Shown: piece by piece, positions 1 to 31,457 of the stretch
Layout of the letters: every line of letters begins with the position of its first letter
Numbering within the stretch: position 1 is the first letter of the stretch
IMG/VR virus record: IMGVR_UViG_3300027649_000002
Location: 1-31,457 of that record
Source: a virus
Strand: one strand, 5' to 3'
Length of the DNA stretch: 31,457 nucleotides
Program-made: the position numbers and the translations under genes
Notes under the pieces: generated by a model
The model's database searches: none
What the model was told of the DNA's origin: nothing
What the model saw: the letters and a program-made list of their open reading frames with translations, nothing else

Positions 1-43
1 AATGTCTTTGAGCATGGCGCCGTCGGTTTCCGCAAGCTCGGCA
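1..43. repeat. Left copy of 43-bp terminal direct repeat
   Basis: Identical base for base to positions 31415-31457. The ParB-like reading frame runs through the join without a break when the two copies are merged. This shows a circular molecule, or a circularly permuted genome assembled to closure, of 31,414 bp. A 43-bp overlap is short for a biological terminal repeat, so an assembly overlap is the simpler reading. Confidence 0.97.
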
Positions 44-357
44 ATTCGGTTGTCGGCGACAAGGTGCGCCCACTCGTCGGCTTCGGTGGCAAAGTCCTGT
101 TCGTCAACCGGCACCTGCTCGACCTGCAACAGGATCGCGGCCTGGAGTCGGCCGTGTCCGCTGACGATGAAACCGCTCCGCTTTGAAATCGTAATCGGCG
201 CACGCCAGCCTTGATGCCGGATTATTTTGGCGAGCAGCGCAACCTGCGCGTCGCCGTGTTTGTTCGGGTTGCGTGGGTTGGCGACAAGCTCGGTCACGTC
301 CGCAAGCCGAGCGTGGGCGCAGTGGACGGGGATGCCGCTGGCGAGGATGGTCTTCAT
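1..357 (-). CDS. ParB-like nuclease-domain protein, N-terminal part (gene crosses the circle join)
   Basis: Codons 1-119 of a 180-residue protein that continues at 31414 and stops at 31229. It starts at ATG 357-355 and the frame passes the join unbroken (KDI then LGDL). The sequence has the ParB/sulfiredoxin N-terminal pattern: an early LVANPRNPNKH segment, then SGHGRLQAA (the GxxR-type nucleotide-binding box) and VADNRIAEL. Phages often carry such short ParB-domain proteins next to terminase genes, sometimes fused to a DNA methylase; no methylase is present here. The C-terminus adds a single CPAC knuckle. It lies just upstream of the terminase small subunit on the same strand, so a role in packaging or DNA modification is likely but unproven. 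A 12-codon ORF ends with a TGA overlapping the ATG. Confidence 0.85.
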   Translation of the reverse strand, partial: MKTILASGIPVHCAHARLADVTELVANPRNPNKHGDAQVALLAKIIRHQGWRAPITISKRSGFIVSGHGRLQAAILLQVEQVPVDEQDFATEADEWAHLVADNRIAELAETDGAMLKDI

Positions 358-484
358 GCTTTGACTTTTACCGCTAACGCTTGGATTTTCATAGGAGACT
401 TCAGGGCTGGCAACCCGCTGCTTCTTGGATATGGCGTGATAGCTTTCGTATAGGGGGGGGGGTGGGGTGGCCTATTGGTATGCG
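358..484. other. Gap with G10 tract between HNH and ParB-like genes
   Basis: A 127-bp stretch with no convincing gene. It holds a run of ten G (453-462) followed by T, GGGG, T, GG on the plus strand, which is C-rich on the transcribed minus strand. A 12-codon minus ORF (starting ATG at 393) ends over the ParB-like start; it could be a leader but has no visible ribosome site. No terminator is evident. Confidence 0.5.
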
Positions 485-1252
485 CTACAAGGTATTAAGG
501 AACACTGCCCTGTTTATAGCCGCCGCGAATCGCGGGCTTAACCTTTGCACGTCAGCCTTGCGGCTCCACATGTCCTTAGCGTTGTGCGATCTGCTGCACC
601 ATTCGAGGTTATCAAGCCGGTTGTTCAGTCGATTGCCGTCAATATGGTTCACGACCGGATGCCCGCCGCTATCAGCAAAGGCAGACGCAACAACTCTGTG
701 CGCCAAGAAATAGGAGTGCGACTTTGCCCCTTCCATCTTGATGCCCACATGCCTGTAGCCAGTGTGGGCGACCGTGCCTGTCAATTCACCATTCGGGCCT
801 TTGAATCGGCCCAGTGTGGAAACGTAGTAGCCTGAAGCGGGGATTGAAGCCCAACGCTCCCCCTCCAAGTCGTAAACCGAATTGGCCTTGATCTCTGACT
901 TGATGCCTCTAGCCTTGAGCTTTTGGAAACGGTCTTGCGCTTTGTATTTCGCCTTGTCTGTCGCGGTTCTGTCCGTTGTCAGGTTGCTCCAGCGATTGTT
1001 TTTCCTGTCGCCGTCAACGTGGAAAACAGTCGATTGCGGCCACGCTCCGGTTGTCAGCAAATAAGCGATGTTCTGAACGCTGTATGCCCGGTTTCTGATT
1101 TCGATCTTCATTCCTTCGCTGCCTCGATTGATGCCCTTGACGATGCGCCCGGCGTAATTGCTATTGCGCCGTGTAAACGTGCCGTCGGCTTCGTTGTAGC
1201 TGAGAAAATGACCGGCTTCGGCTGCGGTCAAAGGATGTTTTGGAGTTTGCAT
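485..1252 (-). CDS. HNH endonuclease with two HNH_3-type modules and a NUMOD4-like domain
   Basis: A 255-residue free-standing HNH endonuclease. Residues 75-92 form a first HNH_3-like unit (FHVDGDRKNNRWSNL). Residues 130-152 resemble NUMOD4 (GERWASIPASGYYVSTLGRF). Residues 184-222 form a second, complete HNH_3 unit (LAHRVVASAF then NHIDGNRLNNRLDNLEWCS). The second has the usual H-N-H arrangement; the first has FHVDG where NHIDG is usual, so it may be inactive. Such proteins nick or cut DNA at specific sites and are often selfish homing elements in phages, though some help packaging. Its position close to the ParB-like and terminase genes allows either role. The ATG at 1252 follows the preceding stop by 5 bp. 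Confidence 0.9.
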   Translation of the reverse strand: MQTPKHPLTAAEAGHFLSYNEADGTFTRRNSNYAGRIVKGINRGSEGMKIEIRNRAYSVQNIAYLLTTGAWPQSTVFHVDGDRKNNRWSNLTTDRTATDKAKYKAQDRFQKLKARGIKSEIKANSVYDLEGERWASIPASGYYVSTLGRFKGPNGELTGTVAHTGYRHVGIKMEGAKSHSYFLAHRVVASAFADSGGHPVVNHIDGNRLNNRLDNLEWCSRSHNAKDMWSRKADVQRLSPRFAAAINRAVFLNTL

Positions 1253-1257
1253 GTTGC

Positions 1258-1560
1258 TTAAATCGAATCGTGGAGCGTGGCGTATTCGAGGAGACCGCGC
1301 TCGTCAATTTCGAGCGGATAGCGTGATGCACCCATGCGGACGAGGGGGTAGAGACCGGATTCGCCGGCAAGGTAGCGTTTGCGGGCAGGGGAGAACACAA
1401 GCGCAACCGAACCGGGATGACGCTCTACCGTCCAGCCTTCGGGCAAGGTTGGCATCGGGTCTGCACCTACGATGTAGCGGATGGGTGGCAAAAGACTGGG
1501 GATTGTTAAGGGGGATTGAGAAATGTTGTCAAGCCAATTCACCCGCAGGTCAACCGTCAC
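1258..1560 (-). CDS. Hypothetical phage protein, 100 aa
   Basis: Starts at GTG 1560-1558, overlapping the TGA of the upstream gene (GTGA), which suggests coupled translation. No domain recognised. The middle has a short beta-type stretch (GSVALVFSPARKRYLAG) and the C-terminus is acidic. It is the partner of the 123-residue protein before it and may act with it; function unknown. Confidence 0.75.
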   Translation of the reverse strand: MTVDLRVNWLDNISQSPLTIPSLLPPIRYIVGADPMPTLPEGWTVERHPGSVALVFSPARKRYLAGESGLYPLVRMGASRYPLEIDERGLLEYATLHDSI

Positions 1561-1928
1561 GCGCTCATGATGTCGTGCTCCAGATAAACGCTGCCGGTGT
1601 TGGCGCGAGCGTAAGGGGTGATTACGCCGAGCCGGAAAACAGCGGCCTCGCCAGCGTTCAACCTGACTAGCGGGTAGAATGTCCCTGACACCTGCACGCC
1701 GACATCAACGTAATTGGTGCTGTCGAGATTGCGAAACCATGCCCAGCCGCCGGCAGCACCCACCCCGCTGGCAATGACAAGTGCCGTCGAGCTAGTCGAA
1801 ATGTTTTGCGTGTTGAGCGAGCGGGTGGCCGTGGTCAACGTCGCCTGCTTTGTCAGCGTCGAGTGCTGGACGAGGAAGTTTCCGCTGGTCGCCACCAGTC
1901 CGGTAGTGATCGTGATTTCATTTGCCAT
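1557..1928 (-). CDS. Hypothetical beta-rich, possibly virion-associated protein, 123 aa
   Basis: Rich in Ser, Thr, Val and Gly with a repeated beta-strand look (ITITTGLVATSGNF, LNAGEAAVFRLG). The segment GGWAWFRNLDSTNYVDVG resembles small structural or decoration-type proteins that I have seen beside phage fibre genes, but no family can be named. Stop overlaps the next gene (GTGA). It lies at the end of the early block and just before the HNH, ParB and terminase genes, so late expression is possible. Confidence 0.75.
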   Translation of the reverse strand: MANEITITTGLVATSGNFLVQHSTLTKQATLTTATRSLNTQNISTSSTALVIASGVGAAGGWAWFRNLDSTNYVDVGVQVSGTFYPLVRLNAGEAAVFRLGVITPYARANTGSVYLEHDIMSA

Positions 1929-1931
1929 TTC

Positions 1932-2165
1932 TTATTTGTGCGTCAGGCGAGGGGGAATGTCAAGCGTCGCGCCGACTGTGACGCCTTCGCCCTGTTCCTG
2001 CCGGCAATGCGCCATCGCTGGCATCACGTTGTCAGCGCGTTTAATCTTGGGTCGTCCTCCGAGTTTGCCGTTAGCCCTAGCCGCTTTCGACTTTGCGGCG
2101 GTCTTGGCCTGGCCGCCCCGCCGCCCGATTGCGGCGAGGTAGTCTTTTGCGGCTTGGCTTACCAT
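1932..2165 (-). CDS. Small basic protein with RRGG/LGG (KGG-type) motifs
   Basis: A 77-residue basic protein. Start ATG 2165 overlaps the stop region of the upstream gene. Residues 12-42 (GRRGGQAKT, then KAARANGKLGGRPK) carry two glycine-pair basic motifs similar to the KGG or AT-hook-like repeats found in small bacterial stress and DNA-binding proteins. The remainder is uncharged. Nucleic-acid binding is an inference from charge and motif. A related motif occurs in the 49-residue protein at 9.9 kb. Confidence 0.75.
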   Translation of the reverse strand: MVSQAAKDYLAAIGRRGGQAKTAAKSKAARANGKLGGRPKIKRADNVMPAMAHCRQEQGEGVTVGATLDIPPRLTHK

Positions 2166-2362
2166 GTGGCGAGCCTCACAGAGTTTTTCTTGTGCTTGCC
2201 GGTGGCGGTCAGCTTGTTGGTGTATTCTCGGCCATTGACATAGAAGGAGAGGAAGCCGCCGAAGTTGTTCACGTCCCATGAGCGGACGTTGGTGATTTTG
2301 TCAGCGGTCACATTGAATTCCGCCGCGATTTTTTCGATTACTGCGTTGTTCGTTGTTGTCAT
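2159..2362 (-). CDS. Hypothetical protein, 67 aa
   Basis: A 67-residue protein starting at ATG 2362, ten bases after the stop of the preceding 35-residue ORF. The N-terminal 20 residues (IEKIAAEFNVTADKITNV) resemble a small helix-turn-helix or acyl-carrier-like helix pair; the rest is beta-type and basic. No family recognised. Confidence 0.75.
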   Translation of the reverse strand: MTTTNNAVIEKIAAEFNVTADKITNVRSWDVNNFGGFLSFYVNGREYTNKLTATGKHKKNSVRLATW

Positions 2363-2371
2363 GGTGTAAAT

Positions 2372-2479
2372 CTATATCCCAAGCCGCTTTGGTTCAAGCT
2401 TTATTTTCACAAAATCAGCAGTCTCTCCGTAACTCCTTGCCATTGCGCTGTTTCCGCTTGACGATTTATTGCGTTTCAT
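2372..2479 (-). CDS. Very small basic protein, 35 aa
   Basis: A 36-codon ORF (MKRNKSSSGNSAMARSYG start) whose ATG at 2479 overlaps the upstream TGA (ATGA). It is short, basic and of unknown function. It is supported by the coupled overlap and by filling what would otherwise be the only gap in this run of genes. The ORF also covers a weak promoter-like pair (TTGAAC, TATAGA) ahead of the next gene. Confidence 0.55.
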   Translation of the reverse strand: MKRNKSSSGNSAMARSYGETADFVKIKLEPKRLGI

Positions 2480-2781
2480 TTGTTTTCTGCGGAGATTCTG
2501 CCCCAGATTGCGACCATCCCAGCGTGACGAGACGCTGCCGCTGCCTTGCCATATCCGATAGGTTTCAGCCCGTGCGCGACGGCGAAGGAACGCATCGCCG
2601 CGCCGATTGCGTTACTGCTCCCCGGTGGCGGGCCGGTGACGTCGACGATCTCCGCGCTCGTCAGTTGACCGTTGCGCGCCAGCAGCGTTTCCGCTGTGGC
2701 GTTGAATCCGTCCTGCCAGTCGCCGCTGCCCCAGAGCGCAAGCTCCATCCCCTCGTCGCGTAGTTCGGTTCCAGTTTTCAT
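2476..2781 (-). CDS. Hypothetical phage protein with winged-helix-like fold, 101 aa
   Basis: Start ATG 2781 overlaps the previous TGA (ATGA), giving MKTGTELRDEGMELAL. The pattern GQLTSAEIVDVTGPPPGSSNAIGAAMRSFAVAHGL resembles a compact winged-helix unit (open up a reading rule, then skip to a helix) seen in small hypothetical proteins of proteobacterial phages near replication genes. Its place directly after the helicase loader suggests a replication or transcription accessory role; this is inference. Confidence 0.8.
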   Translation of the reverse strand: MKTGTELRDEGMELALWGSGDWQDGFNATAETLLARNGQLTSAEIVDVTGPPPGSSNAIGAAMRSFAVAHGLKPIGYGKAAAASRHAGMVAIWGRISAENK

Positions 2782-2936
2782 TTTGTTCGTTTCGGTCTGA
2801 TCTGCTCCTGCCGCCAAAGGTGCCGCAATATGTCGCGCTCAGTCCTAGCCTCGATGACTTCCTCCACGGCTAGGTGCAGCCGCATCTCGGCGGCGGCGAG
2901 CCGGGTTTCCAACTTCGTAATTCGCTTACGCGGCAT
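2778..2936 (-). CDS. Short coiled-coil protein, 52 aa
   Basis: The start ATG 2936 overlaps the end of the DnaC-like gene by 11 bases; its stop overlaps the next start (ATGA). Residues 5-40 form one long charged helix (KLETRLAAAEMRLHLAVEEV), a likely coiled coil. Unknown function. Confidence 0.75.
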   Translation of the reverse strand: MPRKRITKLETRLAAAEMRLHLAVEEVIEARTERDILRHLWRQEQIRPKRTK

Positions 2937-3567
2937 GCAGTGAAAAGTCTGGCACGGCTGAGAGGTCAACGTGCGTCGAGTTGCGAAAGAATCGGCTCGC
3001 CACTCGGCGGTCGAATTTTTCCTCCCACGCGCTTTGCACGATGTTGGTCGTCACCAAAGTCCATCGCCGTTCCCGACGCGTAAGAATCTGGCAGAGCTTG
3101 TCCGTTCCTACCGCTGACGGGTCGTGGCCGCCGCCGAGTTCGTCAATGATGAGGCACGGCGTCTCCATCATGTCCTCGACAACATCCCATCCGCCGTTTT
3201 TCAAGGTGTCCAGCAGCGCGGGCCAGTGCCAGAAAACGCACGACAGGCTTTCGACGTGGTTCACGCGCCGGATGAATTTCACCGACCCGCCGGCGGCTCT
3301 GATCCATTCCCTTACGGCTTTGGCGCAGTGCGTTTTTCCTGAGCCGGATTCACCGGACAGAAGCAAGAGCCTGCCGGCAAGCGGCGACCTGGCCATGTCG
3401 AAACAGAATCTGCCGGTCTCGCGCTCAAGCTCCACCAGCTTGGGGTGGTGCGTCCGCAGGTTGAGCCACTTCCGGTTCCACTCTGCGCTTGGCAGTGGCG
3501 TAATTGTTAATCGGGTTTCGGCTGACGCCTTCAAGTCGCGGATTACTGCGCTGATTTGGTGTTCCAT
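2926..3567 (-). CDS. DnaC/IstB-like AAA+ ATPase, helicase loader
   Basis: A 213-residue ATPase. Walker A is GESGSGKT (residues 72-79), Walker B is CLIIDELGGG (138-147), sensor 1 is TLVTTN (170-175) and the basic box DRRVASRF (186-193) fits the arginine finger region. This is the DnaC/lambda P-like loader arrangement, which places the host replicative helicase on phage DNA. The N-terminal part (EWNRKWLNLRTHHPKL) looks conserved for phage DnaC proteins, so ATG 3567 is preferred over later starts. The first 143 bases overlap the 3' end of the O-like gene in another frame. It and the O-like gene form the initiator/loader pair. Confidence 0.9.
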   Translation of the reverse strand: MEHQISAVIRDLKASAETRLTITPLPSAEWNRKWLNLRTHHPKLVELERETGRFCFDMARSPLAGRLLLLSGESGSGKTHCAKAVREWIRAAGGSVKFIRRVNHVESLSCVFWHWPALLDTLKNGGWDVVEDMMETPCLIIDELGGGHDPSAVGTDKLCQILTRRERRWTLVTTNIVQSAWEEKFDRRVASRFFRNSTHVDLSAVPDFSLHAA

Positions 3568-4279
3568 ATTTTTGAATCGGTTGATCTTTGGCGGCGTAAT
3601 ACGCCTCAAATTTTGTTTCGTTGAAAAGGGTTGCTGGCCGCAAGAATTTTTCCATGTCCGTCTTGAGCCATTGGGCGCACTGCCGGTCAATCATCTTTTT
3701 GACGCCTTCGATCTCAACGCCGGTCTCATTCAACCGCGCTGAGATGAATTTCAGGCTTGCGTCAACCTCCCTGAATCGGCTCCCTGATTTCTCGTTCAGC
3801 CAATGAAGCGCAATTCGAGAATGAGCGTGATAACTTCCATTCTCTTCTGTCCTATCCTTTCCTTCCTTTCCTTCCTTTCCTTCGTCACCTGCCTGACAGG
3901 CGGCTGTCACCTGCCTGACAGGCGGCTGAATTCCTTCCGCAATGTCTTCAATTTCAAGCCAATCCGTTTTTGTTTCCAGATAGCAAAGGCACTTTTCAAA
4001 CCAAGATTTCGGAGCGCGGGTTTTCAGGCTGAGAGAGGACGAATCGTGGGGCGTTTTGTCGCCGCGCAGCAGACTGCCACGCGGCTGACACTTGGATGCC
4101 ACCTGAATAATCAGCACCCATGCCGCGAAGATTTCCGCGCCGTCTTTGGACGTGATAAGCGCGGAATAATTTTCGCCGTCGTGACGGTTTGGAATCGCCA
4201 CCCAAGCGAGTTTTTCCACAGTGCGGCTCCGGTTGTTTTCAAACAGGGTTGACCAGTTGCGGATGTGGTAAAGCTTCAT
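3425..4279 (-). CDS. O-like replication initiation protein (phage conserved C-terminal domain)
   Basis: A 284-residue protein. Residues 1-115 form an N-terminal domain with many Trp and basic residues, likely DNA-binding. Residues 119-145 are a linker coded by tandem repeats (GKEGKEGKD). Residues 153-230 match the phage conserved C-terminal domain of replisome organisers (LNEKSGSRF, then ARLNETGVEIEGVKKMID, then FLRPATLF and KFEAYY). The last 47 residues overlap the DnaC-like gene and are low-complexity. ATG 4279 is chosen because of the strong GGAGG just upstream and overlap with the stop of a 42-codon leader ORF. The protein is expected to bind the phage origin and hand over to the loader. 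Confidence 0.87.
   Translation of the reverse strand: MKLYHIRNWSTLFENNRSRTVEKLAWVAIPNRHDGENYSALITSKDGAEIFAAWVLIIQVASKCQPRGSLLRGDKTPHDSSSLSLKTRAPKSWFEKCLCYLETKTDWLEIEDIAEGIQPPVRQVTAACQAGDEGKEGKEGKDRTEENGSYHAHSRIALHWLNEKSGSRFREVDASLKFISARLNETGVEIEGVKKMIDRQCAQWLKTDMEKFLRPATLFNETKFEAYYAAKDQPIQKYGTPNQRSNPRLEGVSRNPINNYATAKRRVEPEVAQPADAPPQAGGA
3855..3883. repeat. Three 9-bp tandem repeats in a 29-bp pure pyrimidine tract
   Basis: Three exact copies of TCCTTTCCT plus TC on the plus strand, a polypurine run on the coding strand. It lies in the linker part of the O-like gene and encodes GKE repeats. In lambda the origin is in the same place, inside O, with iterons next to a skewed region. Confidence 0.9.
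3884..3927. repeat. Two 22-bp perfect tandem repeats with internal palindrome, candidate origin iterons
   Basis: Positions 3884-3905 and 3906-3927 are identical. Each copy holds the inverted repeat GCCTG-A-CAGGC. The unit is 22 bp, not a multiple of three, so the two copies are translated in different frames. Together with the adjacent 9-bp repeats, the setting inside the initiator gene linker suggests binding sites for the O-like protein. Only two iterons are fewer than in lambda. Confidence 0.6.
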
Positions 4280-4404
4280 AACCTCCAAACACTCCAAGCG
4301 CAACACGGCGTCGGAAGCGGTGAACACAGCCGCAGGATTGCCCTGCGATGTTTGGCCGGTTTCGCCGTGTTGCGGTCGGAATTTTCGTTGTCTGTATTTT
4401 TCAT
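4276..4404 (-). CDS. Possible 42-codon leader ORF coupled to the O-like gene
   Basis: ATG 4404 opens a 42-residue basic frame (MKNTDNENSDRNTAKPAKHR start). Its TGA overlaps the ATG of the O-like gene (ATGA). A promoter lies about 50 bases upstream and a small hairpin (CGGGC-CGGAA-GCCCG) precedes the ATG. The peptide has no recognised domain and its C-terminus is Cys- and Trp-rich. It may exist mainly to couple or attenuate translation of the initiator. A non-coding leader is the alternative. Confidence 0.45.
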   Translation of the reverse strand: MKNTDNENSDRNTAKPAKHRRAILRLCSPLPTPCCAWSVWRL

Positions 4405-4452
4405 CTGTGTCCGTTAGTGACGGGCTTCCGGCCCGGTGATTTCTCACTCTTC

Positions 4453-4480
4453 AATTTATCACAAGTGGGCGCGGGGTCAA
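4453..4480 (-). promoter_or_regulatory. Sigma70-type promoter for the replication genes
   Basis: On the minus strand TTGACC (4480-4475), a 16-bp spacer and TAAATT (4458-4453). Transcription would begin near 4446 and read the leader ORF, the O-like gene and the DnaC-like gene. The -35 box overlaps the stop codon of the upstream zinc-finger gene. The following 5-bp hairpin (about 4418-4432) lies in the leader RNA. Confidence 0.6.
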
Positions 4481-4662
4481 GGGGTGGTTATCTTCATCCT
4501 GAGCCAATCCTTGAGCCGTTGCGTTAGTTTCGGCAGATGATCAGCGCACAACGGCGTCGGGTGTTTTCGCGTGTCCTTCTCTTGGTGGAGGACGATTGCC
4601 GCGCTGGCGCAATGAGCGCAGGTTGTCGGCGCAGGGATGATTTCGGTGGCGGCGATTTTCAT
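4477..4662 (-). CDS. Mini zinc-finger protein, 61 aa (paralogue of 10590-10751)
   Basis: Start ATG 4662 overlaps the preceding TGA (ATGA). The protein has CAHC (residues 15-18) and CADH (39-42) separated by 20 residues, a likely single zinc site, followed by a helix (LPKLTQRLKDWL). It shares C-x2-C, a hydrophobic AxAxVxL stretch, DTR, P-x-C and LP with the plus-strand protein at 10.59 kb. Function is unknown; DNA or protein binding is possible. Its stop codon overlaps the -35 box of the replication promoter. Confidence 0.78.
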   Translation of the reverse strand: MKIAATEIIPAPTTCAHCASAAIVLHQEKDTRKHPTPLCADHLPKLTQRLKDWLRMKITTP

Positions 4663-5063
4663 AGCACGACGGCCAGAGGTTCCGATTTGCAGGTGTGCAA
4701 CAGCGGGCAGTGCCAAACGGATAAGCGGTCGTGACCTTCACGCTCGGCGATGTCCTGGCGGATGACGCATTGGATGTCGTAAGCCATTTTGGCGAGGTCA
4801 GAGACAACCGGAGAACAAATGCCCGCGCTTGATCCGCCAGTGTAGCGGAAGATTCTGTATTTCATCGGGTCGGTGAATGTTTCAACTAAGCTCCATCGGT
4901 CTTCACATTCCTTTGGCCTGAGTTGACAGAGGGCATCCGCCACCGTCTCAAGTTGGCCCATGCCAATTCGGGAATAATGGTCGAGCGCGGTGATGATGAC
5001 GCAGGCTTGTTTATCTGAGATTTCTATTTTCATTTCGATTTTCGTTTGATCTTGCGGACTCAC
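4659..5063 (-). CDS. Hypothetical protein, 134 aa
   Basis: Two starts are possible: GTG 5063, directly after the upstream stop, or ATG 5033 (MKIEISDKQACVIITALD). The N-terminal half looks alpha-helical (ALDHYSRIGMGQLETVADAL); the C-terminal half has several Cys and His. No family recognised. It lies in the middle of the early operon between a membrane peptide and a zinc-finger gene. Confidence 0.7.
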   Translation of the reverse strand: MSPQDQTKIEMKIEISDKQACVIITALDHYSRIGMGQLETVADALCQLRPKECEDRWSLVETFTDPMKYRIFRYTGGSSAGICSPVVSDLAKMAYDIQCVIRQDIAEREGHDRLSVWHCPLLHTCKSEPLAVVL

Positions 5064-5207
5064 TCATTTTGTTCCTTTGATTTTTTGTTCAGCTTTCCAC
5101 GGAAACCAGCCGCACGACTTCCCCGCCCACGCGGAGAAATAGAGCGCGAGACAGACGCCCAGCGTGGCGAGGAATGCGCGGCAGAAGGTTTGGAAGTGGT
5201 TGTTCAC
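5064..5207 (-). CDS. Small single-span membrane protein, 47 aa
   Basis: GTG 5207 overlaps the TGA of the RusA-like gene (GTGA), giving 47 residues. Residues 10-30 (AFLATLGVCLALYFSAWAG) form one membrane span, followed by a Lys-rich tail (KAEQKIKGTK). An upstream ATG at 5270 lies inside the resolvase gene and is less likely. Function unknown. Confidence 0.65.
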   Translation of the reverse strand: MNNHFQTFCRAFLATLGVCLALYFSAWAGKSCGWFPWKAEQKIKGTK

Positions 5208-5686
5208 AAAAATGTAATTACGGCGCCAGGATATTGCTTGTTGAATCCCCTCGACGATTCCGTGACCCACAGATGCCAGTCATCGGTTACGACTCCAGCT
5301 TTTTCGAGGACGTGGAAGATGGCGTCAACGATGGCCGGCATGTCGCGGCGTCGCTTGTCTCCGGCGATGTAGTCGAGCCTCACGTTGACCGGAGAGGAGA
5401 ACGGCGTGAACCCGCGAGGGATGTGTTGCTTCACCTGCCGCACGGCGTCGTCGCGCCATTTGGCCCAAGATGGCTTCGGGAAGCGGTGGCCGGTGCGCGT
5501 GATGATGATGTTATTTTTGCCGCCCATGATTTGTCCGGTGATCACGATTTTGCACTGCTGAAATATCGCCCGCGCATCCGTGAATGGCGTAACAATCGTC
5601 TGGCGAATTTTGCAACGAGGGCAGACCTGGCCGAGGTGCGCCCCGTGGTCGGGACAGTTACGAATGAGGGATGCGTCAAGTTTCAT
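5204..5686 (-). CDS. RusA-like Holliday junction resolvase with N-terminal Cys cluster
   Basis: Residues 46-160 follow the RusA pattern: strand IVITGQIMGGKNN, PKPSWAKWRDDAVRQV, then D115-MPAIVDAIFHVLEKAGVV-TDDWHL and a final strand. RusA dimers cut four-way junctions with a triad of aspartates; here D115, D121 and D135 or D136 are candidates. The usual D-x-DN has become GDKRRRD, which is atypical. Residues 11-25 hold CPDH and CPRC, a possible zinc knuckle not found in short RusA proteins. It would resolve recombination or replication intermediates made by the ERF pathway upstream. Confidence 0.82.
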   Translation of the reverse strand: MKLDASLIRNCPDHGAHLGQVCPRCKIRQTIVTPFTDARAIFQQCKIVITGQIMGGKNNIIITRTGHRFPKPSWAKWRDDAVRQVKQHIPRGFTPFSSPVNVRLDYIAGDKRRRDMPAIVDAIFHVLEKAGVVTDDWHLWVTESSRGFNKQYPGAVITFL

Positions 5687-5689
5687 TTG

Positions 5690-5917
5690 CTAGGTTGTTC
5701 TGTTGTTAGGGCGGCTGTCGCTCAGTTCTGCGTTCGGCAAAATGCGGTAGAGTCTCGACATTACATCGCTGTGTTTCGTGCAGCATGACGGTATCCAGCG
5801 TTTGTTGCTTTTCCGCGTTACGACGCACAAGCACAAATTACACCTGTATTTCGCTGAACTAGGCACTTCAGCGAACTGGCCGGGGCGTCTCTGTTTTGAT
5901 GCGCGTTTCGATTTCAT
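5690..5917 (-). CDS. Small zinc-finger-like protein, 75 aa
   Basis: A basic N-terminus (KSKRASKQRRPG) is followed by CNLC, then CCTKH about 16 residues later, a C-x2-C plus C-x2-H arrangement. This is like the mini zinc fingers at 4.5 and 10.6 kb, though overall similarity is weak. Its start overlaps the stop of the preceding gene by four bases. Confidence 0.72.
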   Translation of the reverse strand: MKSKRASKQRRPGQFAEVPSSAKYRCNLCLCVVTRKSNKRWIPSCCTKHSDVMSRLYRILPNAELSDSRPNNRTT

Positions 5918-6231
5918 AGTTCAAAGTTGTTCGCGGCCAGTCGCCGAGCTTGGTCGTTGGGCCAATTACCCGATCGCATCGTCCACGCGAGGCCGAGCAA
6001 GTATCGGTCGCTAACAGGTTTCGAGGACATAAGCCGATTCAGAGTTTCGGCGCACACGTCACCGAGTCGGTTACCTTCGATGGCGCATGACGCGAACGCC
6101 TCACGCCATTTGTAAAGTTCTTCGGGCGGCTGCTGTGCTATCCACGCCTTCGCTTCGTAGGCGGCGGGATGAGGTTCGCACGATGCGAGTTCACCGTTCG
6201 CGGCGGATCGCGTTGAATCGAGTGGGTTCAT
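5914..6231 (-). CDS. Hypothetical protein, 105 aa
   Basis: Starts at ATG 6231, four bases after the exonuclease stop. The protein is helical with Trp and Arg clusters (ELYKWREAFASCA, RSGNWPNDQARRLA). No family recognised. Its position between the exonuclease and resolvase suggests it belongs to the DNA metabolism set. Confidence 0.75.
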   Translation of the reverse strand: MNPLDSTRSAANGELASCEPHPAAYEAKAWIAQQPPEELYKWREAFASCAIEGNRLGDVCAETLNRLMSSKPVSDRYLLGLAWTMRSGNWPNDQARRLAANNFEL

Positions 6232-6234
6232 AGT

Positions 6235-6888
6235 TCAAAAATAGTCGTCACGAATCACGCCCATTCTCTCCGCGACGGCGAGCGTCAGGCGGCAGTCGTG
6301 CTCCAGATATTTCAGCGCGGCGTGCCGATCTGTTTCCCACGTCGCGGCGAAATCCTTGCCGCTGCCGGTCTTCTCCCCGACGCCGAGGAAGCGGGCGACG
6401 TAATCCAGGCCGCCGCGAAACTCTCGGTTGCCTAGTTGCCACTCGGCGCGGAGGTCGGTGATCGTGTCCGCGAAGTAACGACCGTGCCGGATGTGACTCG
6501 GCACTTGAACGCCCAGCTTCCACGACCGGCGAATGAGAAACGGCAGGTCGAAGGGTATGCAGTTGAAGCCAATCAGTTCCACGCCTTCACTCGTTGCCCA
6601 GAATTCGCGGAGCAGTTGCGCCTCGTCGTCGTGGCCGATGACGGAGAACGTCTGGCCGGCCAGCAACCCAATGGCCAGCACGCGCCCGGTGACCGGCGAC
6701 AGCGCGGCCCGCTCCGTGAAGTCGGCCAAGTGATTCGCCTTCGCCTCGGCAATCTTCGCCGCGATTTTCTCCGCGTCCTTCAGGTTGCCCACCTTGACTT
6801 CCGACGGGTCGAATTCCGGCAGCATGGACAAGATTTCAGCGGCGGGCAGCGGGCCGGTCTCAATGTCGAACACGATTTGATTTACCAC
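6235..6888 (-). CDS. DnaQ/PolB-like 3'-5' exonuclease
   Basis: A 217-residue DEDD exonuclease of the type described as related to the PolB exonuclease domain. Exo I is FDIETGPLP (D8, E10), exo II is GFNCIPFDLPFL (D114) and exo III is KYLEHDCRLTLAV (Y194, D198). It would remove nucleotides from 3' ends in a two-metal reaction. It stands alone, since no polymerase gene is present. Next to the ERF and SSB-like genes it may process ends for annealing, or proofread for the host polymerase. The ATG overlaps the upstream stop by seven bases. Confidence 0.9.
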   Translation of the reverse strand: MVNQIVFDIETGPLPAAEILSMLPEFDPSEVKVGNLKDAEKIAAKIAEAKANHLADFTERAALSPVTGRVLAIGLLAGQTFSVIGHDDEAQLLREFWATSEGVELIGFNCIPFDLPFLIRRSWKLGVQVPSHIRHGRYFADTITDLRAEWQLGNREFRGGLDYVARFLGVGEKTGSGKDFAATWETDRHAALKYLEHDCRLTLAVAERMGVIRDDYF

Positions 6889-7169
6889 GGTGCGTCCTCC
6901 TGGGCTTGTGCCTTGCTGGGTTTCACCGTCGGTTCGCTCGCGGATTTCGGCACGAAGATTTTGCCGTTGCCGAGAATCGCGCCCTTCTCCCCGGCTTCAC
7001 GCGCTTCCTTGGAAATGTCCTGCACGGCCATGAAGGAATTGCCGTATTGGTCAACGCCGTTCTTGTTTTCAAGCAGCGTCACGTCGAGATAAACGGCGGG
7101 CGTTTTCTCGCTGCGAAACAGTTTGGTCTTGTCCACTTTGGTCAGGTCGAGTTTAAGTTTGATTATCAT
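6882..7169 (-). CDS. SSB-like single-strand DNA-binding candidate, 95 aa
   Basis: Starts at ATG 7169 (MIIKLKLDLTKVDKTKLF), preferred over 7211 because the shorter form matches a common phage family with the DQYGN and SKEAREAG-kg-ILGNGKIF pattern. The C-terminus is acidic and ends in QEDAPW, like the acidic aromatic tip with which SSB proteins hold partners. Its place between ERF and the exonuclease fits a recombination accessory. The role in binding ssDNA is inferred. Confidence 0.75.
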   Translation of the reverse strand: MIIKLKLDLTKVDKTKLFRSEKTPAVYLDVTLLENKNGVDQYGNSFMAVQDISKEAREAGEKGAILGNGKIFVPKSASEPTVKPSKAQAQEDAPW

Positions 7170-7188
7170 TTGTTGTGTTGGTTGGGGG

Positions 7189-7872
7189 TTAATAAGGGAC
7201 GTTATCTTCACCGGCTAGGAACTTTTTCACGGCGTCGTGAATCTTGGCCATGCTCGCCCGATCCGTCGCGGCTTTGTCCAGCGGCCAATCGGCTTCCGCT
7301 GATTCCGTCGAGAGGATGAGGCCGGTTTTGACGGCGAATTCCTGTAGCTGCTTTGCCGTGTTCCCGGCCTCAAGGAGCCGCTGAATCATATTTGCCCGCT
7401 GGCCAGCCGTGGCGAGCGTGGGCGGTGTCGGCCTTGCCGGTGAGTCTTGACGCGTTGGCGGGGCAGCTGGGGCGGTTGGCGGGGTGTGCCCGTCGCCGTC
7501 TTCGTCGGCATACATGCCGAGGATGCCGGCCAGAGAATACCGGCGCAGGTAGGTGATGACGCTGCCGGCCAGTTGCGCCTGTGATTTGCCCTTTTCTTCG
7601 CCCAACGGCAGGGAGATGGTAGAGCCGATCCACTCGCCGGATTCGTGGGCAAGGATGGTTTCCACACCCACGGTCTTCTCGCCGCTTGTCGGCATTTGCG
7701 ACACGGCCAGACCGTGTTTTGCCAGCGTGGCGCGGCTGGTTTGGATAACCGCGCCGAGCGATGCAAATTTGTTTTTCAGGAACGGATTCACGGCGTCGAA
7801 TTGCACCGCCTTCATTTCGGATTGAGCCTTGGCGAGTGCGCCAAAGAGTTTGGATGTTGTTTCAGATTTCAT
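7189..7872 (-). CDS. erf: ERF-family single-strand annealing protein
   Basis: Residues 8-128 follow the ERF pattern: LFGALAKAQSEM, NPFLKNKFASLGAVI, LAKHGLAVSQM, LAHESGEWI, LAGSVITYLRRYSLAGILGM and the signature DEDGDG at 123-128. A Pro-rich linker follows, then a helical C-terminal part. ERF proteins form rings on ssDNA and anneal complementary strands, often to circularise or recombine phage genomes. The ATG at 7872 is preceded by an A- and C-rich leader without a Shine-Dalgarno site. The gene heads the recombination set (SSB-like, exonuclease, resolvase). Confidence 0.92.
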   Translation of the reverse strand: MKSETTSKLFGALAKAQSEMKAVQFDAVNPFLKNKFASLGAVIQTSRATLAKHGLAVSQMPTSGEKTVGVETILAHESGEWIGSTISLPLGEEKGKSQAQLAGSVITYLRRYSLAGILGMYADEDGDGHTPPTAPAAPPTRQDSPARPTPPTLATAGQRANMIQRLLEAGNTAKQLQEFAVKTGLILSTESAEADWPLDKAATDRASMAKIHDAVKKFLAGEDNVPY

Positions 7873-7898
7873 AGGTTGTTTTTGTTTCGGAAATTAAG

Positions 7899-7980
7899 AA
7901 CCGGGCCGAATAGAGCCGCTGTTTTCAGTAACGGTGGTGTTGGTTCCCGGCCCTGCAAACGCAGGCGGGACGGCCCGGCT
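7899..7980 (-). ncRNA. Structured intergenic element upstream of erf
   Basis: In the 113-bp gap the two ends pair (7899-7908 with 7971-7980, 10 bp with one G-U pair on the minus strand). Inside is a hairpin CCTGC-AAAC-GCAGG (7952-7965) and an alternative pairing of GAGCCG with CGGCTC. It would be the leader or a processing element of the erf transcript. No riboswitch class was recognised and no U-run follows, so it is not a clear terminator. Confidence 0.45.
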
Positions 7981-7985
7981 CAAAT

Positions 7986-8210
7986 TCATTGTGCCATTTC
8001 TTCGGCTTCGTTGGAGTGTTCCGCTTCGATCTCGGCGTCGTTCTTTTTGACCAGCGCGTCAAGCCGCCGTTTGATGCCGATGGCTGCGGTCAACAGGTCG
8101 CACGCTTCGCGGAAGTCTTCGTGCGCTGAACCGGCCACGGCGATGGCGCAGTAATGTAGGTTGTTCGTGAGTTGTTGGGCTGAATCTGTTGCTGCTTTTA
8201 ATGCGTTCAT
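7986..8210 (-). CDS. Helical hypothetical protein, 74 aa
   Basis: A 74-residue protein predicted helical, with an acidic C-terminus (NDAEIEAEHSNEAEEMAQ). ATG 8210 lies one base after the upstream stop. Residues 45-70 could form a coiled coil. Function unknown. Confidence 0.75.
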   Translation of the reverse strand: MNALKAATDSAQQLTNNLHYCAIAVAGSAHEDFREACDLLTAAIGIKRRLDALVKKNDAEIEAEHSNEAEEMAQ

Positions 8211-8211
8211 G

Positions 8212-8394
8212 TTATTTCCTGAATGGTTGTTTTGCGCGGCTGGCGCGTTTCTTTGCCTTCTCGTAGTCTCGCACGGAAGATTGGTGCAAGGCTAAAGCTT
8301 GCTCGGTAGTCAGCGGGGCGGGGCGGGTCATCAGTCCGCGCCGCACGAATAGCTCGACCAGGTCGCGCATGTCCTGAGTCCAGATTGGGTTCAT
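8212..8394 (-). CDS. Small hypothetical protein, 60 aa
   Basis: ATG 8394 overlaps the preceding TGA (ATGA). The protein is helical and basic at the C-terminus (YEKAKKRASRAKQPFRK). No domain recognised. Member of the early run of small proteins. Confidence 0.75.
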   Translation of the reverse strand: MNPIWTQDMRDLVELFVRRGLMTRPAPLTTEQALALHQSSVRDYEKAKKRASRAKQPFRK

Positions 8395-8585
8395 TTACCG
8401 CCCTCCGTGAGAACGTAAAGCGGCTCATTCCAGCGGCTCGTCCCGATCCGGTGAATCACGCCGAGTTCGCGCAGGATGCTGGCGATCCAGCCGCCGGCTT
8501 CCCAAATTTCCGTCGCGGTCATTCCCGCCGTCGGGCAAAACTCCGCGAAAAACTCGCGGGCATATTTGATTTCGTCGGCGTTCAC
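8391..8585 (-). CDS. Small winged-helix-like protein, 64 aa
   Basis: GTG 8585 overlaps the TGA of the lysozyme-like gene (GTGA). The pattern MTATEIWEAGGWIASILRELGVIHRIGTSRWNEPLYVL fits a compact winged helix: helix, turn, recognition helix and two wing strands. It may be a small regulator. No exact family named. Confidence 0.72.
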   Translation of the reverse strand: MNADEIKYAREFFAEFCPTAGMTATEIWEAGGWIASILRELGVIHRIGTSRWNEPLYVLTEGGK

Positions 8586-8914
8586 TTGGCACCCCCGTAA
8601 ATCCTTCTGACGTTGTTTTTCCAGTTGCGATTCCCCACGGGGTCGGCGGCAATCGGACACCACCGGTCTGCCATGTGGTCGATGAATTCGCCGGGTTTTC
8701 CCGCTTGTTCCCAGCGTGTCCAGTTGTTTCGGATGGAGACGAGGACGATGCGCCGAGCGTGGGCCTCGTCGCGCACCTTGACGCTTAGGACGCCGTATGG
8801 GCTGCGGGCTTTCGCGCCGCCCTCTGCTCGGTAGATCGCATCCGCCAGCCTCTCTGGGTCGGGATGGCCGGCGAGCGCGGGCAGAGCCGCGAATATTAGT
8901 ATGAGGTATTTCAT
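8582..8914 (-). CDS. Exported lysozyme/transglycosylase-like protein, candidate endolysin
   Basis: Residues 1-15 (MKYLILIFAALPALA) form a Sec signal peptide with an ALA cleavage site. The mature part has AIYRAEGGAKARSPYGVLSV with a candidate catalytic Glu31, then RIVLVSIRNNWTRW, FIDHMADRWCP and NRNWKNNV. I recall this layout from small conserved proteins of phages and prophages thought to cleave peptidoglycan, but I cannot name the family with certainty. Export by signal peptide would give a holin-independent endolysin. It sits in the early-type block rather than beside the membrane proteins at 12.9 kb. ATG 8914 overlaps the upstream TGA. Confidence 0.68.
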   Translation of the reverse strand: MKYLILIFAALPALAGHPDPERLADAIYRAEGGAKARSPYGVLSVKVRDEAHARRIVLVSIRNNWTRWEQAGKPGEFIDHMADRWCPIAADPVGNRNWKNNVRRIYGGAK

Positions 8915-9090
8915 TTAGCCTCCTTCGTTTTGGCGAGGGCGGCGCGGGCCTTTTGCGTGGCTGCATGGAGCAGGTCATACACGGGAGCCGCGCCGCCCAT
9001 TCGGTCGGCTATTGGTTCCAGCTCGGCAAGAGCGGCCCGCAACTCGTCGCGCTCGGCGAGGAGGTTGGTGATGTGTTCGAGTGTTGTCAT
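8911..9090 (-). CDS. Helical hypothetical protein, 59 aa
   Basis: Starts at ATG 9090. The protein is almost entirely helical (LLAERDELRAALAELEPIAD, then QKARAALAKTKEAK), likely a coiled coil. Its stop overlaps the start of the lysozyme-like gene, so the two are translated together. Possible partner or chaperone; unknown. Confidence 0.75.
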   Translation of the reverse strand: MTTLEHITNLLAERDELRAALAELEPIADRMGGAAPVYDLLHAATQKARAALAKTKEAK

Positions 9091-9104
9091 ATTTTTGTCA
9101 GTTT

Positions 9105-9130
9105 GGAGCGGCGAGTTCCCCCGCCGCCCC
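9105..9130. repeat. Intergenic hairpin repeat, copy 1
   Basis: Arms GGAGCGGCG and CGCCGCCCC with an 8-base loop, one mismatch. The 20 bases at 9098-9117 are identical to 9426-9445. The hairpin lies between the gene at 9138 and that at 9090, both read on the minus strand. No U-run follows in the direction of transcription. Confidence 0.8.
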
Positions 9131-9137
9131 GGTTGGT

Positions 9138-9416
9138 TTAGTCGGCGTAGTTGGTAGCCATCTGCTTCGACGTGAGTTTCTCAGACGACCAGTTGGCGTC
9201 AGTGAATACGCGGGCCACGCCCTTGATCCCGCGCTCGCGCATCCGGGCTAGGGTTGAACCAGCATCGGTGCCGACGGGCTTCACGTATTTGAAGCCCATC
9301 CTTTCGCCACCGCGAAAAAAGCCCAAGCGTTTGAGAATCGGCCCGACGGTTCCGTTTCCGCGAACGATTTGGAACCCCACCCAGCGATATTGATATTTGG
9401 AAATTTTCGTTTTCAT
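9138..9416 (-). CDS. Hypothetical basic protein, 92 aa
   Basis: A 92-residue basic protein (ISKYQYRWVGFQIVRGNG start). It has LGFFRGGERMGFKYV and a Ser/Thr-rich C-terminus. No family recognised. The gene is flanked by the two copies of an intergenic hairpin repeat, one before its start and one after its stop. Confidence 0.75.
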   Translation of the reverse strand: MKTKISKYQYRWVGFQIVRGNGTVGPILKRLGFFRGGERMGFKYVKPVGTDAGSTLARMRERGIKGVARVFTDANWSSEKLTSKQMATNYAD

Positions 9417-9432
9417 TTCGTTTTTTCAGTTT

Positions 9433-9458
9433 GGAGCGGCGAGTTTCCCCGCCGCTCC
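9433..9458. repeat. Intergenic hairpin repeat, copy 2
   Basis: Arms GGAGCGGCG and CGCCGCTCC pair perfectly over 9 bp with loop AGTTTCCC. It sits about 17 bases before the ATG of the 92-residue gene. Pairing in the minus-strand RNA could act on translation or on RNA processing between genes. Confidence 0.85.
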
Positions 9459-9463
9459 TGTGG

Positions 9464-9706
9464 TTACGCCGCCGCATGACCGGCTGCGGCCAAAGCCTTT
9501 AACACCGGGGCCATCGAATACCGGCCAGCGGGGAAGATAAATTCCACGTCATCTAAAACGTGAATTTTCACGCGCTTGGTCGAGTTCTGGAAACTGATTT
9601 TTGCGAAGCCGCCTTTGCGCTCAATTACCTGAGCGGAGAAAATGCAGTCGTGATCGCAAACGCTCCGGCCCGTCAGTGTGTCGCCCGTGTTGATTTTCGT
9701 TGTCAT
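9464..9706 (-). CDS. Hypothetical protein, 80 aa
   Basis: ATG 9706 (MTTKINTGDTLTGRSV) is chosen; an upstream in-frame start at 9763 has no support. The protein looks like a small beta-barrel: GDTLTGRSVCDHDCIFSAQVIERKGG is followed by KRVKIHV. Two Cys in CDHDC. Unknown function. It is the second gene after the divergent control region. Confidence 0.75.
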   Translation of the reverse strand: MTTKINTGDTLTGRSVCDHDCIFSAQVIERKGGFAKISFQNSTKRVKIHVLDDVEFIFPAGRYSMAPVLKALAAAGHAAA

Positions 9707-9827
9707 GCTATTTTTTGTTCTCGTCGGGTTACTGGCCCTTCGATGTGGACAAGGTAGAATCAAACGGGCTTTGTGTCTAGGGAAAAGTGAAGAAAAATAA
9801 AGATAGTTTTTACCCCTTGCGCTCCAA

Positions 9828-9977
9828 CTACTTGCACTGCTTCAAAATCGACTTTGCGCGGTGTTCTTCCCAGCGGCGAAGCTGTCCAGCGGACTTTTTC
9901 GGGGATTTCGACAGGCCACCTTTGCGCCCGCCGTTAACGATTTTGTTTCGGAATTCCGTCAGAAATTTCATGTTCAT
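9828..9977 (-). CDS. Small basic KGG-motif protein, candidate regulator, 49 aa
   Basis: A 49-residue very basic protein (MNMKFLTEFRNKIVNGGRKG start) with GGRKGGLSKSPKKSAGQLRRWEEHR, a KGG-type motif also seen in the 77-residue protein at 2.1 kb. It is the first gene read leftward from the divergent operator. The predicted transcription start is at or next to its ATG, so the mRNA would be leaderless, as for lambda cI made from its maintenance promoter. A second ATG at 9971 is possible. A DNA-binding role is inferred from charge and position. Confidence 0.7.
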   Translation of the reverse strand: MNMKFLTEFRNKIVNGGRKGGLSKSPKKSAGQLRRWEEHRAKSILKQCK

Positions 9978-9984
9978 TTTGCGG

Positions 9985-10013
9985 AGGTTAAGCAAAGGTC
10001 GTTTGATTGTCAA
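9985..10013 (-). promoter_or_regulatory. Minus-strand promoter for the leftward early genes
   Basis: Consensus TTGACA (10013-10008), a 17-bp spacer and TAACCT (9990-9985). The start point would fall around 9978, next to the ATG at 9977. This is the best sigma70-type match on the minus strand that I found. Its -35 lies in one arm of the operator-like inverted repeat. Confidence 0.65.
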
Positions 10014-10039
10014 GCGTGAGGCGGGGACAACGCTTGACA
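10008..10039. promoter_or_regulatory. Operator-like inverted repeat with two divergent -35 boxes
   Basis: Perfect 9-bp arms TGTCAAGCG (10008-10016) and CGCTTGACA (10031-10039), 14 bp apart. Each arm holds a consensus TTGACA reading outward, leftward for the early genes and rightward toward 10.05 kb. The rightward box lacks a good -10 (CAAATT at 17 bp). A dimeric regulator binding here would cover both -35 boxes at once. Confidence 0.65.
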
Positions 10040-10589
10040 CCGGCGGCGAGGTGGGGCAAATTGAGGGCGTGAAGATAGTCAGCCAAATTAAAATTTGCCT
10101 CAGCGGAAAAATGCCACACCCCGGCACCGCTGCTCACCAGACTGTCTTCACACGCTTCCGGTGCGACGAGGGCGGGGTTCCCTTTCCTGAAATCGTCATT
10201 CGCCACAAGGCGAGCGATTGCGGACTGCGCCGGAACACGGACAGCCCGTAGTCGTTCTTTGATACGCCTTTGTTGCGCGGTCTTTTGAGACCTTTCCGCC
10301 GCGCAGTTAAGCCGGGTGAAACCACCGGCGACAGAATAGAATGGATGATGCAGACGAGGCCCGTAAGCCTATTCCTACGGAGCCGTTATCAGTTGCATCG
10401 CGTGGTCGAAAGTGGGGAACTCAGGAAGCGGAGGCGATCAAAGACTACTTACAACTGTGCTGGGAGACCAGCGCAGGAAGGGTCTCCGTGGAGAATCTAA
10501 GAAGCGGTTGTTTCAAGACAGTTGAATCTGATTTATTCTGCTATAACCTGCCTCTTGTTTTCCATCCGCTACAATATAGAATCCAGAGA
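10040..10589. other. Control region with several inverted repeats and no firm gene
   Basis: A stretch of 550 bp between the leftward start and the plus-strand zinc-finger gene. It holds inverted repeats at 10274-10305 (7-bp arms TGCGCGG/CCGCGCA with an inner GGTCT/AGACC hairpin), 10311-10329 (GCCGG/CCGGC) and 10463-10487 (GGAGACC/GGTCTCC). Several ORFs of 60-75 codons exist on both strands, and a plus frame is open from 10341 through the zinc-finger gene. None has a ribosome site or a recognised domain. It may hold promoters, a regulatory RNA or an attachment or origin site. Confidence 0.5.
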
Positions 10590-10751
10590 ATGAATCGACC
10601 GCCCCTCAAATGCTCCGCGTGTGAAGCCCTAGCTGTCATCCTCTGGCAACCTGCCGACACAAGGGAGAAATCTCGGCCTTATTGCTCTGCGTGCTTGCCG
10701 CGTGCGCGAGAGGAAACGGCTTTGGTGATGGTGCCGCTGTTGAGACGGTAA
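10590..10751 (+). CDS. Mini zinc-finger protein, 53 aa (paralogue of 4477-4662)
   Basis: The protein has CSAC (residues 8-11) and CSAC (35-38), with AVILWQPADTRE between them and LP after the second pair. It aligns over its whole length with the minus-strand protein at 4.5 kb, where the second pair is CADH. The start ATG 10590 fits that length. The frame is open upstream to ATG 10341, so an 136-residue form is possible. Its 3' end overlaps the convergent gene at 10679 by 73 bases. It is one of very few plus-strand genes and lies beside the control region, so a regulatory role is likely but unproven. Confidence 0.65.
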   Translation: MNRPPLKCSACEALAVILWQPADTREKSRPYCSACLPRAREETALVMVPLLRR

Positions 10752-10978
10752 ACAAATTTTACGTGGCCGTTTCCGTTCCACTTCTCGCGGCATATTGCGC
10801 CCGCCTCGTAAGCCTCATTCAGCAGCCGGCCAGCCTGGGATGCGGACAGTTTGTGATCGGTCGCAAATTCGGTGGCGGTCACGGTGCCGGGCGGTCTCGG
10901 CGAGCGGCTCAGTTTCGCCGCAACCATCGCGGCGAATAATTGGGCCGAGGTTTTCGAGGTTAAATTGGAAGCTTCCAT
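10679..10978 (-). CDS. Winged-helix-like DNA-binding protein, 99 aa
   Basis: Residues 30-80 show TVTATEFATDHKLSASQAGRLLNEAYEAGAICREKW, a helix-turn-helix followed by a wing (GHVKFVYRL). It resembles MarR-like or LexA-type winged helices in size. It is the last gene of the minus-strand loop and lies next to the control region, so it could feed back on the divergent promoters. The ATG lies 19 bases inside the 3' end of the phosphoesterase gene. Confidence 0.72.
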   Translation of the reverse strand: MEASNLTSKTSAQLFAAMVAAKLSRSPRPPGTVTATEFATDHKLSASQAGRLLNEAYEAGAICREKWNGNGHVKFVYRLNSGTITKAVSSRARGKHAEQ

Positions 10979-11706
10979 GTTGTTTCAGTTCGTGGTTGTT
11001 CGTGCAGCCAGATTATAGCGCGGTCGTCGGTGTATTCGCCCCAAACAAATCCAGCCGACCAACTTAGCGTAGATCGCCGGGCCTTCGCGTAGTCCATGTT
11101 CGGAATGTTCGTCAAGGTGCCGACGCTGTAGCCGGTCGGATTATCCAGCCGCCGACCCTTCGCCATCCCGCAGCGGTGCGTGTGCGCGTGGACGACATTT
11201 CCGACCGATTCCGCGTGGTCGCGGGTTGCGTTCTCGCTGAACAAGTAACCGTGGCCGAATCGGTAATTGCCCAGCATACGCCAGCCGGTGATGAAATGCC
11301 ACGGGACGAGTTCGCATTTCAGCTTGGAGCACTTCATCTGGATTCGATTGAGAATTTCCGAGGCGCACATGGCGACGATAGCGTTGGTGCTGTTGACCAG
11401 TTTGAAAACTCTGTCCTCATGGTTGCCGGCGAAGTAAATTTTAGGGCGCAACTGCTCGATGAATTCCAGGCCGTCGTCGAGGTCGGGCAGGATCGGCTCC
11501 GATTCGTCGCTCGTCCCCTTGGCCCCTGAACGGAGCGCAGCGGTGTCAATAGCATCGCCGAGGTGAACGGTCGTGTCCGGCTTCCAAGCGTCCCTAAAGC
11601 GAAGGACGGCGGCAATGGCGGCAGGGTCGGCAAGGTTGCCGTGAGAGCAGCCCACCGCCATCAGCCGCTTCCATTTTCTAACAATTGCCGGCGAAGATGG
11701 TTTCAT
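10960..11706 (-). CDS. Calcineurin-like metallophosphoesterase with altered first motif
   Basis: ATG 11706 overlaps the upstream TGA (ATGA), giving 248 residues. The motifs of the family are in order: GCSHGN (19-24, normally with D-x-H), HLGDAID (48-54), FAGNHEDR (92-99), GHG (151-153) and VHAHTHR (172-178). The two-metal site would hydrolyse phosphoesters. The first motif lacks the usual Asp, with Cys20 in its place, which may change metal use. Substrate unknown; phage relatives act on nucleic acid ends or nucleotides. It sits at the end of the late genes. Confidence 0.85.
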   Translation of the reverse strand: MKPSSPAIVRKWKRLMAVGCSHGNLADPAAIAAVLRFRDAWKPDTTVHLGDAIDTAALRSGAKGTSDESEPILPDLDDGLEFIEQLRPKIYFAGNHEDRVFKLVNSTNAIVAMCASEILNRIQMKCSKLKCELVPWHFITGWRMLGNYRFGHGYLFSENATRDHAESVGNVVHAHTHRCGMAKGRRLDNPTGYSVGTLTNIPNMDYAKARRSTLSWSAGFVWGEYTDDRAIIWLHEQPRTETTWKLPI

Positions 11707-11876
11707 TTTTTTCCTTTGTTTTTGGGGAGGAACCGGCACTTCCACCCGCAGGCCGTGAACAGAGTTTGCAAGATGTTGCCCGCGTCAGAACCGCGCTGAA
11801 ACCAAATAACGCCATCGCGCATTTCGATGGTCGTTGTGCAGACTTTACTTTTTGGCGTCGATGGCTTTGATGGCAT
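11703..11876 (-). CDS. Small hypothetical protein, about 57 aa (start uncertain)
   Basis: The frame ends in TGA overlapping the phosphoesterase start. ATG 11876 gives 57 residues; ATG 11822 gives 39. The first overlaps the preceding gene by about 30 bases. The sequence MRDGVIWFQRGSDAGNILQT looks like a compact domain, with a Lys-rich end (PKNKGKK). Function unknown. Confidence 0.5.
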   Translation of the reverse strand: MPSKPSTPKSKVCTTTIEMRDGVIWFQRGSDAGNILQTLFTACGWKCRFLPKNKGKK

Positions 11877-12009
11877 TGATGACACGCGCCCGCTCGTCCT
11901 TCATCTGCTGACGAACGGAGGCTGATAAATGAACGTGGTCGAGATGTTGACCGAGGCTGTGGTAAATATCCACCAGCTTCTCCCGTTCGGTTTTCGGCTC
12001 TTGGCTCAT
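11845..12009 (-). CDS. Small helical protein, 54 aa
   Basis: ATG 12009 overlaps the preceding TGA (ATGA), giving MSQEPKTEREKLVDIYHSLG. It is charged and helical throughout. Unknown. A longer in-frame form from 12093 would overlap the upstream gene and is not preferred. Confidence 0.7.
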   Translation of the reverse strand: MSQEPKTEREKLVDIYHSLGQHLDHVHLSASVRQQMKDERARVINAIKAIDAKK

Positions 12010-12167
12010 TTTTCGTAGTAGCTCAAATCCCGCGCATTGATTGCCAGCAGCTTGTTCCATTCTTCCTCGGTTGGCTGCTGCTGATTCTTCCAAGTCTTCA
12101 CGATGTCGTAAATTGATTTTGCAACGACTGGGCCATATTGAGCAATTAGAAGGATTATCGGGTTCAT
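12006..12167 (-). CDS. Small protein with N-terminal hydrophobic segment, 53 aa
   Basis: MNPIILLIAQYGPVVAKSIY is followed by a charged helical tail with Gln and Glu (NQQQPTEEEWNKLLAINA). It has the look of a membrane-anchored or holin-associated peptide. ATG 12167 follows the lipoprotein stop by one base; its stop overlaps the next start (ATGA). Confidence 0.7.
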   Translation of the reverse strand: MNPIILLIAQYGPVVAKSIYDIVKTWKNQQQPTEEEWNKLLAINARDLSYYEK

Positions 12168-12168
12168 G

Positions 12169-12501
12169 TTATTTCAAAGCGTTAATAAATTGAATCAACC
12201 CGTTGGCAAGGTTCACCAGTTCAGTTGTTGCCGGCTGGTTGAAATCCATCTTTGCCATGACTGCCGCAATGGAAAAGGCGGATTGGTATTGCCCGTAAAG
12301 AATCGCAATGCGTTCGCGCTGGGCGGCGTTGACCTTTCCAGCGTTGAATTGCACCCGGTAAAATTCAAGCGCAAGCACCGTAGCCGATTGAACAGAGGCT
12401 AAGGACTTATAGCCGATCTGTTGCGGCGTGTTAGTTTTGCAGCCAGTCGTCATTGCCATTGGCATTACCGCAAGGGCTATGATTAGGAGAATGGTTTTCA
12501 T
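12169..12501 (-). CDS. Lipoprotein, possible outer-membrane spanin candidate, 110 aa
   Basis: Residues 1-21 (MKTILLIIALAVMPMAMTTG) end in TTGC, an acceptable lipobox with Cys21. The mature part is helical (SLASVQSATVLALEFYRVQF, AQRERIAILYGQYQSAF). Phage lipoproteins near holin genes are often outer spanin subunits, though this one is longer than Rz1-type peptides and is not Pro-rich, so a spanin role is weak. ATG 12501 overlaps the upstream TGA. Confidence 0.65.
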   Translation of the reverse strand: MKTILLIIALAVMPMAMTTGCKTNTPQQIGYKSLASVQSATVLALEFYRVQFNAGKVNAAQRERIAILYGQYQSAFSIAAVMAKMDFNQPATTELVNLANGLIQFINALK

Positions 12502-12821
12502 GGCTTCGGTGAGGTCGGAAACGGAGGGTTGGTGTTGCCGGATAATTTCCTTCCTTCGTTTGGCAGCTTAATAGCGGCGACTACCTTTAACATCTTTGCA
12601 GTCATCCGATACCAACGCTTACCAAAAACGCGTTCGTTAAGAAACTTTTGATCTTCAGGAATAAGGCTTTCAACGTAAGTCTGAATTCTGTCGTTAATGA
12701 ATCCAAACGAAAAAGAAAGAGCGGCTCGCCACGTGGTGTAGCACAAGGCCCAGCCGTAATCACCTTTGAGCGCGTCCAGCGTCCAACTTAGTTCGCTGGT
12801 TATTTGAGATGGTTCAATCAT
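12498..12821 (-). CDS. Hypothetical protein, 107 aa
   Basis: Begins MIEPSQITSELSWTLDALKG; the middle has a hydrophobic stretch (WALCYTTWRAALSFSFGF) too polar for a sure membrane span. The end is Pro-rich (NTNPPFPTSPKP), and the stop is coupled to the lipoprotein gene (ATGA). The pairing of this gene with a lipoprotein suggests a lysis- or envelope-related unit, but no family is recognised. Confidence 0.7.
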   Translation of the reverse strand: MIEPSQITSELSWTLDALKGDYGWALCYTTWRAALSFSFGFINDRIQTYVESLIPEDQKFLNERVFGKRWYRMTAKMLKVVAAIKLPNEGRKLSGNTNPPFPTSPKP

Positions 12822-12854
12822 ATCGGTTTTCTATTCGTTGAATTCTTTATGCGG

Positions 12855-12947
12855 TTAAGCATTGTCATCCTTCGCCACCGCGCACAAGAGCAGCACCACA
12901 AATCCAACGCAAGCCGCCAGACCGATAATGATGAGCAGAGCAGTCAT
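12855..12947 (-). CDS. 30-residue single-span membrane peptide
   Basis: Begins MTALLIIIGLAACVGFVVLL with a short acidic tail (KDDNA). Start ATG 12947 lies two bases after the stop of the holin-like gene. Residues 3-25 form one span. Such peptides can be antiholins or regulators, but the role is not known. It is shorter than usual annotation limits. Confidence 0.65.
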   Translation of the reverse strand: MTALLIIIGLAACVGFVVLLLCAVAKDDNA

Positions 12948-12949
12948 GA

Positions 12950-13123
12950 TTAGTTATTTTTCTTGAGCAAACGATAGAGGGTAATGCAACCGATGATTAC
13001 GCCAAGGGTCAGCGAGAACAGGCGCAAGCTGGTTTCAATGCCCGGCATAAACGAAACGGAGACGCCCGCAACCGAAGCTCCGAAGCCCACCGTGCCATTG
13101 ATGATGGTGTTGGTGTGGTTCAT
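12950..13123 (-). CDS. Holin-like protein with two membrane spans, 57 aa
   Basis: Two hydrophobic segments, about residues 7-27 (IINGTVGFGASVAGVSVSF) and 32-51 (LRLFSLTLGVIIGCITLY), are followed by a basic tail RLLKKNN. This fits a class II holin, which opens the inner membrane at lysis. ATG 13123 follows directly on the TAA of the upstream exported protein. Neighbouring membrane peptide and lipoprotein fit a lysis cassette, although the lysozyme-like gene is at 8.6 kb. Confidence 0.65.
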   Translation of the reverse strand: MNHTNTIINGTVGFGASVAGVSVSFMPGIETSLRLFSLTLGVIIGCITLYRLLKKNN

Positions 13124-13396
13124 TTAGTCCTCAACAATTTTCACGCGAACAGTTTCCATTACGCCGATGGTCACGTCGTTGGTGCCGTCGCGGGTCAGCA
13201 TCACGCGAATCAGTGTGGTGTTAAGTTTCTTGGAGTCAATGGCATCCCAAATCGCATTTAGTTGGTCGGTGCGGTTAGCGTTGAGTTTGACGTTGCGAAA
13301 AAATTCGCGGTGCATGGGTTGCCCAAAGTCTTGAGCAAAGGTGTAACCCGCGACGAGCGCGGCGAGGATTGACAAGTAGATGATGGGTTTTTTCAT
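13124..13396 (-). CDS. Small exported protein, 90 aa
   Basis: ATG 13396 (MKKPIIYLSILAALVAGYTF) gives a Sec signal peptide, cleaved near FAQ. The mature part (DFGQPMHREFFRNVKLNANR and onward) has no known domain. A start further upstream would need TTG inside the adhesin gene. It is the third consecutive gene here with a signal peptide, and ends directly before the holin-like gene. Confidence 0.75.
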   Translation of the reverse strand: MKKPIIYLSILAALVAGYTFAQDFGQPMHREFFRNVKLNANRTDQLNAIWDAIDSKKLNTTLIRVMLTRDGTNDVTIGVMETVRVKIVED

Positions 13397-13404
13397 AATG
13401 GTAT

Positions 13405-15339
13405 TTACGGCCAAGCGGTCATGGTGACCTTGTTAGTGGTGCGAGTGCCTGCGGAATTTTGGAGAACGATGCAAAGATTGGTTCCATCGCTCCACAGGTG
13501 GCCACCATGGCCACTCAACGAGGCCGGTGCGGTAAATGGATTAGAGGCTGGCAGGATAAATCCGTTTGTAGAAATTACAACTCCCGGAACGATCAGATTG
13601 TTTGTGGCCCGGCTGTTTCCAAGCGCATCCACTATTTCCAAGCTGGCTCCATTTCTTTTCAGTGCAGGAAAGTTTGTATTACTCGGGCCGAAAATAAGCC
13701 GACCAAACGTAGTGTTGTTAATATCGCGTATCTGAATTACCCCGACTTCTGCGGCTGGGGTAAGTGAAATCAATCCTCCAAGATTTCCTCCAAAGTAACT
13801 TGAATAGATGTTTGGCGCATTAACTATGAACGAAGCATTAAAAGTATGTGCTGAAACGGAACTCACTCCATTTACCGCTATATTGCCCGTTGTAATGATG
13901 GTTCCGTTTGTAATTTGCACCGTGTTAGCGGTAGTTCCAACAATGAGGTTGGTGACAACCAGCCGATCAGAATACATCTCCCCCAAATTAGTCAGGCCAC
14001 GGCTCATGCCGTTGGTGTTGGCAATGTAGTTAGTTCCTGACGAAGTAATTGTCCATGTCCCAGCGTTGTTGCTGGAGACGATAATGCCAAAGCCAGCACC
14101 GATGATGTTCGTTGCCGTATTGACCTGTGCCGAGAGGTTGGTGAGGGCCGCGCTGCCGAGTTGTTTGGTGCCAATGCTGTTGGTCAGCCCGGCCAATGCG
14201 GTCTGCTGCACGGCGTTGGTGATTTCGGCTTGCACAACCTGATTAGAAAGCGTGTTCAAATTCAAATTTGTCAGCCCAGAGCCGTTGCCGGTGATCGAGC
14301 CATTGCCGCCGAAAACAAAGACGTTTGAGGAGTTGCCGAGGCGAAATTGATTGGCGGCGGTGGCGAGAGAGTTGTATCCGATGGCCGCGCTATTGTCATA
14401 GCTCGCGTAAGCGTTGCCGCCCAACGCGGTGCCGTAGCCGCTGGCCACAGAGTAGTAGCCGACAGCGGTTCCAAAATTTCCCGTGGTGCTATCGTCGCCG
14501 CCCGATTCGGCACGAGCATTGTATCCTAATGCTAGGGAAAAATTTCCGCCCGCATACGAGGATAAGCCGAATTTTTGGCTGTTGGTGCCGATGTCACCTG
14601 GGCCAGACAAGGTGCCGCTGACGTTCACATTGGTCAAGACGGCACCCCGGATGGTGCCGTTGGTGAGGAGGCCGATGTTGCCGGAAATTTCCCGCGCACC
14701 TGAAATGACCGGGTTGATGTTTGTGCCCATGCGCTCGGTAATGTTGGTGAGCGTGCCGGTAACAATGGCGAGATTGTAGGCCGTGCCGTTGGTAATGTCC
14801 AGCTTGGTCACGGCGAGGTAATTGCTGGCCACCGCAGGCGATGTGCCGGTAACTACGGTTCCAGCGATGGTGACGCGTCCAGCGTTGGTGGTAAACACGA
14901 TGTTGGTGCCAGCCACGGAAGGGTAGCGTAAATCAGAGACGGTGATGGAATAGGATCGCGTCGAGCCTGAGTTGGTGGCGTAGTTACTGACGAAGGATGT
15001 CGCGTCGTAGTTGCTCGATCCGGTCGCCGTGGAAGGAATGGTTGAGGTGAACGTCGTGATGCTGCCCAAGGCGGTTGCAAGCTCCACGCGATAGCTGCCT
15101 TCCTGCATGTTGGTGACGATACACTGGCCCGCGAAAGTGTTGGTGTAAATCCTCGGCGTCTTCACCATGAAGAATGAGCCGATGGTTGCGTATTCAAGCG
15201 GCGTGATCTTGACCGGCTTGTTCGTCACGCTGTCAACTTGGTAACCGAAATCCAACCAGTTAAAAGTAACCGTGTTAGTCAACGGTGCGGCCTGCGCGGA
15301 GATCGCAAACGCGAGAAATAATGAGGTGAGAAATTTCAT
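13405..15339 (-). CDS. Exported trimeric-adhesin-like fibre protein with YadA-type head
   Basis: A 644-residue protein. Residues 1-17 (MKFLTSLFLAFAISAQA) form a Sec signal peptide with AQA cleavage. Residues 20-250 are Thr-, Asn- and Ser-rich. Residues 258-343 carry YadA head repeats (SLALGYNARA, TAVGYYSVASG, TALGGNAYAS, AAIGYNSLAT), which form a trimeric left-handed beta-roll in adhesins. Residues 350-359 are GNGSGLTNLN, a motif I link with Verrucomicrobiota surface proteins. No translocating beta-barrel anchor is visible at the C-terminus. It overlaps the 160-residue gene by four bases. It could be a tail fibre or an exported adhesin. Confidence 0.82.
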   Translation of the reverse strand: MKFLTSLFLAFAISAQAAPLTNTVTFNWLDFGYQVDSVTNKPVKITPLEYATIGSFFMVKTPRIYTNTFAGQCIVTNMQEGSYRVELATALGSITTFTSTIPSTATGSSNYDATSFVSNYATNSGSTRSYSITVSDLRYPSVAGTNIVFTTNAGRVTIAGTVVTGTSPAVASNYLAVTKLDITNGTAYNLAIVTGTLTNITERMGTNINPVISGAREISGNIGLLTNGTIRGAVLTNVNVSGTLSGPGDIGTNSQKFGLSSYAGGNFSLALGYNARAESGGDDSTTGNFGTAVGYYSVASGYGTALGGNAYASYDNSAAIGYNSLATAANQFRLGNSSNVFVFGGNGSITGNGSGLTNLNLNTLSNQVVQAEITNAVQQTALAGLTNSIGTKQLGSAALTNLSAQVNTATNIIGAGFGIIVSSNNAGTWTITSSGTNYIANTNGMSRGLTNLGEMYSDRLVVTNLIVGTTANTVQITNGTIITTGNIAVNGVSSVSAHTFNASFIVNAPNIYSSYFGGNLGGLISLTPAAEVGVIQIRDINNTTFGRLIFGPSNTNFPALKRNGASLEIVDALGNSRATNNLIVPGVVISTNGFILPASNPFTAPASLSGHGGHLWSDGTNLCIVLQNSAGTRTTNKVTMTAWP

Positions 15340-15818
15340 GGTGTGCCGAGAGCTTGGCCGATGGCCGTCCAGTAATTCGTGGTCAAATTGGTGATCGAGA
15401 TGCCGCCGACGAAATTGCTTTTCGTTATGCTATACACCGCTGCCACCGCTCCGGTTGACGAGCTGGTGAACGTCACGATTGGCGCGTTGCTGTAGGCGAC
15501 GGCGAAGGTGTTCGTAAATTGGCTGATGTTCTGATTTGTGAAGCTGCCGGACTGAATCCCGACGCTGGAACGGAAGCCGCTGGAGACGTTCGTGCTTGGC
15601 ACACGCAGGAGGATGTCGGTGCCTAGGATGATCTCGACGAGGTTGCTGGCCGTCCGCATCTGGTTGGTGTTCGCGGTCACCTTGAATGATACGAGGTTGG
15701 TTGACGCGCTGGTGACGCTGATCGGATAGCCGAACGGGCGCGTGGCGGCGTGAACGGAAGCGCAAAGAATAAGCAAACAAAAGGTGATGAATGTTCTCAT
15801 AATGTTTTGGAATGTCAT
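15336..15818 (-). CDS. Exported fibre-tip-like protein, 160 aa
   Basis: The N-terminus (MTFQNIMRTFITFCLLILCA...VHA) is a Sec signal peptide. The C-terminal 60 residues (FAVAYSNAPIVTFTSS, then VYSITKSNFVGG, then YWTAIGQA) match the layout of phage fibre-tip beta-domains that end with a WxAIG-type strand, similar to the gp53-like C-terminal domain. ATG 15818 overlaps the upstream TGA (ATGA). It is translated just before the YadA-type protein and may be its partner or chaperone. Confidence 0.75.
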   Translation of the reverse strand: MTFQNIMRTFITFCLLILCASVHAATRPFGYPISVTSASTNLVSFKVTANTNQMRTASNLVEIILGTDILLRVPSTNVSSGFRSSVGIQSGSFTNQNISQFTNTFAVAYSNAPIVTFTSSSTGAVAAVYSITKSNFVGGISITNLTTNYWTAIGQALGTP

Positions 15819-16084
15819 TGATTAGGTTGAATTATGCAAGCGGAAATTGCAGTCCAGCGCGGCGGCTTGTCGGGGCATTTAGAAGCAGGCTTGAACAATT
15901 TGACGCCGCCGCAGCCGCACACCTTGCACGACGACACGCGCCCGCCCGCAAGCTGGACGTGAGGACATTGCAAACACTGGCCCGCCCGGTAGTCGAGCGA
16001 TGGCGTCGGCACCGGATCGTTTCCATTTTCAATCCAGCGAAACGCGGCACGATTTGAACCGGCGGACATAAGCGGGTGGTTCAT
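15815..16084 (-). CDS. Cys-rich zinc-binding-like protein, 89 aa
   Basis: Residues 36-39 (CLQC) and 53-58 (CKVCGC) plus a later CPDKPPRW form a likely zinc ribbon. I have seen similar small proteins with a CGC and a CP-x-x-x-W ending in phage tail regions, but cannot name the family. ATG 16084 overlaps the upstream TGA. Role in tail assembly is inferred. Confidence 0.7.
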   Translation of the reverse strand: MNHPLMSAGSNRAAFRWIENGNDPVPTPSLDYRAGQCLQCPHVQLAGGRVSSCKVCGCGGVKLFKPASKCPDKPPRWTAISACIIQPNQ

Positions 16085-16761
16085 AAATAGGTTTCGTGAA
16101 AAATAAATGTTGGCGCGTCGCTGTTAATTGTCGGGCCAAAATAAGTGCCGGACAAATCCGTGCCAATCTTTTGCCACTCAAACGTCCCGGCTGCGACTAA
16201 ATTGGCTTGCACGTTTCGTGTTCCAGCCGTTGAGTTTGAGTAAATCAACCCATCATAGATTCCATCAGGATGATGATGCACCAGCCCGTATGTGACAAGG
16301 AGCGGTTTTGCCGGGTCGTCCGGTTGCCACTCAACTTCCAGCAGCCAGCATACGTCGTAAAGTGCTTCATCGTCGCACGCTTGCGGTTTTATTGTGAAAT
16401 AAAATTCTCCGCCGACGCCGCCGGTGATGGTCTCGTTTGCCGTGTATTTGGCATAGTAAGCACTAGCAGGGTCGCCGACGCTCATTGAGCCGCCAGCCGC
16501 AAATCCGCTGTCGATGAAATCCTGCATGACCGAATTCGGTAGAAGCTCAACCTCGTAGTCGTCGCCTTCCGACGTATAGCTAATCCACACAGAATCGGGG
16601 TTTGGCGGCGTCAAGCTGGATGGGAAATTGTAGGTCACATCATACTCATCCCAAGTTTGATTTGGGTAAGGCGTCAGTTCGAGTGACCAATTAACAGAGG
16701 GAATGCAACCAGTAGGAACACCACATGCCTGACTACAGCATTGAAGTCTCGGCAGGCTCAT
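16081..16761 (-). CDS. Tail/baseplate-region hypothetical protein, 226 aa
   Basis: Begins MSLPRLQCCSQACGVPTGCI, with five Cys in 20 residues, then a beta-rich acidic body with many Pro and Tyr (WISYTSEGDDYEVELLPNS; FYFTIKPQACDDEALYDVC). No family recognised. It lies between the 618-residue fibronectin-type protein and the fibre genes, with ATGA overlaps on both sides, so it is probably a virion tail-tip protein. Confidence 0.72.
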   Translation of the reverse strand: MSLPRLQCCSQACGVPTGCIPSVNWSLELTPYPNQTWDEYDVTYNFPSSLTPPNPDSVWISYTSEGDDYEVELLPNSVMQDFIDSGFAAGGSMSVGDPASAYYAKYTANETITGGVGGEFYFTIKPQACDDEALYDVCWLLEVEWQPDDPAKPLLVTYGLVHHHPDGIYDGLIYSNSTAGTRNVQANLVAAGTFEWQKIGTDLSGTYFGPTINSDAPTFIFHETYL

Positions 16762-18614
16762 AATGTCGGCTCGTCTGTCTCCTGTCTGCTCGGCAGGATT
16801 GCGTATTTCGTCACGTCGTCCACGCAGACGGCGTATTCACGCAGGCGCAACGCATCGGCCACGCTGGCGTTAATGTCGGCCCGCTGGAACTGGCGGACGT
16901 AGGCAATGGTGTTCTCGTCGTCGTCGTTGTAGGTGGGTAAGGCGTAAGCAACCTTGGTGTCAATCACGGCGATCAAATAGAATATGCTGGCCGGGCCTGC
17001 TCCAGGATCGGGCGTCATCGAGATTCCCGCGCTGATCGGTTCGCCCAGAGCGAAATCATCCCATCCGTCCGTCGTGGGATCGGTGCTGTGCCAGACCTCG
17101 GCATGAGTCACGCCCAAATTGTCGAACACAACCTCGATATAGACATAATAAATCTCGTTCTCTGGGACTTCAATTTCAGACGTTGCAAGGTTTGGCGCGT
17201 TAGCGGCGGTAAAGGCGTCGTCAGGATATGGGCATTCGTCGGTGTTCGCTGATGGCACCAAATTTGCGTAGCCGGCAGACACGAAGAATTTACGCCACGA
17301 TCCGGTGCCGGTCGGGTCTGGGGCGCCCCATGCTGTCCGCTCGGTTTTGGAGAGGGAATAGACTTTGAACGGGTAGCGGCCAACCCGCGCTGCTCCAGCC
17401 CGCGCCAATTGGGTAGCTGTAAAAGTAGCGTCGTCTCCGTTAGAATTTCCGGCACTACTTTCGCAGCAAACGCGGAAGTGGTAGGTTTGGCCAGGTTCAA
17501 GCGCGTCTATTAGCGAACCAACAGGTAGTTCAACGGTTAAAACTTCCCAGAACCGGAGCCCGTTAGGTAATTGAATGCGGGCTGTTTCGTGGCCGTAATC
17601 GTCGGTCAATCCGTATTGAAACCAGACGGTGGTGACAAGGTTTCCGCCGTCAACGGTTGCGTTGAGGATTGCGCTTGTTTGCGTTATTTCAGTTGCCGGT
17701 TGAGTTATGGCGAACGGCTCGTAATCGTCGTCCCCTTGGCGTCGAACTGGGCCGGGGCAATTGATGTCTGACCTTTGAAATTGACGGATGTCTAATCGGT
17801 TCACTTCGGAGTCGTCATCGTATGCTTCTCCACCGTCGAGTTCAGCAGCGGCAGCAGTCAACCATGCGGCGTGCGCGTCAATGACGGCCACAAGGAAATA
17901 GACGACGCCGGGCTGCGTTGGCTCAGTCATTGCCAGAGCCATGTCAGTCCCTCGGCTGGAGTCGTTACCGCCTGGGCCTCCGTAAAAATACCGAAACGAG
18001 AGCCAGCCGTGTGCGGTGCGTGGATCGGCTGAATGGAGCAACTCGGCAGAAATGCAGCTCTCCCCCTTCGGCATCCAATCTTGATCGCCAGCATTTGGAA
18101 TGCGGTCAAAAGTAGCGCGAATGTAAATGTAATACATCGAAACCGTTAAGGGGTCGGTTTGCTCTGGGATTTCGATTTCGCACAAGGACAATACCCCTCC
18201 AGTCAGCATATCGCCAAACTCACGATCCGGTTCATCTGGGTAAGGGTTGGGAGTTACATTTGGAACGACCGCACTTCCTGCCTCACCATGAATCCGAAAC
18301 AAATTTACGTAGCCTTCGCGCACAAACACCCTACGCCACGAGTGCGATCCAATCGACAATTGCGGCCCAGCATCTGTTGCAAGTTCGCTCCGCATTCCAT
18401 CGGAAATTGTAAAGACCTCAAGAGGATAACCCGTTTCTAAGATTTTGGTTGTCTTAGTTTTGGAAGTCAATTCAGCGTGCCATCCGGTTGTTCCTTCAAC
18501 GATGCGAATGTCTTTAGAGCTGCGCGGCGTGCGCTCGACCATGTTCCGAAAAATCTGACGGAACAAATTAGCTAAGTTCCCAACGGCTGACGGAATTTTG
18601 AACAGCGGCGTCAT
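16758..18614 (-). CDS. Tail-tip protein with fibronectin III domain between two duplicated modules
   Basis: A 618-residue acidic beta-rich protein. Residues 62-285 (YPLEVFTISDG, HSWRRVFVREGYVNL, YFLVAVID, RLDIRQFQRSDIN) and 412-582 (YPFKVYSLSKT, GSWRKFFVSAGYANL, FYLIAVID, AYVRQFQRADIN) are related copies of one unknown module. Between them, residues 300-401 have the fibronectin III pattern (ATVDGGNLVTTVWFQYG, then ALEPGQTYHFRV). Residues 586-610 form a short tail. The architecture suggests a tail-tip or receptor-contacting protein. No catalytic motif seen. It is in the usual place after tape measure for tip proteins. Confidence 0.8.
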   Translation of the reverse strand: MTPLFKIPSAVGNLANLFRQIFRNMVERTPRSSKDIRIVEGTTGWHAELTSKTKTTKILETGYPLEVFTISDGMRSELATDAGPQLSIGSHSWRRVFVREGYVNLFRIHGEAGSAVVPNVTPNPYPDEPDREFGDMLTGGVLSLCEIEIPEQTDPLTVSMYYIYIRATFDRIPNAGDQDWMPKGESCISAELLHSADPRTAHGWLSFRYFYGGPGGNDSSRGTDMALAMTEPTQPGVVYFLVAVIDAHAAWLTAAAAELDGGEAYDDDSEVNRLDIRQFQRSDINCPGPVRRQGDDDYEPFAITQPATEITQTSAILNATVDGGNLVTTVWFQYGLTDDYGHETARIQLPNGLRFWEVLTVELPVGSLIDALEPGQTYHFRVCCESSAGNSNGDDATFTATQLARAGAARVGRYPFKVYSLSKTERTAWGAPDPTGTGSWRKFFVSAGYANLVPSANTDECPYPDDAFTAANAPNLATSEIEVPENEIYYVYIEVVFDNLGVTHAEVWHSTDPTTDGWDDFALGEPISAGISMTPDPGAGPASIFYLIAVIDTKVAYALPTYNDDDENTIAYVRQFQRADINASVADALRLREYAVCVDDVTKYAILPSRQETDEPTL

Positions 18615-18615
18615 C

Positions 18616-19419
18616 TTATGTTATGTCGGCGGCGGCGTAATAGAGTTCCGCAAATTCGTCTGTGAACTGATATTCAATTGACCATTGCTGCCGCTGTCCG
18701 TAGGTAACAGAGTTGGCCGGATACTTTTGAAGCCACCAGCCAGTAGGCATTTCGTATTGGGCTGGAATACTTTCCCACTGTTTTAGCTCGGTTGTTGTAA
18801 ATATTTTTCCCACGTTGTAATAGAGGATGGGATAATAAGACGAGACCGGCAGAGTAATGGTTTTGCGAAACGTGACGCCATGATTAAGGAACGAATCTTT
18901 GGTGGCGATCCGGTCGTCAAAGAATTGCAAGCAATCGGCTGCATCGCCAAGTCCTGCAAGGTCGGCAATTTCACTAACTCTTCCCGTAGCGTTGGAATAG
19001 TCTGAGGCGTAAGATTTTGCAGGTTTTTCTTCAAGCTCTTTGATAAGATTCAAAATCATTGATGCCTTCTTTGCGCTAATTTTTGTAATGAACACCGGCG
19101 ACAAGCGCGAATCTTGCGTCATGTCTTGCCCGATCAATTCAATGACATGCGTAGTTGTTTCATCAGCCATTGTGCCGGTCAATGACCAGCGCGTGTTGTC
19201 GTCAATCGGCGACATCTCTAGCGAGTCATAGTAGCCGCTGGCCTTGAGTGATGCGAACTCCGCCGCGCACGCATCGTAAGCGTCAAGCGCACTGCCGCCG
19301 GTCACGCCAGAGAACACGCGACGATACATGCGCGTTTCACCCGTGGATTTGTTGTAGCTGCGCGATTCAAATACGGTGGGCGATGAAGTGGTGCCCCTGA
19401 CGATGGCATAGTTTGGCAT
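18616..19419 (-). CDS. Distal-tail-type hypothetical protein, 267 aa
   Basis: A 267-residue protein without a recognised domain; N-terminus MPNYAIVRGTTSSPTVFESR. It directly follows the tape measure gene in the transcript, the place normally held by the distal tail protein of siphophages. The C-terminal strands (QRQQWSIEYQFTDEFAELYY) look like a beta-sandwich. A distal tail or minor tail role is suggested only by position. Confidence 0.68.
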   Translation of the reverse strand: MPNYAIVRGTTSSPTVFESRSYNKSTGETRMYRRVFSGVTGGSALDAYDACAAEFASLKASGYYDSLEMSPIDDNTRWSLTGTMADETTTHVIELIGQDMTQDSRLSPVFITKISAKKASMILNLIKELEEKPAKSYASDYSNATGRVSEIADLAGLGDAADCLQFFDDRIATKDSFLNHGVTFRKTITLPVSSYYPILYYNVGKIFTTTELKQWESIPAQYEMPTGWWLQKYPANSVTYGQRQQWSIEYQFTDEFAELYYAAADIT

Positions 19420-19424
19420 AAAAT

Positions 19425-20744
19425 TTACTCAAATACTGTGGCTATATCAGCGCGTGGAACCGGATCGGCATCTCGCATGTTCTTAATTGTTTGAGTCAAT
19501 TCTTTCAATGCGTTGGTGTTCTGTTGCGTGTTGTAAATCATCGGGTTATAGGCTTGAACTCCGACGCCCAGATTGGCCTTAGCTGCCGAGTCAATGGAAA
19601 TTGGGCCGATGCCGCGAGTCGTCTGGGAATCAAGTCCGGATGCAATGCCGACGGCTTCCTTTTGCAGTTTGATGGATTCAAGGTCTCCTTTGGTCGTGCC
19701 TTTGGCGTTCTCGACTTTAGCCTGTTCTATTAGATCAAGAATTTCCTGCCGCTTTGCAATGTTCTGGTCAAGCGGGTCAAGCTGGGCAACGAGAGCGTTT
19801 TGAATTACCTTGTCAAGATCGGCTTGTGCATTTGCGACTTTGATGGGTCGCTCGTTAACAGGATATAGTTTCTCGGTTGATTTTTCTTCCGTGCCGGTCA
19901 TCCCAATGCCTCCGCCAACGTCGTATTTGTTTTTTTTGTCCGTGCCTTTTATTGCTCCGCCAACCACAGCGGTGAGTAATTCTGTGCCTAGATATTGTGG
20001 CCCAGCGGCAATAGTCGCCCCCAATGAGGTCCTTGAATTTATAGCTTTCTGCGCTGCTTTTACAAGTTCTGACATCACGCCGGCAATCGGTTCGGAGGCG
20101 ATGGAATGCCAACTGTTTTTCATTCGCTCAAAAGCCTTGTCCGCCTTGTCAATTTCGTTTTTCGACTCTTCGCTGATAAGCGGAATGGCTCGGCCTTCTC
20201 CAAGTTCTTTCAACCCCTGAATAAACTTGCCGCCGCTTTTGCCAAATAGCTCCTGCATGTCTGACATCATGGCGGGGTTCACATTCATGTCCTTCATGGC
20301 AACTCCAATTTTCTTCATCAGATCGAAGTTGGTGACGCTGGCATTGTTTAGGTCGTCCATTGAAACGCCGTATCTATTAAAAGCAGCAAGCTTGTCGTCA
20401 TCCCCAACAAACGCGCTATTTCGCGCCGAAGCCATTTTCATTAAAGCTGCTTCTGCGTCACCGGCTTCCAGCCCGAACATTTTGAACGCCTGAATCAATC
20501 GCTGCGTTTCTTCAAACGTCGTGTTCTGACGGTCGGCAAAATCGTCAATGGCAAGAGCCGCTTTGGCCACGTCCAGAATCAGCGTCTTGAAAGCCTGAAT
20601 TGAAACGTAGCTAGCCGCCAATGATTTCAGATCGCCGGAAATCTTGCCGGTCAAGCGGTTCATCGTTTTGCCAACGCGCCCCGCCGCCCGCTCAAATCCG
20701 GTTGAGTCGCCGTCAATTACGATCTTTGTTCCGAGCGTGCTCAT
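19425..20744 (-). CDS. Short tail tape measure protein
   Basis: A 439-residue protein. Residues 1-60 (TKIVIDGDSTGFERAAGRVG, KISGDLKSLAASY) match the N-terminal pattern of lambda-like tape measures. Helical coiled regions follow (FEETQRLIQAFKMFGLEAGD; KADKAFERMKNSW), with a hydrophobic segment around 240-265. Tape measures set tail length at about 0.15 nm per residue, so the tail would be short, near 65 nm. ATG overlaps the upstream TGA by four bases. Confidence 0.85.
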   Translation of the reverse strand: MSTLGTKIVIDGDSTGFERAAGRVGKTMNRLTGKISGDLKSLAASYVSIQAFKTLILDVAKAALAIDDFADRQNTTFEETQRLIQAFKMFGLEAGDAEAALMKMASARNSAFVGDDDKLAAFNRYGVSMDDLNNASVTNFDLMKKIGVAMKDMNVNPAMMSDMQELFGKSGGKFIQGLKELGEGRAIPLISEESKNEIDKADKAFERMKNSWHSIASEPIAGVMSELVKAAQKAINSRTSLGATIAAGPQYLGTELLTAVVGGAIKGTDKKNKYDVGGGIGMTGTEEKSTEKLYPVNERPIKVANAQADLDKVIQNALVAQLDPLDQNIAKRQEILDLIEQAKVENAKGTTKGDLESIKLQKEAVGIASGLDSQTTRGIGPISIDSAAKANLGVGVQAYNPMIYNTQQNTNALKELTQTIKNMRDADPVPRADIATVFE

Positions 20745-21412
20745 TGTGTTCCTTTCGCCATCGCTGCTCGGATCGCGTCCATGTCAGGGTTGGCCGTCAA
20801 TTCCTGGAGCCGTGCGTTCTCCTCGCGCCACTCGGCTGCGGACTTCACCGTGATGCCCCCTTGCCGCTCCGCATTGGCCGCTAGGAGGTGCCGGCCTAGC
20901 AGATAGGGGAAGTTGACCGCCTCGGAAAAACTCATGCTTAAATCGGCCATAAACGCGGAGAGGTAAATGAATTCACCGGGACTGCCGACCGGGCCGGAAT
21001 CATCGCGCTGTTGTTTGGGCAAACACATTGGAATGAGGTCGTCTGATTCCGCGCCAAATCCGCCGGCTGTAAGGTAGTTGGAAAACCTTTTGACGCCGGC
21101 GAAGAAATCAAACGTGACGTTGGCTCGCCGGCGCAAGAGCCGCTTCGGCCCGCGTGCAAGCTCCTTGCCCCATGCTTCAAGCTCACGGGCCATCTTATCA
21201 TCGAGCCGAATTTTACAGCCATCCTCATACGTTCCTGAGCAAATCAGCACGGAGAAGAAAAGGTCGCTGGCCTTAATTTCTTCGCCCGTGACAAACGCGG
21301 ATTCAAACCGGCGCAACAACATCAAATGACCAGCGGAAAGCGGAAGCAACTCCAGCTTGCAACAGACCACCGGCGCAGGCACGGCGGCGATGAGCCATGC
21401 CGATTCGTTCAT
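20741..21412 (-). CDS. Hypothetical protein in tail-assembly-chaperone position, 223 aa
   Basis: Located between the major tail protein and the tape measure, the position of the gpG/GT chaperones. The sequence is helical in parts (RELEAWGKELARGPKRLLRR; AAEWREENARLQELTANPD). The stop overlaps the tape measure start, and no slippery heptamer with a downstream extension frame is evident, so the usual -1 frameshift product appears to be missing. Identity by position only. Confidence 0.65.
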   Translation of the reverse strand: MNESAWLIAAVPAPVVCCKLELLPLSAGHLMLLRRFESAFVTGEEIKASDLFFSVLICSGTYEDGCKIRLDDKMARELEAWGKELARGPKRLLRRRANVTFDFFAGVKRFSNYLTAGGFGAESDDLIPMCLPKQQRDDSGPVGSPGEFIYLSAFMADLSMSFSEAVNFPYLLGRHLLAANAERQGGITVKSAAEWREENARLQELTANPDMDAIRAAMAKGTQ

Positions 21413-21415
21413 CTT

Positions 21416-21877
21416 TTAGCTGGTGATAAGGGTCATGGCGGCTGGACGGTTTTCAAGCTCAAGCGTCACCTGAGCATATCCGTCAACCTCGGCTGATTTT
21501 TCGCTGCTGACCACGTAGTAGGTTCCGGCAACCTGAGCGTCGGTGGAGCAGGTTACAACCACGGTTGAACCTTCGCTGGGAGCTAAGAACTGCGCGTAAG
21601 TGCCGGCCTTAGTGGTCGCCAAAACTTTGCCGGTCACACTAAGCGAATCGTGAGGATCAGAAAAAACCTCGTTCACCGTGAGACCGTCAAACGATTTCGC
21701 GCTGGTGCGCGTTTTAGCCTTGGCCGCGTTGAATTTGACCGACTGAATCAGCATCGTGCCGAGACCGTCTGCCGTGTAATTCCCAACCGTTCCCGCGCCG
21801 ATGGCGGCAATGGAAAGGTCAGCGTTCAGCGACCAATAAAGTGCGGTTGATCCTCTTTGAATTTCTGTGTCAGCCAT
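21416..21877 (-). CDS. Major tail tube protein candidate
   Basis: A 153-residue beta-rich protein (MADTEIQRGSTALYWSLNAD start) with a Ser/Thr/Ala-rich body and a C-terminal strand (AEVDGYAQVTLELENRP). Length and position before the chaperone and tape measure fit a tail tube protein. The ATG is preceded by AGGAAAACAAATTT, with a weak ribosome site. Confidence 0.75.
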   Translation of the reverse strand: MADTEIQRGSTALYWSLNADLSIAAIGAGTVGNYTADGLGTMLIQSVKFNAAKAKTRTSAKSFDGLTVNEVFSDPHDSLSVTGKVLATTKAGTYAQFLAPSEGSTVVVTCSTDAQVAGTYYVVSSEKSAEVDGYAQVTLELENRPAAMTLITS

Positions 21878-21928
21878 AAATTTGTTTTCCTAATGTTGGT
21901 TATAAGGTGTGCTTATCGTGGTTTGTTG

Positions 21929-22615
21929 TCAATTTGTTTTGTTGAATGCTTTTCCGAGAACACGATTTGCGTAATCGCGCCACCCGTTTTGAACTGCCAA
22001 CAGCCCGTCATTTGCTGCCTTGTCTAGTTTTCTTCGACCGTTTTCTGTAATCTTTTTGACTCCAGTTTTCCCGGCGTATTGATGCGATGCAAAAATAATA
22101 GCGCGTGCCTTTGTCATGATCTGGTTCTTTGCTGCCGAACCGTAGGAGTATTCGTCATTTAGATTCCTCTTAGCTGGGCCTATGTTCTTCTGCTTTCCAA
22201 GTGCTTTGTTTAGCGCGTCAATTCCGCGAGCAAACCTAGACTTAAGAAACCAACGGCCCGCCGTTCTTGCTTGCACCATTCGCATAATTGCATCTGGCAA
22301 CCCGTCAAAATTAAATCCGCGAACTGATGACCCATGTTTGTTGTAATAACGCCCAACAATTACGTCCCGTATTTTGCTGCTCTTCCATCCTACTACGTGT
22401 TCACCATTCCGAAATCGAACCTCCCTCACGTAAGTTCTCTTCAATTCACTGATTTCTGGCGATTCTGATTTAGGGCAAGCCTTTAATGCTTTGAACGCTA
22501 CATCAAGCGCAGTCTGGTTGATGATTTCAACCGCGCCTCGTTTGCTGCGATTCATTCGGTCTCTCAAATCCCGGTTGAATTCTCTTAAGTCAAGTTTGAC
22601 AAGCGGCGCAATCAT
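21929..22615 (-). CDS. Tail completion/HK97 gp10-like or lambda Z-like protein
   Basis: A 228-residue basic protein. The N-terminus (FNRDLRDRMNRSKRGAVEII) is a helix with Arg and Lys, then a long basic core (RRKLDKAANDGLLAVQNGWR). Basic helical proteins at this point act as neck or tail-completion proteins in lambda and HK97. Start ATG 22615 overlaps the upstream TGA. The assignment comes from position, size and charge. Confidence 0.62.
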   Translation of the reverse strand: MIAPLVKLDLREFNRDLRDRMNRSKRGAVEIINQTALDVAFKALKACPKSESPEISELKRTYVREVRFRNGEHVVGWKSSKIRDVIVGRYYNKHGSSVRGFNFDGLPDAIMRMVQARTAGRWFLKSRFARGIDALNKALGKQKNIGPAKRNLNDEYSYGSAAKNQIMTKARAIIFASHQYAGKTGVKKITENGRRKLDKAANDGLLAVQNGWRDYANRVLGKAFNKTN

Positions 22616-23091
22616 CGGTCGGTCTCCGTTGCGTCGAGTAAAATAAACGTGGTGCGCGTCACCCAGGAATTGCCGATCATGTCCTGCTGCGCTCCACCGA
22701 GCTTCCAGCCGGCCACGCTGAAATCGGACTGCGTTGCGTCTAACAGGTTCGTCAGCCCTAACACGTTAAGCATGTCGCGCACCGCTTTGACGCGGCCCGT
22801 GTGAACCGCCCGCAAATCAACTGCGGCACCAGATGAATCAGCACGCCCGGCGGCGTCCGTTACAACCTTGACTTCGACTTCGGCGTCCCAATGACCGCTG
22901 CGTTGCAGCCCGTCAACATCCGTCGGTGAGATAGCCTTGCAAACTACGCAAACGTGATCCGTCGCAAGGTCGTCATACACCAGCGACACAAGCACCGGCA
23001 CCGGGCCAGCGGTCAACGCCGCGTCCACGCTGCCGGCAATGACGCTGCGAAACGCTTCCTCAATCTTCGATTCAAGAATTAGTTCAGCCAT
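22612..23091 (-). CDS. Tail terminator-like protein, 159 aa
   Basis: Has an alpha-beta layout: an initial helix (ILESKIEEAFRSVIAG), strands (VPVLVSLVYDDLATDHVCVV, HWDAEVEVKVVTD) and a second helix (GRVKAVRDMLNVLG). This fits lambda gpU-like terminators, which cap the tail before joining to the head. The order terminator before Z-like is reversed compared with lambda. Confidence 0.6.
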   Translation of the reverse strand: MAELILESKIEEAFRSVIAGSVDAALTAGPVPVLVSLVYDDLATDHVCVVCKAISPTDVDGLQRSGHWDAEVEVKVVTDAAGRADSSGAAVDLRAVHTGRVKAVRDMLNVLGLTNLLDATQSDFSVAGWKLGGAQQDMIGNSWVTRTTFILLDATETDR

Positions 23092-23092
23092 A

Positions 23093-23416
23093 TCATTTAG
23101 GATTTGCCCCGTTCGCCAGCATCATCGTTACCAACGGATTCTCCGCGCTGGCCCGCACCGTGCCGACGATGTAGTTGACGCCGGCCACGGTGACGTTGCG
23201 ACCTTGCACCGGAGCCGTAGCTAGGTCGTCGGCAAGATAGTTCACGCTGGCCGAGTATTCGCTGAACAAGCCACCGTCTGACGGCGTGCTGCCCTTGGTG
23301 ATGCGATTGAACACGCACGGAACCGCGGTGCCTGCGTAGGTGAACGACTGGCTTCCGCTTGTCGTGATCGTCTCACGAAATGCGGCGATGAAATCGGCAA
23401 AAATTGCAGCGGCCAT
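23093..23416 (-). CDS. Head-tail joining protein candidate, 107 aa
   Basis: A 107-residue beta-rich protein (FADFIAAFRETITTSGSQSF start, later GRNVTVAGVNYIVGTVRASA). Position directly after the coat gene and size fit lambda FII-type connector proteins. No motif proves this. Stop is followed one base later by the ATG of the next gene. Confidence 0.6.
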   Translation of the reverse strand: MAAAIFADFIAAFRETITTSGSQSFTYAGTAVPCVFNRITKGSTPSDGGLFSEYSASVNYLADDLATAPVQGRNVTVAGVNYIVGTVRASAENPLVTMMLANGANPK

Positions 23417-23478
23417 AATTAAAAACCCCGCCCCCGGTTTCCCAGAGGCGGGGATGAAACAACACGAACCAAAATTTG

Positions 23479-24633
23479 TTAGCCGATGATGCCGGCCACG
23501 TGCTCAGGCTTCACAACGGAAACGCCCCATGCACAGGCGATCTCGAAATGCACCATGCGGAAGCCGGGATACATTGCGAGTTCAAACGAGATTCCGCTGC
23601 GAGGGTCGGTGATGGTCGCACGATCAATCGCAAGGTCATTCGGGACGCTGGCCGGAAGGCGAGTCGAGAGGACGATGGCGTTGCGGCTGAAGGCCACGTT
23701 GCGGGCCGAGGTGCCGAAGACCGTGATGGCCGCGTTATCGGCAACCGCAGCCTGAAGGCCGGGAGCATTGATCACAATCGTGCCGCTGGCCGAGGTCGAG
23801 CCGGTCGCAACCACATATTTCTGCGCTCCACCAGTCGTGCCGGTGATGCTCAGAATGTCGCCAGCAACAATGCCGGTGGTGTTGACGGTGCCGGTGTCGA
23901 ACGTAATGGTGGTGTCGCCAACCGCGCCCGCGCCGTTGAACAACGCGCCGGTCATTGCGCCCGCCGTGGTGGACTGGATCTTCGCGGACTGGCGAAGGTT
24001 GAAGTTGTAGAGGTCGCCGAGCGTTCCCTGACGGAGCAAGTTGCCGCCGTCGCCGGCCTCGTTGACTTTGTAGAGGTTGGAGGTGCTGCGAAGAGCCACG
24101 GCAGCGGTCGTGTTGAACACAGCCGAACGGTCAGAAGAGGGTGCTCCGTTGTCGTCGAGGATTTTCTGGGCCTGCGCGAAATCGGCGAGAACCGGCGCGG
24201 TGCCAGCAGTTGCACCGAAGAAACGGCTGACGCCATTTTTCGCAGCCACGGCGCAATCGACTTCGATTTCGTTCACGGCGGCGCGGATGGCCTGCGCGAT
24301 CTGGCCCTGCTGCAACGACAGATAACCGGGGCCGTTGTTCACGGACTTAATTTCTTCCTGCGTCCAAGAGAACGGAAAAGCCCGCTGCTTAGAAATGCTG
24401 TGCGTAACATAACCGATAGTCTGGTAAGCCGCCGACGGGAAGCTCATCGCCGGGGTAATGTCTTTGCCGGCAGAGTTAGAAGGCGTGATCGGAATGCGAA
24501 TGTTTTGGTTTGCGGCGATGGTGTCAGCGGACGGGTCAAGCTGAACGGCTGGAATGAATCCGACCAGTTCGCGGGAGACAACATCCAAAGCGCGGTAAGC
24601 GTCTGGAATCAAATTTGTAAGAGTGTTAGGCAT
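23479..24633 (-). CDS. Major capsid protein, P22 coat type
   Basis: A 384-residue protein. N-terminus MPNTLTNLIPDAYRALDVVS and the segment QNIRIPITP match the P22 gp5 coat family (arm, then the early strand). The middle contains a Gly/Thr-rich insertion (residues about 225-315: AGDILSITGTTGGAQKYVVA and neighbours), likely the I-domain position. The C-terminus (ISFELAMYPGFRMVHFEIAC) fits the P-domain. Slightly shorter than the 430 residues of P22. It would assemble with the scaffold candidate upstream. The leader before ATG is A/T-rich without a Shine-Dalgarno site. Confidence 0.85.
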   Translation of the reverse strand: MPNTLTNLIPDAYRALDVVSRELVGFIPAVQLDPSADTIAANQNIRIPITPSNSAGKDITPAMSFPSAAYQTIGYVTHSISKQRAFPFSWTQEEIKSVNNGPGYLSLQQGQIAQAIRAAVNEIEVDCAVAAKNGVSRFFGATAGTAPVLADFAQAQKILDDNGAPSSDRSAVFNTTAAVALRSTSNLYKVNEAGDGGNLLRQGTLGDLYNFNLRQSAKIQSTTAGAMTGALFNGAGAVGDTTITFDTGTVNTTGIVAGDILSITGTTGGAQKYVVATGSTSASGTIVINAPGLQAAVADNAAITVFGTSARNVAFSRNAIVLSTRLPASVPNDLAIDRATITDPRSGISFELAMYPGFRMVHFEIACAWGVSVVKPEHVAGIIG

Positions 24634-24647
24634 AAATTATTTGTGGG

Positions 24648-25067
24648 TTATTTGAGTTTGCCGCCGTTCTTCACGAAAGACATCGCGTCGTAGGCGGGCA
24701 TTTTTGCGAATTCTTCGCGGGACATTTCCTGCATGGAGTTTTGATTCTGTGAATCAGAATCAAGTTTAACGACCGGCCCGCCTTGTCCAGCAACAATAGC
24801 CAGAGCCTTGCGGTTGGCTTCAAGGTCGAGTTCGGCTTTGCCGTCGGCGAGAGCCTTTTCAGCCGACACCTGAGCGGCGATGGCTGAATCCTTGGCGATG
24901 TTCGCGGCGGCGAGATTGGTTTGAAGCGTCGAAATTTCAAGGGCGAGATTTGACGCCGTTTCTTTTGCATCAACGAGTTCGGCAGACTCTTGGCGAGCCG
25001 CGACCGTAGCGGCTTCCGCAAGGGCAAGCTTGCTTTTCGTCTCTGCGAGTTCTTCGATTAGAGTCAT
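24648..25067 (-). CDS. Scaffold-like coiled-coil protein, 139 aa
   Basis: Residues 1-95 form an almost unbroken coiled coil (LIEELAETKSKLALAEAATV, LALEISTLQTNLAAANI). The last 30 residues are basic and aromatic (AYDAMSFVKNGGKLK). Position between protease and coat fits a scaffolding protein, with the C-terminus binding coat as in P22. It is a separate gene, not nested in the protease. Confidence 0.72.
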   Translation of the reverse strand: MTLIEELAETKSKLALAEAATVAARQESAELVDAKETASNLALEISTLQTNLAAANIAKDSAIAAQVSAEKALADGKAELDLEANRKALAIVAGQGGPVVKLDSDSQNQNSMQEMSREEFAKMPAYDAMSFVKNGGKLK

Positions 25068-25119
25068 AAGTTTTACTTCTTGGGATTATTAGTTAGCCTA
25101 ATCATCCGCATTGTCAAAT

Positions 25120-25935
25120 TTATTTTGTAAAGAGTTTCATGGCGGCCTCAAGGCTGTCGGCGGTTCCGTCGCAGAATCCTTTGGCCGCGCCGATCTTTCC
25201 GCTGAAACATTGGCCGTCCATGTCTTCGTCATCAACTGGCCGGTATAGCTTCACGAATGCTTTAAACTCGCCGGCGATGGCGTCAACGTCGGCCTGGGTT
25301 TCGGCAATCATTCCTTCCGTCACCTTGCCATCCGCGCCGAGTCCCTTAGAGACTCCGCTGGCAATGCGCGTGAGCTTCAGGCCCATTGATTCAAGGAAGC
25401 CCGTGGCGTCAGTCAGCACCGTGTAGCAGCCAACGGAGCCGATGCCACCGGAGCCGAGGGAGACGATGGCGTTTGCGCCCGCTGCGATCCAGAGCGCGGC
25501 GGAATAGCAGTCTCGCGCAAAGACGCGGACGGGCTTTTCACCGCCGGCTTGGATCGCGGCAATCTTCGCGGCCAATTCTGGAATGCCTGTAACCATTCCG
25601 CCCGGCGAATCAATCGCCAGCCAGATAGATTTGACCGCCTCATTTGCCATTGCCTCGTCGAGGTCTTCGCCCACGTCTTCAGGGTCAACGTAGCCAAAAG
25701 CGGCGGCGATAGACGGAAGGCCGGTTGCCAGCACGCCAACGACGGGGATGATGGCAACGTCTCCAACGATCTCAGTGCGCTGAATCTGGTCGCCGTAGAT
25801 GTCGTGCATAATTTCTCCGCCGATGTAACGCTCGGCAACTTGGCCGAAACTTTCCTCGGCGTGCGTAAGTTGAGCAGCCCAAACTTCCGGAGAGCAGCAC
25901 ACGGTTTTTACGGTCTTCAATTTAGTCAGCAGCAT
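25120..25935 (-). CDS. S49-family prohead protease
   Basis: A 271-residue ClpP-fold serine peptidase of the SppA/lambda C type. Motifs: AIDSPGGMVTG (108-117) at the oxyanion turn, DCYSAALWIAAGAN with catalytic Ser145, SGGIGSVGCY and Lys197 (GVSKGLG). It would cut scaffold and perhaps portal during head maturation. Overlaps the end of the portal gene by 14 bases. Unlike lambda C, the scaffold is not fused to its C-terminus. Confidence 0.92.
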   Translation of the reverse strand: MLLTKLKTVKTVCCSPEVWAAQLTHAEESFGQVAERYIGGEIMHDIYGDQIQRTEIVGDVAIIPVVGVLATGLPSIAAAFGYVDPEDVGEDLDEAMANEAVKSIWLAIDSPGGMVTGIPELAAKIAAIQAGGEKPVRVFARDCYSAALWIAAGANAIVSLGSGGIGSVGCYTVLTDATGFLESMGLKLTRIASGVSKGLGADGKVTEGMIAETQADVDAIAGEFKAFVKLYRPVDDEDMDGQCFSGKIGAAKGFCDGTADSLEAAMKLFTK

Positions 25936-27478
25936 TGGTTTCCTTGGTTGGTTCAGGCGGGACGGTGGGAGTGTTTTGAGTGCGTTGAGAAAATAACGTC
26001 AGCACATATTCCATCGGCAGTCCGTATTGTTCAGAATAAATTTTGGCGTCGGCTAATTGCTCGCCAACATAATCCTTAATCTCAGCGCGGATTTTCTGGT
26101 GATTCTTTCCGTCGGCAGCGCGGACACGTTGCACCGAAGTAATGCCCAGCTTGAATTCCTCGCGCTTGATCTGCGAGGAATAGCCTTTGTCAGCGGTGAA
26201 TTCTTCCGGCGGAACGTGGTAAAAATTGCGCCACGAATTAGGATTTGACGGCATGGGAAGCTCGCCGGACTTAATCGCTTTGCACACACGCCAGCAATCA
26301 ATCTGCCACGCAATGCGCTGAAGGATGGTTTGCCGCGCCTCGAAGGAATACTGGGCCAACTCCATAATCATGCGGAGGGACGCCCCGCCGGTCTGCGTGG
26401 CGTTGTAGAGTTCGTAAGGCCAGCCAATACTCAAGAACGCATTGCGCTGAATCATGTTCCAGAATTCGCGCTGGTCAGATGATGGGCGGTTGCTACCGTT
26501 CGGAAACTCAACCTTGCTTCCGGTGTTGGCCTTGAAGACCCGCATTGAAACGCCGTCCTCGGTTTGCTGCCAGATGCTTCCGCCGTTGATTCCGGTGGTC
26601 GTCGAGAACTCGTCAGCGTTCGGGTCTTGCACCTGCCCGGCCTCGTTATATTCGATTACGCTATGCGCTCCTTCAGCCTTGAGTGCGAGCTTGGTGAATC
26701 GCCGCACTTGTTCCAAATCCTTCCAGTCAATCGCACCGCTGCCAATCGGCGGAATGCCGCGAGCTTGGCCTGAATAGACCGGCTCGTATTCCAGCACGGC
26801 GTCAGCAGTCAGCACGGAGTTTCCGTCTGCGTCGAACGTGTTGACGCACGATATTTCCTCCTGCTTTTGCCCTAGAGAATCAAAGAGGCAAACGGCCACG
26901 GTTCGCAAATAGGAATCGAGGATCACGCCGTCGCGGTAACTCATGCCGGCGTAAATTCCATCTGGCATGATTGGCGTGCTCATGTGCCAAGTGTTACCGA
27001 TGCGGGAAGCGGGAATCGTCTGAATCATCGGGTATCCGTCATCGCAAAACTTGCGGACGAAATCGCCGTCAAGGTCGAGCGCGATGCTCCAATTTTTCAA
27101 CGTGCCGGCCCAGTCAAAAGGCGAGCCGCGAGTATTAAAAACCTTGTGCCATTCACGCAGCATCTCAACGGCCTTGTCGCCCCATTCCTTGTCCGCTGGG
27201 TCACCGATGAATTGAGGCGCGAAAGATTCAGAACCGGAGCCAACGCACAATTCGGATTTCAACTTGATAGCCCACTGGAGTTGCGGCGAGTTTGCAAAAA
27301 TATCGTGCGAAGCATCGCGGAGATTTGACCGCGAACGGAATCCAAGGTTGTCCTCAATGTCGGGCCGAAGCTGCGGCGACGTGGTGAAATTAGTGGAAGC
27401 ATACGCCGCCTTGATGAGTTGGCCGGTTCCCATGCGGAACCCGTATTGATCGACAAGTTTGCTCGGTTTTGATGCCAT
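25922..27478 (-). CDS. Portal protein, lambda type
   Basis: A 518-residue protein of the lambda B family. Features include the N-terminal helix and RSRSNLRDASHDIFANSPQL, QWAIKLKSELCVGSG, and the conserved MIMELAQYSFEARQTILQRI followed by IDCWRVCKAI. The portal forms the dodecameric ring through which terminase packs DNA. The leader before the ATG (CCCAATAAAATC) has no Shine-Dalgarno site. The stop overlaps the protease gene. Confidence 0.92.
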   Translation of the reverse strand: MASKPSKLVDQYGFRMGTGQLIKAAYASTNFTTSPQLRPDIEDNLGFRSRSNLRDASHDIFANSPQLQWAIKLKSELCVGSGSESFAPQFIGDPADKEWGDKAVEMLREWHKVFNTRGSPFDWAGTLKNWSIALDLDGDFVRKFCDDGYPMIQTIPASRIGNTWHMSTPIMPDGIYAGMSYRDGVILDSYLRTVAVCLFDSLGQKQEEISCVNTFDADGNSVLTADAVLEYEPVYSGQARGIPPIGSGAIDWKDLEQVRRFTKLALKAEGAHSVIEYNEAGQVQDPNADEFSTTTGINGGSIWQQTEDGVSMRVFKANTGSKVEFPNGSNRPSSDQREFWNMIQRNAFLSIGWPYELYNATQTGGASLRMIMELAQYSFEARQTILQRIAWQIDCWRVCKAIKSGELPMPSNPNSWRNFYHVPPEEFTADKGYSSQIKREEFKLGITSVQRVRAADGKNHQKIRAEIKDYVGEQLADAKIYSEQYGLPMEYVLTLFSQRTQNTPTVPPEPTKETNAAD

Positions 27479-27482
27479 GATT

Positions 27483-27737
27483 TTATTGGGAAAAATCGTG
27501 CCGAACGCGGTTCACGCTTGGCCCGTAGGTCGTCGGATCGGTCGTTTGCAAATAGTATTTGACCTCAGCCAGCGCATCACGAATCGGCAGACCTTGGAGC
27601 ATTCCCCAGCCGAAGGTGGTCTCGCCAACGCCAGACGAAACAAGCGTCTTGTTTGCGGCCATGTCGGCAATCAGCCGGTCGCGGATGGCGAGGACTTGAT
27701 CGGGCTGCAAACCTATTCCGCAAAGGATTCCTGACAT
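27483..27737 (-). CDS. gpW-like head-completion candidate, 84 aa
   Basis: An 84-residue protein between terminase and portal, the place of lambda gpW. Begins MSGILCGIGLQPDQVLAIRD, with two helices and a short beta hairpin; the segment IRDALAEVKYYLQTTDP is similar in pattern to the second helix of gpW. Assigned from size and position. Confidence 0.62.
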   Translation of the reverse strand: MSGILCGIGLQPDQVLAIRDRLIADMAANKTLVSSGVGETTFGWGMLQGLPIRDALAEVKYYLQTTDPTTYGPSVNRVRHDFSQ

Positions 27738-27764
27738 ATTGAAAACTAATCCGTCAGAGTCGCA

Positions 27765-27783
27765 AAATTAGCAAGTCTAATTT
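27765..27783. promoter_or_regulatory. Inverted repeat between divergent genes
   Basis: AAATTAG-CAAGT-CTAATTT, 7-bp arms, in the 104-bp gap between the leftward gpW-like gene and the rightward cassette. It may be an operator for one or both directions. No strong promoter pair was found around it, so this is tentative. Confidence 0.4.
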
Positions 27784-27841
27784 CTTTGGTGTGGTGCGTT
27801 TTGTTGTTGCGGTCAAACCGGGTTTGATGTTTACTGCACAC

Positions 27842-28042
27842 ATGAAATACGAATTGCTGATGCCCTACTGGAAATCCGAGAACGACGGAAACGAATCGAG
27901 CCGTGCTACATGCTCCGGTGGAATCGTCAAGGCGGCTTCCGAAAGCGCGGCCCGCACCGCTTTTAGAAAACTTTGGAAAGACACCGGCAGAAAGATTCGG
28001 TTCTCTGGCGTGATGGGCTGTTACCTTTTGGAGGTCAAATGA
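27842..28042 (+). CDS. Small hypothetical protein, 66 aa (first gene of ligase cassette)
   Basis: ATG 27842 gives MKYELLMPYWKSENDGNESS; ATG 27827 (five residues longer) and GTG 27791 are alternatives. The protein has an alpha-beta pattern with a basic core (SAARTAFRKLWKDTGRKIRF). Its TGA overlaps the next ATG (ATGA), showing it belongs with the cassette. Unknown function. Confidence 0.68.
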   Translation: MKYELLMPYWKSENDGNESSRATCSGGIVKAASESAARTAFRKLWKDTGRKIRFSGVMGCYLLEVK

Positions 28043-28200
28043 GATTTGTAGTTCTAAAATTTCCGTCACTGCGAGGTTCCCCGTGGTATTTCAAATCGCG
28101 CACGGTCGCGGTCATCGCGGCATTTATTCGCAGCCTCTTCGATTGCATTGAGGTTCGCGTCATTGACCAGACGACCGGAGAACACATAATTATATTTTAA
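28039..28200 (+). CDS. Small hypothetical protein, 53 aa
   Basis: ATG 28039 has a strong GGAGG eight bases upstream and overlaps the preceding stop. The protein (MRFVVLKFPSLRGSPWYFKS) is hydrophobic and beta-type, ending HIIIF. No domain recognised. It lies four bases before the ligase gene and is probably made together with it. Confidence 0.68.
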   Translation: MRFVVLKFPSLRGSPWYFKSRTVAVIAAFIRSLFDCIEVRVIDQTTGEHIIIF

Positions 28201-28204
28201 TCCC

Positions 28205-28780
28205 GTGAACGCAATCAGTTTAGAAAATGCTTTGAAGATGGATTTGACCGGCTGGACGGTCAGCGAAAAGCTGGACGGCGTTTGGGCCATCCGGTGCGGC
28301 GACCGGCTGATTTCGCGGCAGGGCAAAGAGATTCACGCGCCCGCTGCTTTCGTTGCGGCCATGCCGGAGAACATCCCCGGCGAACTTTGGGCCGGTCGCG
28401 GGCGGTTCGAGGTCGTGTTGTCCGCTCTTCGCAGCCGCGATTTCTCCCTCGTCAGCTTCTGGCCGCACGCGGAAAACCAAGTCCCGGCCTTCGCGCTGGA
28501 AGAAATGTTCGGCTGCGTCACTTCCGCCGGCGGCGAAGGCTGCGTCCTCCGCGATCCGTCCGGCGAGATGTTTAAGATTGTCCCGCGCCAGTCAGCCGAG
28601 GCGGTCGTGGTTGAGACCGGCCTGGAGTCGGCGGTCTGCAATTTCAACGGCGCGAAATTCAAACTGAACTGCGGCCAATGGCCGGCGGTCGGCTCGGTAG
28701 TCACGTTCCGTTATTCCGGGTTGACCGGCAAGGGGACGCCAAAAAGCCCGACGTTTGTTTGCGTGAGAAATTATGAGTGA
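28205..28780 (+). CDS. Minimal ATP-dependent DNA ligase
   Basis: A 191-residue ligase. Motif I is EKLDGVWAIR (nucleotide-accepting Lys22, with D24-G25 and R30), motif III is GELWAGR (E60), motif IV is EGCVLRD (E111) and motif V is MFKIVPR (K124). The C-terminal OB part ends TGKGTPKSPTFVCVRNYE, like the ending of the small LigE/Lig-type ligases. It seals nicks by ligase-AMP. At 191 residues it is shorter than LigE proteins (about 230-260), with the shortening between motifs. The start is GTGAACGC-context; ATG is absent, so GTG 28205 is used. Confidence 0.85.
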   Translation: MNAISLENALKMDLTGWTVSEKLDGVWAIRCGDRLISRQGKEIHAPAAFVAAMPENIPGELWAGRGRFEVVLSALRSRDFSLVSFWPHAENQVPAFALEEMFGCVTSAGGEGCVLRDPSGEMFKIVPRQSAEAVVVETGLESAVCNFNGAKFKLNCGQWPAVGSVVTFRYSGLTGKGTPKSPTFVCVRNYE

Positions 28781-28865
28781 AGACTTTATTGCGATTGCGG
28801 TTGTGTTTGTCTCTGGTGCGCTTTTCGGAGTAGCCTTGACAATTCAGATGCTTCGCTTTTTTTAG
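28773..28865 (+). CDS. 30-residue single-span membrane peptide
   Basis: MSEDFIAIAVVFVSGALFGV is followed by ALTIQMLRFF. ATG 28773 overlaps the end of the ligase gene by eight bases. Residues 5-27 form one membrane span. It ends 65 bases before the convergent stop of the large terminase. Function unknown. Confidence 0.62.
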   Translation: MSEDFIAIAVVFVSGALFGVALTIQMLRFF

Positions 28866-28930
28866 CCGTCGAGTGGTTGCGGCCGTGAGGCGCGACGCCA
28901 TTATCGACATGGTTTTTCAGCACTTGGCGG

Positions 28931-30694
28931 CTATTCCTTTTCCTCCGTCTCCACCGCCATCGCCGCCAGCCCGGTGAAGCCGAAGAAATCAGCCTGCGCG
29001 TGCGACATGCACAAGCAGTCGCCCAGATGCTCGTTGCCGCCGCTGATCCATTCCATCTTTCCGCTCTTCTTGTTTTTTTGGTAGCGGTCGTTCAGCAATT
29101 CCTCCACCGCATCCTGCGGAATGTTGCGCGGCAATTCTAGCGGCGGGCCTTTGCCTTTCAGCCTGAATTTGTAAACGTGCGCCTTGAAGTAGGGGTTGCT
29201 CCAATTAAAAAACGGAAGCTCGCCCTTCTGCGATGCGCCTTCCGCAACGGAAATCATTTTCATACGCCACGGCTTCTGGATCGTGACGCCGGTTTTCTGG
29301 TTGAGATGCGGCCAGCTTCCAATGGCTGAACCTTTGCACGCTTTCCATCGGTGGCTGGCGCACCACTCGTAAATTTCCGCGCTCCGGTTGCCGTCGCCGG
29401 CGTCAATCCAAACGCCGTTCCCGCCGACGCCGTAGCGGGTCTGGATTTTGTTCGCCTCCTTTTCATCGGCGCACCATCCACAATCGACCACGCGCATTGC
29501 CCCGCCGTGCCGGTGCTGGACAATCAGCCAGCGCAGCCGGTCGGCCTGCACGTCAATCGTCATGGTGATGGCCTGCCGTAAATCCTTCTCCACGGGCCAG
29601 AGCGTTCCCATGTCATACTCACCGCACAGCCGACGTAATTCATCCTCAGTGCTTTCGACCTGATAATCCACGAACGGTTCACCCAACCTTTCTCGGACGA
29701 AAGATTTTAACGGCTCCTCGTCGCCTTTGCCGAGCGCGGTTTGCGCTGTGAGAAATTCGGTGACGATATTTTCCCACGGGTAAAGCGCATTATACGCCGT
29801 CCAAATCCACGCGGAGAATTTGCCCTTGGTCGGTGAAAGATTCATGTTCACCGCCGCTAAATCTTGGAGCAGCCGAAAGCATTCGGCCTGCTGGATTTCA
29901 TTCTTGCACGCCGGATTCTCGCACTGGTATCGCACGGTCTTAGCCAGCTCCGCGTCGTTCCATCGGCCCGCAGGTTTCGTCACCTCGTTCGTGTCCCAGA
30001 GAAAACCGCCGCACTCTCTCGGCTCAGGGAAAACCGGCGAAGCCACGCGCCCGAATCGGAACGGCTGACGGTGCAAACATTTCGGGCAGGCAAAATGAAA
30101 ATGCGTTTGCGTGCCGGCCAGATATTCCCGATACATAACGCCGTCCTCGTTCTCCGGTGTGGACAGCAGGAAAAACTGCGGTTGAAAAAATGTCGTCAAT
30201 CGTTTCGTTACCCGCTCGTAACTGCCCGCGCTCCACTCGTCGATCTCGTCACCGATCACGCGCTGAACCGCCGTGGACTTCAACCCGCCCCTCGAATTCG
30301 TGCCACGAAAATGCACCATCATCGACTTGAACTGAATCAGCAACTCCGTCGCCTCGTTGCGCGTGGTCGGAATGTATTTCTCCAAAATCGTCTGCCGTTC
30401 GAGCAGCGGCATGAGCCTGGACTTCACGAAATTCTTCACGGCCTCTTCCGTCTGCAAGACCCAGAACGTCGTGGCCGGCGACTCGACCACGCTCCATAGC
30501 AGGTAGGCAATGGCCATTGTGGTCTTGATGACCTGAGCGGAACACATGAGCGCGAGTTGGCGCACGTTGCGTTCGTCCTGGAGCGTCTTGAAAACCCAGC
30601 GGGAGTGAGGGAATATGTCGCAGCGAAACGGGCCTTTGACCTGCGAATCTGACGGCAACAAAATATGCTCTTCGACCCACTTGTCGAGACTCAG
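28931..30694 (-). CDS. Terminase large subunit, GpA type, non-ATG start
   Basis: About 587 residues. Start CTG 30694 overlaps the small subunit TGA (CTGA), and the extra residues SLDKWVEEHI match the family N-terminus, so the later TTG 30661 is too short. Walker A region is CSAQVIKTT (51-59), where family members have G before K. Walker B is VIGDEIDEW (146-154). A CPKC pair lies near residue 206. The nuclease part shows TIDVQADRLRWLI and WIDAGDGNRSAEIYEWC, with acidic residues for metal. It pumps and cuts DNA into proheads. The frame is closed further upstream by a TAA at the A9 tract. Confidence 0.9.
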   Translation of the reverse strand: MSLDKWVEEHILLPSDSQVKGPFRCDIFPHSRWVFKTLQDERNVRQLALMCSAQVIKTTMAIAYLLWSVVESPATTFWVLQTEEAVKNFVKSRLMPLLERQTILEKYIPTTRNEATELLIQFKSMMVHFRGTNSRGGLKSTAVQRVIGDEIDEWSAGSYERVTKRLTTFFQPQFFLLSTPENEDGVMYREYLAGTQTHFHFACPKCLHRQPFRFGRVASPVFPEPRECGGFLWDTNEVTKPAGRWNDAELAKTVRYQCENPACKNEIQQAECFRLLQDLAAVNMNLSPTKGKFSAWIWTAYNALYPWENIVTEFLTAQTALGKGDEEPLKSFVRERLGEPFVDYQVESTEDELRRLCGEYDMGTLWPVEKDLRQAITMTIDVQADRLRWLIVQHRHGGAMRVVDCGWCADEKEANKIQTRYGVGGNGVWIDAGDGNRSAEIYEWCASHRWKACKGSAIGSWPHLNQKTGVTIQKPWRMKMISVAEGASQKGELPFFNWSNPYFKAHVYKFRLKGKGPPLELPRNIPQDAVEELLNDRYQKNKKSGKMEWISGGNEHLGDCLCMSHAQADFFGFTGLAAMAVETEEKE

Positions 30695-31221
30695 GCCGGA
30701 AGGGGTTGTTGTCCAAACTCCAATCCGCTCTTCGTATAAAGCAAGTGCTGAACTTTTTTTTTACTCTCGTCAGGGAGCATCTTCATCCGTGGCAAGTCCG
30801 CGAAAATTCCCTTGAGCGAATCCTGAATCCTCGCCGCGATTTCGTCCGCCGTCTGGTTCACGCACAGCCGCGCAATCGCCGGCCCGGTCGTCATCGCACG
30901 CTGGACGATTTCCGTGAAGTAATGCCCGTTCATTTCGCTGGCCTGTTCCACGTCAACCAGCTTGCCCTCGGCTTCATCGGCCTTGACGGTCTCCTGTCTC
31001 AACCTTTGCGCGGAGATTCGCAGCTTGATTGCGTCTGCCGTGCCTCCCATCTTCGCGTGCTGGTCGTCCTTGTATTTGACGATGCCGCCGAGGAAATCTT
31101 CCGCGTCATAAAATCCATTCACGCACGGCGCGAAGTAGCGGCCCGTTTGCGAAATCTTGTAAAGATTTTCCTCGCTGTAACGAGTCAACTCTGCGGCTTT
31201 TGTTTTGTGGATTGTCGGCAT
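30691..31221 (-). CDS. Terminase small subunit, Nu1-like
   Basis: A 176-residue protein. The N-terminal 45 residues (KAAELTRYSEENLYKISQTG) fit the Nu1-type winged helix that recognises cos DNA, followed by a central coiled-coil stretch (KLRISAQRLRQETVKADEAE) and a basic C-terminus. It directs the large subunit to the packaging site. Near the end a run of nine A codes KKK. The stop overlaps the CTG proposed for the large subunit. Confidence 0.85.
   Translation of the reverse strand: MPTIHKTKAAELTRYSEENLYKISQTGRYFAPCVNGFYDAEDFLGGIVKYKDDQHAKMGGTADAIKLRISAQRLRQETVKADEAEGKLVDVEQASEMNGHYFTEIVQRAMTTGPAIARLCVNQTADEIAARIQDSLKGIFADLPRMKMLPDESKKKVQHLLYTKSGLEFGQQPLPA
30754..30762 (-). other. A9 homopolymer in the terminase small-subunit gene
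   Basis: Nine A in a row on the coding strand, read AAA-AAA-AAA in the small-subunit frame. A -1 slip here would enter the open frame that continues into the large subunit, giving a fused product. It may be a functional slippery site or merely a run of Lys codons; an assembly error is also possible. Confidence 0.4.
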
Positions 31222-31228
31222 TGGTTAT

Positions 31229-31457
31229 TCAGGTCGTGAACTCATGTTTGCACGCGGGACAACTGATCGGTTTCTTTTGGTCAAGCCGTCCTTGCTCTTC
31301 TGCGGTTGCCGGCTGGAAGTCTGGCGGTTGGTAAAAATTTATGACCCGCTCTAACTCACCCGCATCAAACCCGGTCACGTCCATGTCATACGCTCCGGTG
31401 TCGAGGTCGCCGAGAATGTCTTTGAGCATGGCGCCGTCGGTTTCCGCAAGCTCGGCA
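31229..31457 (-). CDS. ParB-like nuclease-domain protein, C-terminal part
   Basis: Codons 120-180 of the gene described at positions 1-357, with the 43-bp terminal repeat included at its right end. The part reads through LGDLDTGAYDMDVTGFDAGE and ends in a single CPACKH knuckle and FTT. It stops seven bases before the start of the small terminase gene, so ParB-like, small and large terminase genes are in one transcript. Confidence 0.85.
   Translation of the reverse strand, partial: AELAETDGAMLKDILGDLDTGAYDMDVTGFDAGELERVINFYQPPDFQPATAEEQGRLDQKKPISCPACKHEFTT
31415..31457. repeat. Right copy of 43-bp terminal direct repeat
   Basis: Identical to positions 1-43, inside the ParB-like gene. It marks the closure point of the circular sequence. 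Confidence 0.97.

Follow-up and report, generated by a model that had tools for sequence, protein, structure and literature searches.

The stretch of DNA analysed here, hereafter the window, comprises 31,457 bases of an uncultivated phage (IMG/VR record IMGVR_UViG_3300027649_000002). It carries a 43-bp direct terminal repeat (window 1–43 and 31415–31457), which fits either a closed circle or terminal redundancy. An initiator gene on the minus strand is adjoined downstream by a gene for a DnaC-like helicase loader, as in the lambda-type arrangement; farther downstream are genes for a RusA-like resolvase, an exonuclease-like protein and an Erf-type annealing protein, and this company indicates that the region is a replication and recombination module. 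An HNH endonuclease gene (window 485–1252, minus strand), with matches to 20 PHROG HNH-type families, lies near the module. The features of the initiator–loader segment are the following:

2926–3567, minus strand: gene for the DnaC-like helicase loader (IstB/DnaC-like matches), starting at ATG 3567 or at ATG 3396, past the initiator stop
3425–4279, minus strand: initiator ('O-like') gene, 284 amino acids from ATG 4279 (starts of homologues, a GGAGG upstream, Pfam and PHROG initiator matches)
3935–4279, minus strand: N-terminal domain, a predicted winged helix and divergent relative of Phage_rep_org_N, proposed to bind the array (AlphaFold, hhalign)
3596–3805, minus strand: C-terminal domain Phg_2220_C (PF09524; Pfam E 2.8e-20, residues 159–228), proposed to contact the helicase or its loader
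3884–3905, plus strand: first copy of the 22-bp repeat, two 11-bp units (sequence, Tandem Repeats Finder)
3906–3927, plus strand: second copy of the 22-bp repeat, two 11-bp units (sequence, Tandem Repeats Finder)
3880–3923, minus strand: four 11-bp units with cores TGTCA (3920–3916), TGACA (3909–3905), TGTCA (3898–3894) and TGACG (3887–3883) (exact 11-bp spacing, lag-11 excess in 15 homologues)
3834–3883, minus strand: purine tract on the coding strand (pyrimidines on the plus strand), adjoining the last unit, a proposed unwinding or strand-loading element (purine fraction, codon test)

The list of open reading frames began the initiator at GTG 4447, a start that we reject because homologues align from ATG 4279 and GGAGG precedes the latter codon. 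The best PHROG match of the protein is PHROG 428 ('replication initiation protein'), and its PF09524 score of 72.2–72.6 bits lies above the cut-off of 27 bits. The full-length model consists of two ordered domains and the disordered residues 116–147 (pLDDT<50), which correspond to gene nucleotides 346–441 and coincide with the array plus the tract; the repeats do, as had been claimed, sit in the linker between the initiator domains. The N-terminal domain was modelled by AlphaFold with a pLDDT of 87.6, and its profile aligns with that of a Firmicutes Phage_rep_org_N set (hhalign, profile–profile; probability 95.2, E 2.7e-8). The Pfam model of that family, PF09681 (cut-off 23.3 bits), has no match in the window protein and is matched by four of 13 family members (best E 3.5e-4); L026 matches it below the cut-off. 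Structural searches with the N-terminal domain returned weak matches: the best Foldseek E was 0.17, and the leading fold matches were CodY (Z 5.3), 4pql (Z 5.1, rmsd 2.9, 79 residues) and 4pt7 (Z 4.8), in a range, Z under 8, that commonly arises by chance. A PDB sequence search found no relative at E below 1. The original prediction had called the protein an O-like initiator with a lambda-type origin. Its initiator domains and the layout of the locus sustain this view, but the kinship implied by the name does not hold: PF04492 (Phage_rep_O), which lambda O itself matches at 5.7e-36, has no match at E 0.1 in the 13 members including the window protein, and the latter is accordingly placed outside the lambda O family.

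Within the linker-coding segment, the 9-mer TCCTTTCCT occurs in three perfect copies (3855–3863, 3864–3872 and 3873–3881), and 2 bp separate this block (3855–3881) from two identical copies of the 22-mer GTCACCTGCCTGACAGGCGGCT (3884–3905 and 3906–3927), each of which contains the odd palindrome GCCTGACAGGC. Tandem Repeats Finder places the 22-bp array at the top of its 13 rows for the window (100% matches, score 90) and a 9-bp array (3834–3883) second (score 61), and the earlier description of three 9-bp and two perfect 22-bp repeats with palindromes proved correct to the base. Perfect CCTGWCAGNC sites are absent from the 31,457 bases outside the 22-mers. The 9-bp unit is in frame and encodes GKE/KEG peptide repeats; the two 22-mer copies are read in different frames, since 22 is not divisible by 3.

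Relatives of the initiator were gathered in a first IMG/VR search (6 loci) and an alignment search (18 viral loci and one in a bacterial genome, a Terriglobia MAG, the single bacterial-genome relative of the protein). The first set comprised 15 sequences including the window, with duplicates removed by eye. By a motif rule, 12 of the 15 have units spaced by 11 bp and three (L022, L025, L026) have half-sites at 20–22 bp; the copies at 11-bp spacing number seven in L004 and eight in L015 (the same as L008). When linkers of these 15 homologues were compared with shuffles that preserve the peptide and draw on the codon usage of the set, self-match at lag 11 was 0.428 against 0.313 expected (z=12); lag 22 gave z=9 and lag 33 z=4.6, and the remaining lags of the 30 rose to at most z=2.3. 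The repeat units fall in all three reading frames, and this, together with the excess over peptide-preserving shuffles, argues that the DNA is under selection beyond the peptide. Hence, one half of the claim that a 22-bp unit out of phase with the code reflects conservation of the DNA stands; the unit length does not, because the relatives give 11 bp. The array is thus built of 11-bp units, each spanning a single turn of the helix, and a 22-bp repeat comprises two of them. Comparison with related phages had been proposed as a check, and close relatives indeed carry the repeats, with their sequence changed.

The held-out analysis, whose plan was fixed in advance, used 43 linkers: the best 80 of 89 loci, minus 15 on earlier-used contigs, one short frame and 21 near-duplicate linkers. 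Lag 11 was the top of the 30 lags (z=8.0), lag 21 reached z=6.3, and lag 11 exceeded z=2 singly in 12 of the 43. The motif rule assigned 11 of the 43 linkers to an 11-bp class, 18 to a 21-bp class and 14 to neither, against rates in synonymous shuffles of about 8% for the 11-bp class and about 7% for the 21-bp class; the class patterns are loose, and of 58 sequences they match the linker in 44 and the N-domain coding region, taken as a control, in 19. Linkers of the 21-bp class, the source of the lag-21 signal, bear the inverted half-sites CCCGCA and TGCGGG, with two helical turns per unit (L138, L140, L143, L145, L146, L149, L154, L156, L157, L161, L162, L164, L166, L172, L174, L175, L180, L182, L022, L025 and L026). 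Our search of the open-access literature turned up no account of origins with 11-bp phasing in this initiator family.

The second DNA-level feature is the tract 3834–3883, which contains the three 9-bp repeats (3855–3881). The slightly longer segment 3834–3894 has a purine fraction of 0.90 and ranks within the least stable 9% of the gene's 40-nt windows. A purine-rich tract follows the array in all 15 sequences of the first set (purine fraction 0.83–0.98), and for 12 of these 15 tracts no more than 13% of the gene's 40-nt windows are less stable. Their GC content is ordinary (0.48 in the window, 0.31–0.57 in the relatives), AT-richness being absent in the window. We delimited the tracts by peptide composition, so that their choice is independent of the glycine codons tested. 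In the 15 sequences, the ratio of GGA/GGG to GGC/GGT glycine codons is 46:5 inside the tract versus 88:108 outside, and that of AGA/AGG to CGN arginine codons is 15:2 versus 49:189; the 43 held-out linkers give 96:14 versus 303:345 for glycine (p=1e-16) and 52:21 versus 156:606 for arginine (p=2e-18). Glycine and arginine codons in the tract are thus forced to purines. A tract scoring 19 or more is present in 34 of the 43 held-out linkers, and a clear tract is absent in nine.

The distribution of the repeat classes bears on which part of the initiator recognises them. We scored 58 sequences as 11-bp class, 21-bp class or neither and placed these states on a tree of their N-terminal domains. 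Five changes suffice for the 11-bp class, against a mean of 18.4 after shuffling, and seven for the 21-bp class, against 17.5; none of 500 shuffles came as low in either case. Pairs, which are not independent of each other, were formed from the 42 classed sequences, out of 44, whose C-terminal part is at least 60 amino acids long. Where the N-domains reach 55% identity, the class is common to 146 of 169 pairs and still to 130 of 153 such pairs with different C-domains; it differs in 12 of 15 pairs with similar C-domains and N-domains less than 45% identical. In these comparisons, the repeat class tracks the N-terminal domain and not the exchangeable C-terminal domain, which suggests that the N-domain is probably the binder of the array. 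The array also physically adjoins the N-domain, and recombination breakpoints in the tract could therefore explain the linkage. At the level of the repeat sequence itself the coupling is looser. Four core types cluster weakly on the N-domain tree of the 15 sequences (five changes against a mean of 6.5 in shuffles, 13 of 200 of which needed no more), and the near-identical N-domains of L004 and L015 accompany arrays in which the central base of most units differs, indicating that the N-domain does not fix the whole repeat sequence. The proposition that the N-domain alone would fix it is thus only partly upheld.

The helicase module behind the initiator varies as well. The next gene encodes a helicase loader, DnaB or a Toprim–DnaB_C protein at all ten loci scanned (from 13 listed), with DnaB next in five of the ten and a DnaC-like loader in two. 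A protein with Toprim and DnaB_C domains is encoded after the initiator in L015, L016 and L021. This variation of the next gene indicates that the helicase module is exchangeable.

Several readings other than a replication origin have to be weighed against these observations. Iterons of known replicons often regulate the initiator gene too, and an initiator bound to an array within its own gene could block transcription; the repeats might therefore be sites by which the initiator autoregulates its operon, and not a replication start. We consider this quite unlikely, as it leaves unexplained both the DNA-level purine tract beside the array and the lambda-like order of iterons followed by a purine-asymmetric tract (PMC5043065), and as the site has no further perfect copies in the window. 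Selection on the linker peptide, a charged KEG-type linker with a CQ/PPV-type peptide repeat, would make the DNA repeats a by-product or the outcome of slippage, which does generate simple repeats; the in-frame 9-bp repeat and the disorder of the peptide speak for this view. However, the lag-11 and lag-22 excess survives peptide-preserving shuffles, the units occupy all frames, and the glycine and arginine codons of the tract avoid pyrimidines, so that this explanation is very unlikely. As a full account, peptide-level selection is rejected by the peptide-preserving codon shuffles.

The palindromes could alternatively form an mRNA hairpin regulating translation of the initiator or the loader. 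The RNA of the window is indeed more stably folded than its shuffles (z=-3.0 and -3.6), as are those of four relatives, with z below -2.4, but z is above -1.3 in seven of the 15 arrays folded, and L010, L019, L023 and L016 fold at chance yet keep phased repeats. RNA folding does not explain the 11-bp period, and the sole Rfam match, to a microRNA, is sub-threshold and lies outside the segment. The hairpin, strong in the window and not conserved across relatives, was rejected as a most improbable explanation. The least credible reading, with a minimal share of the probability, is that a mobile palindromic element, REP-like or of another kind, inserted here by chance: tandem 22-bp repeats with short palindromes resemble such elements, but one exact 20-base pattern was without a match in 2.9 million viral contigs, and diverged 11-bp arrays occupy the same place in relatives.

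In contrast to these alternatives, the phased repeats, the purine tract, the initiator domains and the adjacent loader, all of them computational observations, support the original prediction of a candidate origin: the segment 3834–3927 is very probably the theta-type, lambda-kind origin of this phage, predicted to lie inside the linker-coding segment of its initiator. Points that weigh against this are the 14 of 43 held-out linkers in neither repeat class, the nine lacking a clear tract, the matches of the loose class patterns in the N-domain control, and a tract that is not AT-rich. Under this origin reading, the N-terminal winged-helix domain would bind the 11-bp units, which, recurring once per helical turn, would present the same face of the DNA, and several bound copies of the initiator may bend or wrap it. 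The adjoining strand-asymmetric purine/pyrimidine tract would then open, and the C-terminal domain together with the DnaC-like loader would put the host DnaB helicase on the opened strand. The order N-domain, array, tract, C-domain, and helicase or loader gene is kept in the relatives. A check by GC skew had also been proposed: on the closed circle, the detrended cumulative skew bottoms out at 4010, some 100 bp from the array, and peaks at 19879, on the opposite side of the circle. The position fits, but the signal is weak: the bottom is shallow, and the range stands out with 300-bp blocks (p=0.0045) but does not with 1-kb blocks (p=0.12); the skew agrees with the origin reading and carries little weight.

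Origins within the initiator gene are already known from lambda, SPP1 and 80alpha. The lambda origin is described as having four iterons of 18 bp next to 38 bp of AT-rich sequence (PMC3349717), and a review finds it paradoxical that in its unwinding region nearly all purines are on one strand (PMC5043065). Lambda resembles the window in having repeats in the initiator gene between protein regions, then a coding-strand purine-rich tract, with gene P next (PMC3349717, PMC5043065). Our period scan of lambda O returned 23–24 bp at the annotated iterons; the top-scoring purine segment in gene O begins within the last iteron, at its end, and continues past it on the coding strand, with the same polarity as in the window. 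In contrast, lambda has 18-bp iterons at 20–24 bp spacing and an AT-rich region where the window has 11-bp units and a tract of ordinary GC, and O belongs to PF04492, outside of which the window initiator falls.

Staphylococcus phage 80alpha (ORF20/ORF21) is likewise comparable in having an origin in the initiator gene, Phg_2220_C in ORF20 and then a DnaC-like loader; ORF20 mutants are not complemented in trans, which suggests an embedded origin (PMC5499656). The period scan of 80alpha gave 15 bp inside the annotated origin; it differs from the window in these 15-bp repeats and in its N-domain (HTH_36-like, weak). The origin of Lactococcus phage TP901-1 is embedded in its Rep initiator gene, where the scan also gave 15 bp; Rep too differs in its N-domain (HTH_36-like) and its 15-bp repeats. 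Bacillus phage SPP1, compared by its published description, has an origin, oriL, in gene 38, with direct repeats and an unwinding element, bound by the initiator, and resembles the window in carrying both within the initiator gene; it differs in that its element is AT-rich and that it has a second origin, oriR (PMC6316719). Other known phages were not uniform: the period scan detected no more than a weak repeat array in Lactococcus PLg-TB25 and no clear repeat array in Bacillus phage vB_BpsM-61. Among the top fold matches of the N-domain, 4pql and 4pt7 are winged-helix N-domains that we take to be those of RepA (RepA_N) of staphylococcal multiresistance plasmids. RepA_N-type RepA proteins bind iterons within their own gene; the match, however, is weak, tied with CodY and other winged helices, and has a Foldseek E above 0.1.

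The closest parallel in the N-terminal domain is offered by the Firmicutes Phage_rep_org_N (PF09681) phages, e.g., Streptococcus phage Javan242, whose N-domain is homologous and whose linkers have GTAACGTTAC sites mostly 10–12 bp apart followed by a purine-rich tract. They differ in their core, in a less regular spacing (10/11/12) and in an AT-rich tract with GATA-like repeats. In the comparison, which used 34 of 35 non-redundant sequences drawn from 71 loci, lags 10, 11, 12, 23 and 35 are raised, and lag 6 also; this mixed spectrum indicates that an exact 11-bp regularity is not general there. The Firmicutes-type loci L034–L104 bear GTAACGTTAC palindromes 10–12 bp apart and then a GATAAAGA-type tract. 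Their phages, which are relatives of common phages of Staphylococcus, Streptococcus and Listeria, apparently share the origin layout. Our search of the open-access literature found no paper treating Firmicutes Phage_rep_org_N linkers as origins.

The new features of the present family are its 11-bp helically phased units, a purine tract whose GC content is ordinary, and a repeat class that goes with the N-domain across uncultivated phages. Only a few initiator-gene origins are known, and these differ from one another in all respects. By contrast, the layout is constant in dozens of relatives here, which vary in repeat sequence, in period (11 or 21 bp), in C-terminal module and in helicase module; the family thereby constitutes a natural series for reading the site specificity of initiators and for asking what makes origins open. 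As the asymmetry is kept at ordinary GC with codons forced, it is separable from AT-richness and the question becomes testable. A tentative and rather doubtful extension is that, in this large group of uncultivated phages, what marks the opening element is its purine/pyrimidine strand asymmetry and not its AT content, and that the element might act as a strand-capture track, with an initiator filament on the phased sites or the loader gripping one strand in register, like DnaA on the DnaA-trio; N-domain, array and tract could then be one exchangeable origin cassette, joined by recombination to varying C-terminal and helicase modules. For phage origins in metagenomes, a practical rule follows: look for phased repeats and a purine tract in the initiator linker.

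A further feature concerns the junction of array and tract in some of the relatives. An alternating CG run of 12–14 nt lies exactly between the two in L010 (about 3387–3401), L014, L145 and L166, and L173 has an 8-nt run 11 nt away. Alternating CG runs favour Z-DNA. Such runs occur at most 30 nt before the tract in five of the 58 sequences versus 0.3 expected from synonymous shuffles, and elsewhere there are four in all 58 open reading frames.

Follow-up and report, generated by a model that had tools for sequence, protein, structure and literature searches.

The TTGACA-bearing site at 9985-10013 is read here, with a probability of roughly 0.8, as the promoter from which a small phage with a circular map expresses its early genes; this promoter would begin its message without a leader, and its palindromic spacer is likely to be the site of a regulator. 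The window, by which we mean the whole stretch of 31,457 nucleotides analysed, is a viral record that carries an exact 43-bp terminal repeat (1-43 and 31415-31457); because this repeat joins both ends, the record very likely represents a whole genome, 31,414 bp long, with a circular map. Every annotated gene lies on the minus strand, running in the order terminase, portal, protease, capsid, tail, phosphoesterase, small winged-helix-like protein and a 700-bp gap (the names of the structural genes coming partly from a reading of their sequences), with the early genes then following from 9977 downward as KGG-type protein, ERF recombinase, PolB-type exonuclease and DnaC-like loader. The promoter and an inverted repeat form the end of this gap, directly ahead of the early genes. 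The host is probably a member of the Verrucomicrobiota, an assignment whose sole basis is the weak similarity of the terminase to those of several phages, Akkermansia and Verrucomicrobia phages among them; Shine-Dalgarno-like sequences are scarce (8 of 40 starts under a lax pattern), in agreement with the scarcity of such sequences in some Verrucomicrobiota such as Akkermansia (PMC10783764). The features on which the argument turns are these.

10960-11745: phosphoesterase
10679-10978, minus strand: small winged-helix-like protein; similar small proteins directly follow the phosphoesterase in most relatives
10008-10013, minus strand: -35 box TTGACA of the leftward early promoter
9991-10007, minus strand: 17-nt spacer ATCAAACGACCTTTGCT, a dyad with 6 of 8 pairs (shuffle p 0.005) and candidate operator
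9985-9990, minus strand: -10 box TAACCT, of the TANNNT type
9977-9980, minus strand: predicted transcription start, at or no more than 3 nt from the ATG, placed from the fixed -10-to-ATG spacing in relatives
9828-9977, minus strand: 49-aa basic KGG-type protein, first early gene (profile E 1.2e-4; hhalign E 9.6e-5)

The leftward site has the architecture TTGACA-N17-TAACCT-N7-ATG, with the ATG at 9977, and the exact 17-bp spacer that the original prediction had assigned to it is confirmed at 10007-9991. By E. coli standards TAACCT is a weak -10 box (3 of 6 matches), but it matches the TANNNT found after intergenic TTGACA in related loci, such a hexamer occurring 16-18 nt after TTGACA in 30% of intergenic versus 5% of coding instances. 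A weight matrix built from seven relatives only, with the window left out, gave the leftward site as the best match in the window (21.5 bits, the runner-up reaching 7.7), whereas the best score on 60 random windows was 15.5 bits.

The relatives on which this comparison draws are distant, the identity of their phosphoesterases being mostly 46-50%. When the position of complete promoters relative to start codons was surveyed over all of the 80 viral loci retrieved by alignment of phosphoesterase relatives, the number of full promoters in upstream regions peaked at a -10-to-ATG distance of 6 (6 of 18). Eight non-redundant relatives carry T(T/A)GACA-N16-TANNNT-N5/6-ATG downstream of the phosphoesterase, at a distance of 1124-1162 bp as against 949 bp in the window; the window further deviates from them in its spacer (17 versus 16) and in the interval from -10 box to start codon (7 nt versus 5-6 nt). 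The first gene behind the promoter varies, being of the KGG type in L023 and L041 and encoding other proteins in the remaining relatives, and since the distance from promoter to ATG is fixed though this gene changes, the message apparently starts at the start codon itself. We regard this as strong indirect evidence for leaderless early transcription conserved across phages with a changing first gene, and the relatives support two parts of the original prediction, a leaderless mRNA for the KGG-type gene and a real leftward promoter in front of the early genes.

Additional searches bear on how far the comparison extends. The two relatives found through the terminase, L086 and L087 (the DNA of the latter up to 93-95% identical), have sequences that stop short of the promoter site; a phage DNA collection gave no match to 9800-11000; relatives sought through the KGG protein and through the protein at 9464-9703 were not found; and a search with the promoter pattern recovered L023 and L025 again, together with three matches resembling chance.

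In the mechanism that we propose, a host-type RNA polymerase would bind TTGACA (10013-10008) and TAACCT (9990-9985), transcription would begin at the ATG (9977) or no more than about 3 nt away from it, and the 49-aa first gene would be translated from an mRNA that has no leader, in line with the rare use of Shine-Dalgarno sequences by this phage. The product of this gene is a short Lys/Arg-rich protein with the motif GRxGGxxKSxKK that matched no Pfam or PHROG family. When a profile made from the KGG proteins of twelve relatives was searched among the 203 ORFs of the window, exactly two proteins scored at E below 0.01, the second of which is located behind a second promoter of the leaderless type. 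In the window and in relatives, a KGG-type gene stands first or almost first among the early genes.

1932-2279, minus strand: ORF with the second KGG-type protein (profile E 2.7e-14), its real start probably downstream of 2279
2363-2397, minus strand: second leaderless-type promoter, TTGAAC-N17-TAGATT-N6-ATG, before gene 2159-2362

The spacer of the early promoter is palindromic about its centre in the window and in all eight relatives, with 5-6 of 8 pairs and a shuffle p of 0.002-0.044 in each. Its sequence differs between phages (of the type GCAAAGC..GCTTTGG in some and ACCAGCC..GGCTGGC in others), and because the symmetry stays while the sequence changes, the dyad suggests a putative operator. 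An RNA stem in the spacer would be unexpected, since the RNA starts downstream of it, unless upstream transcripts read through. A dimeric regulator would then bind the palindromic spacer and thereby control entry into early transcription. Across eight phages the spacer dyad does not correlate with the winged-helix protein or with the KGG protein (Mantel r -0.05 and -0.20), so that neither of them can be named as its reader. An operator array was also considered and rejected, the 17-bp palindrome CGTTTGATTGTCAAGCG at 10000-10016 having a single copy in the window.

The -35 box of this promoter is at the same time part of a larger inverted repeat.

10008-10039, no strand assigned: inverted repeat with arms at 10008-10017 and 10030-10039 and a 12-nt loop
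10034-10039, plus strand: rightward TTGACA; it has no -10 box and is unlikely to be a promoter

The arms, TGTCAAGCGT (10008-10017) and ACGCTTGACA (10030-10039), are fully complementary over 10 bp; the outward-facing TTGACA that had been described in each of them stands, and their length is to be corrected from the 9 bp given originally. About one 10-bp inverted repeat with a gap of 3-30 is expected by chance per window of the same composition, so that the repeat alone is ordinary; for two divergent TTGACA boxes no more than about 40 bp apart, the expectation is 0.1 per window. The placement of the repeat on a promoter is not easily put down to chance, only about 0.001 such repeats being expected at 20 bp or less from any one -35 box, although this placement was picked after the fact. 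The search for the same repeat in related phages went against the original prediction, in that the flanking genes are conserved in these distant relatives but the repeat is not, the longest arms near their promoters measuring 4-7 bp; this is the outcome that the prediction itself had named as refuting it.

Two accounts of the outer repeat have to be weighed against this background. According to the first, the repeat is a coincidence around a -35 box and has no function of its own; its lack of conservation and the one such repeat expected per window speak for this account, the exact position on the promoter was improbable a priori, albeit chosen post hoc, and we put its chances at a little short of even. 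According to the second, the repeat is itself an operator, with a regulator on two half-sites that blocks the -35 box and makes of the region a true genetic switch. The half-site centres lie 22 bp apart, or two helix turns, and perfect 10-bp arms centred near a -35 box are the roughly one-in-a-thousand event mentioned above. A scan for exact copies of the arms in a viral contig collection (2-30 nt between them) returned three contigs, of which L006 has its match within a gene, while L007 and L008, from phages that appear unrelated, have theirs between divergent promoter-like sequences; L007 and the window have 18 nt in common (CGTTTGATTGTCAAGCGT). The three matches are a lead only, about one being expected by chance on a rough estimate. 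The arms are absent in the relatives that have the same promoter, and neither a repressor nor an integrase was found in the window; we consider an operator role for the outer repeat doubtful, if conceivable. In keeping with the preferred reading, that of an early promoter with a palindromic spacer, the outer repeat would be specific to this lineage, either as an accessory operator half or by chance, and would make no second promoter.

The claim of two divergent promoters is likewise left unsupported, because the right TTGACA lacks a -10 box (no TANNNT at spacings 14-20), and on that side the plus strand has no coding-like gene. What lies beyond the right arm is nevertheless of relevance to an alternative in which this arm drives a structured non-coding RNA and possibly the ORF at 10341-10751.

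10040-10340, plus strand: non-coding stretch with a predicted stable fold (fold stability against shuffles, z -4.0 on the plus and -1.9 on the minus strand)

The strand asymmetry of this fold and the non-coding appearance of the stretch would fit such a transcript. Against it, besides the missing -10 box, stand the absence of an Rfam match for 10040-10340, the somewhat raised fold signal that sliding windows and adjoining windows give on both strands in this area, and the ORF at 10341-10751, whose score is that of non-coding DNA and for which neither the loci nor the phage records gave a relative; we judge a divergent pair to be very improbable. Within the latter ORF, a small plus-strand frame at 10590-10751 has a CxxC...CxxC pattern, a non-coding codon score and no relatives found.

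Whether the site may be called the genetic switch of the phage, as the original prediction proposed, is a matter that we treat as a hypothesis. Searches of the window proteins against Pfam (and of the first ten against PHROGs) and against the integrase of relatives returned no repressor or integrase, a negative that leaves room for unrecognised families. The dyads in the spacers of nine promoters are operator-like palindromes placed on the promoter, candidate binding sites; a more far-reaching proposal, in which the lysis/lysogeny or early/late decision would be run by a promoter that is leaderless and has a palindromic spacer, through a regulator (KGG-type or small winged-helix) outside the known repressor families, its operator diverging in the manner of an immunity type, seems to us unlikely.

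Leaderless phage regulatory mRNAs are already known, and the promoter described here would be a variant of them. In PY54, the cro and cI promoters give mRNAs that lack a leader and begin with the AUG, and a palindromic operator of 16 bp lies nearby (PMC4488713); the present case resembles it in being a promoter of a phage regulatory region with a palindrome close by and a predicted leaderless start, and differs from it in that PY54 has a divergent promoter pair and the known repressors CI and Cro, whereas the evidence here supports a single promoter, followed by a first gene of the KGG type that is no HTH repressor. The mRNA of lambda cI, a phage regulatory gene, likewise opens with its first codon (as cited in PMC4488713), which is what we predict for the first gene here, but no CI-like protein or multi-operator array of the lambda kind was found. 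The placing of a -10 box just ahead of the start codon of a leaderless gene is shared with Deinococcus, in which TANNNT directly before ORFs is common (PMC12340547), and with leaderless genes in bacteria (PMC3160421); unlike these, the promoter has a good -35 box and a palindromic spacer and belongs to phages of probable Verrucomicrobiota hosts. Our search of the literature found no described regulation for these uncultured phages, whose hosts are probably Verrucomicrobiota; the present analysis gives the group a testable early promoter and a candidate operator.

The comparison also points to a structured element ahead of the promoter. Immediately upstream of the early promoter, relatives have a conserved 76-nt structured element (CCGTATGGTGCGCAGGGAGAGCCTGCGACGGGG...GAAACAAAGGCACTTGC) with compensatory changes, seen in L023 (L023:9788-9864), L024, L035, L039, L041, L065, L075 and L078; it occurs as well in L027, L029, L030, L031, L036, L043 and L070, and more weakly in L016 and L028. 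The L078 copy has no Rfam match, and a model of the element finds no match in the window, which in this too departs from its relatives. In L027 (L027:9911-10144), L029, L030, L031, L036, L043 and L070 the slot of the first gene is taken by what weak database similarity marks as a Cro-like HTH gene, and in most of these a palindrome, TGCGTACAATACGCA, covers the -10 box. The slot is the same and stands behind the same 76-nt element, but the first gene there is HTH-like and not leaderless, in contrast to the KGG-type gene of the window. The element has a bearing on the outer repeat too, which might fold into a hairpin in late transcripts that read through and thereby terminate or process them ahead of the early promoter, much as the structured element in the same place of relatives may do; given that the repeat has no T-run, was not called a terminator and is not matched by the model of the element, we consider this improbable.

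Other structured or variable stretches were observed elsewhere in the window. Two copies of a 41-nt hairpin-forming repeat (9093-9133 and 9421-9461, 90% identical) each lie just ahead of a gene start (genes 8911-9090 and 9138-9416). Beside the terminase, the close relative L086 has about 3 kb (L086:494-3460) where the window has some 110 bp (31226-31336). The top fold signal of the window, with a z of -5.6, lies on the minus strand at 23401-23600, where a GC-rich hairpin and a T-run before gene 23093-23416 probably constitute a terminator.

Follow-up and report, generated by a model that had tools for sequence, protein, structure and literature searches.

Tail fibres set the host range of a phage and are taken to be products of cytoplasmic assembly. 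The window, which here means the whole stretch of 31,457 nt (~31.4 kb) that was analysed, encodes three successive proteins of 160, 644 and 90 aa whose N-termini resemble Sec signal peptides and whose genes lie where tail fibre genes are usually found. The question raised by this locus is why a phage would send fibre-like proteins out of the cytoplasm, and whether such proteins could still become part of the virion.

Genome organization and position of the exported genes

An exact 43-bp direct repeat was found at the termini of the window (1-43 and 31415-31457), and these identical ends indicated a complete phage genome, circular or terminally redundant. The structural genes were all located on the minus strand and comprised terminase, head protease, head protein, tape measure, tail-tip candidates, the exported set and a holin-like gene (Table 1). 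Three tail-tip candidates of 267, 618 and 226 aa followed the tape measure. The intergenic distances were -4 bp at each step from the 226-aa gene through the 89-aa and 160-aa genes to the 644-aa gene, 8 bp between the 644-aa and 90-aa genes, and 0 bp between the latter and the holin-like gene. The genes for the 160-, 644- and 90-aa proteins are tightly coupled in one operon, which is placed after the tape measure and tail-tip genes and before the holin-like gene, in the tail fibre or tailspike position. The ATG at 13396 gives the last of them 90 aa, while the ORF list gives 96 aa from an upstream TTG. Family searches returned no significant family for the 89-aa protein and no match for the 57-aa holin-like protein.

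Table 1. Features of the window discussed in the text.
Feature	Position	Strand	Remarks
Major head protein, phrog_283	23479-24633	-	E=4e-73; served as bait for relatives
Tape measure protein	19425-20744	-	phrog_2276, E=1.7e-7
Tail-tip candidates of 226 and 618 aa	16081-18614	-	without signal peptides; 3' of tape measure gene
618-aa tail-tip candidate	16758-18614	-	72% identity to L005 over 566 aligned residues
89-aa protein, non-exported	15815-16084	-	upstream of 160-aa gene; 4-bp overlap at both ends
160-aa exported protein	15336-15818	-	signal peptide 15747-15818, residues 1-24
644-aa exported fibre-like protein	13405-15339	-	signal peptide 15289-15339
N-terminal beta-domain of 644-aa protein	about 15010-15288	-	
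YadA-head cluster of 644-aa protein	about 14371-14538	-	fibre-like C-terminus beyond
90-aa protein, likely signal peptide	13124-13396	-	signal peptide 13334-13396
57-aa holin-like membrane protein	12950-13123	-	from sequence reading; directly 3' of exported set

Two other minus-strand genes also had conspicuous N-termini. The product of 12169-12501 had a lipoprotein-like start (MKTILLIIALAVMPMAMTTGC) and could be the outer-membrane spanin in the lysis cassette. A 110-aa protein at 8582-8914 had a strong hydrophobic start (MKYLILIFAALPALAG) and looked lysozyme-like by eye; it had neither a PHROG nor a Pfam match and is a possible exported cell-wall enzyme.

Signal peptides

Signal peptides were scored with a weight matrix made for this analysis from 18 E. 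coli signal peptides. In a leave-one-out run, 15 of these 18 scored at least 7.6, and the remaining three scored 3.5, 4.4 and 6.9. The background maximum was 10.0 among 183 phage proteins. The 160-aa protein (16.0) and the 644-aa protein (13.5) exceeded all of these, and judged by sequence their N-termini are classical Sec signal peptides, with cleavage predicted between MTFQNIMRTFITFCLLILCASVHA and ATRP and between MKFLTSLFLAFAISAQA and APLT, respectively. The 90-aa protein, with a hydrophobic core of 2.78 and cleavage predicted between MKKPIIYLSILAALVAGYTFA and QDFG, scored 6.0; this was weaker, though not outside the span of the true signals, so its export is likely but less certain. The sequence-only reading had described three successive genes with N-terminal Sec signals, and that description held, less strongly for the third. 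Wrong start calls were rejected as the source of the signal peptides in the 160- and 644-aa genes, because both starts sit in 4-bp ATGA overlaps and because the relatives carry signal peptides of their own that differ from these.

Domain composition

A YadA head had been proposed for the 644-aa protein. Taken alone, the Pfam YadA_head match fell short of the 25-bit cut-off (17.5 bits, E=0.0055), but the proposal was borne out by homology and by motif clustering. The head region matched the YadA head of the relative P0001 (E=3e-6; profile i-Evalue 2.3e-5), which itself passes the Pfam cut-off, and four YadA-head-like motifs were clustered at residues 270-319, as occurred in 0 of 20,000 shuffles. 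The C-termini of this protein and of its 524-aa counterpart in the relative G002 resembled fibre tips. The 160-aa protein had a sub-threshold Gp53-like_C match in Pfam (E=0.032) and an AlphaFold pLDDT of 38; it is a candidate fibre-tip or lectin-like (H-lectin/Gp53-like) domain, which is unproven. The AlphaFold model of the N-terminal domain of the 644-aa protein reached a pLDDT of 55; neither this model nor that of the 160-aa protein gave a usable fold, and Foldseek found no significant match. The exported proteins of the window had no significant match in the PHROG search, and a tblastn search of INPHARED with the 160-aa and 644-aa proteins matched nothing.

Exported proteins in the closest relatives

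The closest relative, L005, had a head protein 98.7% identical to that of the window. Its 160-aa protein was 98% identical, with 17 synonymous and three nonsynonymous codon changes. Its homologue of the 644-aa protein was near-identical over the first 190 or so residues, and the distal part was replaced by another fibre-like sequence without the YadA cluster. The 226-aa tail-tip candidate showed 91% identity between the two genomes, and the 618-aa protein was the least conserved of the non-exported tail genes compared.

At the same position in the 41-kb genome G002 (head protein identity 75%) lay the gene of a 524-aa protein that bears a signal and contains a true YadA head (E=1.3e-8). Two more genes there encoded a signal-bearing homologue (139 aa) of the N-terminal domain of the 644-aa protein and a 666-aa protein whose start is hydrophobic, and another signal-bearing protein, of 662 aa, was encoded farther along. 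In the 45-kb genome G015, five consecutive coupled genes encoded fibre- or tailspike-like proteins of 508, 132, 1421, 622 and 682 aa, directly 5' of a membrane protein gene. All five N-termini were hydrophobic and four were ordinary signal peptides; the 682-aa protein contained a beta-helix, and the 508-aa protein was 49% identical to the 524-aa protein of G002.

The N-terminal domain had diverged to 24-35% identity among the window, G002 and G015, and a signal peptide was present in each. The signal-peptide form was thus kept while the sequence diverged, as expected of a working export signal. The N-terminus of the 644-aa protein is therefore conserved as a signal peptide among its direct homologues, none of which retained the rest of the protein while lacking the signal. 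Between G002 and G015, a tip of 82% identity was found on a stalk of 35% identity. By these alignments, and by the comparison of the window with L005, the exported proteins evolve in a fibre-like manner, by distal exchange. In the closest relatives, the stretch from the tail genes to the exported set showed no separate non-exported fibre gene.

Survey of Verrucomicrobiota prophages

One relative of the head protein belonged to a prophage in Verrucomicrobia bacterium IMCC26134, and for this reason the host phylum is probably Verrucomicrobiota. That prophage contained no signal-bearing gene of fibre size. In a phrog_283 search of 388 Verrucomicrobiota genomes, the ORFs downstream of the head gene were scored at the matching loci. 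Signal-bearing proteins of fibre size were found in about 9 of 33 prophage loci (L180, L214, L219, L223, L224, L245 and L248 by score; L213 and L218 by inspection), and most loci had none. Locus L257 was left out of the count because its match has no positive n-region.

Several of these proteins matched tail-fibre families. The 870-aa protein of L180 (phrog_6320, 5.9e-64, mainly collagen repeats) and the 593-aa protein of L245 (2.1e-34, collagen repeats) had the lowest E-values, which as collagen-repeat matches are partly compositional. The 849-aa protein of L224 also matched (1e-8), and the 336-aa protein of L214 matched phrog_11393 via its C-terminus (3.2e-15), its gene lying directly 3' of a minor-tail-protein gene (1.1e-9). 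In L223, signal-like starts were present on four proteins (412-833 aa) encoded on either side of the tape measure gene, and two of the four were above the score threshold.

The same exported trio (336/364, 305 and 201 aa) was located 3' of the tail genes in two genomes, at L214 13780-16306 and L218 16596-19206; within the L214 trio, only the 336-aa member had a fibre-family match. A 212-aa protein with a signal-like start was encoded directly after the head-protein gene in L180 (6537-7175), a slot that often holds a head decoration protein. GDSGSP motifs like those of trypsin-type serine peptidases were present in two signal-bearing proteins of tail regions, the 591-aa ORF of L223 (7774-9549, reverse complement) and the product of L248 8626-10629.

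A profile of the N-terminal domain found no match in the 388 Verrucomicrobiota genomes, and a profile of the 1421/666-aa proteins found none in 289. The controls were five Pseudomonadota prophage loci and seven phage records. Their only signal-like matches were a tail-type ORF of L243 without a positive n-region, P106B_28 and one 117-aa ORF. P106B_28 of Rhizobium phage P106B (L259 17836-18627) has 263 aa and a strong signal peptide (13.3), and its gene lies between the head and tail genes. Since the control survey was small, the enrichment in Verrucomicrobiota is suggestive rather than a tested statistic.

An independent case with a virion-anchor domain

The podovirus-type contig L048 is unrelated to the window phage. 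Its fibre gene encoded a signal peptide of 28 aa and, behind it, a podoviral tailspike anchor domain (phrog_26190), the same domain that forms the N-terminus of the tail spike of Xanthomonas phage PBR31 and of others. In IMG/VR homologues of this domain, the protein began at the domain or no more than five residues from it in 80 of 80 cases, without a signal peptide, whereas the exported form is signal-bearing. In L175, the anchor domain was encoded as a separate non-exported protein of 176 aa, followed by a signal-bearing protein of 562 aa.

The three exported proteins of L048 contained 44 cysteines in 1,789 aa, and the four structural proteins encoded just upstream contained none in ~1,812 aa; a fifth ORF farther upstream, of uncertain start, had 10. 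Under an even spread of cysteines over both groups, the probability of this distribution would be about 0.5^44. An oxidising compartment is therefore almost certainly where the exported proteins of L048 fold, which would imply real export and constitutes strong indirect evidence for it in this phage. The mature exported proteins of the window have at most two cysteines, so the disulfide argument does not apply to the window phage itself.

How exported fibres might reach the virion

We tentatively favour the explanation that the 160- and 644-aa proteins, probably together with the 90-aa protein, are parts of tail fibres or receptor-binding structures that are exported by Sec, fold in the periplasm and join the virions at lysis. 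The exported set would be sent through Sec in late infection and its signals removed, and the mature proteins would fold in the periplasm. They would remain there for want of an outer-membrane anchor, since a protein without one is expected to stop in the periplasm of a two-membrane host. Lysis would then mix periplasm and cytoplasm and allow the fibres to attach to tails. Export of the signal-bearing proteins is well supported as a whole, and in the window phage it is what the signal peptides predict; periplasmic location, trimerisation and attachment to virions at lysis would follow for the window phage under this explanation. Its support comes from the fibre position of the genes, the signals kept despite divergence, the fibre-family matches in L180, L245, L214 and L224, the L048 case, and distal exchange. 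The occurrence elsewhere of fibre modules and a virion-anchor domain behind signal peptides suggests that such proteins still reach virions, or that the modules have been reused. Counted against it were the 618- and 226-aa proteins as alternative candidates for the receptor-binding tip, the absence of PHROG matches in the window, and the majority of prophage loci without a signal-bearing gene of fibre size. We also know of no pathway that would bring periplasmic fibres onto tails.

A second explanation, which we consider possible though doubtful, is that the exported proteins are secreted accessory adhesins, lectins and beta-helix depolymerases that are not part of the virion and act in the periplasm, or extracellularly after lysis. 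There they would serve for superinfection exclusion, for blocking receptors on debris or for loosening the polysaccharide of the host. The signal-bearing beta-helix enzyme-like proteins in the block (682 and 622 aa in G015, 662 aa in G002) agree with such a function, and exported phage-borne YadA-head adhesins do exist (the Eib proteins, which P0001 matches). Signal-bearing YadA-head proteins without a YadA anchor were also found on Verrucomicrobiota chromosomes (L149, L150, L161 and L163), and the phage modules could thus have been borrowed from the host. However, the modules are common to tail-fibre families, L048 keeps a virion-anchor domain behind its signal peptide, and several phages would be left without an obvious fibre gene. 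Periplasmic fibres were favoured over secreted accessory proteins, a distinction that sequence alone does not make.

It is unlikely that the hydrophobic N-termini are retained, serving to attach the fibres to the tail or to hold them at the inner membrane until assembly. The 1421-aa protein of G015 (score 1.7) and the 666-aa protein of G002 (4.9) had no clean cleavage site, as this explanation would predict, but clear sites were present in the 160-, 644-, 508-, 132- and 662-aa proteins of the window and its relatives, and the cysteine enrichment in L048 points to passage across the membrane. The main proposal of the sequence-only reading, that a trimeric autotransporter adhesin is displayed on the surface of the infected cell, drew on the signal peptide and YadA-head motifs of the 644-aa protein and is now very improbable, because neither this protein nor the 524-aa protein of G002 had a Pfam match to the YadA anchor, and their C-termini are fibre-tip-like, whereas anchored adhesins seem, by eye, to be present on Verrucomicrobiota chromosomes (C-termini of L145, L146, L148 and L152).

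Extended from the window to the wider set, the periplasmic-fibre explanation becomes more speculative. It would state that tail fibres are put together outside the cytoplasm in Verrucomicrobiota phages and in one or more further phage groups, with Sec export, periplasmic folding, disulfides in some cases, and addition to finished virions at lysis; we regard this as conceivable, with somewhat greater reserve.

Comparison with known systems and implications

Export of a protein encoded in the tail-fibre region is known from the lambda Lom-type moron. Lom is a single outer-membrane protein, whereas the window encodes a set of fibre-like proteins. The trimeric autotransporter adhesins (type Vc), including the Eib adhesins of E. 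coli prophages, share a Sec signal and YadA-head repeats with the 644-aa protein, and the Eib adhesins are likewise phage-borne. The window set differs in that it lacks the C-terminal YadA anchor beta-barrel, so it would not display itself, and in that its genes lie inside a tail operon and encode several different exported fibre-like proteins. Phage fibres and tailspikes (phrog_6320, phrog_11393, phrog_2631 and phrog_26190) resemble the exported sets in their collagen or fibre modules, their position after the tail genes and their distal exchange. Late phage proteins are known to pass through Sec before lysis, as do the signal-peptide endolysin Lys44 of fOg44 and the SAR endolysins (PMC6116005), but these are cell-wall enzymes and the window set is fibre-like. 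No precedent for Sec-exported tail fibres was found in the literature searched, the coverage of which was partial, so this absence is weak evidence of novelty.

If the fibres are made in the periplasm, virion assembly would have a step after the onset of lysis, and disulfides and periplasmic chaperones would be usable by fibres. If the proteins are soluble decoys instead, they would make up a hitherto undescribed group of adhesins and depolymerases that phages secrete. Either outcome would account for a recurrent gene arrangement of which no description was found in the literature searched.
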